A stretch of 64,000 bases of DNA from Arenimonas sp. SCN 70-307 (lineage in GTDB: Bacteria; Pseudomonadota; Gammaproteobacteria; Xanthomonadales; Xanthomonadaceae), in assembly GCF_001724815.1 (NCBI RefSeq), contig NZ_MEDO01000012.1:1-64000 (forward strand), given 5' to 3'. The notes under the pieces are model-generated. The model saw nothing but the letters and a program-made list of their open reading frames with translations. It did not search any database and was not told the DNA's origin. Below are positions 1-64,000 of this stretch, piece after piece (the stretch's first letter is position 1; every line of letters begins with the position of its first letter). Both the position numbers and the translations under genes were made by a program.

Positions 1-57
1 CTTGCCGAGCTTGATATAGAGCCGAACGGCACGTAGCCGATCCTCGTATGAATACAT
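1..57 (-). CDS. IS3-family transposase OrfA, N-terminal 19 residues (partial)
   Basis: The minus strand from 57 reads MYSYEDRLRAVRLYIKLGK before running off the window. This is the characteristic start of the helix-turn-helix OrfA protein of IS3-family transposases, which binds the element's terminal repeats. An AAGGAG ribosome binding site at 64-69 sits six bases before the ATG. The rest of OrfA and the catalytic OrfB should lie to the left. Too little is visible to say whether the element is intact or which subgroup it belongs to. Confidence 0.7.
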   Translation of the reverse strand, partial: MYSYEDRLRAVRLYIKLGK

Positions 58-138
58 GAACTACTCCTTCAAGTAGTCCAAGAAATCGTCCGCACCCCCA
101 ACCCGCGTTTGCTGGTCAATTTTCAACGCGCCTCAACA
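1..138 (-). mobile_element. IS3-type insertion sequence, one end only
   Basis: The window opens inside an insertion sequence read on the minus strand. It holds the first codons of an OrfA-type transposase, its ribosome binding site, and an outer end that probably lies near 138. The stretch 111-138, read outward on the plus strand, ends in CA, as IS3-family termini do. The matching inverted repeat lies outside the window, so the exact boundary is inferred. Confidence 0.5.
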
Positions 139-275
139 CTGTAATCCTTTCCTCGACGCCTGGCCCTCGAGCGTTCCAAAAGACCATAAATACCTAATCC
201 CACACGGCGTGTCCGCAACAAACCCTAGAGGTCGTTGCGTGAGATATGGTGACCAAGGGGTCACTAGGGGGCCTT

Positions 276-647
276 ATGAGACTTTTTCTCAGTTCAGCGG
301 CAATGGTTGCCGCCTTCTTGGTCTTGCCATCAGAGCAGGCGATCGCACACAGCGGGGGCCTGAATTCGGAGGGCTGCCACAACAACAGGAAAACAGGCGA
401 GTACCACTGCCACCGCAGCCCTGCGCCCAGACCTACAGGCGCGGGGAGTCCGGCACCTGCGAACACGGCATTCGGCGGCACGAACAACCAACCGTCCAAC
501 CGACAAACGTCCGGCCGCGCATTCCGAAACTGCGACGAGGCAAGAGCCGCTGGCGCAGCCCCGGTGAGACGCGGCGAACCAGGCTATGGGCCACACCTAG
601 ATCGAGACAACGATGGCGTAGGGTGCGAGCCCTACCGCAGAAGGTAG
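276..647 (+). CDS. Secreted YHYH/Excalibur-domain protein
   Basis: This 123-residue protein starts with a signal peptide (residues 1-24, ending in AIA before HSGG). Next is a YHYH-like Cys/His segment (about 25-46, with HSGG, CHNN and YHCH). A Pro/Gly/Asn-rich linker follows. The C-terminal Excalibur module (about 83-120) carries the calcium-loop signature DRDNDGVGCE. Excalibur domains are extracellular calcium-binding modules, so a secreted, metal-binding, envelope-related role is likely; no enzyme activity can be read. I chose the ATG at 276 because it begins the signal peptide and follows an AGGGGG stretch. An in-frame ATG at 246 would add ten residues ahead of the signal. It lies in the low-GC island beside the insertion sequence. 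Confidence 0.7.
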   Translation: MRLFLSSAAMVAAFLVLPSEQAIAHSGGLNSEGCHNNRKTGEYHCHRSPAPRPTGAGSPAPANTAFGGTNNQPSNRQTSGRAFRNCDEARAAGAAPVRRGEPGYGPHLDRDNDGVGCEPYRRR

Positions 648-749
648 GCATTCTCCCGGGACCTCCCTTCCCTGAATCGTACTGGACCGGAAAATGCGGG
701 AAGGTCAATGTCACCCAAGCAGCATTCCCACCAGTACCTAGGAGCAATT

Positions 750-1121
750 ATGTCAACCAAGAAGACCGTATTCGTTGCTTTCGCCATTGAAGATGAAAGG
801 TCGAGGGATTTCTTGAAGGGTCAGTCGCTGCTGACGAAATCACCCTTCGAGTATGTGGACATGTCCGTTAAGGAGCCCTACGACAAAGACTGGAAGGAGC
901 GCGTGAGGACGCGAATTAAGCGATCAGATGGAGTTATTGCACTGGTCAGCAAGAACTCCCTCAAGTCCTCCGGGCAGAAGTGGGAAATTGAATGCGCGCG
1001 CGAGGAAGGGAAGAAGATCTTGGGAGTCTGGGCTTACACTGACGACCGAACGACTATTGATGGAATCCGCACCGTCACTTGGACGTGGGCGAACATCCAG
1101 AACTTTATTGACAGCCTTTGA
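750..1121 (+). CDS. ThsB-like TIR-domain protein (Thoeris-type sensor/NADase)
   Basis: At 123 residues the protein is a single small TIR-like domain of the ThsB/MTH538 type. The first beta strand is [13 protein letters not shown] (about 4-16). Near 60-69 is the [10 protein letters not shown] strand, followed by KWEIECA (77-83), where E79 or E81 would be the catalytic glutamate of an NAD-consuming TIR. In Thoeris defence such proteins sense phage and make a cyclic ADP-ribose isomer that activates a partner effector. The caspase-like gene begins 17 bases downstream, so the two are probably co-transcribed. The ATG at 750 begins the domain; an upstream in-frame start at 708 would add 14 residues with no conserved look. 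NADase activity is inferred from the family. Confidence 0.78.
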
Positions 1122-1138
1122 TACGCCGGGGACAACGC

Positions 1139-2110
1139 ATGAGAAAGGCACTAGTCATAGGAATCAACTACTACGAGAAGCTCTCTGAGCTCTTCGGGTG
1201 CGTTAATGACGCGCACGAGGTTAAAAGTGTTCTGGAGAGGCACTCAGACGGCAGTGTGAACTTCTCCGTGCTGACGATGATTGCGAGCAACAGGGCCACA
1301 GCTGTCACTCGAGCAACAATGAAGGACAAAATTATCGAGCTGTTTGCCGGAGACAGCGACATTGCACTCCTCTACTTCGCAGGGCACGGCCACATCGAGG
1401 CAACTGGCGGCTATCTTTGTGGAAGCGATTGCGAGCGAGGTGACGATGGCCTTTCATTAGCAGAAGTAATAGCGATCGCCAACAAATCAAAGTCAAGAAA
1501 CAAGGTCGTTATTCTCGATAGCTGCTTCTCCGGTATTGCGGGAACTGGCGCAGATCAGCAAACGGCCGAACTTTCAGAAGGACTAACTATACTGACGGCA
1601 TCGACGAAGGATCAGTACGCATCGGAGGTCAATAACAGCGGTGTGTTTACTGAGCTCTTGGTCGACGCCCTCAACGGAGCAGCCGCAAACCTTGTCGGGG
1701 ACGTCACACCCGGCAGTGTGTACGCACACATTGATCAATCCTTGGGCCCGTGGAAACAGCGCCCCATCTTCCGAACAAACGTGAAGTCATTTGTGTCACT
1801 TCGAAAGACGACGCCGCCGATTGATATTGCTGATCTGAAAGCAATTCCAAAGCTTTTCCCAACCCCTGGCTTTGAATTCCCTCTTGACCCCAGCTTCGAG
1901 CCTGAGATGGCTGGCCGACCACAAGGAGCACAACACCCCAAGAAGGAGAACACCGAGGTCTTTGCCAGACTGCAGCGACTGAATCGCGTGAACCTTCTCA
2001 GGCCAGTTGATGCCACCCACATGTGGAATGCGGCAATGGAGAGCAAGCCATGCAAACTGACCGTTCTCGGTGAACATTACCGGCGACTGGCTGAGCAAGA
2101 GCTCATTTAG
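1139..2110 (+). CDS. Caspase-like protease (peptidase C14 family), probable TIR-activated effector
   Basis: The 323-residue protein opens with the usual metacaspase strand [12 protein letters not shown]. It carries the catalytic dyad: His83 in YFAGHGH and Cys129 in ILDSCFSG. The p20/p10-like fold fills about residues 1-225. Residues 230-323 form a separate C-terminal region, perhaps for ligand sensing or substrate choice, that I do not recognise. Caspase-like proteases next to a TIR gene are the effectors of type IV Thoeris, in which the TIR product switches on the protease and the infected cell is killed. A TTG at 1118 overlapping the TIR stop could also start the gene, but the ATG at 1139 fits the domain edge. 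There is no signal peptide, so it is cytoplasmic. Confidence 0.8.
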
Positions 2111-2130
2111 AATTATTTGGAGACGTAGCA

Positions 2131-2763
2131 TTGACCGAAAACTACATAGTCGAAACTAGGCTCTCCAAGACTCTTGAAGCGATCCATGCTGCACGCCGCG
2201 ACTTTGACATCGCTAAACAGATGATCGAGGGGGTACTCGAAGTAGATGCTGTCGACATCAACTCAAATCTTGAAGAGGCAGCTTGGACAACGGCTGTAAT
2301 TCGCTACACACGCGGCTGGAAGCTTCTGGGGTACCCCGCATCTATTCGCGCCGAGGTTCTCCGCAACCTAAATGACTCTCAGCGCGACGTCCACGCACAA
2401 ATCCTAACAATTCGAGACGCAATGTATGCCCATCATCTCGGCGTAGGCACGGGATACAGCGTAACGGCGAAAGTAGGTCCCGATTCGACAGGACTTCCGC
2501 AATTGTGGGGCGTTGGGATCCAGAGCCATCGAGTTGCCTCTCCGGGACTTGATGACGCCGCGAGGTTTCTAGAGCTCCTGACGATTACATCCAGAGTCTT
2601 CCTCGCACATGAGAATCGAACTAGCGAACTGCTGTGGGTCGAGCTTCTCGCTCTTGACCCGTCAGAGTGGATACGACTTGGACCCTACAAACCGGAATTG
2701 AACTATGGAGAAAGCTCACGTATCTATCGTCGGGAGAAAAGAAAGCGCACTCCTAAAGAATGA
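2131..2763 (+). CDS. Uncharacterised third cassette protein with HEPN-like R-X5-H motif
   Basis: The product has 210 residues, is mostly helical in appearance, and has no signal peptide or membrane segment. I do not recognise the family. A striking stretch, IRDAMYAHH (R95 to H101/H102), fits the R-X4-6-H motif of HEPN ribonucleases and resembles AbiU2-like proteins, where an R...AH motif follows a long helix. The C terminus is very basic (about 196-210). The start is a TTG at 2131, supported by GGAG at 2119-2122 with eight bases of spacing. It follows the caspase gene by 20 bases, so it probably belongs to the same transcript. It could be a toxin, a regulator of the protease, or a protease substrate. 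The HEPN assignment rests on one motif. Confidence 0.6.
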   Translation: MTENYIVETRLSKTLEAIHAARRDFDIAKQMIEGVLEVDAVDINSNLEEAAWTTAVIRYTRGWKLLGYPASIRAEVLRNLNDSQRDVHAQILTIRDAMYAHHLGVGTGYSVTAKVGPDSTGLPQLWGVGIQSHRVASPGLDDAARFLELLTITSRVFLAHENRTSELLWVELLALDPSEWIRLGPYKPELNYGESSRIYRREKRKRTPKE

Positions 2764-2831
2764 TGGGCCTATCCTTTCATGCCTTTCTGGAACTCAGTGA
2801 AACTCACCTGACGCGCAAGTGACCCGAGGCA

Positions 2832-2851
2832 AAGCGCCGTAAGTGGCTGTT
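2832..2851 (+). repeat. 20-bp direct repeat, copy 1 (element-end remnant)
   Basis: These 20 bases recur exactly at 4005-4024. Here they sit in a 13-codon open stretch reading PEAKRRKWLFDAAGF and ending at a TAG. This looks like the detached C-terminal tail of a protein rather than a gene. The other copy lies beside the tRNA scar, which suggests repeated use of one integration end. The rest of 2764-3045 holds nothing else I can support. Confidence 0.55.
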
Positions 2852-3045
2852 CGACGCCGCCGGTTTTTAGTAGCGGTCCGATTTGGAGTCCAATCCCACC
2901 AGCCCAGGAGATTGGACGTGAAGTGGCTGATTGCTCTGTCAGGAGTATTCAAGCCACACTGGATGGTCTTGGCGGCCTCATCGCGCTCGCTTTCCCGAAG
3001 TGCACTGAGCGCTAACGCTGGCTTGAGCAATAGGCATTTCCATCA

Positions 3046-3660
3046 ATGAAATCGTTTCTGACGATCTCAATTGTCGCCTCTTTCCTCGCACTGCTGTTCT
3101 CGGCAGTTACCGCGAAGCGCGGAGAGTCATTCTCGTCGAGATTCCTAACTGCTGTTTTCTGGGCGATAAGCGTGTCGGCCTTCATCGCAGTTAGCCAGGA
3201 GTTGGCGCAGCTACTTGAACTGAGCAGAAAGGACTCAGGCTACGCACGCGGGCGATTAGTTCCTTCCCCATTTTCTTTCTTTGTGGTGACTGCAACGGCA
3301 TCCCAGACCTACACCCTATGGCGACTGAGAAACTGGCTTCGGAAAACTGGAGAGGATTCGGAGCGTGAGCAACCTGATGCCCGCGCAAAAGAGGATTCGT
3401 CACCACACGCAGAAGCGAATCCGTCACACCCCCACCCAGGAGCGCGTTCAACGCAACCAATTGAAGCCGAACCCTGCCCAACCGAATTGATGCATCGCAA
3501 GTTCAACCCTGGCGGGCTCACAATTTTCCTGTTGTGCGCTTCTGGGCTCAACGCTTACGGGAGCTTCGACGTTTATGACAAGAGCCCCGGCGGGGCAATA
3601 ATTTTTCTTGTCATTTCGATTGGCTGCCTCGTTGGGGCTGTTGGCTCGTCGATTCGCTAG
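3046..3660 (+). CDS. Hypothetical inner-membrane protein
   Basis: I do not recognise this 204-residue protein. The N-terminal half has two hydrophobic helices (about 4-24 and 33-54) and a possible third around 76-92. A polar, Pro/Glu/Ser/His-rich cytoplasmic stretch spans about 100-148. Two more hydrophobic helices follow (about 157-172 and 182-200). The body is low in GC like the rest of the island, and its ATG directly follows an untranslated gap after the defence-like cassette. It may be unrelated cargo or a membrane partner; nothing in the sequence decides. Confidence 0.5.
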   Translation: MKSFLTISIVASFLALLFSAVTAKRGESFSSRFLTAVFWAISVSAFIAVSQELAQLLELSRKDSGYARGRLVPSPFSFFVVTATASQTYTLWRLRNWLRKTGEDSEREQPDARAKEDSSPHAEANPSHPHPGARSTQPIEAEPCPTELMHRKFNPGGLTIFLLCASGLNAYGSFDVYDKSPGGAIIFLVISIGCLVGAVGSSIR

Positions 3661-3728
3661 CTCCAGTCGGGTGCCCGACCCCCGGCTTTCAGGGCCTGTA
3701 GCTTATGAGCTGATTAGTGGCCAGACGT

Positions 3729-3923
3729 TCATTTCCAAAGCTTGAAAAATCCTATGAAGGCAGCGATCGACCCCAGCCCAAATAGCAGGGCGATCAACGC
3801 GTCACCCCAGTCGGTCCTACCCCTGTAGCCGTTTGCCCCCTCACCAAAATAGAGTGCGGCAAGCGCGCAACCCAAACCAACCGAAAACAGTACCCAGCGT
3901 TTGGCTGAACTAGTGGAATGCAT
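3729..3923 (-). CDS. Small two-helix membrane protein
   Basis: The 64-residue product has two hydrophobic helices (about 9-26 and 42-60) joined by a short polar loop with GYRGRTDWGD, and a lysine-containing end (FFKLWK). I do not recognise it. It is encoded opposite to the other island genes and ends 68 bases from the stop of the preceding membrane protein gene, so the two converge. Coding status rests on the clean membrane topology and the ATG. Small size leaves doubt. Confidence 0.45.
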   Translation of the reverse strand: MHSTSSAKRWVLFSVGLGCALAALYFGEGANGYRGRTDWGDALIALLFGLGSIAAFIGFFKLWK

Positions 3924-4004
3924 GTCAGTGCCACCGCCCTGGAGGTGCCGCGAGTCGCGACGACGATTGAGTCAAAATACATCAGCACCACTCCAAAAGC
4001 TGGC

Positions 4005-4024
4005 AAGCGCCGTAAGTGGCTGTT
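4005..4024 (+). repeat. 20-bp direct repeat, copy 2, next to the tRNA scar
   Basis: This is identical to 2832-2851. Here it lies in a 43-codon open frame from an ATG at 3918 to a TGA at 4047-4049. The frame reads KRRKWLF then MLDFRPV and runs into the tRNA-Phe fragment. The arrangement resembles the 3' end of an integrase gene abutting its attachment site. No integrase body is left here. Confidence 0.5.
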
Positions 4025-4045
4025 TATGTTAGATTTCCGGCCAGT

Positions 4046-4090
4046 TTGAAAATCCCCGTGTCGGGGGTTCGATTCCCTCCCCGGCCACCA
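4046..4090 (+). other. 3' fragment of tRNA-Phe (GAA): attachment-site scar at island edge
   Basis: From the anticodon loop (TTGAAAA, 4046-4052) to the CCA (4088-4090) the sequence is a good 3' half of tRNA-Phe. It has the 3' anticodon strand, a T arm with TTCGATT at 4069-4075, and the acceptor strand CCCGGCC at 4080-4086. The 5' half is missing: no D arm or 5' acceptor precedes it. Tyrosine-recombinase elements that integrate in tRNA genes leave exactly this kind of duplicate. It marks the change from island to core chromosome, and GC rises sharply right after it. Confidence 0.72.
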
Positions 4091-4170
4091 TCCCAAAAGC
4101 CACGCCCCGCCTGGGTTCCAGCCCTGCGGGGCGTTTCGCTTTATGGCGCCGGAACTTCTATCCTGCGCGG

Positions 4171-4836
4171 GTGACGACCCACGCCGACCAGATACGCCGC
4201 GACGGCTACGCCCTGCTCCGCCAGGCCATTCCCGCCGACTGGCTGGACGAACTGCGCGCGGCGTTCGACGCCAACGTAGTGCCTTCGGAGCGCTGGCCGG
4301 TGCCGCGCGGCCGCGACTGGCGGCACGCCATGCTCGACCTCGAGCCGCGGGTGCAGGCCGTTTGCCGGCTGCCGGTGCTGCTGGCGGCCGTGGGCGCCCT
4401 GGTGGGCGAGCGCTTCTTCCTCGGCCAGGTCGAGGGCCGCGAACCCCTGCCCGGCGGCGGCATGCAGGGCCTGCACCGCGACCTGTCGTCGCTGCGCCCC
4501 GGCGACACCGTCAGCGCGCTCGCCTTCTTCGACGACTACGGCCCCGCCAACGGCGCCACGCGCCTGGTGCCCGCCAGCCACCGGCCCGCGCCGGGTGAGG
4601 CGCCGCCGTCGGACGCCGACGAACCCCGCGCGCTGCAAATCGAAGGCCGCGCCGGCGACATCCTCGTGTTCGACGCCGACCTCGTGCATGCGGGCAGCCT
4701 CAACACCGGCGGCGGCCGGCGGCGCTCGATCCTGATGGGTTTCTTCGCCGAGTCTCTGTACGATGCGCTCGCGGCCACCGCCGGCCTGCGCAATGTCCGC
4801 ATGGACACCCGCGAAAGGTTCGAGCCCACGCCATGA
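4171..4836 (+). CDS. Phytanoyl-CoA dioxygenase (PhyH) family protein
   Basis: This 221-residue protein is a cupin-fold Fe(II)/2-oxoglutarate dioxygenase. The iron ligands are visible as HRD (His102, Asp104) and a distal His173 in LVHAGSLN. The arginine-rich GGGRRRSI that follows (about 181-187) probably holds the 2-oxoglutarate carboxylate. The substrate cannot be told; bacterial PhyH members act on many small metabolites. The start is GTG at 4171, and the stop overlaps the next gene by four bases (ATGA), so the two are translationally coupled. It is the first core gene after the island edge. Confidence 0.78.
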   Translation: MTTHADQIRRDGYALLRQAIPADWLDELRAAFDANVVPSERWPVPRGRDWRHAMLDLEPRVQAVCRLPVLLAAVGALVGERFFLGQVEGREPLPGGGMQGLHRDLSSLRPGDTVSALAFFDDYGPANGATRLVPASHRPAPGEAPPSDADEPRALQIEGRAGDILVFDADLVHAGSLNTGGGRRRSILMGFFAESLYDALAATAGLRNVRMDTRERFEPTP

Positions 4837-5186
4837 CGCCCCGCAAGAAAGCCACCGTTCCCGCCGACCGCCTTGGCGAACCGCACGCGCAGCTGCGTGG
4901 CGCCGACGGAAAGCTGCTCGGCGGCATCGTGCTCAAGGACGGCAAGTGGGTGCTTGGCCTGGGCGGCCGCATCGTCGGCGAGTCCGACAGCGCCGCGCAC
5001 GTGCTGGCCATCCTCAAGCGCGCCGCCGCGCTGGCCCGCGCCGAGGGCCGCGAGGTCGACCTGGTGTTCTCCGCCCCGCTGCGCGCCGCCGCGCACAAGG
5101 AAGCCGAGGCCGAGGGCCTGGACTTCGACGCCTTCCAGGCGCGCCTGGTCGCGCAGATGGACGCGGCGGGGAAAGCTGAACCCTGA
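4833..5186 (+). CDS. Conserved-looking hypothetical protein coupled to the dioxygenase
   Basis: A 117-residue soluble protein without signal peptide or membrane segment. It has a short beta-rich middle (LRGADGKLLGGIVLKDGKWVL region, about 21-45) and helical, Ala/Glu-rich sequence from about 54 to the end. I do not recognise it. The ATG overlaps the stop of the PhyH gene, suggesting coordinated synthesis. Third-position GC matches its neighbours, which supports a real gene. Confidence 0.6.
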   Translation: MTPRKKATVPADRLGEPHAQLRGADGKLLGGIVLKDGKWVLGLGGRIVGESDSAAHVLAILKRAAALARAEGREVDLVFSAPLRAAAHKEAEAEGLDFDAFQARLVAQMDAAGKAEP

Positions 5187-5256
5187 GGCCTTCGATTCAC
5201 GAAGCATGAAGGTCGCGGCTGTTCCACTCGGACCACGACCACCGCGGGAGCCCGCC

Positions 5257-5790
5257 ATGTTCCGCAGCCTGTTCGCCCTGATCCTGCTCGCCGGCGCCAG
5301 CGCCGCCGCCGAACCGCTGCAACCCGTCCCCGAGCTCGACATCAACCGCTATTCGGGCACGTGGTACGAAATCGCGCGACTGCCCAACCGCTTCGAAGAC
5401 CAGTGCGTGGGCGACATCACCGCCACCTACACGCCGCTGCAGAGCGGCCGCGTCCGCGTGGTGAACGCCTGCCGCAACGCCAAGGGCGAGATGGAGGCCG
5501 TGGACGGCCAGGCCCGCCGCCAGGACGACCACCCGGCCAAGCTCGAGGTACGCTTCGCCCCGGCCTGGCTGGGCTGGCTGCCCTTCGTCTGGGCCGATTA
5601 CTGGGTGGTGGCGCTGGACGAGGACTACCGCTGGGCCATCGTCGGCGAGCCCGACCGCAAATACCTGTGGTTCCTGGCCCGCGACCGCGCCGTCGACCAG
5701 GCCACCTTCGACGAACTCAAGGCCCGCGCCACCGCCCTGGGCTTCGAGCTCGACAAGCTCGTGGTCGTGACCGCACCCACCACCGATTGA
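5257..5790 (+). CDS. blc: Bacterial lipocalin (Blc-like)
   Basis: The 177-residue product has a cleaved signal peptide (MFRSLFALILLAGASAAAE) and the lipocalin signature early in the mature part: NRYSGTWYEIARLPNRFE (about 29-46). Further lipocalin blocks follow, including YWVVALDEDYRWAIVGEP (about 112-129) and LWFLAR. It lacks a lipobox cysteine, so it is probably periplasmic rather than lipid-anchored like E. coli Blc. Blc proteins bind fatty acids or lysophospholipids and are tied to envelope stress. An earlier in-frame open stretch exists, but the ATG at 5257 is the one that starts the signal peptide. Confidence 0.85.
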   Translation: MFRSLFALILLAGASAAAEPLQPVPELDINRYSGTWYEIARLPNRFEDQCVGDITATYTPLQSGRVRVVNACRNAKGEMEAVDGQARRQDDHPAKLEVRFAPAWLGWLPFVWADYWVVALDEDYRWAIVGEPDRKYLWFLARDRAVDQATFDELKARATALGFELDKLVVVTAPTTD

Positions 5791-5819
5791 AAAAAAGGCG
5801 GCCCGTCATGCGGGCCGCC
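5790..5819 (-). terminator. Rho-independent terminator of the S8 protease gene
   Basis: A 9-bp GC-rich stem (5797-5805 with 5811-5819) has a five-base loop and is followed on the minus strand by a run of seven T residues. It lies between two convergent genes and works best for the minus-strand protease. Confidence 0.8.
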
Positions 5820-5850
5820 GGAATGAACCCTGTCGGGCCCAGGGGACGGA

Positions 5851-8352
5851 TCAGTCCTCGGCGGACTGGTATTGGCTGAGGAAGCGCCCGGCCGCCACCG
5901 CGAAGGCGGCGCGGGTGACCGGCTTCTTGGCATCGACGTAGGCCACGACCTGCGGCTGGAGGTCAAACGGTCCTTGCACGACGCCGTAGCGGGCATTGAG
6001 CACGCCGGTGTCGAGCGCGTACTGCACGTAGCCGCGCAGGTCGGCCGGGACGTCGGCAGCATCCAGCACCGGCACGCGCTTGCCGTCGAAGAAGGCCGTC
6101 AGCTCTCCCGTGAAGGACCTCGCCTGCGGCTGCAGGCCCTGGGCCTGCACCAGCGAGTAGGCCAGATCGGTCCGGGTGACGGCCTGGGTCGGCTTGAAGG
6201 CGCCGTTGATAAGACGCATCACGCCGTCGTGGGTCCAGGACAGGTCGCGCAGCGGCGCACCCTTGGCGATCGCCGACTCCGCGAAGGCATAGACCGGCGA
6301 TGCCACCGACACGTCGCCGAAGCTGCGGCTGCCGTCGATCGGCAGCGACTGGCGGATGCTGGCGCCCATCAGCAGGTACTGCGCGAGTTCGCCCCGATTG
6401 AGGTTCTGGTCGGGGCGGAACTTGCCGTCGGGATAGCCGTCCACGAGGCGGTTGGCCACCGCGAACTCGATCGCCTGGCGGGCCGGATGGTTGCCCACGT
6501 CACCCAGGCCGGAGAAGCCCGCGCTGCGCAGGAAGCTGATTTCGCCATTGATGGTGCCGGGCGCGGCGTAGCCGTTGGTGGCGCCCGCCGGGTCGAGCGC
6601 CACGCCAGACACGGAGCCGATGCCCCTGACGGTCACGGTCCAGGTGCCGGGCTTGCCAGGCGCACCGGTCACCGCCGTATCGCCCAGGACCGGCAGCGTG
6701 ATCGACGAGCCGTAGCGGACGCCGTCCGGATCGGTGAGCACGACCGCGATCGTATTCGCATCGACCTGCGCACGCGCCGAGACCCAGGCCACGTCGGGGC
6801 CAACCTGGAACGATTGGCTCTCGACCGTGCCCACCGGAGAGAAGAACACTGAGAACGGCACCGGCTCGCCACCCGGCGAGAGCCGCGCATTGGCATTGAA
6901 CTCGCGAAGCAGGTTCACCGTGCGACCATAGTCCCTGCGCAGCCCCGCCGCTTCGACGGTTGCAGCGTAGGCGTTGAGGTGGCCGGCGCCGGCCTCCCAG
7001 GGCAGTCGGCCGGTCATGTTCGTGGCCGTGCGCTCGATGATGTCCTTGACCTGGTCGGGGGTCAGGTTGGGGTTGGCTTCGAACATCAGGGCCACCACGC
7101 CAGCCACGTGCGGGGTCGCCATCGAGGTGCCGCTCATGTGGGTGTAGAAGGGCAGGTGCGCGGGCGTCAGGTTGGCCGCGTCCTGCTCGGCGGCCAGGGG
7201 CGGCAGCGCGCCGGTCAGCGCACGGGTGGAAATGATGTCCACGCCGGTGGCGACGATTGTCGGCTCGTTGAAGTACGTCCAGCTGCGGCCGTCCGGCATG
7301 GTGAAGGTGCCCGACTCGCCGCGCTTGCCACGGGACGAGAACGAGGTCAGCACGCCATCCTTCTCGCCCGCACCGACGGAGATGACCCAGGGGGCCTGGG
7401 CATAGGGATTGTGGGTGTCCTCGCCAGGGCCGTCGTTGCCGGCCGCGAACACGCTCACGATGCCGCGCTTGTAGAGCTCGTAGGTGGCGACGTTCACCGG
7501 GTTGAGCGGATCGAAGCTGCCCGACGTGCCCCAGGAATTGCTGGTGACACGGATTGGCGAGTCGAACGTGAACTGGTGCGTGGCGGCGTAGTCAAGCCCG
7601 CCGACGGCATCGAGGATCAGGATGACGCCGCCGGAACCGTAGCCCACCATCTTGGCGCCCGGCGCGACGCCACGGAACTCGCCGTTCGATCGCTCGCCGG
7701 TGCCACCGATGGTGCCGGCGGTGTGCGTACCGTGGCCCGAGCCGAGATCGGTGTTGGGCTGGCCTTCGAGGTAGGTCATCGGCACGATGCCCGGGGCCGC
7801 GATGCTGGCCAGCTCGGCCAGGATGTTCTGCGGGGCCAGCACGTTCTCGACGACGTTCTCGCCGAGCTTGAGGTCCTCGTGGGTGGCATCGATGCCCGAG
7901 TCGTTGACCACCACCGTCACGCCGCGGCCGCTGTACGGGATGGGCCGGCCAAAATCGAGCGGGCGCTCCACCACGCGGGCGGCACCCGAGATCTGGCGCT
8001 GCTCCTTGTTGAAGAAGCGCAGCGGCGCGTTCGCGTAGATGGAAACCACGTCGTCGCGCTGGCGCAGCGCCTGGATCTCGGCGGGCGTGGCCAGCGCACC
8101 GGCGATCGGGAGCGTGTGCATGGTCACGCCCTTCTCGATGCCGATGTCCTTGAGCGCCTGCACCTGGGTGGCGGTGACCGGTCCGGACTGGCCGTAGGTC
8201 ACCACGATCTGGAGTTCCTCGGTCGGGCTGGCGGAGGCCAGCTGGCGAACGAGCTGGGGATCGAGGCGGGCTTCGGCCAGGGCAACGCCGCTGGCCAGCA
8301 GGCCGACGGCAAGCGCGGAAACCTTGAAAAGGCGGGACGGACGGGAAGACAT
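5851..8352 (-). CDS. Secreted S8 subtilisin-family protease with C-terminal SLH-like region
   Basis: The precursor has 833 residues. A signal peptide (1-26) is followed by an inhibitor-I9-like propeptide (about 45-110). The subtilisin domain has Asp151 (VVVNDSGID), His207 (GSGHGTHTAG), oxyanion Asn306 (AAGNDG) and Ser410 (SGTSMATPHVAG). After a beta-rich region (about 480-600, perhaps a P-domain-like fold), residues 620-830 hold S-layer-homology-like repeats such as AIEFAVANRLVDGYPDGKF, with FRPDQNLNRGELAQYLL. SLH modules normally tether proteins to cell-wall polymers in Gram-positives, so they are unusual here and may serve another attachment. The gene is monocistronic, with its own terminator and a structured leader. 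Confidence 0.85.
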   Translation of the reverse strand: MSSRPSRLFKVSALAVGLLASGVALAEARLDPQLVRQLASASPTEELQIVVTYGQSGPVTATQVQALKDIGIEKGVTMHTLPIAGALATPAEIQALRQRDDVVSIYANAPLRFFNKEQRQISGAARVVERPLDFGRPIPYSGRGVTVVVNDSGIDATHEDLKLGENVVENVLAPQNILAELASIAAPGIVPMTYLEGQPNTDLGSGHGTHTAGTIGGTGERSNGEFRGVAPGAKMVGYGSGGVILILDAVGGLDYAATHQFTFDSPIRVTSNSWGTSGSFDPLNPVNVATYELYKRGIVSVFAAGNDGPGEDTHNPYAQAPWVISVGAGEKDGVLTSFSSRGKRGESGTFTMPDGRSWTYFNEPTIVATGVDIISTRALTGALPPLAAEQDAANLTPAHLPFYTHMSGTSMATPHVAGVVALMFEANPNLTPDQVKDIIERTATNMTGRLPWEAGAGHLNAYAATVEAAGLRRDYGRTVNLLREFNANARLSPGGEPVPFSVFFSPVGTVESQSFQVGPDVAWVSARAQVDANTIAVVLTDPDGVRYGSSITLPVLGDTAVTGAPGKPGTWTVTVRGIGSVSGVALDPAGATNGYAAPGTINGEISFLRSAGFSGLGDVGNHPARQAIEFAVANRLVDGYPDGKFRPDQNLNRGELAQYLLMGASIRQSLPIDGSRSFGDVSVASPVYAFAESAIAKGAPLRDLSWTHDGVMRLINGAFKPTQAVTRTDLAYSLVQAQGLQPQARSFTGELTAFFDGKRVPVLDAADVPADLRGYVQYALDTGVLNARYGVVQGPFDLQPQVVAYVDAKKPVTRAAFAVAAGRFLSQYQSAED

Positions 8353-8419
8353 GGCGACTCTCCGGGAAGGGGGCGTCCAAGCCGGACGCGGTTAAGGTCT
8401 GCAAAGACTCCGCCGTCCG

Positions 8420-8500
8420 CCCTGCCGGCCCCATCCGGCAGAGCCCCCAGGGCGCCTGGGGGAAATCACCTACAGACAGGGGGTTTGCATCCCACCTACG
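8420..8500. promoter_or_regulatory. Structured divergent intergenic region: two hairpins and paired CACCTAC boxes
   Basis: Between the protease gene and the plus-strand exported-protein gene lie two adjacent perfect hairpins: 8422-8428 with 8435-8441, and 8444-8451 with 8455-8462. The heptamer CACCTAC occurs at 8467-8473 and again at 8493-8499, in the same orientation 26 bp apart. Read on the minus strand, the boxes come first and the hairpins fall in the protease leader. That fits operator boxes plus a structured 5' untranslated region. No T run follows the hairpins, so they are not ordinary terminators. Function is inferred. Confidence 0.4.
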
Positions 8501-8602
8501 CTTGGCGGCAATCTTGGCGCGGGGTGCCAGCCCAAGGGCCCGCAGGCCAGCGCCCCGCATCACTTCCAGCGCATCGGACGCGCGGTTCCAGAGGGTTCCC
8601 CG

Positions 8603-9427
8603 ATGAGCGTGTTTTCCCGCAGCCACCTGCTCGCCCTGCTTCTGGCCGTTCCGGCCGTCCAGGCGCAGTCCCTGCCCGTTTCGGTTTCGGCTTCCGGCAA
8701 TTCGGCAACCGTCGTCGTCGGCAGTCCGGCGGCCCCGCTGGCCGAGGTGCGGCTGGACTTCGATGACGCCCAGGGTCTGTCGCCGGCCTCGCTGGGCGTG
8801 TCCGCGGACCTGGTGTCGGTCAGCTCTCCCGCCCTCCTGTCGCGGCTGCCAAGCGGTCTGGTCTCGGTGCCCACCCAGCTTCCGGCGATGGTCACGGTCG
8901 AGCCGCCCGCGCTCGCGGGGCTGTCCTTCCGGCGTCGCGCCCACCTCGAGCTGCACACCCATGCCCTGCCCTACGCCGCGGGCTCGCGCTATCGCCTGTT
9001 CAAGGCGCAACTGGGAGGGCCTTTCCGCGACGTGACCTCGGCGGTTGAACCCGGCAGCGTCCGGACGCGCGGCACCACCGGTGGTTTCTCGCAGTTCGTG
9101 GTGGTGCAGGACCTGCGTCCCACCGACATGGTGGTGGCCGAGAAGATCGCCCTGCTTCGCGATCAGGCCGGACTGCTCCCGGCAGCGGAGTCCGCGCCGC
9201 TGCACGCGCTGATCAACCAGATCGAACTGGCCGTCGCCGATGGTCGCTTCCCGGAGGCGATGGGCGGTATCGACGCCATGCGCGCCCGCGTCTCGGCGCG
9301 CGCCGGCCTGCACATCCCGGCGCAATGGCGCGCGACGCGGGACCTGGCCAATGTCGCCGGCGAGCTGCTTTCGGGGCTCGACACGCTGGCTTTCAGCGTC
9401 GGCTACCTCCGCGATTACGGCCCCTGA
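8603..9427 (+). CDS. Exported protein of unknown function
   Basis: The 274-residue product begins with a signal peptide (cleavage after VQA, residues 19-21). Residues 25-170 look beta-rich and extracytoplasmic. The C-terminal third (about 178-260) is helical and contains no transmembrane helix. I do not recognise a family. It is divergent from the S8 protease and shares its regulatory region. It is also the first gene of a run leading into the FHA, kinase and response-regulator genes, so it may be an output or a periplasmic partner of that signalling group. Confidence 0.65.
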   Translation: MSVFSRSHLLALLLAVPAVQAQSLPVSVSASGNSATVVVGSPAAPLAEVRLDFDDAQGLSPASLGVSADLVSVSSPALLSRLPSGLVSVPTQLPAMVTVEPPALAGLSFRRRAHLELHTHALPYAAGSRYRLFKAQLGGPFRDVTSAVEPGSVRTRGTTGGFSQFVVVQDLRPTDMVVAEKIALLRDQAGLLPAAESAPLHALINQIELAVADGRFPEAMGGIDAMRARVSARAGLHIPAQWRATRDLANVAGELLSGLDTLAFSVGYLRDYGP

Positions 9428-9497
9428 GGTCCGGGGGGCGGCCACGGCCGCCGCCTGGCTGGCCCCCGCTGGAGTCAGGCTGGGGCTAAGATGGGTC

Positions 9498-10376
9498 ATG
9501 CCTGCCCGCCTGACCGCTTACCTGCCTGGGGAAGCCGCGGCCGAGTTCCTCTTGGCCTCGGGTGTGCCTGCGCTCGTCGGGCGCCTGCCCGGCTGTGACA
9601 TCCAGCTCGGGCACCCCTCCCTGTCGCGCGAGCACGCACGCCTCGAGCCCGTCGGGGACTCCTGGCGACTGCGCGACCTGGGCAGCAAGAATGGCTGCAC
9701 GGTCAACGGCGCCGCGCCCACCGACGAGCCGCTCGGCGACCATGCGTGGTTGCGGTTCGGCGACGTGACTTGCGAGTTCCGGACGCTGGACGAGGCGGCG
9801 CTGGCTCGGGCGCGGGCTGACGCAGGCAGCCGGCAGCAGGCTTCGGCGGTGCACCTGCGGGCGCTGGAACAGGCGCCGGCGCTCCCGGATCTGCTGCAGG
9901 GAACGCTGTCAGCGGTCGTCGAGCTCGCGGGGTGCCAGCGAGGCTTCCTGCTCCTGATGGAACGCGGTCAAGCGCAAGTGCGTGCGTGGCAGGGGCTCGA
10001 CGCACCGGCCCTGGCTGCGCCGGCGTTCGCAGGCAGCGTGGGTGCGGTCGAAAAATCCCTCGGCGGGCGGCATCCGGTCGTGCTCAATGATGCGAGCAGC
10101 GACGAGGCCTTCGCGGCCCGCGCCTCCGTGGTGGCCGGCGGCATCCGGGCGCTGGTGTGCCTGCCGCTGGTGCTGGGCGACGAAGTGCTGGGGCTTGTCT
10201 ACGCCGACAGCCGGGAGCCGGGCCGGGCCATCACCCGGCTCGACCTTGAACTGCTCTCGGCCTTCGCCGAGAGGGCGACCCTCTGGCTCGCGGTAAAGCG
10301 CAGCGAGCTCCAGCTCGACGGCGCGTCGCGTGCCGCCTGGCCGACGATGGCGGCGAACCGCGGCGCGCAACCATGA
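9498..10376 (+). CDS. FHA-GAF signalling protein
   Basis: The 292-residue protein has an N-terminal FHA domain (about 5-95). It shows the phosphothreonine-binding marks GR (28-29), SREHA (44-48) and LGSKNGCTVNG. A GAF domain follows (about 120-275, ending in LGLVYADSR). FHA domains read phosphothreonine made by Ser/Thr kinases; GAF domains bind small ligands or mediate dimerisation. Its stop overlaps the start of the downstream Ser/Thr kinase gene by four bases, so it is very likely a substrate or adaptor of that kinase. The ATG at 9498 begins the FHA domain. Confidence 0.82.
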   Translation: MPARLTAYLPGEAAAEFLLASGVPALVGRLPGCDIQLGHPSLSREHARLEPVGDSWRLRDLGSKNGCTVNGAAPTDEPLGDHAWLRFGDVTCEFRTLDEAALARARADAGSRQQASAVHLRALEQAPALPDLLQGTLSAVVELAGCQRGFLLLMERGQAQVRAWQGLDAPALAAPAFAGSVGAVEKSLGGRHPVVLNDASSDEAFAARASVVAGGIRALVCLPLVLGDEVLGLVYADSREPGRAITRLDLELLSAFAERATLWLAVKRSELQLDGASRAAWPTMAANRGAQP

Positions 10377-13300
10377 CGGGAACCAACCGCAGCGGTTTCG
10401 CCGCCACGGCCACCGGGCAGTTCGCCGGTGCCGAGCTGACGCCGGGGACGGTGCTCGCCGGCCGCTTCGAGATCAGGCGACTGCTGGGCATCGGCGGCAT
10501 GGGCGTGGTTTACCTCGCCCAGGACCTCGACCTGGGCGTGCCGCTGGCGCTGAAACTGCTGCGCCCGGAGCTGGCATCCCGGACCGAGGCCTTCGAACGC
10601 TTCCGCCAGGAATTGCTGCTGGCGCGCCAGGTCTCGAGTCCTCACGTGGTGCGCATCCACGACATTGCGCGCCACGAAGACCGATGGTTCATCAGCATGG
10701 ACCTGGTGGATGGTGAGTCGCTTGAGCGCCTGCTCGACCGCGAGGGCGCCCTCCCCGTCGAACAGGCACTGGCCATCGCCCGCCAGCTGGCCGCGGGGTT
10801 GGCCGCCGCCCATGCCAAGGGCATCGTGCACCGCGACCTCAAGCCATCGAACATCCTGCTCGATGGCCAGGGCCACGCGCTCATCAGCGATTTCGGCGTG
10901 GCCCGCTCGCTGGGCACGAGTGGGGTGACCCACACCGGCGCCATCGTCGGGACGCCCGACTACCTGTCGCCGGAACAGGCGCGTGCGGCACCGGTCGATG
11001 CGCGCAGCGACCTCTACTCGCTGGGTTTGATCCTCTACGAGATGCTGTCCGGCAAGCCGGCCTTTTCCGGCGGCACCGCCGCCGAGTCACTCACCCAGCG
11101 TCTGCTGCGCCCGCCACCGAGACTGGACAAGGTGCGCGACGAAGTGCCGTCCTGGGTCGCGCGCCTGGTCGAGCGGCTGCTGCAACCTGCGCCGGCGCGA
11201 CGGTTCCGTGATGCGGAGTCCCTGATCGCGGCGATCGACGCCCGGCACGTGCCGCGCGAGTTCCGGGCGCGCCCTGCGCTGCTCGCCGCCGCGACCGTGG
11301 CCGCGGCGACCGCCTTGTTCCTGCTTTGGCCGGAAATCCAGGGACCCACCATTCCTCGCAGTCCGGCCGACCTTGCCCCCCCGGACCGGCTGGTCGTCCT
11401 GGCCAGCCCCGGCCGTGCCACGGACGACACCCTCGCGGGTGCGGCCGAATTGCTGCGCCTGGGCCTGTCCGAGGGCGGTGACCAGCCGGTTGTGGAAGCA
11501 GAGCGGACCCGCATCGCGCTCGCGCAAACCGTCATGGGCAGCCGCTCGCCCACGGATCGGCAACTGCTCGAGATCCTGCCGGCGACGCGCGTACTCAGGC
11601 TTGAGCGCCGCGACGGCGGCGCACTTGTCGCCACCATGTCGGCGAACTCCGCGGGCGGCACGCGGACGGTGGAGGTTGCGCCGGGCGAACCCATCGCGAA
11701 GGCCATGGCCACCGTGGCGGCCGAGTTCAGCCTTGGTCCGCTGCCGCCGGACCTTTGGCCGGACACGGACGAACCACTGTCGAACTTCGGCCGGGCGCTG
11801 GAGCTGAGGATGGAAGGCCGAATGGAGGCCTCGACCCTCGCCTTCCGGCAACTGACCGGGAGCCATCCCGGGTTCGGCGCAGGATGGTTGGGCCTGGCCG
11901 AAACCGCGCTCCTGGCAGGCGAGCAGGATCTTGCTGCCGAGGCGGCGCAGCGCGGCGAAAGCGCCAGCCGACTGTTCCCGACGCGCATGGTGCAGGTGCG
12001 CGAGCGCGCCGAAGGTCGAACGGAGGCAGCGCTGGCGGTGTGGCAGGCGCGCGTGCAGTCGAGGCCGGACGACCTCGACGCCTTGCTGCACCTGGCTGCG
12101 CTGCGGGTCGAGTCTGGCGCATTCGAGGACGCAGAGCAGTCGCTGCAGGCGCTTCTCACCCGCGACCCGCAGGACCCGCGCGCCTGGTTCCTGATGGGCA
12201 AGACGGCAATCCTGCGCGGCGACCCGCGGGCGGCGGTGGACGAACACCTTGTGCGGGCGCTGGTGCTCTACAAGCGTGGACGAAGCCGTTTTGGCGAAGC
12301 GGAATCGACCAACGCCCTGGGCGTGGGATACGCCCGGCTGGGCCAGCCCGAAGATGCCGCCGAGCAATACGGAAAGGCGCTCGCGCTCCGCCGCGAACTC
12401 GGCGACCGGCGCGGAGTCGCCAGCAGCCAGCGCAACCTGGCCCAGTTGGCCATGGTGCGCGGCGACCTCGACGACGCCCGGGACCGTCTGGCGGAAGCCG
12501 CCGGGCTGTTCGGCGCCTTGGGCGATCGGGCGGGCGCCGCGGCGGTGGACAACGAGCTGGGGCTGCTCGCGGAAGAGCGCGGCAATTATGCCGAGGCGCT
12601 GGCCGCTTACACCCGGGCCCTGCGCGCCCGCGAAGCCGCGCGCGATCCCCCGGGAATCGCCGAAAGTCTCAACAACATCGGTTTCGCGCACTACCAGTTG
12701 GGGGAGTACGACAGCGCCAGCGTCTTCTGGCGCCAGGCGAGCGATGCGTTCCGTTCTATCGACGATCGCAATGGCGTGGTTCGCGCCGGCCAGAACCTGG
12801 GCCTGCTGGGTATTGCCCGCGGCGACTGGGAGGAAGCCCGACGCCTGCTGGATGCATCGCTCCAGGAGGCCGAGGCACGGCACATGCTCGAGGAGGCCGC
12901 GGTCAGCCACCGCAACCTGGCCGAACTCGGGATCGTGCAGGGACGGCTGGCCGATGCCGCCGGCCACCTGGCCGAGGCACGCCGGCTTTTCGAGGAACGC
13001 GAGGACGTTCGTGGCCTGATGGATGCCGACCTGCTCCAGGTGAGGCTGCTCGCGGGAGCCGGACGGGATGTCGAAGCGCTCGCGCTGCTGCAGGGCATTG
13101 GCCCCGCCTTGCCGGAAAGTTCGCTCGAGCAGCAAGCGATCGCCGCCCTGCTTGGTGCAAGGCTGCACCTGGACGCCGGCAATCGCGTGGACGCCGGCGC
13201 CTCCCTGGCGCGTGCCCGGGAGCTCGCGCTCGAGGCAGGGTTGCGCGTGCGTCGACTCGAGGCCGACGTACTAGCGCATGCCGGCGGCGTGGGCGAAGCC

Positions 13301-13636
13301 ACGCTGCAGGCCGAGATCGACCGGCTCGGTAACCTCCCGTTGCAGCTGGCGTGGTTCGAGCAGCTCGCGCGAGACCGCCTCGCCCGCGACGATGCGGCCG
13401 GCGCCGCGGAGGCCTACCGGCGTGCCGACGGCCTGCTCGCCCGCCGCGGGGGCTACGTGCGCGCCACGCAGCTGCATTCCATCGGCGAGCTGGCCCTGGC
13501 CGCCGTCGGGGACCCCGGCGCGCCGGCCGCGGCCAAGGCCGCCAGCGAGGCAGCCGCGGCACTGGCGGCCGAGGCGAACGGCGGCTGGCTGCGCCGGCTC
13601 CGAATCGAGGGAGAAAACGATGGCCCACCCCACTGA
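10373..13636 (+). CDS. Serine/threonine protein kinase with transmembrane segment and TPR repeats
   Basis: The 1087-residue protein starts with a Hanks-type kinase domain (about 32-295). It has the glycine loop GIGGMGVVY, the ATP lysine Lys61, catalytic HRDLKPSN (Asp155), DFG (Asp173) and GTPDYLSPEQ in the activation segment. A single hydrophobic helix follows at about 303-322. Then come a beta-rich linker and a long array of tetratricopeptide repeats (about 470-960), with typical YAEALAAYTRAL and LGVGYARLGQPEDAAEQYGKAL units. The TPR part probably senses or recruits partners. The gene overlaps the FHA gene upstream and the histidine kinase gene downstream by 17 bases. That coupling links Ser/Thr phosphorylation to a two-component pair. 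Confidence 0.88.
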   Translation: MTGTNRSGFAATATGQFAGAELTPGTVLAGRFEIRRLLGIGGMGVVYLAQDLDLGVPLALKLLRPELASRTEAFERFRQELLLARQVSSPHVVRIHDIARHEDRWFISMDLVDGESLERLLDREGALPVEQALAIARQLAAGLAAAHAKGIVHRDLKPSNILLDGQGHALISDFGVARSLGTSGVTHTGAIVGTPDYLSPEQARAAPVDARSDLYSLGLILYEMLSGKPAFSGGTAAESLTQRLLRPPPRLDKVRDEVPSWVARLVERLLQPAPARRFRDAESLIAAIDARHVPREFRARPALLAAATVAAATALFLLWPEIQGPTIPRSPADLAPPDRLVVLASPGRATDDTLAGAAELLRLGLSEGGDQPVVEAERTRIALAQTVMGSRSPTDRQLLEILPATRVLRLERRDGGALVATMSANSAGGTRTVEVAPGEPIAKAMATVAAEFSLGPLPPDLWPDTDEPLSNFGRALELRMEGRMEASTLAFRQLTGSHPGFGAGWLGLAETALLAGEQDLAAEAAQRGESASRLFPTRMVQVRERAEGRTEAALAVWQARVQSRPDDLDALLHLAALRVESGAFEDAEQSLQALLTRDPQDPRAWFLMGKTAILRGDPRAAVDEHLVRALVLYKRGRSRFGEAESTNALGVGYARLGQPEDAAEQYGKALALRRELGDRRGVASSQRNLAQLAMVRGDLDDARDRLAEAAGLFGALGDRAGAAAVDNELGLLAEERGNYAEALAAYTRALRAREAARDPPGIAESLNNIGFAHYQLGEYDSASVFWRQASDAFRSIDDRNGVVRAGQNLGLLGIARGDWEEARRLLDASLQEAEARHMLEEAAVSHRNLAELGIVQGRLADAAGHLAEARRLFEEREDVRGLMDADLLQVRLLAGAGRDVEALALLQGIGPALPESSLEQQAIAALLGARLHLDAGNRVDAGASLARARELALEAGLRVRRLEADVLAHAGGVGEATLQAEIDRLGNLPLQLAWFEQLARDRLARDDAAGAAEAYRRADGLLARRGGYVRATQLHSIGELALAAVGDPGAPAAAKAASEAAAALAAEANGGWLRRLRIEGENDGPPH

Positions 13637-14384
13637 GTCCCTGGACGACACCATCGCGCGCCTGCGCGAGGACTACCGCGCCCTCCTCCACCGGCTGGAG
13701 TCGAACCAGGGCGAGTTCCAGCGGCTGGGAAGGGCCGCGTTCCGGGCGCAGGAGGAGGAGCGGCGCCGGATCTCGCGGGAACTGCATGACGGCCTGGGCC
13801 AGAACCTCACCGCGCTCAAGCATCGCCTCTCGCTCCTCGCCGCCAGGGATCCGTTGGAGGCGGGCTGGAGCGAAGGGCTCGAGGAAGCCATCGCGCTTTG
13901 CGACAGCAGCCTGGCCGAGACCCGCGAACTTTCCAGGCTCCTGCGCCCGCAGATCCTCGACGACCTGGGACTGGAGGCCGCGCTGGGCTGGCTGGGCCGC
14001 TCCCTGGGGCCGGCGTCCGGCCTCGAGGTCGAGGTCAGGGTGTCGCCCCTGCCCACGCTCGATGGCGATTTGCAGACCCACGCGTTTCGTCTGGTCCAGG
14101 AGGCACTGGCCAATATCGCCAGGCACGCGAGTGCCCGAAAGGCTTGGGTCAGCGTCCGCGAGTCGGCCGGCTGCCTGCGCATCGAAGTCGGTGACGACGG
14201 CCGGGGCTTCGATGTCGATTCGGCGTCCGAACGGGCCAGTCGGGGAGAAAGCTCGGGCCTGGGCGGGATGCGCGATCGGCTTGCGCTTTACGGTGGCCGG
14301 ATGCTGGTCGAGTCCGGCGCCGGAGGCACACGGATCGAAGCCGTGGTGCCTTTGAACGGGCGGGCTGGCACACTGGCGCCATGA
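13620..14384 (+). CDS. Soluble NarL-type sensor histidine kinase
   Basis: This 254-residue kinase has no membrane segment and no recognisable sensor domain. A short N-terminal coiled region (about 5-45) leads into a HisKA_3 dimerisation helix with the phosphorylated His56 in [19 protein letters not shown] HATPase_c domain follows, with an N box around [12 protein letters not shown], then DDGRGF and GLGGMRDRL. Such kinases take their cue from a partner protein. The upstream TPR kinase is the obvious candidate, because the two genes overlap by 17 bases. The stop overlaps the response regulator start by four bases. Confidence 0.85.
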
Positions 14385-15040
14385 ACAAGCCTCCGGGCTG
14401 CGGATTGCGCGTGCTGATCGCAGATGACCACACCCTGGTCAGGGAGAGCATCATCTCGGTGCTTGAGGCCGCAGGCGTCTGCGAGGTCGTCGGCCAGGCG
14501 TCCAATGGGCTTGATGCGATTGCATTGGCGGAGCAACTGCAGCCCGCCGTCGCCGTCATCGACATCTCCATGCCGCACCTGGGCGGACTGGAAGTCGTCC
14601 GTCGCCTGCGCACCCAGTGCCCAGACACCCGGGTGCTTGTTCTGACCATGCATGACGACCAGGAATACCTGCTGCATGCGGTGCGCGCGGGTGCCAGCGG
14701 CTTCCTGCTCAAGGACAGCCCGGCGGCCGAGATGGTCGCGGCCGTGCGCAACGTCGGCGAAGGCCGCGGCCACTTCAGTCCCCAGGCGGCCCGCCTGCTG
14801 GCCGAGCAGCTGCGCCAGCCCGACCGTACGCTCGACGACCCCTACGGGAGCCTCACGCCCCGCGAGCGCGAGGTATTCCACCTGATGGTGGAGGGGCTGA
14901 GCACCAAGGAGATCGCCCGGCGCCTGGGAACCAGTACGAAGACAGCGGAGAACCACCGGGCCCGGGTGCTGGCCAAGCTCGGAGCGCGCAACACGGCCGA
15001 CGTGATCCGCTACGCGGCCAGGCGCGGCCTGATGGACTGA
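14381..15040 (+). CDS. NarL/LuxR-family response regulator
   Basis: The 219-residue regulator has a receiver domain (about 9-125) with the acidic pair Asp15-Asp16, phosphoacceptor Asp61 in VIDISMP and Lys111. A C-terminal LuxR helix-turn-helix follows (about 153-215, [20 protein letters not shown] and [13 protein letters not shown]). It is the DNA-binding output of the histidine kinase encoded directly upstream in an ATGA overlap. Its targets are not shown. The paired heptamers between the S8 protease and the exported-protein gene are one place to look. Confidence 0.88.
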
Positions 15041-15104
15041 AACGACGCGACGGGAACATACGGGCTGGTATCCTCTGGAAGTCGTCCCAAGGAGCCCGCC
15101 CGCG

Positions 15105-15569
15105 ATGCGCAGACTGACCCTCGCCCTCGTCCTGCTGATGGCCACCGTGCTGACCGCCTGCTCCAGCGGCCCGCCCAAGCGCGTGTACCCGCCCCAGGCC
15201 AGCGTGCAGGAACTGCAGGTGCAGGCCGACGGCAACTGGGTCGTGAAGATCCGCATCCGCAGCTTCAGCACCGTGCCCATGCGCTTCTCGCGGCTGCAGG
15301 GCACGCTGTCGGTGGGCGGCCACGAGGCCGGCCGCTTCGACTTCGACCCCGGTCTCACCGTCGGCCCCGGCTCGGCCGAGATCATTGAACACCGTATGGC
15401 GCCGTCGCCCGCCGCCCGCGACGCCGTCGCCGCCGCGCTCGCCGGCCGCCAGAGCCTGCGTTACCAGCTCGCCGGCCGCCTGGCCTCGTCGGACCCCGGC
15501 ACCGACGACGCTTTCGACTACCCCAGCCGCCTCGACCCGGTCCCCGGGCTCGAGGGCGTGCTGCGCTGA
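15105..15569 (+). CDS. Small lipoprotein with LEA/WHy-like fold
   Basis: The 154-residue precursor has a lipoprotein signal with lipobox LTAC (Cys19). The mature part (about 33-150) consists of alternating strands such as VVKIRIRSFSTVPMRFSRL and GRFDFDPGLTVGPGSAEII. This resembles the LEA-14/WHy type immunoglobulin-like domain. That family is poorly understood in bacteria, so only an outer-membrane or periplasmic lipoprotein role is safe. It precedes the acyl-CoA dehydrogenase gene by 21 bases and probably shares its transcript. Confidence 0.65.
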   Translation: MRRLTLALVLLMATVLTACSSGPPKRVYPPQASVQELQVQADGNWVVKIRIRSFSTVPMRFSRLQGTLSVGGHEAGRFDFDPGLTVGPGSAEIIEHRMAPSPAARDAVAAALAGRQSLRYQLAGRLASSDPGTDDAFDYPSRLDPVPGLEGVLR

Positions 15570-15590
15570 CTCCAACAAGGACCTCCCTGC

Positions 15591-17381
<1,791 letters not shown>

Positions 17382-17404
17382 GCCGCGCTGCTGCCTGAAA
17401 CGAC

Positions 17405-17434
17405 GAAGCCCGCCGATTGGCGGGCTTCTTCTTT
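17405..17434 (+). terminator. Rho-independent terminator after the acyl-CoA dehydrogenase gene
   Basis: A perfect 10-bp stem (17405-17414 with 17419-17428) has a four-base loop and is followed by TTCTTT. It is 24 bases after the dehydrogenase stop. Confidence 0.8.
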
Positions 17435-17470
17435 GCGCCGGCCCCGGGGATCGGGCCAGGCCCCACGAAT

Positions 17471-17547
17471 TGGTCGGGACGGTGAGATTCGAACTCACGA
17501 CCCCTAGCACCCCATGCTAGTGCGCTACCAGGCTGCGCTACGCCCCG
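17471..17547 (-). tRNA. tRNA-Pro (GGG)
   Basis: The minus strand folds as a full 77-nt cloverleaf with encoded CCA (plus 17471-17473). It has acceptor CGGGGCG, D arm AGCGCAGCCTGGTAGCGC, anticodon stem CTAGC/GCTAG with loop ATGGGGT (anticodon GGG), and T loop TTCGAAT. Confidence 0.95.
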
Positions 17548-17595
17548 ATTCGTGTCCCGGCCGGAGCCGGGCTGGCGATTATACGCAAAAAAGCC

Positions 17596-17952
17596 TCAGC
17601 GGCGGAGCAGCTGGAGGACTTCTTCGAGCTCCATGCGCACCTGCTTGACGATCTGCGCCGACATGCTGGTTTCGACCCGGCCGGCCTCGCCTTCCAGGCG
17701 CTGGCGCGCGCCGGAGATGGTGTAGCCCTGCTCGTAGAGCAGGCCGCGGATCTGGCGGATCATCAGCACGTCGTGGCGCTGGTAATAGCGCCGGTTGCCC
17801 CGGCGCTTGACCGGCTTGAGGCTGGTGAACTCCGTTTCCCAGTAGCGCAGCACGTGCGGCTTGACGTCGCACAGCTCGCTGACCTCACCGATGGTGAAGT
17901 AGCGCTTGGCCGGGATCGGCGGGAGTTCCCTGTTACTGCCTGGATCCAGCAT
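17596..17952 (-). CDS. MerR-family transcriptional regulator
   Basis: The 118-residue protein has a MerR winged helix (about 17-85, [22 protein letters not shown] and [13 protein letters not shown]) and a short C-terminal coiled coil. It lacks the cysteines of metal-sensing members. It occupies the usual place after ihfA in gammaproteobacterial pheST-ihfA operons and overlaps the ihfA 3' end by 20 bases. That conserved position suggests a general role, but the ligand and targets are unknown. Confidence 0.85.
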
Positions 17953-18232
17953 AGGCTTCCACGCGCTCCTTGAGCTTCTGTCCCGGACGGAAGGTCACGA
18001 CGGTGCGCGCGGAGATGGGAATCTCCTCGCCGGTCTTGGGGTTGCGGCCGGGACGCTGGTTCTTCTGGCGCAGGTCGAAGTTGCCGAAGCCCGACAGCTT
18101 TACCTGCTGCCCACGCTCCAGCGCCTCCCGCAACACGTCGAAGAAGGAGTCCACGAATTCCTTGGCCTCGCGCTTGTTCAAGCCAACTTCCTCGAACAGG
18201 CGTTCGGCCATTTCGGCCTTGGTCAGTGCCAT
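17933..18232 (-). CDS. ihfA: Integration host factor subunit alpha
   Basis: The 99-residue HU/IHF-fold DNA-bending protein reads [20 protein letters not shown] at its start. It has the beta-arm motif [20 protein letters not shown] (about 63-82), whose proline intercalates in DNA. The position right after pheT, and the lysine-rich arm, identify the alpha subunit. IHF bends DNA at promoters, recombination sites and origins. The start was taken at the conserved [10 protein letters not shown] rather than an upstream in-frame start at 18289. Confidence 0.95.
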
Positions 18233-18266
18233 AACATCCCCTGTAACCCGCCGTTGCCGGCGTACC

Positions 18267-22121
<3,855 letters not shown>

Positions 22122-22132
22122 GTCTTATCTCC

Positions 22133-22336
22133 TCAGAGGTACGGCAGCATGCGGTCCAGACGGCCCGCGTCCTCGGCACGAACATGGTTCGTCTGCCGCA
22201 GGTTGCGCTTCCGCTTGGTCGCCTTCTTGGTGAGGATGTGGCTACGGTTGGCGTGGCCAGCCTTGTACTTGCCGGAAGCGGTCTTCCGGAAGCGCTTGGC
22301 GGCCGCCCGATTGGTCTTGATCTTGGTCTTGGCCAT
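22133..22336 (-). CDS. rpmI: 50S ribosomal protein L35
   Basis: The product is 67 residues, very basic, [20 protein letters not shown] at the start and RHILTKK-like central sequence ([17 protein letters not shown]). Size and sequence fit L35. It lies between infC and rplT as usual. Confidence 0.96.
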
Positions 22337-22561
22337 GGGAAATCCCTTTTGGGTCTTGGTTACTGGCCTGGGCGGTGGCTTGCGCCACGCTTTCCGTCCT
22401 GCCCGTGCCGGCTTGTAAGTCCTTGATTCCAAACGAAACCAAGGACAGGTCCATAACGACTTCGCCCGATGGACCGGGCCCGGATGCCGCACCGGGAACC
22501 CGCCGGAAAGCCGGCGAGCCGCGAATTATGCAACAAAACCAACGCCTTGGGTAGGCGGGGC
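22337..22561 (-). promoter_or_regulatory. Leader region between infC and rpmI
   Basis: This 225-base gap holds no gene. On the minus strand a CATAAT (-10-like, plus 22526-22531) lies about 190 bases before rpmI, with no clear -35 partner. Further on, GTCCTTG pairs with CAAGGAC across a 14-base loop (plus 22420-22447). A structured leader before rpmI-rplT is where L20 autoregulation acts in E. coli. The link here is positional only. Confidence 0.35.
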
Positions 22562-23089
22562 TTATTTCTTCTTGGGCGCGACCATCATGATCATCTGGCG
22601 GCCCTCGAGGCGGGGACGCTGCTCGATGACCACTTCGTCGCCCAGGTCGGCCTCGATGCGCTTGGCCATCTCGAGGCCCAGCTCCTGGTGGGCCATCTCG
22701 CGGCCCTTGAAGCGGATGTTGACCTTCACCTTGTCGCCCTCCTCCAGGAACCGGCGGAGGTTGCGCAGCTTGATGTTGTAGTCGCCATCGTCGGTGGTCG
22801 GGCGGAACTTGAGTTCCTTGATCTCGACGACCTTCTGCTTCTTCTTGGCCGCATTCGCCTTCTTCTGCAGGTCGAACATGTACTTGCCGAAATCCATGAT
22901 CCGGCAGACCGGCGGCTCGGCGGTGGGCTGGATCTCGACCAGGTCCACGCCCGCATCCTCGGCCATGGCAAGGGCTTCGTCGCGCGTGAGCACGCCGATC
23001 ATCTCGCCGTCGAGGCCAATCACGCGCACGCGCGGCACGCGGATCTCGAGGTTCTTGCGGTTACGCTTTTCAGTGGTTGCGCTGTTGAT
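22562..23089 (-). CDS. infC: Translation initiation factor IF-3 (ATC start)
   Basis: From an ATC at plus 23087-23089 the product has 175 residues. The N-terminal domain carries [20 protein letters not shown], a Lys-rich linker follows (about 79-92), and the C domain contains [21 protein letters not shown]3 proofreads initiator tRNA and start codons on the 30S subunit, and classically uses a non-AUG start so that it represses itself. AGGAA (plus 23098-23102) stands eight bases before this ATC. No ATG, GTG or TTG fits the family N terminus. An in-frame start at 23152 would lie inside thrS and add 21 residues. Confidence 0.9.
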
Positions 23090-23126
23090 TCGCTTGATTC
23101 CTGTTGGGGTGATGTACCGGCCGCAC

Positions 23127-25034
23127 TCAGGCGACCGGGCCGCTCTCCGCACGCAGCTTTGCGAGGAAGGCGTCGACCGTCATGGTACCCAAGTCCTCCC
23201 CCGAGCGCGTGCGCACCGCGATCATCCCATTCTCCTTCTCGCGGTCTCCGACCACCAGCAAGTACGGGATCTTCTGCAGCGTGTGCTCGCGGATTTTATA
23301 GCCGATCTTCTCGTTCCGCAAATCGGCCTGGACCCGGACCCCTTGATTCGCAAGGGTTTTCCGGACCTCCTCGACCCAGTCCGCCTGGGCGTCGGTGATG
23401 TTGAGCACCACGGCCTGGACCGGGGCCAGCCAGGCCGGGAAGGCGCCGGCATGGTTCTCGATCAGGATGCCGATGAAGCGCTCCATGGAGCCCACGATGG
23501 CGCGGTGCAGCATGACCGGCTGCCGGCGCTGGCTGTGCTCGTCCACGTACTCGGCGCCCAGGCGGCCCGGCATCATGAAGTCGACCTGCATGGTGCCCAG
23601 CTGCCAGGTGCGGCCGATGGCGTCGCGCAGGTGGTACTCGATCTTGGGGCCGTAGAAGGCGCCCTCGCCCGGCAGCTCCTCCCAGGCCACGCCGCAGGCC
23701 GACAGGGCGGCGCGCAGGGCGCCCTCGGCCTTGTCCCAGGTGGCGTCGTCGCCCAGGCGGTTGTCGGGGCGCAGGGCGATCTTGATCTGCACGTCCTGGA
23801 AGCCGAAGTCCTCGTACACCTCCAGGGCCTGGCGGTGGAAGGCGGTGACCTCGGACTCGATCTGGTCCTCGGTGCAGAACACGTGGCCGTCGTCCTGGGT
23901 GAAGCCGCGCACGCGCAGGATGCCGTGCAGCGCGCCCGAGGGCTCGTTGCGGTGGCAGGCGCCGAACTCACCGTAGCGGATCGGCAGGTCGCGGTAGCTG
24001 TGCAGGCCCTGGTTGAACACCTGCACGTGGCCGGGGCAGTTCATCGGCTTGAGCGCGTAGGTGCGCTTCTCCGACTCGGTGAAGAACATGTTCTCCTTGT
24101 AGTTGTCCCAGTGGCCGGACTTCTTCCAGAGGGAAACATCGAGGATCTGCGGGCAGCGCACTTCCTGGTAGCCCGAGGCGCGGTAGACGCGGCGCATGTA
24201 CTGCTCCACCACCTGCCACAGCTGCCAGCCCTTGGGGTGCCAGAACACCAGGCCCGGCGCCTCTTCCTGGATGTGGAACAGGTCGAGCTGCCTGGCGATC
24301 TTGCGGTGGTCGCGCTTCTCGGCCTCCTCCAGCTGGTGCAGGTAGGCCTTGAGGTCCTTGTCGTTGAGCCACGCGGTGCCGTAGATGCGGCTGAGCATCG
24401 CGTTGTTGTGGTCGCCGCGCCAGTAGGCGCCGGCCACCTTCATCAGCTTGAACGCGCGCAGCTTGTCGGTGCCCGGCACGTGCGGGCCGCGGCACAGGTC
24501 GGTGAACTCGCCCTGCGAGTACAGCGACAGCGCCTCGTTGGCCGGGATCGACTCGATGATCTCGGCCTTGTAGTGCTCGCCCAGGCCGCGGAAGAAGGCC
24601 ACGGCCTCGTCGCGCGACATCTCGCGGCGCGTGACCGGCAGGGCTTCCTTGACGATCTTGAGCATCTCGGCCTCGATGGCCGGCAGGTCCTCGGGCGTGA
24701 ACGGGCGCTCGTAGGCGAAGTCGTAGTAGAAGCCGTTGTCGATGACCGGGCCGATGGTGACCTGCGCGCCGGGGTAGAGGCGCTGCACGGCCTGGGCCAG
24801 CAGGTGCGCGGTGGAGTGGCGAAGCACGTCCAGGGCGTCGGGGTGCTTGTCGGTGACGATCTCGAGCGAGGCGTCGTTTTCGATGCGGTAGCTGGCGTCG
24901 ACGAGCTTGCCGTCGACCTTGCCGCCGAGCGCGGCCTTGGCCAGGCCGGCGCCGATCGAGGCGGCGACCTCGGCGACGGTGACCGGGTTGTCGAAGGGGC
25001 GGCGGCTGCCGTCGGGGAGCGTGATGTTGATCAT
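23127..25034 (-). CDS. thrS: Threonyl-tRNA synthetase
   Basis: The 635-residue class II synthetase has an N-terminal TGS domain (about 1-62), the second editing domain with zinc-like residues (about 64-225), the catalytic core (about 240-530), including [10 protein letters not shown] and [13 protein letters not shown], and the anticodon-binding domain (about 535-635). It charges tRNA-Thr. Its leader contains an attenuator with a three-Thr leader peptide, so expression probably rises when charged tRNA-Thr is scarce. infC follows 37 bases downstream with its own weak start. Confidence 0.96.
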
Positions 25035-25060
25035 GGGGTCCGGGGGTGGATCGCGGGCAA

Positions 25061-25102
25061 CAAAAAAGGGCGCCAGGCGCCCTCGCGGATGCGAAGCCTG
25101 GC
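25061..25102 (-). promoter_or_regulatory. thrS transcription attenuator: antiterminator and terminator
   Basis: On the minus strand GCCAGGC (plus 25096-25102) can pair perfectly with GCCTGGC (plus 25072-25078). The second segment is also part of a terminator hairpin (plus 25067-25072 with 25078-25083) followed by TTTTTTG. The two folds exclude each other, which is how ribosome-controlled attenuators work. A Thr-rich leader peptide ends eight bases before the antiterminator strand. Confidence 0.72.
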
Positions 25103-25109
25103 AGTTCGT

Positions 25110-25133
25110 CTATCGGGCCGTGGTAGTGCTCAT
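25110..25133 (-). CDS. thrS leader peptide (MSTTTAR)
   Basis: A seven-codon frame encodes M-S-T-T-T-A-R and ends in TAG. Three consecutive Thr codons (ACT, ACC, ACG) would stall a ribosome when charged tRNA-Thr is low. A stalled ribosome would leave the downstream antiterminator strand free and let thrS be transcribed. The ribosome binding site is weak (GAG about eight bases before the ATG). The position before a terminator in the thrS leader is the main support. Confidence 0.65.
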   Translation of the reverse strand: MSTTTAR

Positions 25134-25237
25134 GTCGCACGCTCGACGCCGGTTTCCCGGGGCCACCTTCATCCGTGGGTACGGCCACAAAGGTAGGCCG
25201 GGGCCCTGCCCAAGTCAACGCCGGGCCCGGAAACGCG

Positions 25238-25259
25238 GAAGCCGCCCGGAGGCGGCTTC
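25238..25259. terminator. Perfect hairpin between thrS leader and tRNA-Val
   Basis: Nine base pairs (25238-25246 with 25251-25259) close a four-base loop. It sits about 40 bases downstream of the tRNA-Val gene and could end or trim that minus-strand transcript. T-rich sequence lies on the plus-strand side instead, so direction is unclear. Confidence 0.4.
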
Positions 25260-25299
25260 GACGGGTTTTCCTTACTTTTTCCATACCACCGCAGTGGGA

Positions 25300-25374
25300 T
25301 GGTGGGCGGTACAGGGTTCGAACCTGTGACCCCTACCATGTCAAGGTAGTGCTCTACCGCTGAGCTAACCGCCC
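25300..25374 (-). tRNA. tRNA-Val (GAC)
   Basis: The minus strand gives a 75-nt cloverleaf with acceptor GGGCGGT/ACCGCCC, D arm with AGCTCAGCGGTAGAGC, anticodon stem CTACC/GGTAG and loop TTGACAT (anticodon GAC), T loop TTCGAAC, and encoded CCA at plus 25300-25302. Confidence 0.95.
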
Positions 25375-25424
25375 GCAAGGGCCGCGAAGTATAACAAGCG
25401 GCCCCGCGGCCGACAACGCCCGCG

Positions 25425-25682
25425 TCAGTCGTCGATGCCGTGGCGGCGGTTGCAGTCGTGCCGGCGCCGTTCGGCCGACTCGCGCTCGTTGCGGACCGAC
25501 AGGCCCTGGCTGATGGCGCAGGCCCGGGCGCGGGCGTGGTCGAGCAGGCCCGGCCCCTCGTCGGCGGGCGCATAGGCACCGGCTTCTTCCCAGGCCTGGG
25601 CACCCTGGCTGGCGCCGGCCAGCAGCCCCAGCGACATCGCGAACATCCCGGCCAGCAGGCCCCTGAATCCCAGCGTGGACAT
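25425..25682 (-). CDS. Small exported protein of unknown function
   Basis: The 85-residue precursor has a signal peptide (about 1-29, ending near AQA). The mature part is short, polar and Arg/Glu-rich, with two cysteines (Cys60 and Cys77) that could form a disulfide. I do not recognise it. It stands between uvrB and tRNA-Val on the same strand. Confidence 0.5.
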   Translation of the reverse strand: MSTLGFRGLLAGMFAMSLGLLAGASQGAQAWEEAGAYAPADEGPGLLDHARARACAISQGLSVRNERESAERRRHDCNRRHGIDD

Positions 25683-25754
25683 GGTGGGTTCCCCTCCCCT
25701 CCCGTCGTTACGCTCTTCTACCCCCCTGCCAGAAGTAATGCAAGCCGGGCCGGC

Positions 25755-27758
25755 TCAGGCCATCAGGCCCTGCTCCCGCAAGCGATGGATCTCGTCGCGG
25801 ACCTTGGCGGCCTCCTCGAACTCCAGGTCGCGGGCGTGCTGGTGCATCTTCGCCTCGAGCCGCCTGAGCCGGGCCGCCAGCTGGGCCGGGTCGAGCGCGG
25901 CGTAGTCGGCGCCGCCCTCGGCCACCTTGCGGCCCCGGGCGTCGCCGGGCTCGGCGCGGGCGCCTTCCATCACGTCCATCACCGCGCGCACCACCGACTT
26001 GGGGGTGATGCCGTGGGCCTGGTTGTACTCGACCTGCTTCTGGCGGCGGCGGTCGGTCTCGTCCATGGCCGCCTTCATCGAGGGCGTGATGCGGTCGGCG
26101 TAGAGGATGGCCTTGCCGCGCAGGTTGCGGGCGGCGCGGCCGATGGTCTGGATCAGCGAACCGGTCGAGCGCAGGAAGCCCTCCTTGTCGGCGTCGAGGA
26201 TGGCCACCAGCGACACCTCGGGCATGTCCAGGCCCTCGCGCAGCAGGTTGATGCCCACCAGCACGTCAAACACGCCCAGGCGCAGGTCGCGGATGATCTC
26301 CACGCGCTCGACGGTGTCCACGTCGCTGTGCAGGTAGCGCACCTTCACGTCGTGCTCGGCCAGGTAGTCGGTGAGGTTCTCGGCCATCTTCTTGGTGAGC
26401 GTGGTGATCAGCACGCGGTCGCCGAGCTTCACGCGCTCGTGGATCTCCGAGAGCACGTCGTCCACCTGGGTGGCCACGGGCCTCACCTCGACCTGCGGGT
26501 CGACCAGGCCGGTGGGGCGCACGACCAGTTCGACCACCTGCTCGCCGGACTTCTCCAGCTCGTACTTGCCCGGCGTGGCCGAGACGAAGATCGAGCGCGG
26601 CGAGCGGCGCTCCCATTCCTCGAACTTCAGCGGCCGGTTGTCCAGCGCCGAAGGCAGGCGGAAGCCGAACTCGACCAGGGTTTCCTTGCGCGAGCGGTCG
26701 CCCTTGTACATCGCGCCGATCTGCGGGACGGTGACGTGCGACTCGTCCACCACCAGCAGCGCGTCCGGCGGCAGGTAGTCGAACAGGCAGGGCGGCGGCT
26801 CGCCGGGCATCTGGCCCGTCAGGTGCCGGCTGTAGTTTTCGATGCCCGAGCAAAAGCCCACCTCGGCCATCATCTCGATGTCGTACATGGTGCGCTGCTG
26901 CAGGCGCTGGGCCTCGAGCAGCTTGTTGGCCTTGTACAGCTGCTCCATGCGCTCGGTGAACTCGGCCTTGATGGTCTCGATGGCCTCGAGCACGGTGCGG
27001 CGCGTGGTGACGTAGTGCGACTTGGGGTAGAGCGTGAAGCGCGGCAGCCTGCGGCTCAGGTGGCCGGTGAGCGGGTCGAACATCGACAGGTTCTCGATCT
27101 CGCCGTCGAAGAGCTCGATGCGGATGGCCTCGATTTCCGACTCGGCGGGGTGCACGTCCACCACCTCGCCGCGCACGCGGAAGGTGCCGCGCACCAGCTC
27201 GGTGTCGTTGCGGCTGTACTGCATCTCGGTCAGGCGGCGGATCAGCTCGCGCTGGTCGATGCGGTCGCCCTTGACCAGGTGCAGCACCATCCGGAAGTAC
27301 TCGTTCGGGTCGCCCAGGCCGTAGATCGCCGACACCGAGGCCACCACGATCGCGTCGCGGCGCTCGAGCAGGGCCTTGGTCGCCGACAGGCGCATCTGCT
27401 CGATGTGCTCGTTGATGTTGCTGTCCTTCTCGATGAAGGTGTCGGTGCTCGGGATGTAGGCCTCGGGCTGGTAGTAGTCGTAGTAGCTGACGAAGTACTC
27501 GACCGCGTTGTTGGGGAAGAAGCTCTTGAACTCGCCGTAGAGCTGGGCGGCCAGGGTCTTGTTCGGCGCCATCACCAGGGTGGGCTTCTGCACCGCCTCG
27601 ATGACGTTGGCGATGGTGAAGGTCTTGCCCGAGCCGGTGACGCCCAGCAGGGTCTGGTGCGCGAGGCCGGACTCGAAGCCCTCGACCAGGCGCTTGATGG
27701 CCTGCGGCTGGTCGCCGGCGGGCTGGTAGGGCGAGACGATCTGGAAGCGTTCGGACAT
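25755..27758 (-). CDS. uvrB: UvrABC excinuclease subunit B
   Basis: The 667-residue helicase-like damage verifier has Walker A GVTGSGKT (39-46), the beta-hairpin region with [12 protein letters not shown] (about 92-103), DEAD-like VVDESH, the C-terminal helicase motifs [14 protein letters not shown] and QTIGRAARN, and a UVR domain at the end (about 627-662) that contacts UvrC. UvrB loads on DNA with UvrA and positions UvrC for dual incision. The start [18 protein letters not shown] is conserved; a longer upstream open frame was ignored. Confidence 0.97.
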
Positions 27759-27906
27759 CGGGGGCGTCCAGCAGGGGCAAACGGGCAGTATAGCCAGCCG
27801 CCGACAAGGGCCCGCGACGATGTCCGTGCCGCGCCGGGCGGAACGCCGATGGGGCCGCCCGCCGCGCCGCCGGAGACTGCCCGCGTCGCAGGACGGAGGG
27901 CGGGGC

Positions 27907-28446
27907 ATGGCCGGCAGGCGCGGGGGATTCACGCTGGTGGAACTGATGGCCACGGTAGCCGTGCTGGCGGTCGTGCTCGGCCTGGCCCTGCCCTCCCTGC
28001 GCACCCTGGCCGAGGCCCAGGCCGCGCTGGCGCGATTCCACGGCCTCACGGTGGCGCTGGCTCAGGCGCGCATGGCCGCCATCCAGCGCGGGCGCCCGGT
28101 CAGCGTCTGCCCCAGCGCCGACGGCAGCCGCTGCCGCCTGGACCTGGTCTGGGACGAGGGCTGGCTGGTGTATGCCGATCCGCAGCGGCTGCCGCAGCCG
28201 GCGCGGCCGGAGGACATCCTCTGGGTCGAGCGGCGCGACCCCGGGGCCATCGCCATCCGCGGCACGGCGGGCCGGCACCGCGTGCGCTACCAGCCCACGG
28301 GCCTGTCGGGCGGCAACAACACCAGCCTGCGGCTCTGCAGCCGCGACGGGCGCCTGCTGGGCAGCGTGGTGGTCAACATCGCCGGAAGGACGCGCAGCGA
28401 GCGCGCCCCGGCCGATCCAGCGCCGCCCTGCCCCTACGCACCCTGA
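27907..28446 (+). CDS. GspH/FimT-type pseudopilin
   Basis: The 179-residue protein has a short leader MAGRRG cut before [20 protein letters not shown], the prepilin peptidase site and hydrophobic helix of class III signals. A GspH-like beta domain follows (about 60-170, [14 protein letters not shown] and [16 protein letters not shown]), with cysteine pairs. GGAGG lies eight bases before the ATG at 27907, so I chose it over upstream in-frame starts. It is separate from the minor pilin operon below and is preceded by the divergent uvrB. It may be a second FimT/FimU-like priming pilin. Confidence 0.8.
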
Positions 28447-28495
28447 GCCCGCCGGGCTTGACCGGGGGGCGTTGTCGTTTAAAATGCCCGTCCCC

Positions 28496-28572
28496 GCCCG
28501 AATAGCTCAGCCGGTTAGAGCACTTGACTGTTAATCAGGGGGTCGTTGGTTCGAGTCCAACTTCGGGCGCCA
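28496..28572 (+). tRNA. tRNA-Asn (GTT)
   Basis: A 77-nt cloverleaf has acceptor GCCCGAA/TTCGGGC, D arm TAGCTCAGCCGGTTAGAGCA, anticodon loop CTGTTAA (anticodon GTT), T loop TTCGAGT and encoded CCA at 28570-28572. Confidence 0.95.
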
Positions 28573-28581
28573 GATGAAATG

Positions 28582-28615
28582 AAAAAGGCTCGCAGCGATG
28601 CGAGCCTTTTTCTTT
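28582..28615. terminator. Bidirectional terminator between tRNA-Asn and pilE
   Basis: Twelve base pairs (28582-28593 with 28600-28611) have A residues on one side and a T run on the other. It can end tRNA-Asn on the plus strand and the pilin operon on the minus strand. Confidence 0.8.
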
Positions 28616-28635
28616 TTCCGGGACCGCGTCGGGTC

Positions 28636-29046
28636 CTACCAGCACTGGCCCACGCCGCCCGAGCCCGAGGCACTCTGCGAACCGACCTGGTTCAGACCCA
28701 GGGTGCCGCACTTCGTGTCCCTGGAGGCCTGCTGCCCCCGGGGCGCGGCCGACAGGCTGTAGGCCGTGGCGGTCGGCGCCCCCACCAGGGCGAAGGTGTA
28801 GAACGGCGAGAGTTCGTCCGCGCACCCGAGGTCGGGGAGCGCGGCACCGACGTAGGTCATGTTGGTGGTGTAGTACCGCTCCATGAACTGCGCCGCCTCG
28901 GTCAGGCAGGCCGTGGCCGCCGCCCGCCGGGTGTTGACGGTGTGGTTGATGTACGCCGGGTAGGCGATCGCGGCCAGGATCGCGATGATCGCCACGGCGA
29001 TCATCAGCTCGATCAGCGTGAAGCCTTTTGCCTTGCGCTGGTGCAT
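28636..29046 (-). CDS. pilE: Minor type IV pilin PilE
   Basis: The 136-residue prepilin has leader MHQRKAKG and the helix FTLIELMIAVAIIAILAAIA with the conserved Glu5 of the mature form. A short globular part has cysteines in ACLTEA and near the C-terminal CW. PilE-type minor pilins sit in the priming complex of type IV pili. It is the last gene of the pilus operon, three bases after pilY1, and is followed by a terminator. Confidence 0.87.
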   Translation of the reverse strand: MHQRKAKGFTLIELMIAVAIIAILAAIAYPAYINHTVNTRRAAATACLTEAAQFMERYYTTNMTYVGAALPDLGCADELSPFYTFALVGAPTATAYSLSAAPRGQQASRDTKCGTLGLNQVGSQSASGSGGVGQCW

Positions 29047-29049
29047 GGA

Positions 29050-32000
29050 TCAGTCCTCTCTGATGATTTCGCGCCACTGCAGGCGTTGCGCTTCGATGTC
29101 GCCGGTCTGCGGCGAGCCCGGCACCGTGGTGCACTGGCCGTTGGAACCGCAGACGATGATCAGGTTGTCGATCTGGGCCGACTCGGTGGGCATGCCCACG
29201 CCCGGGTCGATCGAACCGATCGGCAGGCCATTGGCGCCGATGGTGTCGTTGCCGCCGTCGCCGCTGCCATCGAGGTCGAAGAACGACGAGGAACCGTTGC
29301 CGCTCGGGTTGGACGGACTGGTGCCGGTGAACACATCGATCGCGTTCAGGAAGCCCGCGCCGCCGGCCTCGCAGCCGTTGCCCTCGGACGGAATGACGCT
29401 CGAGACGAACGCCGCGCGGCCGTTGATGCGCGGTCCGCTCACGATGCGCTCGCCCGGCGTCGGATTGCCCAGGTCGACCACCCAGCCACGCTTGCCGGCG
29501 GGCAGCGCGGAGTACGCCTCGAAGGCGCGCACCGTGCGGCCGTCGGCCAGCGTGCCGACCTGCGCGATCTGGCGCACGACCAGGTCGGAGCGGCCGTTGG
29601 TTATGGCCGCGCCCTCGTCGATCACGCCGTACCAGGACTGCATGGAGGTCGAGGACAGGTCGCTGAAGCTGATCAGCTTGCCGGTACCGAAGTTGACCCA
29701 GACGCGCGAGTAGCCGGTATCGCGGGCCAGGGCCAGGCCACCGGTGATCGGCTGGCGGTTGCCGCCGGAATCGGTGGCCACGATCAGCGGCGAACCGCTG
29801 AACGACACGCCCCACTCGTTCGGATTGCTCGAAGTGAGGTCGAACTTCCACAGGTTGCCCTGCAGGTCGCCCGCGTAGACGTAGTCGACCTTGCCGTCGG
29901 CGTTGATGTCGGCCGCGCGAGGCGACGACAGGCCGTTGCCCGTGCCCGTGCTGGCCGTGATCTTGGCGATCTGGGCACCGGTGAGCATGTTGTAGATGTA
30001 GAGCACGGCGCGACCGCTGGTGCTGTCGATGCCGTTGGGCACGATGGCCAGGATGACGTCGTTGTTGCCCTTGACGATCAGCGGCAGGCCCAGCACGTAG
30101 CCCATGTCGTTGTCATTGGCGGCCGTGTGGTCCCAGAGCACGTTGCCGGCCACGAAGTTGGTGGGCGTGCTGACGTTGAGGCCGAAGGCGCCCTTGCCGC
30201 CGCGACCCAGGGTGCCGACCAGGTAGTTGGTGCCGGCCTGCAGGCGGAAGGTCGAGAGCGCCACCGGGCCGTCCACGAAGAAGCCGTGGGTATACGCCGG
30301 GTCGGAAATCGAGTTGAGCTTGCTCCAGTTGATGCCGGCGGGCACGTAGGAGAAGCGCACGTTGCCGGTGAGCGCGTCGATGGCGTGCAGCATGCCGTCG
30401 TTGGCGCCGACGTAGATCATCTCGGTGTCGCGGGTATAGACCGGCGACGAGTTGATGATGTCGCCGAGCACCGAGCTGCGGTTGCGCAGCACGCCGCCAG
30501 CAGAGAGTTCCTGCGTCTGCCTGCCGCGGATGTACATGGCGTTGTCGGCGCCGGTCACGACGGCGGCGCCCGAGTTGCGCGCGAGCAGCCCGGACTGGGT
30601 GCCGGTCGGGAAAGCCGCGCCGGCCGTGCCGTTCCAGGTCAGCACGGTGCGGTTGTGGTAGTCGTTGGCGGTCTGCGCATCGGCGTAGGTCGCCGCGATG
30701 CGCGAGCTGACGCGCCAGGCCTCGTTGCTCGAGATGCCGCCGACGGCGGTAACGTCGCGGGCCACCAGGTCGCCCGTCCAGATGCCCGAGCGATAGGTCG
30801 CCTGGTACATGCGGGTGTCGGACTGGAAGGTGGAGCTGTTGGTCGCCACGTTGGAGCCCGAGGCCAGGCGCGCCTGGATCAGGCCGAGCACGCTGGTGAT
30901 CGCCTCGCGGAAGCGGTCGGCACTGGTGGCGGCGATGAAGTCGCCGCGACCATTGACCGCCGCATGCAGCAGGTCGTCGATGCGCTCGGCGTTCTCGGCA
31001 TCGGTCGGATCCGGCCAGTCGACGTTGGTGCCGCCACGACGCGGACGGCCGTCACGAAGCACCTGCGAGACCGAGGTCTGGTCGAGCGTGCCCTTCAGGC
31101 CGATCGAGATGCCGAAGGTGACCATGTGCTGCCAGAAGGCCGGGTTGTCGGCGCTGGTCGGGATGATGTTGTCCTGGTCGGGCCGCAGGTCGGTCTTCCA
31201 GTACTTCATCGCCACGTCGGCGAGGGTGTTGCTGTAGTTGGTGCCGCTGTTGGTGTCGCGGAACGGATGGGCGCGCGTGTAGCGGATCGCCGTCGTTTCG
31301 TCGGCCGGGTTGTAGATCGCCAGGCCGGACTGGCCGTCCTGGTCGCCGATGGTGCGCGTGCCGATGCTGCCGTTCCAGTAACCGTCGGTGGTCAGGATGG
31401 CGAAGTTCTGGCGGCACTCGAGCTGGTCATCCGTCGCGGCGGGACCGTAGGGGCCCGCGGCATCATTGCGGCTGAAGTACTCGCCGGTGTCATACAGCGC
31501 GGCGCGCAGCGGCGTGCCGCTCTGGCCACGCGCGCCGAACAGGCGGGCGAACCAGGTGTTGCGGGACGCACCCTCGAACTTGCCGTCGTTGCCATCACCG
31601 ACCGGGATCAGGAAATTGCTGCGGTTCCAGATGGTGCGGTAGCCCACGCGCACGTTGTTGCCCAGCTGGTTGAACGCCTCGCTCGCGCCCGCCTTGGCGA
31701 TCTTCATGCGGGTGCGGTGGTAGGAGAACCAGGTGGCGTAGTTGATCAGCTCATCGGCCGCCGAACGGCCGGCGATGGTGTTGACCAGGGTGCAGTTGCC
31801 CCAGGCCCAGGTGCCCGTGGTGCCGCAGCCGATGGGGCCGGGGCCGTAGGTCACCGTCAGGGTTACGTTGCTGTAGTTGCCCGTTAGCCGGACCCGCCAG
31901 TCGCCGGCAGTCGTATTGTTCGCCTCGCACGTCTTGCCCGTGCCGTTCGTGTCACGATCGCAAACGGCGTCACCCGAGGGGTTGTAAAGGCGCAACCTCA

Positions 32001-32778
32001 AATTGCTCGACCCGCCGGAAGTTGTCGCGGTGATGGTTCCACCCGCCGGCAAGTTGAAGTAGTGGCTGTTGTCACCGCTCAGACCAGTGCGGGTATACGT
32101 GGTCTGCGGCAGCGCCGCGCCCGCACCGCCGCCGTTCACCAGCTCGCTGCGCACGATGTAGGGCGTATTGCCCACGTGGTGGATCTCGTAGCGCCAGTAG
32201 TTCGCCGAGTTGCGCAGGTAGTTGGTGGTCGTGTCGGCCAGGTTCTTCGGCACGTGGAACACCTGCGGGCCGCCGCAAACCTGGGTGCTGTTGCCGTTGT
32301 AGTCGTAATTCTCACAACTCGAGGCGTTGCGCAGGTCCACCAGGTCGCTCTCGCCGTTGGCGTAGCCGGCACCGGCGAAGTTGAACGAGCCGAACACGCC
32401 GCTCATCGTCATGCCGCCGGTCATGAGCGAGCCGTCGGCGTTCTGCCAGGGGCGGTAGGTGGTCGCCGGGTTGTAGTAGACCGTATTGCCGACGTACGTG
32501 AGGTCGGTGATGTTGTTGCTCGGGTTGGCGCAGTTGGTGCCAGAGCGCCGGCAGATCGTCGGCACGTCCGGGTTGGGCATGTCGTTGAACGCCATCGAAC
32601 CCGAGTCATCGAGGATGAACATCAGGTTGGGCTCGACGTTGCCCGCGCCGGTCTGCAGCGGGTAGTCGGGGAAGCTCTGGGCGAGCGCCGAACTGACCGG
32701 CAGCGCGAGCAAGGTCGCTGCGAACGCGGCCAGCGTGCCCATCCGGGGACCCATCGTCTTGGAAGTCTTGGCATTCAT
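29050..32778 (-). CDS. pilY1: Type IV pilus tip adhesin/assembly factor PilY1
   Basis: The 1242-residue protein has a signal peptide (about 1-34). An N-terminal von Willebrand A-like region carries a MIDAS start DDSGSM (57-62). A C-terminal beta propeller (about 800-1200) contains the calcium loop DINADGKVD (about 956-964) that controls pilus retraction in P. aeruginosa PilY1. It acts at the pilus tip with minor pilins and affects twitching, adhesion and surface sensing. ATG 32778 starts the signal peptide. The gene lies five bases after pilX. Confidence 0.92.
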   Translation of the reverse strand: MNAKTSKTMGPRMGTLAAFAATLLALPVSSALAQSFPDYPLQTGAGNVEPNLMFILDDSGSMAFNDMPNPDVPTICRRSGTNCANPSNNITDLTYVGNTVYYNPATTYRPWQNADGSLMTGGMTMSGVFGSFNFAGAGYANGESDLVDLRNASSCENYDYNGNSTQVCGGPQVFHVPKNLADTTTNYLRNSANYWRYEIHHVGNTPYIVRSELVNGGGAGAALPQTTYTRTGLSGDNSHYFNLPAGGTITATTSGGSSNLRLRLYNPSGDAVCDRDTNGTGKTCEANNTTAGDWRVRLTGNYSNVTLTVTYGPGPIGCGTTGTWAWGNCTLVNTIAGRSAADELINYATWFSYHRTRMKIAKAGASEAFNQLGNNVRVGYRTIWNRSNFLIPVGDGNDGKFEGASRNTWFARLFGARGQSGTPLRAALYDTGEYFSRNDAAGPYGPAATDDQLECRQNFAILTTDGYWNGSIGTRTIGDQDGQSGLAIYNPADETTAIRYTRAHPFRDTNSGTNYSNTLADVAMKYWKTDLRPDQDNIIPTSADNPAFWQHMVTFGISIGLKGTLDQTSVSQVLRDGRPRRGGTNVDWPDPTDAENAERIDDLLHAAVNGRGDFIAATSADRFREAITSVLGLIQARLASGSNVATNSSTFQSDTRMYQATYRSGIWTGDLVARDVTAVGGISSNEAWRVSSRIAATYADAQTANDYHNRTVLTWNGTAGAAFPTGTQSGLLARNSGAAVVTGADNAMYIRGRQTQELSAGGVLRNRSSVLGDIINSSPVYTRDTEMIYVGANDGMLHAIDALTGNVRFSYVPAGINWSKLNSISDPAYTHGFFVDGPVALSTFRLQAGTNYLVGTLGRGGKGAFGLNVSTPTNFVAGNVLWDHTAANDNDMGYVLGLPLIVKGNNDVILAIVPNGIDSTSGRAVLYIYNMLTGAQIAKITASTGTGNGLSSPRAADINADGKVDYVYAGDLQGNLWKFDLTSSNPNEWGVSFSGSPLIVATDSGGNRQPITGGLALARDTGYSRVWVNFGTGKLISFSDLSSTSMQSWYGVIDEGAAITNGRSDLVVRQIAQVGTLADGRTVRAFEAYSALPAGKRGWVVDLGNPTPGERIVSGPRINGRAAFVSSVIPSEGNGCEAGGAGFLNAIDVFTGTSPSNPSGNGSSSFFDLDGSGDGGNDTIGANGLPIGSIDPGVGMPTESAQIDNLIIVCGSNGQCTTVPGSPQTGDIEAQRLQWREIIRED

Positions 32779-32783
32779 GGCGA

Positions 32784-33350
32784 TTACCCCACGGGGGCCT
32801 GGAAGGTGGACTGGAGCATCACCTCGGTGCCGTTGTTCATGCGGCTCATGACGGTGATGCGATAGAAGCGACCGACGGCGGTGCTGTTGCAGTCGGACAC
32901 GGAAAGGTCGATGTCGCTGGTGCAGGTGCCCACGAGCGTGCCCGCTTCGCCCATGTCCTCGATGACATAGCGCAGCAGGTCGACGTCCACGTTCGCGGCG
33001 CCTTCGAGGTTGGAACGGCGGAAACCGGCGCCGGACGTCCAGAAGGTCTCGCTTTCCCAGGGGAAGGCCGCGCCGATGGCGGTGGTGGCGCACAGGCCAT
33101 TGGTGCAACCCGTCGAAGGCATCGCCGGGCGACCCGGGTCGGCGGCGTAGGACTCGGCCTCGCGAAGGGCGGCTTCGGCGGCCTGGAAGGCGATGGCGCG
33201 GGCGGCGACGTTGCCGCTCATGCGCTCCTGCATCACCGTGCCGCGCATCGCGGCCAGGCCGAGCAGGGTGACCACGATGAGCAGCAGCAGCACTACCACC
33301 AGGGTGATGCCGCGCTGCCGCGCGGGAACGGGCAAAGAAGCGCGGCTCAC
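32784..33350 (-). CDS. pilX: Minor pilin assembly protein PilX
   Basis: The 188-residue protein has a basic start with RQRG and the helix ITLVVVLLLLIVVTLLGLAA, then EAALREAES typical of PilX N termini, and a cysteine-bearing C-terminal domain. The glycine before Ile is the cleavage site. The gene starts at GTG overlapping the pilW stop by four bases (GTGA), so translation is coupled. PilX joins PilV, PilW, FimT and PilE in the complex that starts pilus growth and displays PilY1. Confidence 0.87.
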   Translation of the reverse strand: MSRASLPVPARQRGITLVVVLLLLIVVTLLGLAAMRGTVMQERMSGNVAARAIAFQAAEAALREAESYAADPGRPAMPSTGCTNGLCATTAIGAAFPWESETFWTSGAGFRRSNLEGAANVDVDLLRYVIEDMGEAGTLVGTCTSDIDLSVSDCNSTAVGRFYRITVMSRMNNGTEVMLQSTFQAPVG

Positions 33351-34462
33351 AGCATGTTCTCCCGGTTGCGGAGCGCCACCACGTGGGTGATGGTGCGGCC
33401 GATGGCGTTGCCGTCGGTGCCCTGGATCTCGCGCGCGCTCAGCGCGCCGGCGGCACCCTCGAGGTCGAGCGACAGGCGCACGGCGATCACGCGGCTCCAG
33501 TCGGCGACCGAGGCTGCGTTGCCATAGTCGGCTTCGCCTGCCTCCAGGTAGCCGATCGTCATGTCCTCGACGCCCTCGACGACCTCGACGCGGCTCAGCA
33601 CGGTATTGGGCACGTTGGTGGCGCCGCGGTTCGCGAGCACGGCGCGGTAGAGCGACTGGCCGCCGCGGGCGTTGTTGCCGACGTACCACTGGGTGGACGT
33701 GGCGCGGGCGACGTAGGCCGGAACTCCGCTGTCCTCGCCGCAGGTGCCGCCACCGGCGGCCGGCGTGAAGCAATAGCTGTTGGCGTTGTTGTCCGGGTTG
33801 TCGCAGCCATTCGTGTCTTCCGGGTCGGCCGGCACGGGCAGCGTGAAGCGCGAGCTGCAGTTCAGGCCCGCGCCGGAATTGTGGCCGATCTTGGTGCCCA
33901 CGCCCGGCAGCCCCGTGACCTGGAAGATGAAGGCGCGACCCACGTTGCAGACCAGCAGGATGTCGCCCACGACGATGTCGCCCGTGCTGGTGACGTCGAG
34001 CTCGGCGCTGGGGTTGGGATGGCTGGTGACGCGGATGCCACCGCCGGCGGCCGAGAAGATGTCCACCGCGTCGGTACCCGCCACGCGCTGGGCCACCCCG
34101 GTGCCGGTGGCGGTGCCGGGCGCGGCGGTGCCGCCGTCGTAGCCCGTGATGCCATCGTTGAAGCGGGTCCAGTAGGCGTTGGTGCCGACGGTCATCATGT
34201 TGATGGGCGGCGTCATGGTGCCGCAGGGGTTGCCGCCGGCCTCGCGGATGTCGCGGGACATCAGCTCGAAAGCCACGCGCCCGTGCTCCTGCACGCGACC
34301 CAGGGTCTCGGTGGCGTTGTAGACGCGCTTGTTGGAGATGAAGACGCCGCCCGCGGCCGCCACCACGATCAGGCCGAGGATCAGGGCGATCATCAGCTCG
34401 ATCAGCGAGAAGCCTGCCTGGCCGCGCCGCGCGCTACGCTTTTTCTGGGAGGTGCTGGGCAT
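33347..34462 (-). CDS. pilW: Minor pilin assembly protein PilW
   Basis: The 371-residue prepilin reads RRGQAG then FSLIELMIALILGLIVVAAA, with cleavage between Gly and Phe. It is far longer than ordinary pilins, with a large C-terminal domain containing several cysteines, as PilW proteins have. It starts two bases after pilV ends and overlaps pilX. It belongs to the pilus priming complex in the inner membrane and periplasm. Confidence 0.88.
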   Translation of the reverse strand: MPSTSQKKRSARRGQAGFSLIELMIALILGLIVVAAAGGVFISNKRVYNATETLGRVQEHGRVAFELMSRDIREAGGNPCGTMTPPINMMTVGTNAYWTRFNDGITGYDGGTAAPGTATGTGVAQRVAGTDAVDIFSAAGGGIRVTSHPNPSAELDVTSTGDIVVGDILLVCNVGRAFIFQVTGLPGVGTKIGHNSGAGLNCSSRFTLPVPADPEDTNGCDNPDNNANSYCFTPAAGGGTCGEDSGVPAYVARATSTQWYVGNNARGGQSLYRAVLANRGATNVPNTVLSRVEVVEGVEDMTIGYLEAGEADYGNAASVADWSRVIAVRLSLDLEGAAGALSAREIQGTDGNAIGRTITHVVALRNRENML

Positions 34463-34464
34463 GG

Positions 34465-34917
34465 TCAGAGCCTGGTCTGGGTTTCGATTTCCTGCGTGGC
34501 ATCGCCACCGGTGCCGCGCTCGTCGTTCCAGCGCACGCCGATGGTGCAGGTGACGGCGCCGCAGTCGATGCGGCCGCAGGCCGTCGCGCCGACGCTCTCC
34601 TGCAGCTGCGTGATCCAGCGCGCGGTGTCGCCGGCGACGCGGGTGCCGGCATCGTCCGGAGCCTCGCACAGCCAGCCGGTGTCGTAGAGGCGGGCGATGG
34701 CCTCGGGGCGGTTGGCGCGCATCATGTCGAGCATGGCGTAGCTCTGGATGATGGCGGCCGAACGCTCGGAGGCGCTCTGGGTGTTCTTGAGCGTCAGCGA
34801 CTGCAGGGCGGCGATGCCGAGCAGGCCGATGGCGAGGATAAGCACGGCGATCAGCACCTCGAGCAGGCTGGTGCCGGCCTGGGTGCGCTTGGAGTGGGTG
34901 CGGGCTTGGGTTCGCAT
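34465..34917 (-). CDS. pilV: Minor pilin PilV
   Basis: The 150-residue prepilin has leader MRTQARTHSKRTQAG, cleaved before TSLLEVLIAVLILAIGLLGI, a typical PilV helix. GAGAG sits seven bases before the ATG at 34917. Another in-frame ATG at 34935 overlaps the fimT stop and would add six residues. The globular part has conserved-looking cysteines (CEAPDD, ACGRIDCGAVTC). It acts with PilW and PilX in pilus initiation. Confidence 0.86.
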   Translation of the reverse strand: MRTQARTHSKRTQAGTSLLEVLIAVLILAIGLLGIAALQSLTLKNTQSASERSAAIIQSYAMLDMMRANRPEAIARLYDTGWLCEAPDDAGTRVAGDTARWITQLQESVGATACGRIDCGAVTCTIGVRWNDERGTGGDATQEIETQTRL

Positions 34918-34927
34918 GGAATGTCTC

Positions 34928-35515
34928 TCAACCATTGCCGGGCGCCTGGCAACCGGCTGAACCGGTGGGCGTGACGCTGATGCGGCTGACCGCGACCTGC
35001 AGGTCGCGGGCGTTCTCGCCGGCGCCCAGCACCGTGGTGCAGACGCGGATGGCGCCCGTGGTGTTGGCGGCATTGGTGCCGGCGCGGGCGAAACCGCTGG
35101 AATTGAACGACAGCTGGTTGCCGGTGGTGATGTTCGAGCTGGCGTTGACCGAGATGCCGCGGCCGAGGAACCGGAACTCGCGGATCACGTCGCCGCCGGC
35201 CACCGCCTCGCGCACCACGATGCGCGTCCAGTCGCCGCCGTTGCAGGTGCTGCCGTTGGTGGTCGGGCACATCACGACGCGCTGGTTGCGGCGGATGGCC
35301 TCCATGCGGGTGAGCTGCACGGCGCCGACGACCTCGTTGGTGATGGCGGTGAGGCGATTGCGGTTGGTGATGCCCTGGAAGCTGGGCACGGCAATGCCCA
35401 GCACGATGGCCAGCACCGCGATCGTCACCATCAGTTCGATCAGGGTGAAACCAACCGGGCGCGGACTCCCCGCCCGCCTCCCGGCCACCCCAGTCTGGAT
35501 TGCATTACGCCCCAT
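34928..35515 (-). CDS. fimT: GspH/FimT/FimU-family minor pilin
   Basis: The 195-residue protein has an unusually long basic leader, cut before FTLIELMVTIAVLAIVLGIA (preceded by RPVG). The C-terminal domain is of GspH type, with RRNQRVVMCPTTNGSTC and FLGRGISVNASS. FimT/FimU proteins cap or prime the pilus. It is the first gene of the minus-strand pilin operon and is divergent from the AlgZ-like kinase gene, with 162 bases between the two starts. Confidence 0.85.
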   Translation of the reverse strand: MGRNAIQTGVAGRRAGSPRPVGFTLIELMVTIAVLAIVLGIAVPSFQGITNRNRLTAITNEVVGAVQLTRMEAIRRNQRVVMCPTTNGSTCNGGDWTRIVVREAVAGGDVIREFRFLGRGISVNASSNITTGNQLSFNSSGFARAGTNAANTTGAIRVCTTVLGAGENARDLQVAVSRISVTPTGSAGCQAPGNG

Positions 35516-35677
35516 GGCCCCTTCCTTTACAGGCTGACCTGGCGAAGGTATCCCCGGCCGGCAGGGGCTAGCCAATGGTGGCCGACGAACGGCCCGGCGG
35601 CCCGGGCGGGCGGCGTGAATGCCCGTCCGGCGCGGTTCCGGGGCATCATGGGCCCGTCCCGACGCGCCCGAGCCCCG

Positions 35678-36700
35678 ATGACCCGGACCCCGCCCCACCC
35701 CGCCCGACCGCTCGATGTGCTGTGGCAGGCCAACGCGATCCTCTGGGTCATCCTTGGCGGCGAGGGCCTTGCCGCCGTGCTGGCCCTGGCCCCGGGCCTG
35801 GCCGCCGACCGGCTGACCTACTTCGGCCTGGCCTCGCTCTGGATCCAGTGGACGGCGCTGCTGACCCTGGCCGTCCTGTACCTCGCCCGGCGCTGGCTCA
35901 ACCGCCTTCCGCCGCCGCAGGTGGCCGCGGTCGCGCTGGTGGTCGGGCTGGCGCTTTGCTGGCTGATCACCGTGGTCATCCGCGCCTACCTGGAGCCGGG
36001 CCAGGCCCCGGGGCGCGTCGACTGGCTGGCGCTGGCCCTGCAGGTCTCGGGCATCACCCTCACCTTCGGCCTGCTTGGCCTGGCCGCCTTCCACAACCAC
36101 TGGAAGGGCCGGCTGGCGGCGGTTCGCGCCAAGCAGGCGGAACTGGAAGCCCTGCAGGCGCGCATCCGCCCGCACTTCCTGTTCAACACGCTCAACACCG
36201 GCGCGGCCCTGGTGCATGCGCGGCCGCAGGATGCCGAGCAGCTGCTGCTCGACCTGGCCGACCTGTTCCGGGCCGCATTGTCCGGCCCGACCGAGTTGCC
36301 GCTGCGCGACGAGCTCTCGCTGGCCCGTCGCTACCTTGAGATCGAGCGGCTGCGCTTCGGCGACCGGCTGCAGGTGCAGTGGACCCTGCCGGAGACCTTG
36401 CCCGAGGTCGTGGTGCCGGCGCTGTCGGTCCAGCCCCTGGTGGAGAACGCCATCCGCCACGGCATCGAGCCCTCGCCGAGCGGCGGGCGCCTGGACGTGG
36501 TGGTGGTGGTCGAACCCGACGAGGTCCGCGTGGTCGTCAGCAACGACCTGCCGCCCTCGGGCACCCGCCCCGCCGCCGGCCACCAGGTCGGCCTGGCCTC
36601 GGCCCGCGAGCGCATCGAGGCCCTGAGCCAGGGCCGCGGCCACCTGCAGACCCGCGTCGCCGCGGGCCGCTACGTGGCCACCATCACCCTGCCCCTCTAG
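35678..36700 (+). CDS. algZ: LytS/AlgZ (FimS)-type sensor histidine kinase
   Basis: The 340-residue protein has four hydrophobic helices in the first 135 residues. A short linker precedes the His_kinase domain with RIRPHFLFNTLNTG, the signature of the LytS/YehU/AlgZ class. A HATPase region follows with VQPLVENAIRHGIEPS. In Pseudomonas AlgZ (FimS) works with AlgR and controls the fimU-pilVWXY1Y2E operon. Here the kinase lies divergently next to the matching operon, but no LytTR-type regulator is beside it. I chose ATG 35678 over upstream in-frame ATGs at 35615 and 35648. Its stop shares a CTAG with the ppnN stop. Confidence 0.82.
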   Translation: MTRTPPHPARPLDVLWQANAILWVILGGEGLAAVLALAPGLAADRLTYFGLASLWIQWTALLTLAVLYLARRWLNRLPPPQVAAVALVVGLALCWLITVVIRAYLEPGQAPGRVDWLALALQVSGITLTFGLLGLAAFHNHWKGRLAAVRAKQAELEALQARIRPHFLFNTLNTGAALVHARPQDAEQLLLDLADLFRAALSGPTELPLRDELSLARRYLEIERLRFGDRLQVQWTLPETLPEVVVPALSVQPLVENAIRHGIEPSPSGGRLDVVVVVEPDEVRVVVSNDLPPSGTRPAAGHQVGLASARERIEALSQGRGHLQTRVAAGRYVATITLPL

Positions 36701-38079
36701 CCGACGACCTGGTAGCAGGGCTCGTAGGTGCCGGCGATCTTCATGCGGCGCTGCTCCACGAAGGCACGCAGCAGCGCGTCGAGCGCGCGCATGATCTCCT
36801 TGTCGCCATCGATGCGGAACGGACCGTGCCGTTCGATTTCGCGCAGGCCCTCTTCCTTGACGTTGCCCGCCACGATGCCCGAGAAGGCGCGGCGCAGGTC
36901 GGCCGCCAGCAGGTGCAGCGGCTGGTCGCGGTGCAGGTTGAGCGCCGCCATCGCCGCGTGCGTGGGCGCGAACGGCTGCTGGAACTCGAACGGGATGTGC
37001 AGCGACCAGTTGAAGAAGAAGGCGTCCTTCTCGTCCAGCCGGTGCGCCTGCACCTTGCGCATGCCGCCGCGAACGGCCTTCGCGACCGCGGCCGGGTCGT
37101 CGATGATGATCTGGTAGCGGCGCGTGGCTTCCTCGCCCAGCGCCAGGCGCAGGAACTGGTCGATCTGCTCGAAGTAGGCCGCCGACTGGCGCGGGCCGGT
37201 GAGCACCAGCGGGAACGGCAGGTCGGCGTTGGCCGGGTGCAGCAGCAGGCCGAGCATGTAGAAGATCTCCTCGGCCGTGCCCACGCCGCCCGGGAACACC
37301 ACGATGCCGTGGCCCAGGCGCACGAAGGCTTCGAGGCGCTTCTCGATGTCCGGCATGATCACCAGGTGGTTCACGATCGGGTTCGGCGACTCGGCGGCGA
37401 TGATGCCCGGCTCGGTGATGCCGATGTAGCGCGGCTTCCAGTGCCGCTGCTTGGCGTGGGCGATGGTGGCGCCCTTCATCGGGCCCTTCATCGCGCCCGG
37501 GCCGCAGCCCGTGCAGATGTCCAGGCCGCGCAGGCCCAGCTCGTAGCCCACCTTCTTGGTGTAGAGGTATTCCTCGCGGCCGATCGAGTGGCCGCCCCAG
37601 CACACCACCAGGTTCGGTTCGAGGTAGGACTTCATCACCCGCGCATTGCGCAGGATCTCGAACACCGCCTCGGTCATGCCGGTGCCGGTGGCCAGGTCGA
37701 TGCGGCCGCTGCCGGAGACCTCGTTGGCGTTGTAGACGATGTCGCGCACCACCGCATAGAGGTTCTCGGCGATGCCGCGGATGATCTCGCCGTCCACGAA
37801 GGCCTCGGCCGGCGCGTTGCGCAGCTCGATCTTGATGCCGCGGTCCTGCTGGTGCACTTCGATGTCGAAGTCGGGGTAGCGCTGGCCGGCCGCGCGCGGG
37901 TCGTCCGAGTCGGTGCCGCTGGTGAGCACGGCCAGGGCGCAGCGGCGCAGCAGGTCGCGCTGGCCGCCGGTGGAGGCGTCGGCCAGGCGGGCCACTTCGT
38001 CGCGGGAAAGGATGTCGAGGCCACCACGCGGGGAAATACGGGCGTTGACGGTGGCGGGGGTGTTCGGGGTGTCGCTCAT
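36697..38079 (-). CDS. ppnN: Pyrimidine/purine nucleotide 5'-monophosphate nucleosidase
   Basis: The 460-residue protein belongs to the YgdH/PpnN family. It has an N-terminal domain (about 1-140), a central LOG-type Rossmann domain with GHGIVVFPGGVGTAEEIFYM (PGGxGTxxE, about 260-275), and a C-terminal domain. It splits nucleoside monophosphates to base and ribose 5-phosphate, is stimulated by (p)ppGpp in E. coli, and helps balance purine pools in stress. MSDTPNTPATVNARISPRGG is the likely start. Confidence 0.9.
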   Translation of the reverse strand: MSDTPNTPATVNARISPRGGLDILSRDEVARLADASTGGQRDLLRRCALAVLTSGTDSDDPRAAGQRYPDFDIEVHQQDRGIKIELRNAPAEAFVDGEIIRGIAENLYAVVRDIVYNANEVSGSGRIDLATGTGMTEAVFEILRNARVMKSYLEPNLVVCWGGHSIGREEYLYTKKVGYELGLRGLDICTGCGPGAMKGPMKGATIAHAKQRHWKPRYIGITEPGIIAAESPNPIVNHLVIMPDIEKRLEAFVRLGHGIVVFPGGVGTAEEIFYMLGLLLHPANADLPFPLVLTGPRQSAAYFEQIDQFLRLALGEEATRRYQIIIDDPAAVAKAVRGGMRKVQAHRLDEKDAFFFNWSLHIPFEFQQPFAPTHAAMAALNLHRDQPLHLLAADLRRAFSGIVAGNVKEEGLREIERHGPFRIDGDKEIMRALDALLRAFVEQRRMKIAGTYEPCYQVVG

Positions 38080-38155
38080 CGGTTGGCTTTCTCTTGGTCT
38101 TCGTCGTTTTCGAACCCACGACTCTAGCATCGCCCCGGCCCGTCGCGGGTGCACA

Positions 38156-38189
38156 AAAAGAAACGGCCGGCGGTTTCCCGCCGGCCGTT
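38156..38189 (-). terminator. Rho-independent terminator of the TonB-dependent receptor gene
   Basis: A perfect 12-bp stem (38162-38173 with 38178-38189) has a four-base loop and is followed on the minus strand by TTCTTTTTG. It is 22 bases after the receptor stop. Confidence 0.85.
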
Positions 38190-38211
38190 CCGATGCCTCT
38201 TTCCGCTGGGA

Positions 38212-41200
38212 TCAGAACTCGTAGCGGATGGTGAACTGCGCGGCCCAGGCCGACTCGCCGCGGTTCTGGCGGGTGGTCAGGTCCTCGACGTTCGGCAGGG
38301 TGCCGTAGACGTAGCGGCCGTCCTCGGTCAGGCCGAGGCCACGGACGAAGCTGCGCGACAGGCCGCCCTGCGACTGGAAGCCCACCTCGTCGATGCGGCC
38401 CCAGTCCTTGTTCAGCAGGTTGCCGAAGTTCAGGACGTCGAGCTGCAGGACGGTCTTGTGGCCCTTCATGAAGCCCGGCAGTTCCTGGCTGATGCGCACG
38501 TCGAAGGACTGGGTCCAGGGCGAGAAGGCCGAGTTGCGATCGACCACGCCACCGGCGTACTTCTCCAGGCCGTTCTGCTGCACGAACTGCCAGAACAGGG
38601 CCTCGTCGGCCGCACCGCCGCGGAACACCACCTCGCCCGAGCCCGGACGGGTCGGGATGTAGATCAGGTCGTTGATGTTGCCGTCGCCGTTGAGGTCGTT
38701 GTCGAACACCCAGCTGTACGGCTTGCCGGCGCGGCCTTCATAGAACACGCCGAAGCTGGTGCGGTAGTCGCCGAAGAAGGCGCGGGTCCAGTTCAGCTGG
38801 CCGACCACGCGGTCCTTCACGAGGTAGGCCGAGTTGGCCTCGACTTCCTCGTTGGCCTGGAACACGGAGACCGAGTTCCAGTTCGAGTTGGCGACCGACG
38901 AGGTCAGCGGGCTGACTTCCGTGGCGCGGGTGTAGGAGTAACCCAGGCCCCAGGTCCAGTGGTCGCTCAGCTTGCCGTTGAGGCTCAGCGAGAAGTTGTC
39001 GCCGCTGCCCTTGCCGGTGTTCTCGGCCAGGAGCACGTTGTTGAAGTTCGGGTTGTTCAGGGCGCGCGAACGGAAGCCCGAGCAGGCGCCGGTGGTGATG
39101 GTCGAACCGTTGGTGTTCCAGCAGTTCGTGTTCAGGCCCTGCGGGGTGTAGAACAGGTTACGGCCATCGGTACCGACGGCGGTCGGGGCGCCGAGGTTGA
39201 GGTGCTTGTAGAAGATGCCGTTCTCGACTTCGGTACGGATGTACTCGGCCGAGACCACCATGCCGCCCCACGGCAGCTCGTGGTCGAACGCCAGGTTGGC
39301 CTTCCAGACCGACGGCTGCTCGAGGTCTTCCGACAGGAAGTCGACGTTGGCGGCCGGCACGGCGCCGACGAAACCGGTCGGCTGGCTGTTCGGATCCGGG
39401 TTGAACAGGCCGTCGGTGGTCGGGCACGCGGCGAAGCCGGAGATGCCGCAACCGATCACGCGGGTCGCGATGCCGGTGTTCGAGTACGGGTTGGACAGCC
39501 ACACGTTGGCCGCCGCGCCCTCGAACAGGCCCACGCCGCCGCGCAGCTGGGTCTGGCGATCGGTGTCGAAGGTGTAGTTGAAGCCCAGGCGCGGCTGGAA
39601 CAGCTCGTTGCCGTCCAGGGTCACGTCGTTGCGGATGCCGAAGCCGCCGCTGGCGCGGGTGACCGTGCCGACCCACGGGGTGGTGTTGCCGGCGATGGAG
39701 CCGTTGACGGTGGCGGCACCGGCGGCCGCGTTGTACAGCGGACGGGTGTTCATCTGCTTCTGGTCGATGCGCAGGCCGGCCATCAGGGTCAGGTTGTAGT
39801 TGACCGACCAGGTGTCCTGGATGAACAGGCCGATGTTCTGGTAGTCCCAGTTGGCGGCGCCGTCGTTGAGGTCGAAGCCCGGGGCGCCGACCTGCACCTG
39901 GTAGCTGCTCACGCGGCCACGGCGGAAGTTCTCGAGCACGGCGGCTTCGTTCTGCGCGCGGGTGGCGGTATTGCAGGTGACGCCGGCGGCGAGCAGCGGG
40001 TCGGAGTAGAAACCGGCGCCGCCGTTGATGCAGGCGAAGGTGTAGTTGCCGCGGGTGTCCTGCAGGAAGGCGTTGTAGACGTCGTTGTCGTCGTAGTCCA
40101 GGCCGAACTTCAGCTCATGCTGGTCCAGGAACCAGTTGGCGCCGAGGTAGTAGTTCCAGGTCTCGGTGGCCAGGTCGTTGAAGTGGCGGCTGCGCTCGGT
40201 ACCGAACACGAGGCCGGCGTTGGTGCTCGACACCGACGGCGAACCCGGCGGCAGTGCGCCCGAGAAGTTCAGGCGGATCTGCGGCAGGAACGAGTTGTTG
40301 ATCGGGGCGCTGGCGTAGTCGCGGTAGGAGATCTTGGCTTCGGTCGAGAAGTTGTCGGTCCAGTCGGAGAACACCTGGCCAACGTAGGTCTCGATGGTCT
40401 TGGCCTGGTTGTACCAGTGCGAGCTCAGCGAGATGGCGTTGTTGAAGTTGGTCGGGAAGATCGGCTCGTTCTGCTCGGTCTTGCTCCAGCGCAGGCTGGC
40501 GCGGTGACGGTCGCCGAGGTTGGCGTCGAGCTTGATCAGGCTGTCGTCGACGGTCAGCTCGGACGCGGTGACGTCCTCGCCACCAACGTCGAAGCCCCAG
40601 GTGCCGCTGGCGATGGCGCGGGCACCGGAGATAGCGGTCGGGGTGATCGCGACCGGGGTGCGGTTGCTGCCCAGCGGGCCGAAGTTGAGGCCGCCGCGGC
40701 TGCTGACCAGCTCCTCGTGGGCGATGAAGAAGTACAGGCGGTCCTTGATCAGCGGGCCGCCGAAGGTGAGGCCGGTGGTGTCTTCCTTGAACGCCGGGGC
40801 GTTGCTGAAGCCGCCGGTGGCGCGGTTGAAGCGGTCGCCGGCCAGGTTGTCGTCGCGGTAGACGTAGTACACCGAACCGCGGAAGTCGTTGGTGCCCGAC
40901 TTGGTCACGGCGTTGATGTTGGCGCCGGTGTAACCCTTCTGGGTGACGTCGTAGTTCGAGATGTTCACCTGCACCGAGTCGATCGCGTCGATCGAGATCG
41001 GCTGCTTCAGGGTCGGCAGGTTGTTGGCCTCGAGGCCGAAGGTGTCGTTGGTGGTGACGCCGTCGATGGTGATCGAGTTGAAGCGCGAGTTCTGGCCGGC
41101 GGCCGAGATCTCGCCGCGGTCCTTGTCGGTCTGCGACAGGCGCGGGTCGAGGCGGGCGTAGTCCTGCAGGTTGCGCTGCACGGAGGCCAGGGTGCGCAGC

Positions 41201-41649
41201 TGCTCGCGGCTCACCGCGGTGCCGGCGCCCATGTTGGTGGTGCTGAAGATCTCGGAACCGACGACTTCGCCGGTCACTTCGACGGCGGCCAGGGTGGCCA
41301 CGTCTTCGCCCAGGGTGGCGTCGACCGAGGTGGTCTCGGCCAGCTGCAGGTACACGCCCTCGCGGACCTCGGTCACGCCGTCCTTGGTGATCGTGATGGT
41401 GTACGGGCCACCAACGCGCAGGCCGCGCGCCGAGTAACGGCCGTCATTGCCGGTGGTGGCCGCCGACACCGAGCCCGAGGGCGTGTGCACGATGGTCACC
41501 TGCGCGCCGGACACCGGCTGCGAGTCGGAGCCGACGATGCGGCCGGCGACGGCGCCGGTGGTGTTCTGCGCGAAGGCCGGAGCCGCCGCGAGCGCGAGGG
41601 CGAGGCCGAGGGAGAGCTGCGAAAGCCGAACCCGGTTGCGATTGGTCAT
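38212..41649 (-). CDS. OAR-type TonB-dependent outer-membrane receptor with carboxypeptidase-like N domain
   Basis: The 1145-residue precursor has a signal peptide (1-27). A CarboxypepD_reg-like beta-sandwich follows (about 30-115, GAVAGRIVGSDSQPVSGAQV), then a plug (about 130-270, with ANINAVTKSGTNDFRGSVYY) and a large 22-strand barrel ending in aromatic YEF. Proteins of this OmpA-related (Oar) type are abundant in Xanthomonadales and are thought to import peptides or glycans, or to take part in adhesion. The ligand cannot be read. The gene is alone, ended by a strong terminator, with a 210-base gap upstream before marC that shows no other gene. Confidence 0.87.
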   Translation of the reverse strand: MTNRNRVRLSQLSLGLALALAAAPAFAQNTTGAVAGRIVGSDSQPVSGAQVTIVHTPSGSVSAATTGNDGRYSARGLRVGGPYTITITKDGVTEVREGVYLQLAETTSVDATLGEDVATLAAVEVTGEVVGSEIFSTTNMGAGTAVSREQLRTLASVQRNLQDYARLDPRLSQTDKDRGEISAAGQNSRFNSITIDGVTTNDTFGLEANNLPTLKQPISIDAIDSVQVNISNYDVTQKGYTGANINAVTKSGTNDFRGSVYYVYRDDNLAGDRFNRATGGFSNAPAFKEDTTGLTFGGPLIKDRLYFFIAHEELVSSRGGLNFGPLGSNRTPVAITPTAISGARAIASGTWGFDVGGEDVTASELTVDDSLIKLDANLGDRHRASLRWSKTEQNEPIFPTNFNNAISLSSHWYNQAKTIETYVGQVFSDWTDNFSTEAKISYRDYASAPINNSFLPQIRLNFSGALPPGSPSVSSTNAGLVFGTERSRHFNDLATETWNYYLGANWFLDQHELKFGLDYDDNDVYNAFLQDTRGNYTFACINGGAGFYSDPLLAAGVTCNTATRAQNEAAVLENFRRGRVSSYQVQVGAPGFDLNDGAANWDYQNIGLFIQDTWSVNYNLTLMAGLRIDQKQMNTRPLYNAAAGAATVNGSIAGNTTPWVGTVTRASGGFGIRNDVTLDGNELFQPRLGFNYTFDTDRQTQLRGGVGLFEGAAANVWLSNPYSNTGIATRVIGCGISGFAACPTTDGLFNPDPNSQPTGFVGAVPAANVDFLSEDLEQPSVWKANLAFDHELPWGGMVVSAEYIRTEVENGIFYKHLNLGAPTAVGTDGRNLFYTPQGLNTNCWNTNGSTITTGACSGFRSRALNNPNFNNVLLAENTGKGSGDNFSLSLNGKLSDHWTWGLGYSYTRATEVSPLTSSVANSNWNSVSVFQANEEVEANSAYLVKDRVVGQLNWTRAFFGDYRTSFGVFYEGRAGKPYSWVFDNDLNGDGNINDLIYIPTRPGSGEVVFRGGAADEALFWQFVQQNGLEKYAGGVVDRNSAFSPWTQSFDVRISQELPGFMKGHKTVLQLDVLNFGNLLNKDWGRIDEVGFQSQGGLSRSFVRGLGLTEDGRYVYGTLPNVEDLTTRQNRGESAWAAQFTIRYEF

Positions 41650-41859
41650 GGTGTGTAACCCTGTTTTTGGGAAGTGGCGAAAAAAATGCTGCGGCGTCCC
41701 GCCGCTGTACCCTTCGGTCGGGTACGGCTTTTCCTTGAAAACTTGCCGGAAGCGTCCCCTGGGACCCCTTAGCAATAACAAGAGTTTAACACGCTAACCG
41801 GCTTAGATGTCATTCAGGTTACGGTCCGGCCGGGCGGCGCGGCCCGGGTCCGCCCGGGC

Positions 41860-42459
41860 TCAGGCCAGCGGGGTGCCCCGGAGGTAGGCCGCGATGCCAT
41901 CGAGCAGCATCTGCACCGAAAGTGCCACCAAAAGCATGCCCATGAGCCGTTCCACGGCGATCAGGACCCGCATGCCCAGCACCTTGTAGAGGTAGGTGGC
42001 CGAGAACAGCAGCACCGCCGTGGCCAGCCAGGCGATCACCAGGGCCAGGCTCCAGTCGCCCATCCGGCCCGGCTCCTGGGCCGCCAGCAGCATCACCGCC
42101 GCCATGCCCGAGGGGCCGGCCACCAGCGGGATGGCCATGGGCACGATGAAGGGTTCGCCGCCCGGTACGTCGCCGAACATGCCTTCGGGGCTGGGGAAGA
42201 TCATCTTCAGGCCGATCAGGAACAGCACGATGCCGCCGGCGATGGACACCGACTCCTGGCGCAGGTGCATCAGCTCGAGCACGTACTTGCCGCCCCAGAG
42301 GAAGACGAACAGCACGCCCAGGGCGATCAGCAGCTCGCGCGCCAGCACCCGGCGCCGGCGCTGCGGCGGCAGCGGCTTGAGCAGGCCCAGGAAGACCGGG
42401 ATGTTGCCCAGCGGGTCGAGGATCAGGAACAGCAGCAGGGCCGCCGAAAGGGTGGTCAT
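41860..42459 (-). CDS. MarC-family integral membrane protein
   Basis: The 199-residue protein has six hydrophobic helices. It carries the family motifs LILDPLGNIPVFLGL near the start and PMAIPLVAGPSGMAAVML in the middle, as in E. coli YhgN/MarC. The function of the family is unsettled; earlier links to antibiotic resistance were not upheld. Its ATG overlaps the preceding SDR gene's stop by four bases, so grxD, the SDR gene and this gene form a coupled set. Confidence 0.87.
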   Translation of the reverse strand: MTTLSAALLLFLILDPLGNIPVFLGLLKPLPPQRRRRVLARELLIALGVLFVFLWGGKYVLELMHLRQESVSIAGGIVLFLIGLKMIFPSPEGMFGDVPGGEPFIVPMAIPLVAGPSGMAAVMLLAAQEPGRMGDWSLALVIAWLATAVLLFSATYLYKVLGMRVLIAVERLMGMLLVALSVQMLLDGIAAYLRGTPLA

Positions 42460-43214
42460 GCCGGCACCCGCGGGGCCCAGACCTGGCCGCGCAGCGCGGC
42501 GCCGGCCGGCGACAGCAGGTGCACGCAGGCCGGGGCGTAGGCGGCCGGGCCGGGCACGCGCAGCTGGGCCTCGTCGGCATAGGCGCGGGCGCGCAGGTCG
42601 GTGCGCATCGGCCCCGGCTCGAGGCCGGCCACGCGCACGGGGGTCATGTCGGTTTCGGCGCTGAGCTGGCGCACCAGCGCGGCCAGGCCCTGCTTGGCCA
42701 GGCCGTAGGCGCCCCAGTAGGCCTTGCCCACGCGCGCCGGGTCGTCGGTGACGAACACCACGGCGCTGTCGTCCACCTTGCGCAGCCAGGGCAGGCAGGC
42801 CTGGGTGAGCAGCCAGGGCGCGGTGAGGTTGACGTGCAGGCAGCGCACGAAAGCCTCGGGTTCCACCGCCTCCAGCGGCGCCAGGCCGGTGAACTCGGCC
42901 GCGCAGTGCAGCAGGCCGTGCAGGCCGCCGAGTTCGACGGCCACCTTTTCCGCGAGCTGGGCGTAGTCGGCCGGGTCGGCGCCGGCCAGGTCGATCGGGT
43001 AGATCGCCGGCTCGGGGCCCAGCGCCTTCACTGCGTCGTAGACGCGGTTGAGCTTGGGCACCTTGCGGCCCACCAGCACCACCGTGGCGCCGGCGCGCGC
43101 GCAGGCCTTGGCGGCCTCGGCGCCGAGGCCGCCGTGGGCGCCGGTGACCAGCACCACGCGCCCGGCCAGGGCATCGGCGGGCACGGCGGCGGGCGCGGCC
43201 GGCGCGGTGCTCAT
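42456..43214 (-). CDS. Short-chain dehydrogenase/reductase (YciK-like)
   Basis: The 252-residue oxidoreductase has the NAD(P) motif TGAHGGLG (about 24-31), LHCAAEFTG in place of the NNAG loop, and a YxxxK active site in AYWGAYGLAKQGL. The C-terminal SDR part contains GLEPGPMRTDLR. The substrate is unknown; sequence style resembles YciK. It overlaps grxD by four bases upstream and marC by four bases downstream. Confidence 0.82.
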   Translation of the reverse strand: MSTAPAAPAAVPADALAGRVVLVTGAHGGLGAEAAKACARAGATVVLVGRKVPKLNRVYDAVKALGPEPAIYPIDLAGADPADYAQLAEKVAVELGGLHGLLHCAAEFTGLAPLEAVEPEAFVRCLHVNLTAPWLLTQACLPWLRKVDDSAVVFVTDDPARVGKAYWGAYGLAKQGLAALVRQLSAETDMTPVRVAGLEPGPMRTDLRARAYADEAQLRVPGPAAYAPACVHLLSPAGAALRGQVWAPRVPA

Positions 43215-43534
43215 GCCGGCTTCTGCGCCTCGGCGACGATGCGCGCCAGCTCGCCGCTCTCGAGCAGGTCGACGGTGATGTCGCAGCCGCCGATCAGCTC
43301 GCCGTTGATGAAAAGCTGCGGGAAGGTCGGCCAGTCCGAATAGCGCGGCAGGTTGGCGCGCACCTCCGGGTCCTCGAGCACGTTGATGCTGTGGAAGCCG
43401 GTGGCGCCGGCCGACTTGAGGGCCTGCACGGCGCGGCTGGAGAAGCCGCACATCGGGAACTGCGGCGTGCCCTTCATGAAGAGCACGATCGGGTGGCCTT
43501 CGACCTCGGCCTTGATGCGGTCCATGACGCTCAT
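43211..43534 (-). CDS. grxD: Monothiol glutaredoxin (Grx4 family)
   Basis: The 107-residue protein has the CGFS active site (Cys29) in [15 protein letters not shown], plus [19 protein letters not shown], which binds glutathione. Monothiol glutaredoxins hold a [2Fe-2S] cluster, often with BolA, and deliver it in iron-sulfur assembly. It is divergent from sodB, an oxidative-stress neighbour. Confidence 0.94.
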
Positions 43535-43647
43535 GTGAAAGAAGCTCCGTTTCGCCCGCGGCCGTGGGGGCGGGCCGCGATGGGGCTAGAATTATACGGC
43601 TGGGCGCCGCCCGCCGGCGCCTTACCCCACACGAAAGGAGACAGCCC

Positions 43648-44226
43648 ATGGCCATCGAACTGCCCGCCCTGCCCTACGACCGCACCGCGCTCGAGCCGCA
43701 CATCTCGGCCGAGACCATCGATTTCCACTACGGCAAGCACCACCAGGCCTACGTCACCAACCTCAACAACCAGATCAAGGACACCGAGTTCGAGTCGATG
43801 GACCTCGAGTCCATCATCCGCAAGTCCCAGGGCGGCATGTTCAACAACGCCGCGCAGGTGTGGAACCACACCTTCTACTGGAACTGCCTCAAGCCCGGCG
43901 GCGGCGGCGAGCCGACCGGCGCCCTGGCCGAGGCCATCAACAAGGCCTTCGGCAGCTTCGCCCAGTTCAAGGAGCAGTTCACCCAGACCGCGCTGACCAC
44001 CTTCGGCTCGGGCTGGGCCTGGCTGGTGCAGCGTCCGGACGGTTCGCTGGCCCTGGTCAGCACGCCCAACGCCGCCACCCCGCTCACCGGCGCCGACAAG
44101 CCGCTGCTCACCTGCGACGTCTGGGAGCACGCGTACTACATCGACTACCGCAACGCGCGCCCGAAGTACGTCGAGTCGTTCTGGAACCTGGTGAACTGGG
44201 ACTTCGTCGCCAGCCAGATGGCCTGA
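43648..44226 (+). CDS. sodB: Iron superoxide dismutase
   Basis: The 192-residue enzyme shows metal ligands His27, His74, Asp157 and His161 (in [11 protein letters not shown]). It has the Fe-type [14 protein letters not shown] region and N terminus [20 protein letters not shown]. It dismutates superoxide in the cytoplasm. AAAGGAG lies ten bases before the ATG, and a TAGAAT -10-like element is at 43587-43592. Its stop TGA overlaps the ATG of the ABC ATPase gene by one base. Confidence 0.95.
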
Positions 44227-45266
44227 TGGCCCCGGCGCAGCCGCTGCTCGCCATCGACCGGCTGTCCTGCGCCTACGCAGGGCAGCCGGCGGTCAGGGAC
44301 CTGACGCTGGCGCTCGCGCCCGGCGAGCTCGGTTGCCTGCTCGGGCCCAGCGGCTGCGGCAAGACCACCCTGCTGCGCGCCATCGCCGGCTTCCACGCAC
44401 CGGCGTCCGGCGCCCTGCTGCTGCGCGGCCGGGATGCCCGGGCGCTGCCACCCGAAGCCCGTGGCCTGGGCTTCGTGTTCCAGGACCTGGCGCTGTTCCC
44501 GCACCTGACGGTGGCCGGCAACGTCGCCTTCGGCCTGCACCGCCTGCCCCGCGGCGATCGCGCCGCGCGCGTGGCCGAAACGCTCGCCATGATCGGCCTC
44601 GAGGGCCTGGGCGAGCGCTATCCGCATGAACTTTCCGGTGGCCAGCAGCAGCGCGTGGCCCTGGCCCGCTCGCTGGCGCCGCGGCCCGACCTGCTGTTGC
44701 TCGACGAGCCCTTCTCCAGCCTCGACGCCGACCTGCGCGGCCGCCTGCGCGACGACCTGCGTGCGCTGCTCAAGCGACTGGGCATCGCCGCCCTGCTGGT
44801 GACGCACGACCAGGAAGAAGCCTTCGCCTTCGCCGACACCGTCGGCGTGATGCAGGCGGGCACGCTGCTGCAGTGGGCGCCGGGCTTCGAGCTCTACCAC
44901 CGCCCGGCCACGCCTTTCGTGGCCAGCTTCGTCGGCGAAGGCCGCTTCCTGCCGGCGATGGTGCTGGCCGGGGGCCGCGTGGCCACGGCGCTGGGCGAAC
45001 TGGACGTGGCCGGCGAACTGCCCTGGCCGGTGGGCAGCGCGGTGCGCGTGCTGCTGCGCCCGGACGACCTGCACCCGGCCGACGACGGCGGCATCGAAGC
45101 CGTGGTCGAGTCGATCGCGTTCCGCGGCGCCGAAACCTTGCACACCCTTTCGCTGCCCGACGGCACCCAGCTCACGGCGCTCGTGCCCAGCCACCAGCAG
45201 CGTGCGCCGGGCAGCACGATGCGCGTGCGCCCCGACCTCGCCCACGTGGTCGTCTTCGCCGCCTAG
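44226..45266 (+). CDS. Orphan ABC-transporter ATPase (FbpC/PotA-like, with TOBE-like C domain)
   Basis: The 346-residue ATPase has Walker A GPSGCGKTT (about 39-47), Q loop VFQDLALFPHLT, signature LSGGQQQRVALARSL, Walker B LLLLDEPFSSLD and the H loop VTHD. A C-terminal region (about 245-345) with VRVLLRPDDL resembles the TOBE regulatory part of ferric-iron, sulfate and polyamine importers. No permease or binding-protein gene is adjacent, so the substrate is open. Coupling to sodB hints at iron. Confidence 0.82.
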   Translation: MAPAQPLLAIDRLSCAYAGQPAVRDLTLALAPGELGCLLGPSGCGKTTLLRAIAGFHAPASGALLLRGRDARALPPEARGLGFVFQDLALFPHLTVAGNVAFGLHRLPRGDRAARVAETLAMIGLEGLGERYPHELSGGQQQRVALARSLAPRPDLLLLDEPFSSLDADLRGRLRDDLRALLKRLGIAALLVTHDQEEAFAFADTVGVMQAGTLLQWAPGFELYHRPATPFVASFVGEGRFLPAMVLAGGRVATALGELDVAGELPWPVGSAVRVLLRPDDLHPADDGGIEAVVESIAFRGAETLHTLSLPDGTQLTALVPSHQQRAPGSTMRVRPDLAHVVVFAA

Positions 45267-46402
45267 CGCAGACGGGTGATGACGGGGGCGACCTGGGCTT
45301 CGCGGCCCAGGGCCTTGCCGACGCGTTCGAGTGCGGCGGCCAGCTCCGCCGGCGTTTCCGCGCGCAGCGTGGCGTGGCCAACCTTGCGGCCTTCGCGCGG
45401 CGACTTGCCGTAGTCGTGCCAGTGGCCGCCCGGCTCGGCCAGCACCGGCGCGGCCGCCGGCATCTCGCCGATCCAGTTGAGCATGCAGCTGTGGCCCACC
45501 GCGCGCACGTCGCCCAGCGGCAGGCCGAGCACGGCGCGCAGGTGGTTCTGGAACTGCGAGGTTTCGGCGCCCTCGATCGTCCAGTGGCCGGAGTTGTGCA
45601 CGCGCGGCGCCATCTCGTTGGCCACCAGCACGCCGTCGCGCAGGAACAGCTCGAGCGCGAACACGCCCACGTAATCGAGCGCCTCGGCCACGCGGCGCGC
45701 GGCGTCGAGCGCCTGCGCCTGCAGCGCGGCGTCGGCGCTGGCCGGCGCGAGGCTGGCCGAGAGGATGCCGTCGACGTGCCAGTTCTCGGTCAGCGGCCAG
45801 GCACGCAGCGCGCCGTCGCGGCCGCGCACCGCCACCACCGACAGCTCGCGCTGGAAGGCGACGAAACCCTCGAGGATCAGGCCCACGCGCGCGGCCTGCG
45901 CACCCAGCGTGGCCCAGGCGGCGTCGGCATCGGCCGGCGACTTGATGCGGAATTGGCCCTTGCCGTCGTAGCCCAGGCGGCGGGTCTTGAGGATGCAGGG
46001 CGTGCCGACGGCGGCGATGGCGGCGTCGAGCTCGTCGCGCGTATCGACGGTGGCGAACTCCGGCACCGGGATGCCGAGCTCGCGGAACAGGGTCTTCTCG
46101 GCCAGGCGGTCCTGGGCCACGGACAGCGCACGCGGGTTCGGGAACACCGGCACGCGCTCGGCCAGCCAGCGGGCGCTTTCGGCCGGCACGTTCTCGAAAT
46201 CGAAGGTGGCCACGTCCACGCGGCGCGCGAACTCGGCCAGCGCGGCCTCGTCGCGATAATCAGCCTCGAGCAGCGGCGCGAACTGCGCGGCGCAGGCGTC
46301 GGCGGTGGAATCGAGCACCAGGAAGCGCAGGCCGAGCGGCGCGCCGGCCAGGGCCATCATGCGGGCCAGCTGCCCGCCGCCGAGGATGCCGACCGTGGTC
46401 AC
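45263..46402 (-). CDS. purK: 5-(carboxyamino)imidazole ribonucleotide synthase
   Basis: The 379-residue ATP-grasp enzyme starts [20 protein letters not shown]. It has the ATP-grasp motifs [16 protein letters not shown] (about 136-151), [27 protein letters not shown] and a C-terminal beta barrel. It makes N5-CAIR from AIR, bicarbonate and ATP in purine synthesis. Its start overlaps the purE stop by four bases; the two enzymes act in sequence. Its stop shares CTAG with the ABC ATPase gene. Confidence 0.95.
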
Positions 46403-46905
46403 GGCAGGCGCGGGTCGGCGTGGGCGAGCACGTCGCGGGTCTGCTGCTCGCGGAAGCGCGCCAGCGCCTCGCGCACGGCCGGGTCCTGCGCGGCGACGAT
46501 GGCGGCGGCGAACAGGCCGGCATTGGCCGCGCCCGCCACGCCGATGGCGAAGGTGGCCACCGGGATGCCGGCCGGCATCTGCACGATCGAAAGCAGCGAG
46601 TCGAGGCCGTTGAGCGCCTTGCTCTGCACCGGCACGCCGAGCACCGGCACGGCGGTCATCGCCGCCACCATGCCCGGCAGGTGCGCGGCGCCACCGGCGC
46701 CGGCGATGACCGCGCGCAGGCCGCGCGCCTCGGCGGACTTGGCGTACTCGGCCAGCAGGTCGGGCGTGCGGTGCGCGGAGACCACCTTCACTTCGTGCGG
46801 CACGCCCAGCTTCTCGAGCCGGTCGACGGCATGCTGCATCGTCTCCCAGTCGGACCGGGAGCCCATGATCACCCCGACCAGCGGGTTCTTGGCGGCTTGG
46901 TTCAT
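46399..46905 (-). CDS. purE: N5-carboxyaminoimidazole ribonucleotide mutase
   Basis: The 168-residue class I PurE has [16 protein letters not shown] (about 11-26), VVSAHRTPD with the catalytic His, [17 protein letters not shown] and [15 protein letters not shown]. It moves the carboxyl group of N5-CAIR to carbon 4. [11 protein letters not shown] was taken as the start; an ATG six codons earlier is possible. A TAGAAT -10-like box is present on the minus strand (plus 46930-46935). Confidence 0.95.
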
Positions 46906-46969
46906 GGCGGGCGGCTTTGGCAAAACGCTATTCTAGACCCAAGCCCCCGAACCGGACACCGGCCACGCC

Positions 46970-47236
46970 ATGGACCGCAAATTGCTCGACATCCTCTGCT
47001 GCCCCGCCAGCAAGCAGCCGCTGGCCCTGCTGGCCGGCGACGACCTGGCCCGGCTCAACCGCGCCATCGCCGCCGGCGGCATCGTGCGCGCCGACGGCAG
47101 CGCCCAGGCCGAGGCGCTGGCGGAAGCCCTGGTCACCCGCGACCGCCGCACCGTCTACCGCGTGGACGACGGCATCCCCGTGCTGCTGGCCGACGAGGCG
47201 CTCGACACCGGCCAGGTCGCCGATTTCCCGCGCTGA
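46970..47236 (+). CDS. Trm112/YcaR-family small protein
   Basis: The 88-residue protein has the Trm112-like pattern MDRKLLDILCCPASKQPL, a TVYRVDDGIPVLL motif near the end, and one CC pair instead of two CxxC motifs. The family (UPF0434/YcaR in bacteria) is thought to stabilise or activate methyltransferases. It is longer than the usual 60 residues because of an insertion around 25-55. nadC starts one base after its stop, so they are coupled. Confidence 0.85.
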   Translation: MDRKLLDILCCPASKQPLALLAGDDLARLNRAIAAGGIVRADGSAQAEALAEALVTRDRRTVYRVDDGIPVLLADEALDTGQVADFPR

Positions 47237-47237
47237 C

Positions 47238-48092
47238 ATGGCCCTGCCCCCGAGCCCGCCCGCGCCCGAGGTGGTGGCCGGGGATGTCGCCCGCGCCCTG
47301 GCCGAAGACCTCGGCCCCGGCGACGCCACCGCCGACCTGCTGCCCGACGGCCCGGCCCAGGCCTACGTCATCGCCAAGGAGGCCGGCGTCGTCGCCGGCC
47401 GGCCCTGGTTCGACGCCTGCTTCCGCCGCCTCGACCCGGAGGTGCGCATCGACTGGCGCGTCGCCGAGGGCCAGGCCGTGGCCGCCGGCACGGTGCTGGT
47501 GACCCTGGCGGGGCGGGCCCGCGCCCTGGTCAGCGCCGAACGCCCGGCCCTGAATTTCCTGCAGACGCTCTCGGCCACCGCCAGCCGCACCGCCGAATGC
47601 GTGGCCGCGCTGGCCGGCAGCCGCACGCGCGTGCTCGACACCCGCAAGACCCTGCCCGGCCTGCGCCAGGCGCAGAAGTACGCGGTGCGCGCCGGCGGAG
47701 GCCTCAACCACCGCATGGGCCTGTACGACGCGGTGATGCTCAAGGAAAACCACATCCACGCCGCCGGCTCGATCGCCGCGGCCGTGGCCGCGGCGCGCCG
47801 CCTGCACCCGGCGCTGCCGCTGATCATCGAGGTCGAAACCCTCGACGAACTCGACCAGGCGCTCGCGGCCGGCTGCGACCGCATCCTGGTCGACGAATTC
47901 TGCGACGCCGACCTGCGCGAGGCCGTGCGCCGCGCCGCGGGGCGCATTCCGCTGGAGGTGTCGGGCGGCGTCACGCTCGGGCGCCTGGCGGCGCTGGGCG
48001 AGATCGGCGTGGACTACGTCTCGATCGGCGCGCTCACCAAACACGTGCAGGCGCTCGACCTCTCCCTGCGCCTCGGCCCGCCGCCCGCCTGA
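47238..48092 (+). CDS. nadC: Nicotinate-nucleotide pyrophosphorylase (carboxylating)
   Basis: The 284-residue type II phosphoribosyltransferase has LNFLQTLSATASRT (about 96-109), DTRKTLPGLRQAQKYAVRAG (about 135-154), GGGLNHRMGLYDAVMLKENH, EVETLDEL and the C-terminal SGGVTLGRL with DYVSIGALTK. It joins quinolinate and PRPP to make nicotinate mononucleotide for NAD synthesis. Confidence 0.95.
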   Translation: MALPPSPPAPEVVAGDVARALAEDLGPGDATADLLPDGPAQAYVIAKEAGVVAGRPWFDACFRRLDPEVRIDWRVAEGQAVAAGTVLVTLAGRARALVSAERPALNFLQTLSATASRTAECVAALAGSRTRVLDTRKTLPGLRQAQKYAVRAGGGLNHRMGLYDAVMLKENHIHAAGSIAAAVAAARRLHPALPLIIEVETLDELDQALAAGCDRILVDEFCDADLREAVRRAAGRIPLEVSGGVTLGRLAALGEIGVDYVSIGALTKHVQALDLSLRLGPPPA

Positions 48093-48101
48093 TGCCCGGG
48101 C

Positions 48102-48908
48102 TCAGCCGCGGCTGAGCACCAGGGCGACGATGACCACGATCGCGGCCGCCGTCAGCATGATCGGCACCCACTTGCTCATGCCGCCCGAGGCCGCCGGCGC
48201 GGCCGCGTCGCCGGGCTTGGCCAGGCGCGTGGCCTGCTGGGCCATCTCCATGCCCGGGGCCACGAGGATGAAGCGCACCGCGTCCAGGCGCAGCTCGTCG
48301 CCGGGCTTGAGGAAGCCCTGCTGCACGCGCTTGCCATTGATGTAGGTGCCGTTGGAGGAACCGAGGTCTTCGACCGAAACGCCGTCCTGCGTTGGCTTGA
48401 CCAGCGCGTGGCGTCGCGAGATCTCGTCGGCGGCCACCGGGATGTCGGCTTCGGCCGCACGACCGATCACCACCGGCCCCTGCACCGGGAAGACCTTGCC
48501 AAACACCGCGCCGGACACGCCGCGCAGCAGGTACTTGGGCACGGCCATGCGCACGCGCGTGGCCCCGGTGTCTTCTTCGTCCGCAGCGGCCGCGGCGGCG
48601 GCGCTGGCAGGCACCGCGCGCGCGGCCTCGACCACCATGAAGCGCGCCTGCACCGGGCCGATGCCGATCGTGTCGCCGGCGCGCAGCGCCATGATGTCGG
48701 CCACCGGCTTGCCGTTGACGCTGACCTCCCCGCCCCCGTCGGGCACCTGCAGGTTGGCGCCGGTACCGGTGACGTGGATTTCGCAGTGGCGCTCGAGCAC
48801 GCCGTCGACGGAAAGCACCACCGCGCCTTCGGCCGAGCGGCCGATGCGGTTGACGCCGTGGCTCAGCAGCACCTGCGGATGTTCGCCATTGGGAAACACC
48901 AGTTTCAT
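48102..48908 (-). CDS. Tandem FHA-domain protein with C-terminal membrane anchor
   Basis: The 268-residue protein carries two FHA domains. The first (about 1-93) starts with GVNRIGRSAEGAVV and has a weak SxxH motif (LERHCEIHV). The second (about 125-220) is canonical, with VIGRAAEADIPV, SRRHALV and DLGSSNGTYING. One C-terminal hydrophobic helix (about 248-266) anchors it with the FHA domains in the cytoplasm. FHA domains bind phosphothreonine, so it may read the Ser/Thr kinase in this window or another. It is convergent with nadC. Confidence 0.82.
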   Translation of the reverse strand: MKLVFPNGEHPQVLLSHGVNRIGRSAEGAVVLSVDGVLERHCEIHVTGTGANLQVPDGGGEVSVNGKPVADIMALRAGDTIGIGPVQARFMVVEAARAVPASAAAAAAADEEDTGATRVRMAVPKYLLRGVSGAVFGKVFPVQGPVVIGRAAEADIPVAADEISRRHALVKPTQDGVSVEDLGSSNGTYINGKRVQQGFLKPGDELRLDAVRFILVAPGMEMAQQATRLAKPGDAAAPAASGGMSKWVPIMLTAAAIVVIVALVLSRG

Positions 48909-49032
48909 TTCGCTCTCCTGCGATTCGGCGCGTGCCGCCGGCGGGGCGGGTCCGGCCCTATCTTAGCCATGTGAAGGCGATGCGGGCAGGGGTCGCCTTG
49001 TGGTGTGCGCCGACCGCCCCCACACTGCCCGC

Positions 49033-49353
49033 ATGCTCACCACCCTGCTGCTGTCGGTCCTCGCGATGGGCCTGCTTGTCTTCTGGTTTTCCGGCCGCGC
49101 CGCGGCCGAGGCCGCCACTGTCATCGGACAGCGCGCCTGTACACGCGCGGGCGTGCAGTGGCTCGACCACAGCGTGCACCTGCTGGCGATCCGCGTGCGC
49201 CGCGGCCCCGACGGCTGGCTGGGCCTGGAGCGCCATTTCGGCTTCGAATACTCCACCGGCGGCGAAGACCGCCACGCCGGCCGCATCGTCATGCACGGCA
49301 AGCGGCTGCGCGCCCTGGCCGGGCCGATGCCGCCGGAAAACGCGCTGCACTGA
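49033..49353 (+). CDS. DUF3301 single-pass membrane protein
   Basis: The 106-residue protein has one N-terminal hydrophobic helix (about 4-20). A conserved-looking domain follows, with ACTRAGVQWLDHSVHLLAIR and GWLGLERHFGFEYSTGGEDR, as in DUF3301 proteins of gammaproteobacteria. Function is not known. The start at 49033 places the helix at the N terminus. It converges on sspB with six bases between them. Confidence 0.72.
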   Translation: MLTTLLLSVLAMGLLVFWFSGRAAAEAATVIGQRACTRAGVQWLDHSVHLLAIRVRRGPDGWLGLERHFGFEYSTGGEDRHAGRIVMHGKRLRALAGPMPPENALH

Positions 49354-49359
49354 GCGCGC

Positions 49360-49782
49360 CTACTTCACCACGCGCAGGTGGCTGCGCCGCGGCGGCTCGC
49401 CGCCACCGCCGTCCGGGCCGGCCGGCGGCTCGGGTCCTTCGCCCGCCTCGCCGCTGCCGTCGTCGGGCAGCATCATGCCCTGCCCCGTTTCCTGGGCGTA
49501 GATCGCCAGCACGGCCGACACCGGCACGTACACCGACTGGCTGACGCCGCCGAAACGCGCGAGGAAGCCCACGCCCTGGTTGTCGATATGCAGCTGGGCG
49601 ACGGCGCGCGGGGCGATGTTGAGCACCACCCGGCCGTCCTTCACCGACGACGCAGGCACCTGCACGCCCTCGCTGGTGGCGTCCACGAGCAGGTGCGGGG
49701 TCATGCCGTTGTCGTTGATCCACTCGTTCAGCGCCCGCAGCAGGTAGGGGCGGTTGGAACCCATCCGGGGCGTATCGGTCAT
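49360..49782 (-). CDS. sspB: ClpXP adaptor SspB
   Basis: The 140-residue protein has the SspB fold (about 8-105, RPYLLRALNEWINDNGMTPH and VVLNIAPRAVAQLHIDNQG). A Gly/Pro-rich flexible tail ends in the ClpX-docking segment SHLRVVK. SspB delivers ssrA-tagged proteins from stalled ribosomes to ClpXP. Its ATG overlaps the sspA stop by four bases. Confidence 0.94.
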   Translation of the reverse strand: MTDTPRMGSNRPYLLRALNEWINDNGMTPHLLVDATSEGVQVPASSVKDGRVVLNIAPRAVAQLHIDNQGVGFLARFGGVSQSVYVPVSAVLAIYAQETGQGMMLPDDGSGEAGEGPEPPAGPDGGGGEPPRRSHLRVVK

Positions 49783-50414
49783 TGCGGCAGGTCGCGCAGG
49801 CCTTTCTCTTCGGGGGTCAGGCTGCGCAGGTAGGCGGGGTTGCGGAAGATGCGGTTGCCGTAGTCCTCGATGAGCTTGGCCTCCTTGGGAAGCTGCACGC
49901 CGAGCGCCGGCAGGCGCCAGATGATGGGGGCAATGGCGCAATCGGCCAGGCTCATCTCGGGGTTGAGGAAGAACTTGGAGGCCTTGAACAGCGGCAGCGA
50001 GGCCAGCAGCAGTTCCTTCAGGCGCTTGCGGCCGGCGTCGGCCTGGGCCTTGGTGCCGTGCTGGATGGCCTGCACGTGCGGCACCCAGTCGTGCTCGAGT
50101 CGCAGCATCGCCAGGCGGAGCCGGGCGCGCGAGAGCGGGTCGACCGGCATCAGGGGCGGGTGCGGATAGCGCTCGTCGAGGTATTCGGACACCACCGAGG
50201 CGGCATAGAGCACCAGGTCGCGGTCCACCAGCGTCGGCACCGAGTGGTAGGGGTTGAGGTCGACCAGGTCTTCGGGCGGGTTGGCCGGGTCCACCGGAAC
50301 CAGTTCATAGCTGACGCCCTTGGCGGCCAGCACCAGCCTCACGCGGTGGCAGACCACGCAGTCGCGGGCGGAAAACAGGGTCAGGGCATTACGCAAACGC
50401 GGACTGGCTGCCAT
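49779..50414 (-). CDS. sspA: Stringent starvation protein A (glutathione-S-transferase fold)
   Basis: The 211-residue protein has a thioredoxin-like N domain (about 10-85, TLFSARDCVVCHRVRLVLAA, NPYHSVPTLVDRDLVLY) and a helical GST C domain. SspA binds RNA polymerase and affects stress and virulence genes. MAASPRLRNALTLFSA was taken as the start; a longer upstream frame runs into the intergenic region. It lies downstream of the petABC operon, separated from it by a terminator. Confidence 0.93.
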   Translation of the reverse strand: MAASPRLRNALTLFSARDCVVCHRVRLVLAAKGVSYELVPVDPANPPEDLVDLNPYHSVPTLVDRDLVLYAASVVSEYLDERYPHPPLMPVDPLSRARLRLAMLRLEHDWVPHVQAIQHGTKAQADAGRKRLKELLLASLPLFKASKFFLNPEMSLADCAIAPIIWRLPALGVQLPKEAKLIEDYGNRIFRNPAYLRSLTPEEKGLRDLPQ

Positions 50415-50510
50415 CAAGAAGGTCCCCCGGGGTGCCGCCGGCCCCTGCCAGCGGTTTTCACGAGCCCTGACCATGCCCGAAATGCCCGGTTTCCCGCAAG
50501 ACGGTGCCCC

Positions 50511-50540
50511 GGAAAACAAAGGGCCGCCCGAAGGCGGCCC
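50511..50540 (-). terminator. Rho-independent terminator after petC
   Basis: An 8-bp GC-rich stem (50521-50528 with 50533-50540) has a four-base loop and, on the minus strand, is followed by TTTGTTTTCC. It separates petABC from sspAB. Confidence 0.78.
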
Positions 50541-50564
50541 CAAGCCATTGATTCCCTTGGGGAA

Positions 50565-51302
50565 TCAGTGAACGTCGCGCCAGAACTCCAGCTTCAGCAG
50601 GTAGGCGATGAAGGTGAAGAAGGCCAGGAAAAGCAGCACCCAGACGCCGATCGACTCGCGCTTGAGGGCCGCCGGCTCGGCGACGTACTCAAGGAAGGCG
50701 CTGATGTCGCGGGCGACGCGGTCGAACTCCTGCGGCGACAGGCGGCCGGGGCTGGCCAGCTCGAGGCGGACCAGGTGCGGCTGGCCGTCGGCGCCCTGGT
50801 CGTAGACCGGACGCTGGATGCCCTGCAGCTCCCAGAACACGTTGGGCATCGAGGCGCCCGGGAAGACCGTGTTGTTCCAGCCCATCGGACGGGCTTCGTC
50901 GATGTAGAAGCCCTTGAGGTAGGTGTAGATCCAGTCCGAACCGCCGTGCTTGGCGCGGGCGGTGAGGCTCAGGTCCGGCGGGGCCTTGCCGAACCAGGCA
51001 TTGCCGTCGCCGGCGTTGATGCCGGTGTGGATGTTCTCGCCGATGCGGGCCTGGGCCGGCATCAGGTGCTGCTCGACCAGCTCCGGCGGCAGGTCCAGGT
51101 CCGAGGCGATGCGCGAGTAGCGGTGCAGCGACAGCGCATGGCAGCCGGCGCAGTAGTTCATGTACAGGCCGGCGCCACGCTGCAGCGAGGCCTTGTCGCT
51201 CAGGTCGGTCCCGGCCGATTCCAGCTTGACGGCGGGGCCGGCGGCGAAGCCGAGGGCCGGCGCGAAAGCCAGCAGGAGGGCGAAGAGGCGCAGCTTAGTC
51301 AT
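50565..51302 (-). CDS. petC: Cytochrome c1 of the bc1 complex
   Basis: The 245-residue precursor has a signal peptide (about 1-21), heme-binding CAGCH (about 51-55) in YMNYCAGCHALSL, the distal Met ligand region PGASMPNVFWEL and one C-terminal membrane anchor (about 218-237). It passes electrons from the Rieske protein to soluble or membrane cytochrome c. The gene overlaps petB by eight bases. Confidence 0.95.
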   Translation of the reverse strand: MTKLRLFALLLAFAPALGFAAGPAVKLESAGTDLSDKASLQRGAGLYMNYCAGCHALSLHRYSRIASDLDLPPELVEQHLMPAQARIGENIHTGINAGDGNAWFGKAPPDLSLTARAKHGGSDWIYTYLKGFYIDEARPMGWNNTVFPGASMPNVFWELQGIQRPVYDQGADGQPHLVRLELASPGRLSPQEFDRVARDISAFLEYVAEPAALKRESIGVWVLLFLAFFTFIAYLLKLEFWRDVH

Positions 51303-52542
51303 GCGAGGGCACCCGCTCGGGAACGGCCTTGGTCTGGCCCCAGGTGGACCAGAAAGGCATGAAGATGAAGAAGGCGAAGTAGTACGCGGTGAGGATGCGC
51401 GCCACCAGCTTCTGGGTGTCGGAGCCGCTCTGCGCACCCAGCCAGCCCAGCACCACGAAGCTGACCACGAACAGGGCGATCAGGATCTTGTGCAGCATCG
51501 GGCGGTAGCGGATCGAGCGCACCTTGCAGCGGTCGAGCCACGGCAGGGCGAACAGGATCAGGGTGGCGCCGCCCATCACGATCACGCCGAACAGCGGGTG
51601 CGGGATGGCGCGCAGCATCGCGTAGAACGGGGTGAAGTACCACACCGGCTTGATCAGCGCCGGGGTCACCAGCGGGTCGGCGGCCATGAAGTTGTCCCAC
51701 TCCAGGAACCAGCCGCCCATCGCCGGGGCGAAGAACACGATGAAGGCGAAGATCATCAGGAAGAAGCCGGCGCCGAACAGGTCCTTCACCGTGTAGTACG
51801 GGTGGAAGGGGATGCCGTCCTTGGGCTTGCCGGTGTCCTTGTCCTTGACCTTCTTGATGTCCACGCCCTCGGGGTTGTTCGAACCCACTTCGTGCAGGGC
51901 ACCGAGGTGCAGCACGACGAGCAGCAGCAGCACCAGCGGCAGGGCGATGACGTGCAGGGCGAAGAAGCGGTTGAGGGTGGCGTCGGCGACCAGGTAGTCG
52001 CCGCGGATCCACTCGGTCAGCTCGCCGCCGATGAACGGGATGGTGCCGAACAGGTTGATGATCACCTGCGCGCCCCAGTACGACATCTGGCCCCAGGGCA
52101 GCACGTAGCCCATGAAGGCCTCGGCCATCAGTACCAGGAAGATGACCACGCCCAGCACCCAGACCAGCTCGCGCGGCTTCTGGTACGAGCCGTAGATCAG
52201 GCCGCGGAACATGTGCAGGTACACCACGACGAAGAACAGCGAGGCGCCGGTGGAGTGCATGTAGCGGATCAGCCAGCCCCACTCGACGTCGCGCATGATG
52301 TACTCGACCGAGTTGAAGGCCTCGGCCGCGGACGGCTTGTAGTGCATCGTCAGGAAGATGCCCGTGACGATCTGGTTGACCAGCACCAGCAGGGCCAGCG
52401 AACCGAAGTAGTACCAGAGGTTGAAGTTCTTCGGAGCGTAGTACTCCGACATGTGCTTCTTGTACGCCGGGATCAGGCCCGGGGTACGGTCGTTGAACCA
52501 GGTGGTGACCGTCTCGACGGTGCGGTTGATGACGTTGGCCAT
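51295..52542 (-). CDS. petB: Cytochrome b of the bc1 complex
   Basis: The 415-residue membrane protein has the eight-helix pattern of cytochrome b. Heme histidines are in MRDVEWGWLIRYMHSTGASL and FALHVIALPLVLL, and the Qo-site PEWY motif is replaced by a PVWY form in LIKPVWYFTPFY. It oxidises quinol and carries both b hemes. Start and stop overlap petA (one base) and petC (eight bases), giving one coupled operon. Confidence 0.95.
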   Translation of the reverse strand: MANVINRTVETVTTWFNDRTPGLIPAYKKHMSEYYAPKNFNLWYYFGSLALLVLVNQIVTGIFLTMHYKPSAAEAFNSVEYIMRDVEWGWLIRYMHSTGASLFFVVVYLHMFRGLIYGSYQKPRELVWVLGVVIFLVLMAEAFMGYVLPWGQMSYWGAQVIINLFGTIPFIGGELTEWIRGDYLVADATLNRFFALHVIALPLVLLLLVVLHLGALHEVGSNNPEGVDIKKVKDKDTGKPKDGIPFHPYYTVKDLFGAGFFLMIFAFIVFFAPAMGGWFLEWDNFMAADPLVTPALIKPVWYFTPFYAMLRAIPHPLFGVIVMGGATLILFALPWLDRCKVRSIRYRPMLHKILIALFVVSFVVLGWLGAQSGSDTQKLVARILTAYYFAFFIFMPFWSTWGQTKAVPERVPSHD

Positions 52543-53147
52543 TACGCGGCTCCCTCCGGCGGAACACCCACGATGACGCGGTTGTCGTCAACGAAGTGGT
52601 AAGGCGGGACCTCGAGGTTCGACGGGGCCGGGACGCCCTGGTAAACGCGGCCGGCGAGGTCGAAGCGCGAGTTGTGGCACGGGCAGTAGAAGCCGCCCTG
52701 CCACTCGCCGTCGAAGGCCTGCGGCTGCAGTTCCGGGATGTAGCTCGGCGAGCAGCCCAGGTGGGTGCAGATGCCGACGATCACGGCCACTTCGGGCTTG
52801 ATCGAGCGCACTTCGTTGCGGGCGAAGGCCGGCGTCTGGTCGGCGTTCTCGGACGCCGGGTCGCGCAGGCGGTCGTTGAGCGTCGGCAGCGCGGCCAGCT
52901 GCTCCGGCGTGCGCTTGAAGATCCACACCGGCTTGCCGCGCCACTGCACGATCATGCGCATGCCCGGCTCGAGGTCGATCTTGCTGATGTCGACCTCGAC
53001 CGGCGCGCCGGCCGTCTGGGCCCGTGCGCTGGGCTTCCAGGAACTGAGGAACGGCACCGCGGCGAACCCGACGCCCACCGCGCCGACAACGGCGGTGGTT
53101 GCGGTCAGGAAGCGGCGGCGCCCCGTGTTGACCCCTTCGTTAGCCAT
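52542..53147 (-). CDS. petA: Rieske iron-sulfur subunit of the bc1 complex
   Basis: The 201-residue protein has a twin-arginine-type anchor NTGRRRFLTATTAVVGAVGV (about 7-26) and the [2Fe-2S] ligands CTHLGC and CPCHNS in the C-terminal Rieske domain. Quinol oxidation at cytochrome b reduces this cluster, whose head domain then swings to cytochrome c1. It is the first gene of petABC. Confidence 0.95.
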   Translation of the reverse strand: MANEGVNTGRRRFLTATTAVVGAVGVGFAAVPFLSSWKPSARAQTAGAPVEVDISKIDLEPGMRMIVQWRGKPVWIFKRTPEQLAALPTLNDRLRDPASENADQTPAFARNEVRSIKPEVAVIVGICTHLGCSPSYIPELQPQAFDGEWQGGFYCPCHNSRFDLAGRVYQGVPAPSNLEVPPYHFVDDNRVIVGVPPEGAA

Positions 53148-53280
53148 CCGGCTCTCCGAAACGTTTGCTAAGTGGCTGAAAACCCAAGGGCCGGTCCCGA
53201 AGGGGCCGGCAAAGACGCGCAATTGTAGCGGACGCGGCGCGACACGGACAACGCCGCGTGCCGGGGCCGGCGCGCGGGCC

Positions 53281-54159
53281 TCAGTTGGCCGCCAGGGCCC
53301 CGCGGTAGCGCTCGGCCAGCTGGCCCACGCGCTGCACGTAGCGCTGGGTCTCGGCGTAGGGCGGCACGCCGCCGTGGCGGTCCACGGCGCCTTCGCCGGC
53401 GTTGTAGCCAGCGGCGGCCAGGGTCAGGTTGCCCTCGTAGCGCTTGAGCAGCCAGGCCAGGTACTGCACGCCGCCGCGGATGTTCTGGGCCGGATCGAAC
53501 ACGTCCGAGACGCCGAAGCGCTCGGCGGTGGCCGGGATCAGCTGCATCAGGCCCTGGGCCCCGGCATGCGAGACCGCATTGGGCCGGAAGGCCGACTCGG
53601 CATGGATGACCGCGCGCACCACGGCCTCGTCCACCCCGAACTCCTGGGCCGCCGCCCGCACCTCGCCGGCATAGGCATCGAGGTTGAGCCGCACGGTGCC
53701 GAAATCGACGCCCGGCAGCAGGCCGCAGGCGTAGCAGGTCTCGACGTAGCTGAACAACATTTGCGCGCCGCCGCCGGCCGGGCGGACGTTGGTGTAGTGC
53801 ACCACGCCGTCGCGTTCGTACTTGTAGATGGCGCCGCGGGTGACGCGGGCGCCGCTGGTTGCGGCCGGCGCCGCCGGCAGGGCCTGGCCCGCCGAGGCGG
53901 TGTGGAACTGCACGGCCGGGCGCGGCCCGCCGCCGCCCCCGGCGGCCGGGGTGGCCACGGGCGCGGCCGGCGCCGCGGCGCGGGGCCGGGCGTCCGAAGC
54001 CCGGTAGGTGGTGGCCACGGTGCAGTGCGCGCCCGGCACCTTCTTGCTGGAGAAATTGGGCACGCCGTCGGCACCGGTGCACCGGTACAGCGTGCCGGCG
54101 GCCGCCGGATGGGCGGCGGCCAGCAGCAGGACGGCCAGCAGGGGCACGTGGCGGCTCAT
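53281..54159 (-). CDS. Lytic transglycosylase with DUF4124-like segments
   Basis: The 292-residue precursor has a signal peptide (about 1-21). A short DUF4124-like segment ([18 protein letters not shown]) and a Pro/Ala-rich linker follow, then a second such segment ([18 protein letters not shown]). An SLT domain (about 165-285) carries catalytic Glu in [13 protein letters not shown], plus [18 protein letters not shown] and [13 protein letters not shown]. It should cut peptidoglycan in the periplasm to 1,6-anhydro products. The gene stands alone on the minus strand. Confidence 0.88.
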
Positions 54160-54289
54160 GGGCGCGAGGTTTACTCCTTGCCGGGGCGCTTGCCAAGGCT
54201 TTCCGGGGCGAACGGGGCCGGGGCGCCGGCCAGGACAGCCGCCCCGGGGCTACAATACGCCCCCCTTCCGGAACGGATTAAGCGCCGAC

Positions 54290-55636
54290 ATGCCCGGGAC
54301 TTCGCCCGCCAGAGGCAAGCTCTACATCAAGACCCACGGTTGCCAGATGAACGAGTACGACTCGGCCCGCATGGCCGACGTGCTCGCCGCCGAACACGGC
54401 CTGGAACTGACCGACGACGAGGCCGAGGCCGACGTCATCCTGGTCAACACCTGCTCGATCCGCGAGCGGGCCCAGGAGAAGGTGTTCTCCCAGCTCGGCC
54501 GCTGGAAGCACCTCAAGAAGGAAAAGCCGGTGCTGATCGGCGTCGGCGGCTGCGTGGCCAGCCAGGAGGGCGAGGCCATCCTCAAGCGCGCGCCCTTCGT
54601 CGACCTGGTGTTCGGCCCGCAAACCCTGCACCGCCTGCCCGGCATGATCGAGGCGCGGCGCGAGAGCGGCCGGCCGCAGGTGGACATCAGCTTCCCCGAG
54701 ATCGAGAAGTTCGACCGCATGCCCGAGCCGCGCGCCGAAGGGCCCACGGCCTTCGTGTCGATCATCGAGGGCTGCTCGAAGTACTGCAGCTTCTGCGTGG
54801 TGCCCTACACCCGCGGCGAGGAAGTCAGCCGCCCCTTCGACGACGTGCTGCTCGAGTGCGCGCAGCTGGCGGCGCAGGGCGTGCGCGAGATCCACCTGCT
54901 GGGCCAGAACGTCAACGCCTACCGCGGCGCCACCGCCGAGGGCGACGAGGCCGACCTGGCGCTGCTGATCCGCGCCATCGCCCAGATCGAAGGCGTCGGC
55001 CGCATCCGCTACACCACCTCGCACCCGGTCGAGTTCACCGATTCGCTCATCGAGGCCCACCGCGACGTGCCGCAGCTGGCCGCCTTCCTGCACCTGCCGG
55101 TGCAGTCGGGCAGCGACCGCATCCTGGCGGCGATGAAGCGCGGCCACACCGCGCTGGAGTACAAGGCCAAGCTGCGCCGCCTGCGCGAGGCCCGGCCCGA
55201 CATCACGATCAGCTCGGACTTCATCGTCGGCTTCCCGGGCGAAACCGACCGCGATTTCGAGGCGACGATGAAGCTGATCGAGGACATCGGCTTCGACCAG
55301 AGCTTCTCCTTCGCCTACTCGCGGCGCCCGGGCACGCCGGCCGCCAACCTGCACGACGAGGTGCCGGCGGCGGTGGCCAACGAGCGCCTGCAGCGCCTGC
55401 AGGCGGCCATCAACGCCAACGCCCGCCGCTACGCCGAGGCCATGGTGGGCACCGTCCAGCGCGTGCTGGTCGAAGGCCCCAGCGCCAAGGACCCCGACGA
55501 GCTGACCGGCAAGACCGAGAACATGCGCAACGTGAACTTCCCCGGCGGCAAGCGCCTCGTCGGCCAGTTCGTGGACGTGCGCATCACCGAGGCCCGCACC
55601 AACTCCCTGCGCGGCGAGGTGGTCCAGACCGCATGA
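54290..55636 (+). CDS. miaB: tRNA-2-methylthio-N6-dimethylallyladenosine synthase
   Basis: The 448-residue radical-SAM methylthiotransferase has an N-terminal UPF0004 domain with cluster cysteines ([27 protein letters not shown]). The radical SAM motif is CSKYCSFC (about 158-165), and a C-terminal TRAM domain follows. It adds the 2-methylthio group to i6A37 in tRNAs reading U-starting codons. A TACAAT -10-like element lies at 54251-54256. The start of phoH overlaps its stop by four bases. Confidence 0.95.
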
Positions 55637-56607
55637 GCAAGCACGCGACGCACCGGGATTTCGTGCTCGAGCCCCAGGACGTGGGCCGGCTGGCCAACCT
55701 GGCCGGGCCCTTCGACGAGCACCTGCGCCTGCTGGAGCTGCGCCTGGGCGTGGAGATCGCCAACCGCGGGCACGTGTTCCGCGTCACGGGCGAGGAAAAG
55801 CCGGTGGACGTTGCCGAGAAGCTGCTGCGCGCGCTCTACGACGAAACCGCCACCGAGGTGCTCGACCCGCACAAGTTGCACCTGCGCCTGGGCGAGGCCA
55901 GCCTCGGCCACCTCGACGAGTCCTACTCGCCGCAGGAAGTGGCCATCAAGGTCAAGCGCGGCACCGTGCGCGGCCGCGGCGCCAACCAGCAGAAGTACCT
56001 GCACGCCATCGCCACCCACGACATCAACTTCGGCATCGGCCCGGCCGGCACCGGCAAGACCTTCCTGGCCGTGGCCATGGCGGTCGAGGCGCTCAATGAA
56101 AGCCGCGTGCAGCGCCTGCTGCTCGTGCGCCCGGCGGTGGAGGCCGGCGAGAAGCTGGGCTTCCTGCCCGGCGACCTGAGCCAGAAGGTCGACCCCTACC
56201 TGCGCCCGCTCTACGACGCGCTCTACGAGATGCTGGGCGTGGAGAAGGTGGCCAAGCTGCTCGAGCGCAACGTCATCGAGGTGGCACCGCTGGCCTACAT
56301 GCGCGGCCGCACGCTCAACGACGCCTTCGTCATCCTCGACGAGGCGCAGAACACCACCATCGAGCAGATGAAGATGTTCCTCACCCGTATCGGCTTCGGC
56401 TCCACCGCCGTCGTCACCGGCGACCTGAGCCAGATCGACCTGCCCAAGCACCAGAAATCGGGCCTGCGCGACGCCATCGACGTGCTGCGCGGCGTGGAGG
56501 GCATCAGCTTCAACTTCTTCACCGCCCGCGACGTGGTCCGCCACCCGCTGGTGGCGCGCATCGTGCGGGCTTACGATGCCCGCGACGGCAAGGAGTCGCA
56601 GGAATGA
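55633..56607 (+). CDS. ybeZ: PhoH-family ATPase (YbeZ)
   Basis: The 324-residue P-loop protein has an N-terminal KH-like region (about 1-100), Walker A GPAGTGKT (136-143), Walker [11 protein letters not shown] and [20 protein letters not shown]. YbeZ works with YbeY in ribosome maturation and RNA metabolism. It lies in the usual miaB-ybeZ-ybeY-ybeX order, overlapping miaB and ybeY by four bases each. Confidence 0.93.
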
Positions 56608-57065
56608 CCAAGGGTCCCGTCCAGCTCGACGTCGGCGTCAGCTACGGCCTGCCCCGCAAGGGCCTGCCGGCGGCCACCAGCTTCCGCAAATGGGCCGCGG
56701 CCGCCGCCAGGGGGCGCATCCGCAAGGCCGACCTGGCCATCCGGCTGGTGGACGAGAAGGAGGGCCGCGCCCTCAACCACCACTACCGCGGCAAGGACTA
56801 CGCCACCAACGTGCTCAGCTTCCCGGCCGACCTGCCGGACGGCGTGGACCTGCCCCTGCTGGGCGACCTGGTGATCTGCGCCCCCGTGGTGGCCCGCGAG
56901 GCCCGCGAGCAGGGCAAGGACCTGGCCGCCCACTACGCCCACCTCACCGTGCACGGCGTGCTGCACCTGCTGGGCCTGGACCACGAGGACGAGCGCGAGG
57001 CCGAGGCCATGGAGCAGCTCGAACGCGAGATCCTGGCCGGCCTGGGCCTGCCCGACCCGTATTGA
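56604..57065 (+). CDS. ybeY: Endoribonuclease/rRNA maturation factor YbeY
   Basis: The 153-residue zinc protein has the metal-binding motif [11 protein letters not shown] (His117, His121, His127) and [18 protein letters not shown]. YbeY takes part in 16S rRNA 3' end processing and 70S quality control. A long palindrome follows immediately and separates it from ybeX/corC. Confidence 0.94.
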
Positions 57066-57071
57066 AGCAAA

Positions 57072-57145
57072 GGTACCAGGTTCATTTTCCCGGGCCGGGA
57101 CGGGGCATTTGCAGGGTCTTCCCCCGGGAAAATGAACCTGGTACC
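57072..57145. repeat. Palindromic intergenic element, family A copy 1
   Basis: Two perfect 23-nt arms (57072-57094 and 57123-57145) face each other across 28 bases. The arms contain CAGGTTCA and end in CCCGGG. A second member with the same CAGGTTCA core lies at 60199-60270. Such elements resemble non-coding sequences mobilised by REP-associated tyrosine transposases, but no transposase is present here. It lies inside an otherwise compact operon and could act as a transcription or mRNA boundary. Confidence 0.75.
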
Positions 57146-57198
57146 GGTCTCGGGTAAACTCGGGTTTCCGCCGCCCTGCGGCGCACCACCCCAGAGAA

Positions 57199-58047
57199 AT
57201 GTCCGAAGACTCCCCTAGTAGCCCGCCGGAACGCCGCTCCTGGCTCGAACGCCTGAGCCTGGCCTTTTCCGGCGAACCCCGGACCAGGGACGACCTGGTC
57301 GAGATCCTGCGCGAGGCCCAGGCCAACGGCCTGCTCGAGCCCGACACATTGAAGATGCTCGAGGGCGCCCTGTCGGTGTCCGAGCAGCAGGTCGGCGACA
57401 TCATGGTCCCGCGCTCGCAGATGGTGTCCCTGCCCATCGATGCGCCCTTCATGGAACTGATGCGGCTGGTGGTCGAGTCCGGCCACTCGCGCTTCCCGGT
57501 GCACGGCGAGGACCGCGACGAAATCCTCGGCATCCTGCTGGCCAAGGACCTGCTGCGCGGCATGGTCAGCGACAACGGCCCGGGCACCATCCGCGAGCTG
57601 CTGCGCCCGGCGGTGCTGATCCCCGAATCCAAGCGCCTGAACGTGCTGCTCAAGGAGTTCCGGCTCTCGCGCAACCACATGGCCATCGTGGTGGACGAGC
57701 ACGGCGGCGTCGCCGGCCTGGTCACCATCGAGGACGTGCTCGAGCAGATCGTCGGCGAGATCGACGACGAGCACGACGACGCCGACGAGACCAAGCTCAT
57801 CGCCGCCCAGGCCGACGGCCAGTTCATGGTGGACGCGCTCACGCCGATCGAGGACTTCAACGAGCGCTTCGGCGCCGACTTCCCCGACGACGAGTACGAC
57901 ACCATCGGCGGACTGGTCACCGCCGCCATCGGCCACCTGCCGGAGGCGGGCGAGGAGCTGGCCCTGGGCCGCTTCCACTTCCGCGTCGGCCGCGCCGACG
58001 GCCGCCGCGTGCACACCTTCGTGGTCAGCGTGCATGGCGAGGACTGA
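57199..58047 (+). CDS. corC: CorC/YbeX CBS-domain protein
   Basis: The 282-residue soluble protein has two CBS domains (about 65-190, VGDIMVPRSQMVSLP and AIVVDEHGGVAGLVTIEDVL) and a C-terminal CorC_HlyC (transporter-associated) domain (about 205-280). It has been linked to Mg/Co efflux and, through its operon, to ribosome function. In many relatives lnt follows; here a DUF4105 gene follows, overlapping by 14 bases. Confidence 0.9.
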   Translation: MSEDSPSSPPERRSWLERLSLAFSGEPRTRDDLVEILREAQANGLLEPDTLKMLEGALSVSEQQVGDIMVPRSQMVSLPIDAPFMELMRLVVESGHSRFPVHGEDRDEILGILLAKDLLRGMVSDNGPGTIRELLRPAVLIPESKRLNVLLKEFRLSRNHMAIVVDEHGGVAGLVTIEDVLEQIVGEIDDEHDDADETKLIAAQADGQFMVDALTPIEDFNERFGADFPDDEYDTIGGLVTAAIGHLPEAGEELALGRFHFRVGRADGRRVHTFVVSVHGED

Positions 58048-59224
58048 GCGCCGGCGCGCACCGGCCCTGCTGCTCGCCCTGCTCTGCCTGGCCTGGCTGC
58101 TGCCGGGCCTGGCCGCGGCCGCCGCGCCGCGCATCGGCGTGATGACGATGGAGCCGGGCGAGATCTTCTTCGAACGCTTCGGCCACAACAGCGTCGTCGT
58201 GCAGGACCCGGCCACCGGCCAGGCCCTGAGCTACAACTTCGGTTTCTTCGACCTCGACGAGCCCGGCTTCCACCGGAACTTCGTGCGTGGGCGCATGGAG
58301 TACCGGCTCGAGGTGCTGCCGCTCGAGCGCGACCTGGCCTACTACCGCCAGGTCGGCCGCGGCGTGGTGGTGCAGTGGCTGGCGCTGGAACCGACGCAGG
58401 CCCGCGAACTGGCCGATGCCCTGGCGGAGAACGCCCGGCCCGAAAACGCCCGCTACGTCTACGACTACTACACCGCCAACTGCTCCACGCGCGTGCGCGA
58501 CGCCATCGACCGCGCCGTGGGCGGGCAGCTGCAAGCCCAGCTGATCGGCCGCTCCCAGGGCAACACCTGGCGCAGCGAATCGGTGCGACTGGCGGCGCCG
58601 GCGCCGTGGATGGCGCTGGGCTTCCACCTCGGCCTGGGCGGCAGCGCCGACCGGCCGCTGTCGCGCTGGGAGGAGGCGTTCATCCCGATGCGCCTGCGCG
58701 ACGCGCTGCGCGAATCGAAGCTGCCCGATGGCCGGCCGCTGGTGGCCACCGAGCAGACCCTGCTGCCGCATCGCCTGGTGCCACCGCCGGCGGAGGCACC
58801 GCAGCTGACGGGCAAGGCCTTCCTGGCCGGCCTGGCGCTGGCGGCGCTGGTGCTGCTGGCGGGCAAGCGCGCGCCGCGCGCGCTGGCCGGATTCGCCCTG
58901 GTGTTCTGGACCGTCGCGGGCCTGGCCGGGGGGGTGATGGCCTTCATCTGGCTGGGCAGCGCCCACACCGCCGGCCACGCCAACCAGAACCTGCTGCTGC
59001 TCAGTCCGCTGTGCCTGGCCCTGCTGCCCGGCGGCTGGGCGCGGCTGCGCGGGCGCGAACCGTCGGGGCGCTTCCGCGTGCTGCTGTGGATCGTGACCGG
59101 AAGCGCCGCCCTGGCCGGCTTCCTCAAGTTCCTGCCCTTCCTGCCCCAGCAGAACGTGGAGTGGGTCGTGCTGCTGCTGCCGCTACACTGGGCCCTGCTG
59201 CGCAGCCTGGACCCGAAGCGATGA
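58034..59224 (+). CDS. DUF4105 exported/membrane protein
   Basis: The 396-residue protein has a signal peptide (about 1-30). A DUF4105 domain spans about 32-245, with PGEIFFERFGHNSVVVQDP, YNFGFFD and YYTANCSTRVRDAID; its Cys and His make a papain-like fold plausible. Four hydrophobic helices follow in the last 135 residues. The domain would face the periplasm. Function is not established. The gene is coupled to corC upstream (14-base overlap) and to corA downstream (4-base overlap). Confidence 0.78.
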   Translation: MARTERRRAPALLLALLCLAWLLPGLAAAAAPRIGVMTMEPGEIFFERFGHNSVVVQDPATGQALSYNFGFFDLDEPGFHRNFVRGRMEYRLEVLPLERDLAYYRQVGRGVVVQWLALEPTQARELADALAENARPENARYVYDYYTANCSTRVRDAIDRAVGGQLQAQLIGRSQGNTWRSESVRLAAPAPWMALGFHLGLGGSADRPLSRWEEAFIPMRLRDALRESKLPDGRPLVATEQTLLPHRLVPPPAEAPQLTGKAFLAGLALAALVLLAGKRAPRALAGFALVFWTVAGLAGGVMAFIWLGSAHTAGHANQNLLLLSPLCLALLPGGWARLRGREPSGRFRVLLWIVTGSAALAGFLKFLPFLPQQNVEWVVLLLPLHWALLRSLDPKR

Positions 59225-60198
59225 ACACCTGCGTCGTCAACTGCGTGCGCTACGGCCGCGACGGCGGCCGGCGCGACATCACCCTGGACGAAATAAGCGA
59301 CGTGCTGGCGGTGGACGACGGCAGCTTCGTCTGGGTGGGGCTGTACGAGCCGGGCGAGGAGCTGCTGGACAAGCTGCAGGAGGAGTTCGACCTGCACGAC
59401 CTGGCCGTCGAGGACGCGCACCACGCGCACCAGCGACCCAAGATCGAGGCCTATGGCAATTCGCTGTTCATCGCCGTGCACACCGCGCAGGCGCAGGATG
59501 GCAAGGTGAGCTTCGGCGAAACCCACCTCTTCGTCGGGCCGCGCTACCTGGTGACGGTGCGCCACGGCACCTCGCTGTCCTACAACACGGTGCGCGCCCG
59601 CTGCGAGCGCGAGCCCGAGCTGCTGGCGCTGGGCCCCACCTACGGCCTGTACGCCGTGCTCGACTTCATCGTCGACAATTACCTGCCCATCGTCGACGAG
59701 TTCCGCGACCAGCTCAACGAGCTCGAACACGACATCTTCGCCGAGAGCTTCAGCCGCGACACGGTGCGCAAGCTCTACGACCTCAAGCGCGAGCTGACCC
59801 GCCTGCGCCTGGCGGTGACGCCGATGCAGGACATCACCGGCCAGCTGACCCGCGTGCACACGCACCTGGTGGGCGAAGAGATGCGGTTGTACTTCCGCGA
59901 CGTGTACGACCACATCCTGCGCGTGTCCGACGCCACCGACACCCTGCGCGAGATGCTCACCGCGGCGATGTCGGTGAACCTGGCCCTGGTCACGGTGGCC
60001 CAGGGCGAGGTGGTCAAGCGCCTGGCCGGCTGGGCCGCGCTGCTGGCCGCGCCCACGCTGATCACCAGCTGGTACGGCATGAACTTCCCGCACATGCCCG
60101 AGTTCGCCACCCGCTTCGGCTACGCCGGCGTCATCGGCGTCACGGCCCTGGTCGTCGGCGGCCTGTTCCTCCTCCTGCGCCGCGCCCGCTGGCTCTAA
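59221..60198 (+). CDS. corA: CorA-family magnesium/cobalt transporter
   Basis: The 325-residue protein has the long cytoplasmic funnel domain and two C-terminal membrane helices (about 265-285 and 298-318). The pore signature YGMNFPHMPE lies between them. It forms a pentameric Mg2+ (Co2+, Ni2+) channel. Pairing with the CorC-like gene two positions upstream fits divalent-cation handling. The stop is immediately followed by a long palindrome that may act as terminator. Confidence 0.93.
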   Translation: MNTCVVNCVRYGRDGGRRDITLDEISDVLAVDDGSFVWVGLYEPGEELLDKLQEEFDLHDLAVEDAHHAHQRPKIEAYGNSLFIAVHTAQAQDGKVSFGETHLFVGPRYLVTVRHGTSLSYNTVRARCEREPELLALGPTYGLYAVLDFIVDNYLPIVDEFRDQLNELEHDIFAESFSRDTVRKLYDLKRELTRLRLAVTPMQDITGQLTRVHTHLVGEEMRLYFRDVYDHILRVSDATDTLREMLTAAMSVNLALVTVAQGEVVKRLAGWAALLAAPTLITSWYGMNFPHMPEFATRFGYAGVIGVTALVVGGLFLLLRRARWL

Positions 60199-60270
60199 GA
60201 AACGGGGTCAGGTTCACTTATGCCCCGGGCCCGACGGGCCCCGGGGCATAAGTGAACCTGACCCCGTTTC
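60199..60270. repeat. Palindromic intergenic element, family A copy 2
   Basis: Perfect 28-nt arms (60199-60226 and 60243-60270) enclose a smaller GGGCCC-type hairpin. The arms share the CAGGTTCA core and the arrangement of the copy at 57072-57145. The element begins one base after the corA stop and ends five bases before the FNR box of hemN, which makes it a likely insulator or terminator as well as a dispersed repeat. Confidence 0.78.
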
Positions 60271-60275
60271 TTTGC

Positions 60276-60289
60276 TTGACGGAGGTCAA
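60276..60289 (+). promoter_or_regulatory. FNR/ANR-type box upstream of hemN
   Basis: TTGAC-GGAG-GTCAA is a perfect dyad of the TTGAY-N4-RTCAA type recognised by FNR, ANR and DNR. Its centre is about 42 bases before the preferred hemN ATG. A class II promoter would then give a very short or leaderless mRNA. An FNR-type regulator is encoded two genes on. Confidence 0.7.
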
Positions 60290-60324
60290 GGCGGGGCCGG
60301 GCGGCGGGCGGCAGGATGCCTGCC

Positions 60325-61719
60325 ATGGCCGCCATCCCCCCCTTCGACGCTGAGCTGCTCCGCCGCTACGACCGGCCGGGGCCGCGCTATACCTCCTATC
60401 CGACCGCGCCGCAGTTCAAGCCCGGCTTCGGCGCCGCCGACTTCGCCCGCGCCGCCCGCCTGAGCAACGACGACCCGATCCCGCGCCGCCTGTCGATCTA
60501 CGCGCACGTGCCGTTCTGCTTCAGCCCCTGCTTCTACTGCGGCTGCAACCGCATCATCACCCGCGACAAGGCCCGCGCCGACACCTACCTGGCGCGGCTG
60601 GTGCGCGAGGTGGCGATGCTCGGCCCGCTGTTCGACCGCGACCGCGAGGTGGTGCAGATCCACCTCGGCGGCGGCACCCCGAACTTCTTCAGCGCCTCGC
60701 AGATCGGCGAACTGCTCGAGAGCTTCAACACCCATTTCCGTTTCAGCCAGTCCCCCACCCGCGACTTCTCCATCGAGCTCGACCCGCGGTTCGTCGAGGC
60801 CGGCGACATCGAGGCCCTGGCCTTCATGGGCTTCAACCGAGCAAGCCTCGGCGTGCAGGACTTCGACCCGAGGGTGCAGGCGGCGGTCAACCGGATCCAG
60901 TCGGTGGAAGAGACACAGGCCGTGATCGATGCCTGCCGCCGCCATGGTTTCCGCTCGGTGAACGTGGACCTGATCTACGGCCTGCCGCTGCAGTCCCGCG
61001 AAGGATTCGGCAAGACCCTCGACACCGTGGTCGCCACCCGCCCCGACCGCCTGGCCGTCTACAGCTACGCGCACATGCCCCAGCTGTTCCGCCCGCAGAA
61101 GCAGATCGACGAGTCGCAGCTGCCCAGCGCCGAGGACAAGCTGGGCCTGCTGCAGCTGGCGATCGAAAAACTCTCGGCCGCCGGCTACCGCTACATCGGC
61201 ATGGACCACTTCGCCCTGCCCGGCGACGACCTGTCGATCGCCCAGGAGAAGGGCGGCCTGCACCGAAATTTCATGGGCTACACCACCCACGCCGACTGCG
61301 ACCTGGTGGGCATGGGTGTGAGCGCGATCAGCCACGTCGGCGACACCTACAGCCAGAACCCGCGCGACCTGCCCAGCTGGGAGATCGCCATCGACGAAGG
61401 CCGCCTGCCCACCTGGCGCGGCATGCAGCTCGACGCCGACGACAACCTGCGGGCCGACCTGATCCAGCAGCTGATGTGCCAGGGCGAGGTCGATATCCCG
61501 GCCCTCGAGGAGCGCCACGAGATCAACTTCGGCGTCTATTTCGCCGACGAACTGGCCCGGCTGGAGCCCCTGCAGGCCGACGGCCTGGTCGAGGTTTCGG
61601 CCGACCGGATCACGGCGACCTCGCGCGGGCGCCTGCTGCTGCGTATCATCGCGGCATGTTTCGACCGCTACCTGCACCAGGCCCAGGCCGAGCCCGCGCG
61701 CTTCTCCAAGGCCATCTGA
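60325..61719 (+). CDS. hemN: Oxygen-independent coproporphyrinogen III oxidase
   Basis: The 464-residue radical-SAM enzyme has the cluster motif CFSPCFYCGC (Cys65, Cys69, Cys72 plus Cys74), HLGGGTPNFF, a HemN C-terminal domain and GPRYTSYPTAPQF near the N terminus. It decarboxylates coproporphyrinogen III to protoporphyrinogen IX without oxygen. I prefer the ATG at 60325, since AGGA at 60313-60316 is eight bases away; an in-frame ATG at 60316 would add three residues. The FNR box fits anaerobic induction. Confidence 0.93.
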   Translation: MAAIPPFDAELLRRYDRPGPRYTSYPTAPQFKPGFGAADFARAARLSNDDPIPRRLSIYAHVPFCFSPCFYCGCNRIITRDKARADTYLARLVREVAMLGPLFDRDREVVQIHLGGGTPNFFSASQIGELLESFNTHFRFSQSPTRDFSIELDPRFVEAGDIEALAFMGFNRASLGVQDFDPRVQAAVNRIQSVEETQAVIDACRRHGFRSVNVDLIYGLPLQSREGFGKTLDTVVATRPDRLAVYSYAHMPQLFRPQKQIDESQLPSAEDKLGLLQLAIEKLSAAGYRYIGMDHFALPGDDLSIAQEKGGLHRNFMGYTTHADCDLVGMGVSAISHVGDTYSQNPRDLPSWEIAIDEGRLPTWRGMQLDADDNLRADLIQQLMCQGEVDIPALEERHEINFGVYFADELARLEPLQADGLVEVSADRITATSRGRLLLRIIAACFDRYLHQAQAEPARFSKAI

Positions 61720-61738
61720 GCCCGACGGGGGTACCCGC

Positions 61739-62488
61739 GTGAGCCCGACGGCCCGCCGGCCCCGGCACAATCCCATTGCCGACGACGGCGACGAGCTGCG
61801 CTTTTGCAGCACCTGCGCCTTCTCCGACGCCTGCCTGTCCCAGGGCTACGGCAAGTCCGACCTGATGGACCTGCACGTGCTGGTCGAGCATGTCGGGCCC
61901 TACCACGAGGGCGAGCACATCTTCCGCGAGGGCGACGAGTTCAACGCCATCGCCGCGGTGCGTGCCGGCACGGTCAAGACCTACGTACTCGACGCCTCCG
62001 GCCACGAACAGGTGCTGGGGTTCCACCTGCCGGGCGAGATCATCGGCCTCAACGCCATTTCCGAGGCCCGCTACCCCTGCAACGCGGTGGCGCTGGACAC
62101 GGTGATGCTGTGCCGGTTCTCGTTCCCGAAGATGGCGCTGCTGGCCACCCGCATGCCCGGGCTGCAGGCCCAGCTGTTCCGGCTGCTGAGCCAGGACATC
62201 GGCAAGGCCGCCCTGCTGGCCGGCGACTACAGCGCCGACCAGCGCATGGCCGCCTTCCTGGTGGCGCTGTCGCGGCGTTTCGCCCAGCGCGGCTTTTCGG
62301 CCACCCGCCTGCACCTGACCATGACCCGCACCGACATGGCCAACTACCTGCGCCTGGCGCCCGAGACGGTCAGCCGCGTGCTGCGCCGCCTGCAGGAGGA
62401 CGGCCGGATCCGGGTGGACCGCCGCGAGCTCGAGATCACCGACCCGGCCGGGCTCGAAGACCTCGCCCGCGCCGTCCTGCGCAGCTGA
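61739..62488 (+). CDS. fnr: FNR/ANR-type anaerobic transcription regulator
   Basis: The 249-residue CRP-family protein has the oxygen-sensing cysteines of FNR: Cys23, Cys26 and Cys32 (C-X2-C-X5-C) plus Cys114. A cyclic-nucleotide-binding-like domain comes first, and the HTH contains APETVSRVLRRL, with the Glu and Ser-Arg that read TTGAT half sites. It should bind a [4Fe-4S] cluster and act without oxygen. The start is GTG at 61739, 19 bases after the hemN stop. Both flanking genes have matching DNA boxes. Confidence 0.92.
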   Translation: MSPTARRPRHNPIADDGDELRFCSTCAFSDACLSQGYGKSDLMDLHVLVEHVGPYHEGEHIFREGDEFNAIAAVRAGTVKTYVLDASGHEQVLGFHLPGEIIGLNAISEARYPCNAVALDTVMLCRFSFPKMALLATRMPGLQAQLFRLLSQDIGKAALLAGDYSADQRMAAFLVALSRRFAQRGFSATRLHLTMTRTDMANYLRLAPETVSRVLRRLQEDGRIRVDRRELEITDPAGLEDLARAVLRS

Positions 62489-62499
62489 CCAAGCCCCTG

Positions 62500-62607
62500 T
62501 AGGAGCGCCTTCAGGCGCGAATCTTTTGCCTTTCCATCTTTGCGCCGGGAACGAGCCCGGCGCGAAAGAGCCAAGGAGCAAAAGATTCGCGCCTGAAGGC
62601 GCTCCTA
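62500..62607. repeat. Inverted pair of REP-like repeats (TAGGAGCGCC type)
   Basis: Perfect 30-nt arms (62500-62529 and 62578-62607) begin TAGGAGCGCCTTCAGGCGCG, itself a small palindrome like the GTAGGAGCGGC-type REPs of pseudomonads and xanthomonads. Between the arms is another perfect hairpin (62542-62549 with 62556-62563). The layout is a BIME-like pair. It separates fnr from norB and may end the fnr transcript. Confidence 0.8.
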
Positions 62608-62619
62608 CCGTGGCATCGC

Positions 62620-62633
62620 TTGACCTGGGTCAG
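62620..62633 (+). promoter_or_regulatory. FNR/DNR-type box upstream of norB
   Basis: TTGAC-CTGG-GTCAG matches the FNR/DNR dyad with one change in the last base. Its centre is about 61 bases before the norB ATG, leaving room for a promoter and a 20-base leader with AAGGAG. Nitric oxide reductase genes are classical DNR/FNR targets. Confidence 0.6.
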
Positions 62634-62687
62634 TGACCCGGCCCCCGGTGAACACGAGCATGGCGGCATCCTGCAAGGAGAGCCGTC

Positions 62688-64000
62688 ATGAGTAGCACCA
62701 AGAAGCTGTGGTTGGGCCTGGCCGCCCTGCTCGCGGTTTCGTTCGCCGCCCTGCTCTGGGTCGGCAGCGAAATCCACCGCGTCATGCCACCGATCCCCGA
62801 AAAGGTCGTCACCGAATCCGGCCAGGTGGTCTTCACCAAGGACGACATCCAGACCGGCCGCGTCGTCTGGCAGTCGATCGGCGGCCAGCAGCTGGGCTCG
62901 ATCTGGGGGCACGGCGGCTACGTCGCCCCGGACTGGACCGCCGACTGGCTGCACCGCGAGGCCGTGGCCATCCTCGACGCCTGGGCCCGGGCCGAATACT
63001 CCGCGCCCGACCACGCCTCGCTCGGCAAGGCCGAGCAGGCCGCGCTGGAGGCGAGGCTGCAGGAGATGCTGCGGGCCAACACCTTCGACGAGGCCGCCGG
63101 CACCATCACCATCAGCGACGAGCGCCTGCTGGCGATCAACAACGTCTCGGCGCACTACCAGAGCCTGTTCAGCAACGACCCGGCCACCAAGTCGCTGCGC
63201 GAGGCCTATGCGATGAAGGACGGCACGGTCGCCGACGCCGAGCACCGGCGCATGATGACCGCGTTCTACTGGTGGACGTCCTGGACCGCCGTCACCCAGC
63301 GCCCGGGCAAGGACATCACCTACACCAACAACTGGCCCTACGACCCGGTGGTGGGCAACGAGCCGCCCTCGAACCTGCTGCTGTGGACGGTGTTCAGCGT
63401 GCTGTTCCTGATCGCCGGCATCTCGCTGCTGGGCTGGCACTACGCGGTCAACCACGAGCGCGACGAGGACCCGAAGCTGCCGCTGACCGACCCGCTGGCG
63501 CAGGTGAAGGTCACGCCTTCGATGAGGGCCACGGCCAAGTACTTCTGGATCGTGATCGCGCTGTTCCTGGCGCAGATCCTGCTGGGCGCGATGACCGCGC
63601 ACTACCAGGTCGAGGGCCAGGACTTCTACGGCTTCGCGCTCTCGGAAATCCTGCCCTACTCGCTCACGCGCACCTGGCACACCCAACTGGCGGTGCTGTG
63701 GATCGCCACGGCCTGGCTGGGCATGGGCCTGTACATCGGCCCGGCGATCTCCGGGCATGAGCCCAGGTTCCAGGCGCTGGGCGTCAACGTGCTCTGGGTC
63801 TGCCTGATCATCATCGTGGTCGGTTCGTTCGCGGGCCAGTGGTTCGCGGTGATGCAGAAGCTGGGCCTCGAGCACAACTTCTGGTTCGGCCACCAGGGCT
63901 GGGAATACGTCGACCTGGGCCGCTTCTGGCAGTGGTTCCTGTTCCTCGGCCTGGGCATCTGGCTGGTGCTGGTGGGCCGCTGCCTGGTGCCGGCGATCCG
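62688..64000 (+). CDS. norB: Quinol-dependent nitric oxide reductase (partial, runs off the window)
   Basis: The frame from ATG 62688 stays open to the end, giving 437 residues. After one N-terminal helix (about 7-26) comes the periplasmic cytochrome-c-like insert without heme-binding CxxCH. It contains IQTGRVVWQSIGGQQLGSIW and NNWPYDP, typical of qNOR. Membrane helices follow from about 228, with YFWIVIALFLAQILLGAM and RTWHTQLAVLWIATAWLGMG holding the first heme histidine. It reduces NO to N2O with quinol. AAGGAG lies eight bases before the start. The distal iron ligands and C terminus are outside the window. Confidence 0.92.
   Translation, partial: MSSTKKLWLGLAALLAVSFAALLWVGSEIHRVMPPIPEKVVTESGQVVFTKDDIQTGRVVWQSIGGQQLGSIWGHGGYVAPDWTADWLHREAVAILDAWARAEYSAPDHASLGKAEQAALEARLQEMLRANTFDEAAGTITISDERLLAINNVSAHYQSLFSNDPATKSLREAYAMKDGTVADAEHRRMMTAFYWWTSWTAVTQRPGKDITYTNNWPYDPVVGNEPPSNLLLWTVFSVLFLIAGISLLGWHYAVNHERDEDPKLPLTDPLAQVKVTPSMRATAKYFWIVIALFLAQILLGAMTAHYQVEGQDFYGFALSEILPYSLTRTWHTQLAVLWIATAWLGMGLYIGPAISGHEPRFQALGVNVLWVCLIIIVVGSFAGQWFAVMQKLGLEHNFWFGHQGWEYVDLGRFWQWFLFLGLGIWLVLVGRCLVPAI

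Follow-up and report, generated by a model that had tools for sequence, protein, structure and literature searches.

A TIR-caspase gene pair of the type IV Thoeris layout on a tRNA-Phe island of Arenimonas, with a probable passenger gene downstream

Type IV Thoeris is a bacterial suicide defence against phages, and Rousset et al. 2025 is said to be its founding paper. In the available descriptions the system consists of a TIR protein and a caspase-like protease (PMC12847820, PMC13373217). The TIR makes N7-cADPR, which activates the caspase-like protease of the same operon, and the protease then degrades cellular proteins, as described in PMC12847820. There are two further described kinds of caspase system to which the locus studied here can be compared. 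In Canu, a caspase switches on a nuclease which is encoded downstream of it (PMC12799240), and in the EACC1-caspase two-gene systems the EACC1 component is described as a transmembrane protein (PMC7159879).

The window, by which we mean the whole stretch of 64,000 nucleotides that was analysed (G000:C12:1-64000), carries three ORFs in a row on the plus strand, with 17 bases between a TIR gene and a caspase gene and 20 bases between the caspase gene and a third gene (Table 1). The coordinates, strand and gaps of these genes had been given in an earlier sequence-only reading and were all found to be exact when the window was read again. We consider it highly probable that the first two genes are a two-gene type IV Thoeris-like abortive-infection cassette on a tRNA-Phe island, and that the third gene lies outside the conserved system. 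The assignment to type IV Thoeris rests on the layout and the catalytic residues, set against the published description. At the level of the genes, where the likeness is known here, the window resembles type IV Thoeris in having a TIR and a caspase-like gene in one operon layout with the catalytic residues present, and it differs in the unrelated gene that follows so closely downstream.

Table 1. Features of the window with their positions, strand and the evidence for them
Feature	Positions	Strand	Evidence and remarks
Presumed IS3-like element end, where a transposase reading begins	1..138	-	Read by eye; 88% match to contig end G000:C23:1-128
Single-domain ThsB-type TIR protein, 123 aa, ATG start	750..1121	+	Pfam PF08937, PADLOC ThsB; predicted NAD+-consuming signal maker
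Caspase-like protease effector, 323 aa, ATG start	1139..2110	+	Pfam PF00656 over residues 1-211, caspase-fold model, 39-sequence alignment
Likely HEPN-like protein, 210 aa, TTG start	2131..2763	+	Probable passenger; predicted RNase whose family has no Pfam model
Island border on one side (att), formed by a 45-bp copy of the tRNA-Phe 3' end	4046..4090	+	100% match to the 3' end of tRNA-Phe G000:C26:580-655

The TIR protein matches ThsB_TIR (Pfam: PF08937) with an E-value of 9.1e-9 and 36.1 bits, above the cut-off of 21.2, and the PADLOC model ThsB with an E-value of 4.9e-9, in agreement with the single-domain ThsB-like TIR that had been proposed. The catalytic glutamate, which the sequence-only reading had left for checking, is probably E79, as judged from an alignment in which this residue is kept in 37 of 37 distinct TIRs that are paired with a caspase.

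The caspase matches Peptidase_C14 (Pfam: PF00656) with an E-value of 1.2e-18 and 68.1 bits at a cut-off of 21.4. It is composed of a catalytic domain of about residues 1-225 and a conserved C-terminal region of about residues 226-323. The dyad of His83 and Cys129 is present at the positions proposed for it in the catalytic domain, and both residues, as well as D24 and D127, are found in all 40 distinct caspases, the window's included; C21 is found in 39 of them. In an alignment with yeast metacaspase, the GC-x-NDA and DSC motifs of the two proteins coincide. In metacaspases, pocket aspartates are linked to basic P1 residues. By motif and spacing, C21, D24 and D127 match Cys92, Asp95 and Asp211 of TbMCA2, which are described as part of a potential S1 pocket (PMC4357240), and from this correspondence cleavage after Arg or Lys is predicted. 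The fourth TbMCA2 pocket residue, Ser156, is a difference, with Ala81 apparently in its place in the caspase of the window. Among the PHROGs, the caspase matches phrog_18397 (E-value 1.4e-88), to which no function is assigned there.

We modelled the caspase with AlphaFold2 on an alignment of 39 of the 40 distinct caspases (L099 was omitted and L063 was used without its first few residues), which gave a mean pLDDT of 91 and a pTM of 0.85. The best fold matches of the model are MALT1, caspase-11 and metacaspases. For residues 226-323, with block pLDDT values of 87-97, the model shows short helices between 230 and 239 and, at 269-319, a unit of the order helix-strand-helix-strand-helix, and the positions F240, L249, P251, E254, L286, A299, L307, T308 and G311 of this region are invariant in the 39 sequences. 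As the C-terminal region is conserved across the whole family, it is not an addition. Being a fixed part of the effector, it is a candidate region for oligomerisation or for binding the signal, and we infer that it may bind the signal.

Relatives of the caspase were collected by three routes. The whole caspase was searched against 299 genomes of the order, 88 of which match at an E-value ≤ 1e-5; the check for a TIR in this set covered the window and four full-length relatives. The C-terminal 95 residues were searched against 398 genomes of the phylum and matched in seven, the own genome included, and a scan of GTDB contigs gave 38 loci with best-segment identities of 38-76%. A total of 57 loci with 48 caspase ORFs was analysed, eight of which (L012-L019) had been fetched for other reasons. 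Caspase ORFs shorter than 300 aa were excluded (L067, L100, L101, L103 and L104), and L105, from the GTDB scan, has no caspase ORF at the threshold. There are thus 43 loci with a caspase of at least 300 aa, including the window, and 40 distinct caspases among them, as L052 is the same as L094, and L091 the same as L092 and L102.

In 39 of the 43 full-length loci (38 of 42 without the window; 37 of 40 distinct caspases), the caspase gene directly follows a TIR gene of the same strand, which supports the earlier claim that the two genes have the layout of type IV Thoeris. The four full-length loci with no such TIR are L052 and L094, an identical locus whose neighbouring long ORFs have only weak matches to TIR profiles, L053, which has the most distant caspase with 31% identity to that of the window, and L085, where TIR-matching ORFs are found downstream, two of the three on the opposite strand. 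To regard the window as an ordinary example of an already known TIR-caspase kind is sound. The window is a further clear case of a widespread cassette, here riding a tRNA-Phe island.

The loci of the GTDB scan come, among others, from records titled Maribacter, Sphingobacterium, Anabaena, Staphylococcus, Collinsella, Rathayibacter, a Myxococcales and a Nomurabacteria genome; many of the records are metagenome bins, so that single taxa may be misassigned. The TIR-caspase loci L091, L092 and L102 are identical, with the same caspase and the same next gene, in records named Segetibacter koreensis and, twice on one contig, Staphylococcus equorum, so that one of these assemblies may be contaminated.

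The pair is also found on viral contigs and plasmids. A TIR is encoded upstream in 16 of 26 caspase loci on viral contigs, seven of which (L153-L159) are fragments or weak matches. In the 19 viral loci whose caspase match spans 218 residues or more at 38% identity or above, the TIR is upstream in 16 and downstream on the same strand in two, and in the remaining one, L141, TIRs lie about a kilobase off on the other strand. Among the plasmids, 52 records match the caspase at an E-value ≤ 1e-20, 29 of which are predicted to be conjugative, and an annotated TIR gene is immediately upstream in all three of these 52 records that were examined.

Caspases of similar identity to that of the window are found with very different TIRs. 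In L073, L076 and L070 the caspase is 65, 64 and 64% identical to that of the window and the TIR 81, 80 and 80%, and in L068, L069 and L080, with caspase identities of 65, 64 and 63%, the TIR is only 21, 20 and 21% identical. Despite this low identity, the TIR of L068 matches ThsB_TIR with an E-value of 1.8e-18. One effector type is thus combined with different TIR subfamilies, and the sequence comparison suggests that the TIR partner is swapped while the caspase stays, in an apparent exchange of the sensor. What the survey adds is an effector with a fixed C-terminal region and a sensor that seems to be exchanged around it. The very different TIRs beside caspases of nearly equal identity mean that a common signal is assumed here.

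There are also loci with extra TIR genes, namely L063 and L097 with two TIRs upstream, and L088 and L089 with a TIR both upstream and downstream. Among the close neighbours of the caspase in the surveyed loci, a second TIR is the sole recurrent addition. Eight of the 43 loci, the window included, have an ORF of 80 aa or more on the same strand no further than 60 bases past the caspase, and the other 35 have no close same-strand gene downstream. Besides the third gene of the window, these downstream genes are a TIR (L088, L089), a subtilase (L063), a DUF4062-NACHT-FGE-sulfatase protein (L077) and, in L081, L083 and L093, ORFs that could not be placed. When up to two downstream ORFs from each locus were compared all-against-all by BLASTP, nothing apart from TIRs recurred, identical or near-identical copies of a locus set aside. 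The subtilase gene (Pfam: PF00082; L063:8258-9448) begins eight bases past the caspase in a TIR-TIR-caspase locus. In L077, an ORF of 1497 aa with DUF4062, NACHT and FGE-sulfatase domains (L077:7023-11516) begins 47 bases past the caspase, and DUF4062 has been termed a TIR-like NADase (PMC13174449).

The third gene of the window begins with a TTG at position 2131, with a GGAG eight bases upstream. Its protein has no match in Pfam, PADLOC or NCBIfam at E-values up to 1, none was found in plasmids, and the best match among the PHROGs has an E-value of 0.45. Relatives are sparse: counting the own genome each time, there are five in the 299 genomes of the order (E ≤ 1e-3), four in 369 genomes of the class and seven in 398 genomes of the phylum (both E ≤ 1e-4). 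In the eight members that were aligned, D24, Y59, L80, H88, R95, A100 and H101 are invariant. All eight therefore have R95-x5-H101, with D, N or H directly following R95 in each.

These features can be compared to the HEPN superfamily, which is described as being marked by an Rx4-6H motif located where helix 3 ends, in most cases with N, D or H after the R, and by a further acidic residue (PMC3710099). A model of the third protein built on the eight sequences (mean pLDDT 77) is mainly helical, with long helices at 10-37, 45-64, 82-96 and 140-174 and also 70-78, and it places R95 at a helix end and H101 in a loop. The protein shares with HEPN RNases the R-x5-H, modelled at a helix end, the D, N or H after the R, the invariant upstream acid D24 and a mainly helical model, and differs from them in a beta-hairpin that separates the motif helix from the last long helix. 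A Foldseek search of the model against the PDB gave nothing at E ≤ 0.001, with the HEPN structure 2hsb at rank 33 (E-value 1.1), and none of the Pfam HEPN profiles matched any of the eight members at E-values up to 1. Taken together, we regard the third protein as quite likely HEPN-like and as a probable RNase.

The third gene was not found in the other 42 full-length caspase loci or in the 26 loci on viral contigs, and the 15 loci that were fetched for its relatives (3.7-17 kb each, with L175 at only 3.7 kb) gave no hit to a TIR or a caspase. Since it accompanies the pair in the window only (one of 43 loci) and none of the 15 loci of its relatives gave such a hit, it is most likely an unrelated passenger of the cassette. 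As the main reading, we therefore rejected that the third gene is a component of the system. The sequence-only reading had proposed an extended form of type IV Thoeris on account of this gene and of the C-terminal region of the caspase; the former proved not to be conserved with TIR-caspase pairs and the latter to be family-wide. Our literature search, for which most subscription papers were out of reach, found no paper in which type IV Thoeris is described with a third, accessory gene.

The own genome carries a second, distant copy of the third gene on another contig (G000:C19, L016:9357-10049). Its neighbours there are an Xre/MbcA-like gene and what appears to be an integrase, both of which were judged from their counterparts in L015. 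In L015 and L017, from two further genomes of the genus, as in L016 from the own genome, the relative of the third gene adjoins an Xre/MbcA antitoxin-like protein. The antitoxin-like protein was compared with PF09722 in L015 only, with an E-value of 4.6e-4, which is under the cut-off. The copy on contig C19 is possibly part of a HEPN toxin-antitoxin arrangement.

A passenger is not the only reading of the third gene. It could be a functional local addition, with a HEPN RNase as a second effector that is perhaps switched on by caspase cleavage. In such a three-gene Thoeris the TIR signal would act on the caspase and the caspase on the RNase, by way of a recent, lineage-specific addition that is unique in our survey, and the outcome would be a combined destruction of protein and RNA. 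The short gap, the common strand, the gene's own GGAG and the HEPN-like motif of its product agree with this reading, as do two low-confidence loops in the model of the third protein (103-109 and 185-193). In addition, positions 600-3100 contain no promoter-like site, and neither gap has a site resembling a terminator. The promoter scan used the sigma-70 consensus, for which shuffled sequences lead one to expect 1.7 sites, so that a count of zero means little. Canu offers a precedent, as its caspase switches on a downstream nuclease, and in the window, too, a predicted nuclease is encoded downstream of a caspase; for Canu, no TIR component is named in the available part of its description (PMC12799240), and in the window the pairing of the caspase with the third gene does not recur elsewhere in the survey. 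The survey counts against an addition that works with the pair, with a single locus of 43 that has it, no pair seen in the 15 fetched loci of its relatives, 35 loci without a close same-strand gene downstream and seven with different genes there. We hold such a three-gene system to be improbable.

Two other readings concern the pair itself. The NCBIfam model caspase_w_EACC1 (NF047832) matches the caspase domain with an E-value of 2.7e-28, so the pair might be a conflict system of the EACC1 type and not Thoeris, with which it would share a related caspase domain. The match reaches 98.9 bits, below the curated cut-off of 140, and the 5' gene of the window encodes a ThsB-type TIR and not a transmembrane EACC1. 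We rejected the EACC1-caspase system on both grounds and see hardly any probability left for it. The TIR might also control the caspase by depleting NAD+ or by contact between the two proteins, with no diffusible cyclic signal, which would fit with similar caspases being accompanied by TIRs of very different sequence. The published type IV systems use N7-cADPR, as far as they are described in PMC12847820, and a control of this kind is unlikely to apply here.

For the two-gene type IV Thoeris-like cassette, the preferred reading, we propose a mechanism that builds on the observed pair; published work on type IV Thoeris and on metacaspases supplies the signal, how it binds the caspase, the preferred cleavage site and the defence. 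The TIR would sense phage infection and convert NAD+ into a cyclic ADP-ribose isomer. The isomer would then activate the caspase-like protease, possibly via the conserved C-terminal region, and the activated protease would cleave cellular proteins, probably after basic residues. This cleavage would stop the cell before phage release.

The low-GC island in which the genes had been placed is real, with a GC content of 0.53-0.56 in bases 1-4000 compared to 0.62-0.77 in the remaining kilobases of the window, and one of its borders is the copy of the tRNA-Phe 3' end (Table 1). The same genome has the intact tRNA-Phe on a different contig (G000:C26:580-655). Past its 3' end lies a truncated tyrosine recombinase, of which the C-terminal part is left (Pfam: PF00589; E-value 2.3e-26, covering positions 44-170 of the 172 in the profile). 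Beyond this integrase remnant, where the contig ends, there is sequence resembling an IS3-like end. The left end of the window is itself a contig end, located inside an element end of the same kind. At both places we take the element to be IS3-like, by eye. The natural reading is an island that spans the contig gap in the order tRNA-Phe, broken integrase, IS, cargo and tRNA-Phe copy.

The island junction recurs in a genome of the same genus (G207:C9), where the 44 bases before the repeat are 98% identical and other ORFs adjoin; from the repeat onward, 1155 bases are 92% identical to the window. When the island DNA was compared with 26 genomes of the genus, with at most four candidates scored per genome, the three-gene stretch was unmatched. 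We infer, from these sequences, that the cassette was probably acquired locally.

There are also smaller elements on the island. An exact 20-bp direct repeat is present at 2832-2851 and 4005-4024 of the window, with the second copy just before the tRNA-Phe border. The repeat is found beside the tRNA-Phe border in G207, G075 and G264 as well, with 0-1 mismatches, which suggests an integrase site or an earlier island border. An element of about 73 bases at 2851-2923 is found, whole or in part and with 77-91% identity, in several related genomes and on contig C14 of the own genome. Rfam gave no match at gathering thresholds in window positions 1-4300. Two more ORFs of the island, at 3046-3660 and 3729-3923, look membrane-protein-like by eye, the former with no Pfam match above its cut-off. 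Upstream of the TIR, positions 246-647 encode a protein with YHYH and Excalibur domains. In G264, DNA relatives of this stretch lie no more than a few hundred bases from a copy of the tRNA-Phe 3' end, and in G207 the two share a contig.
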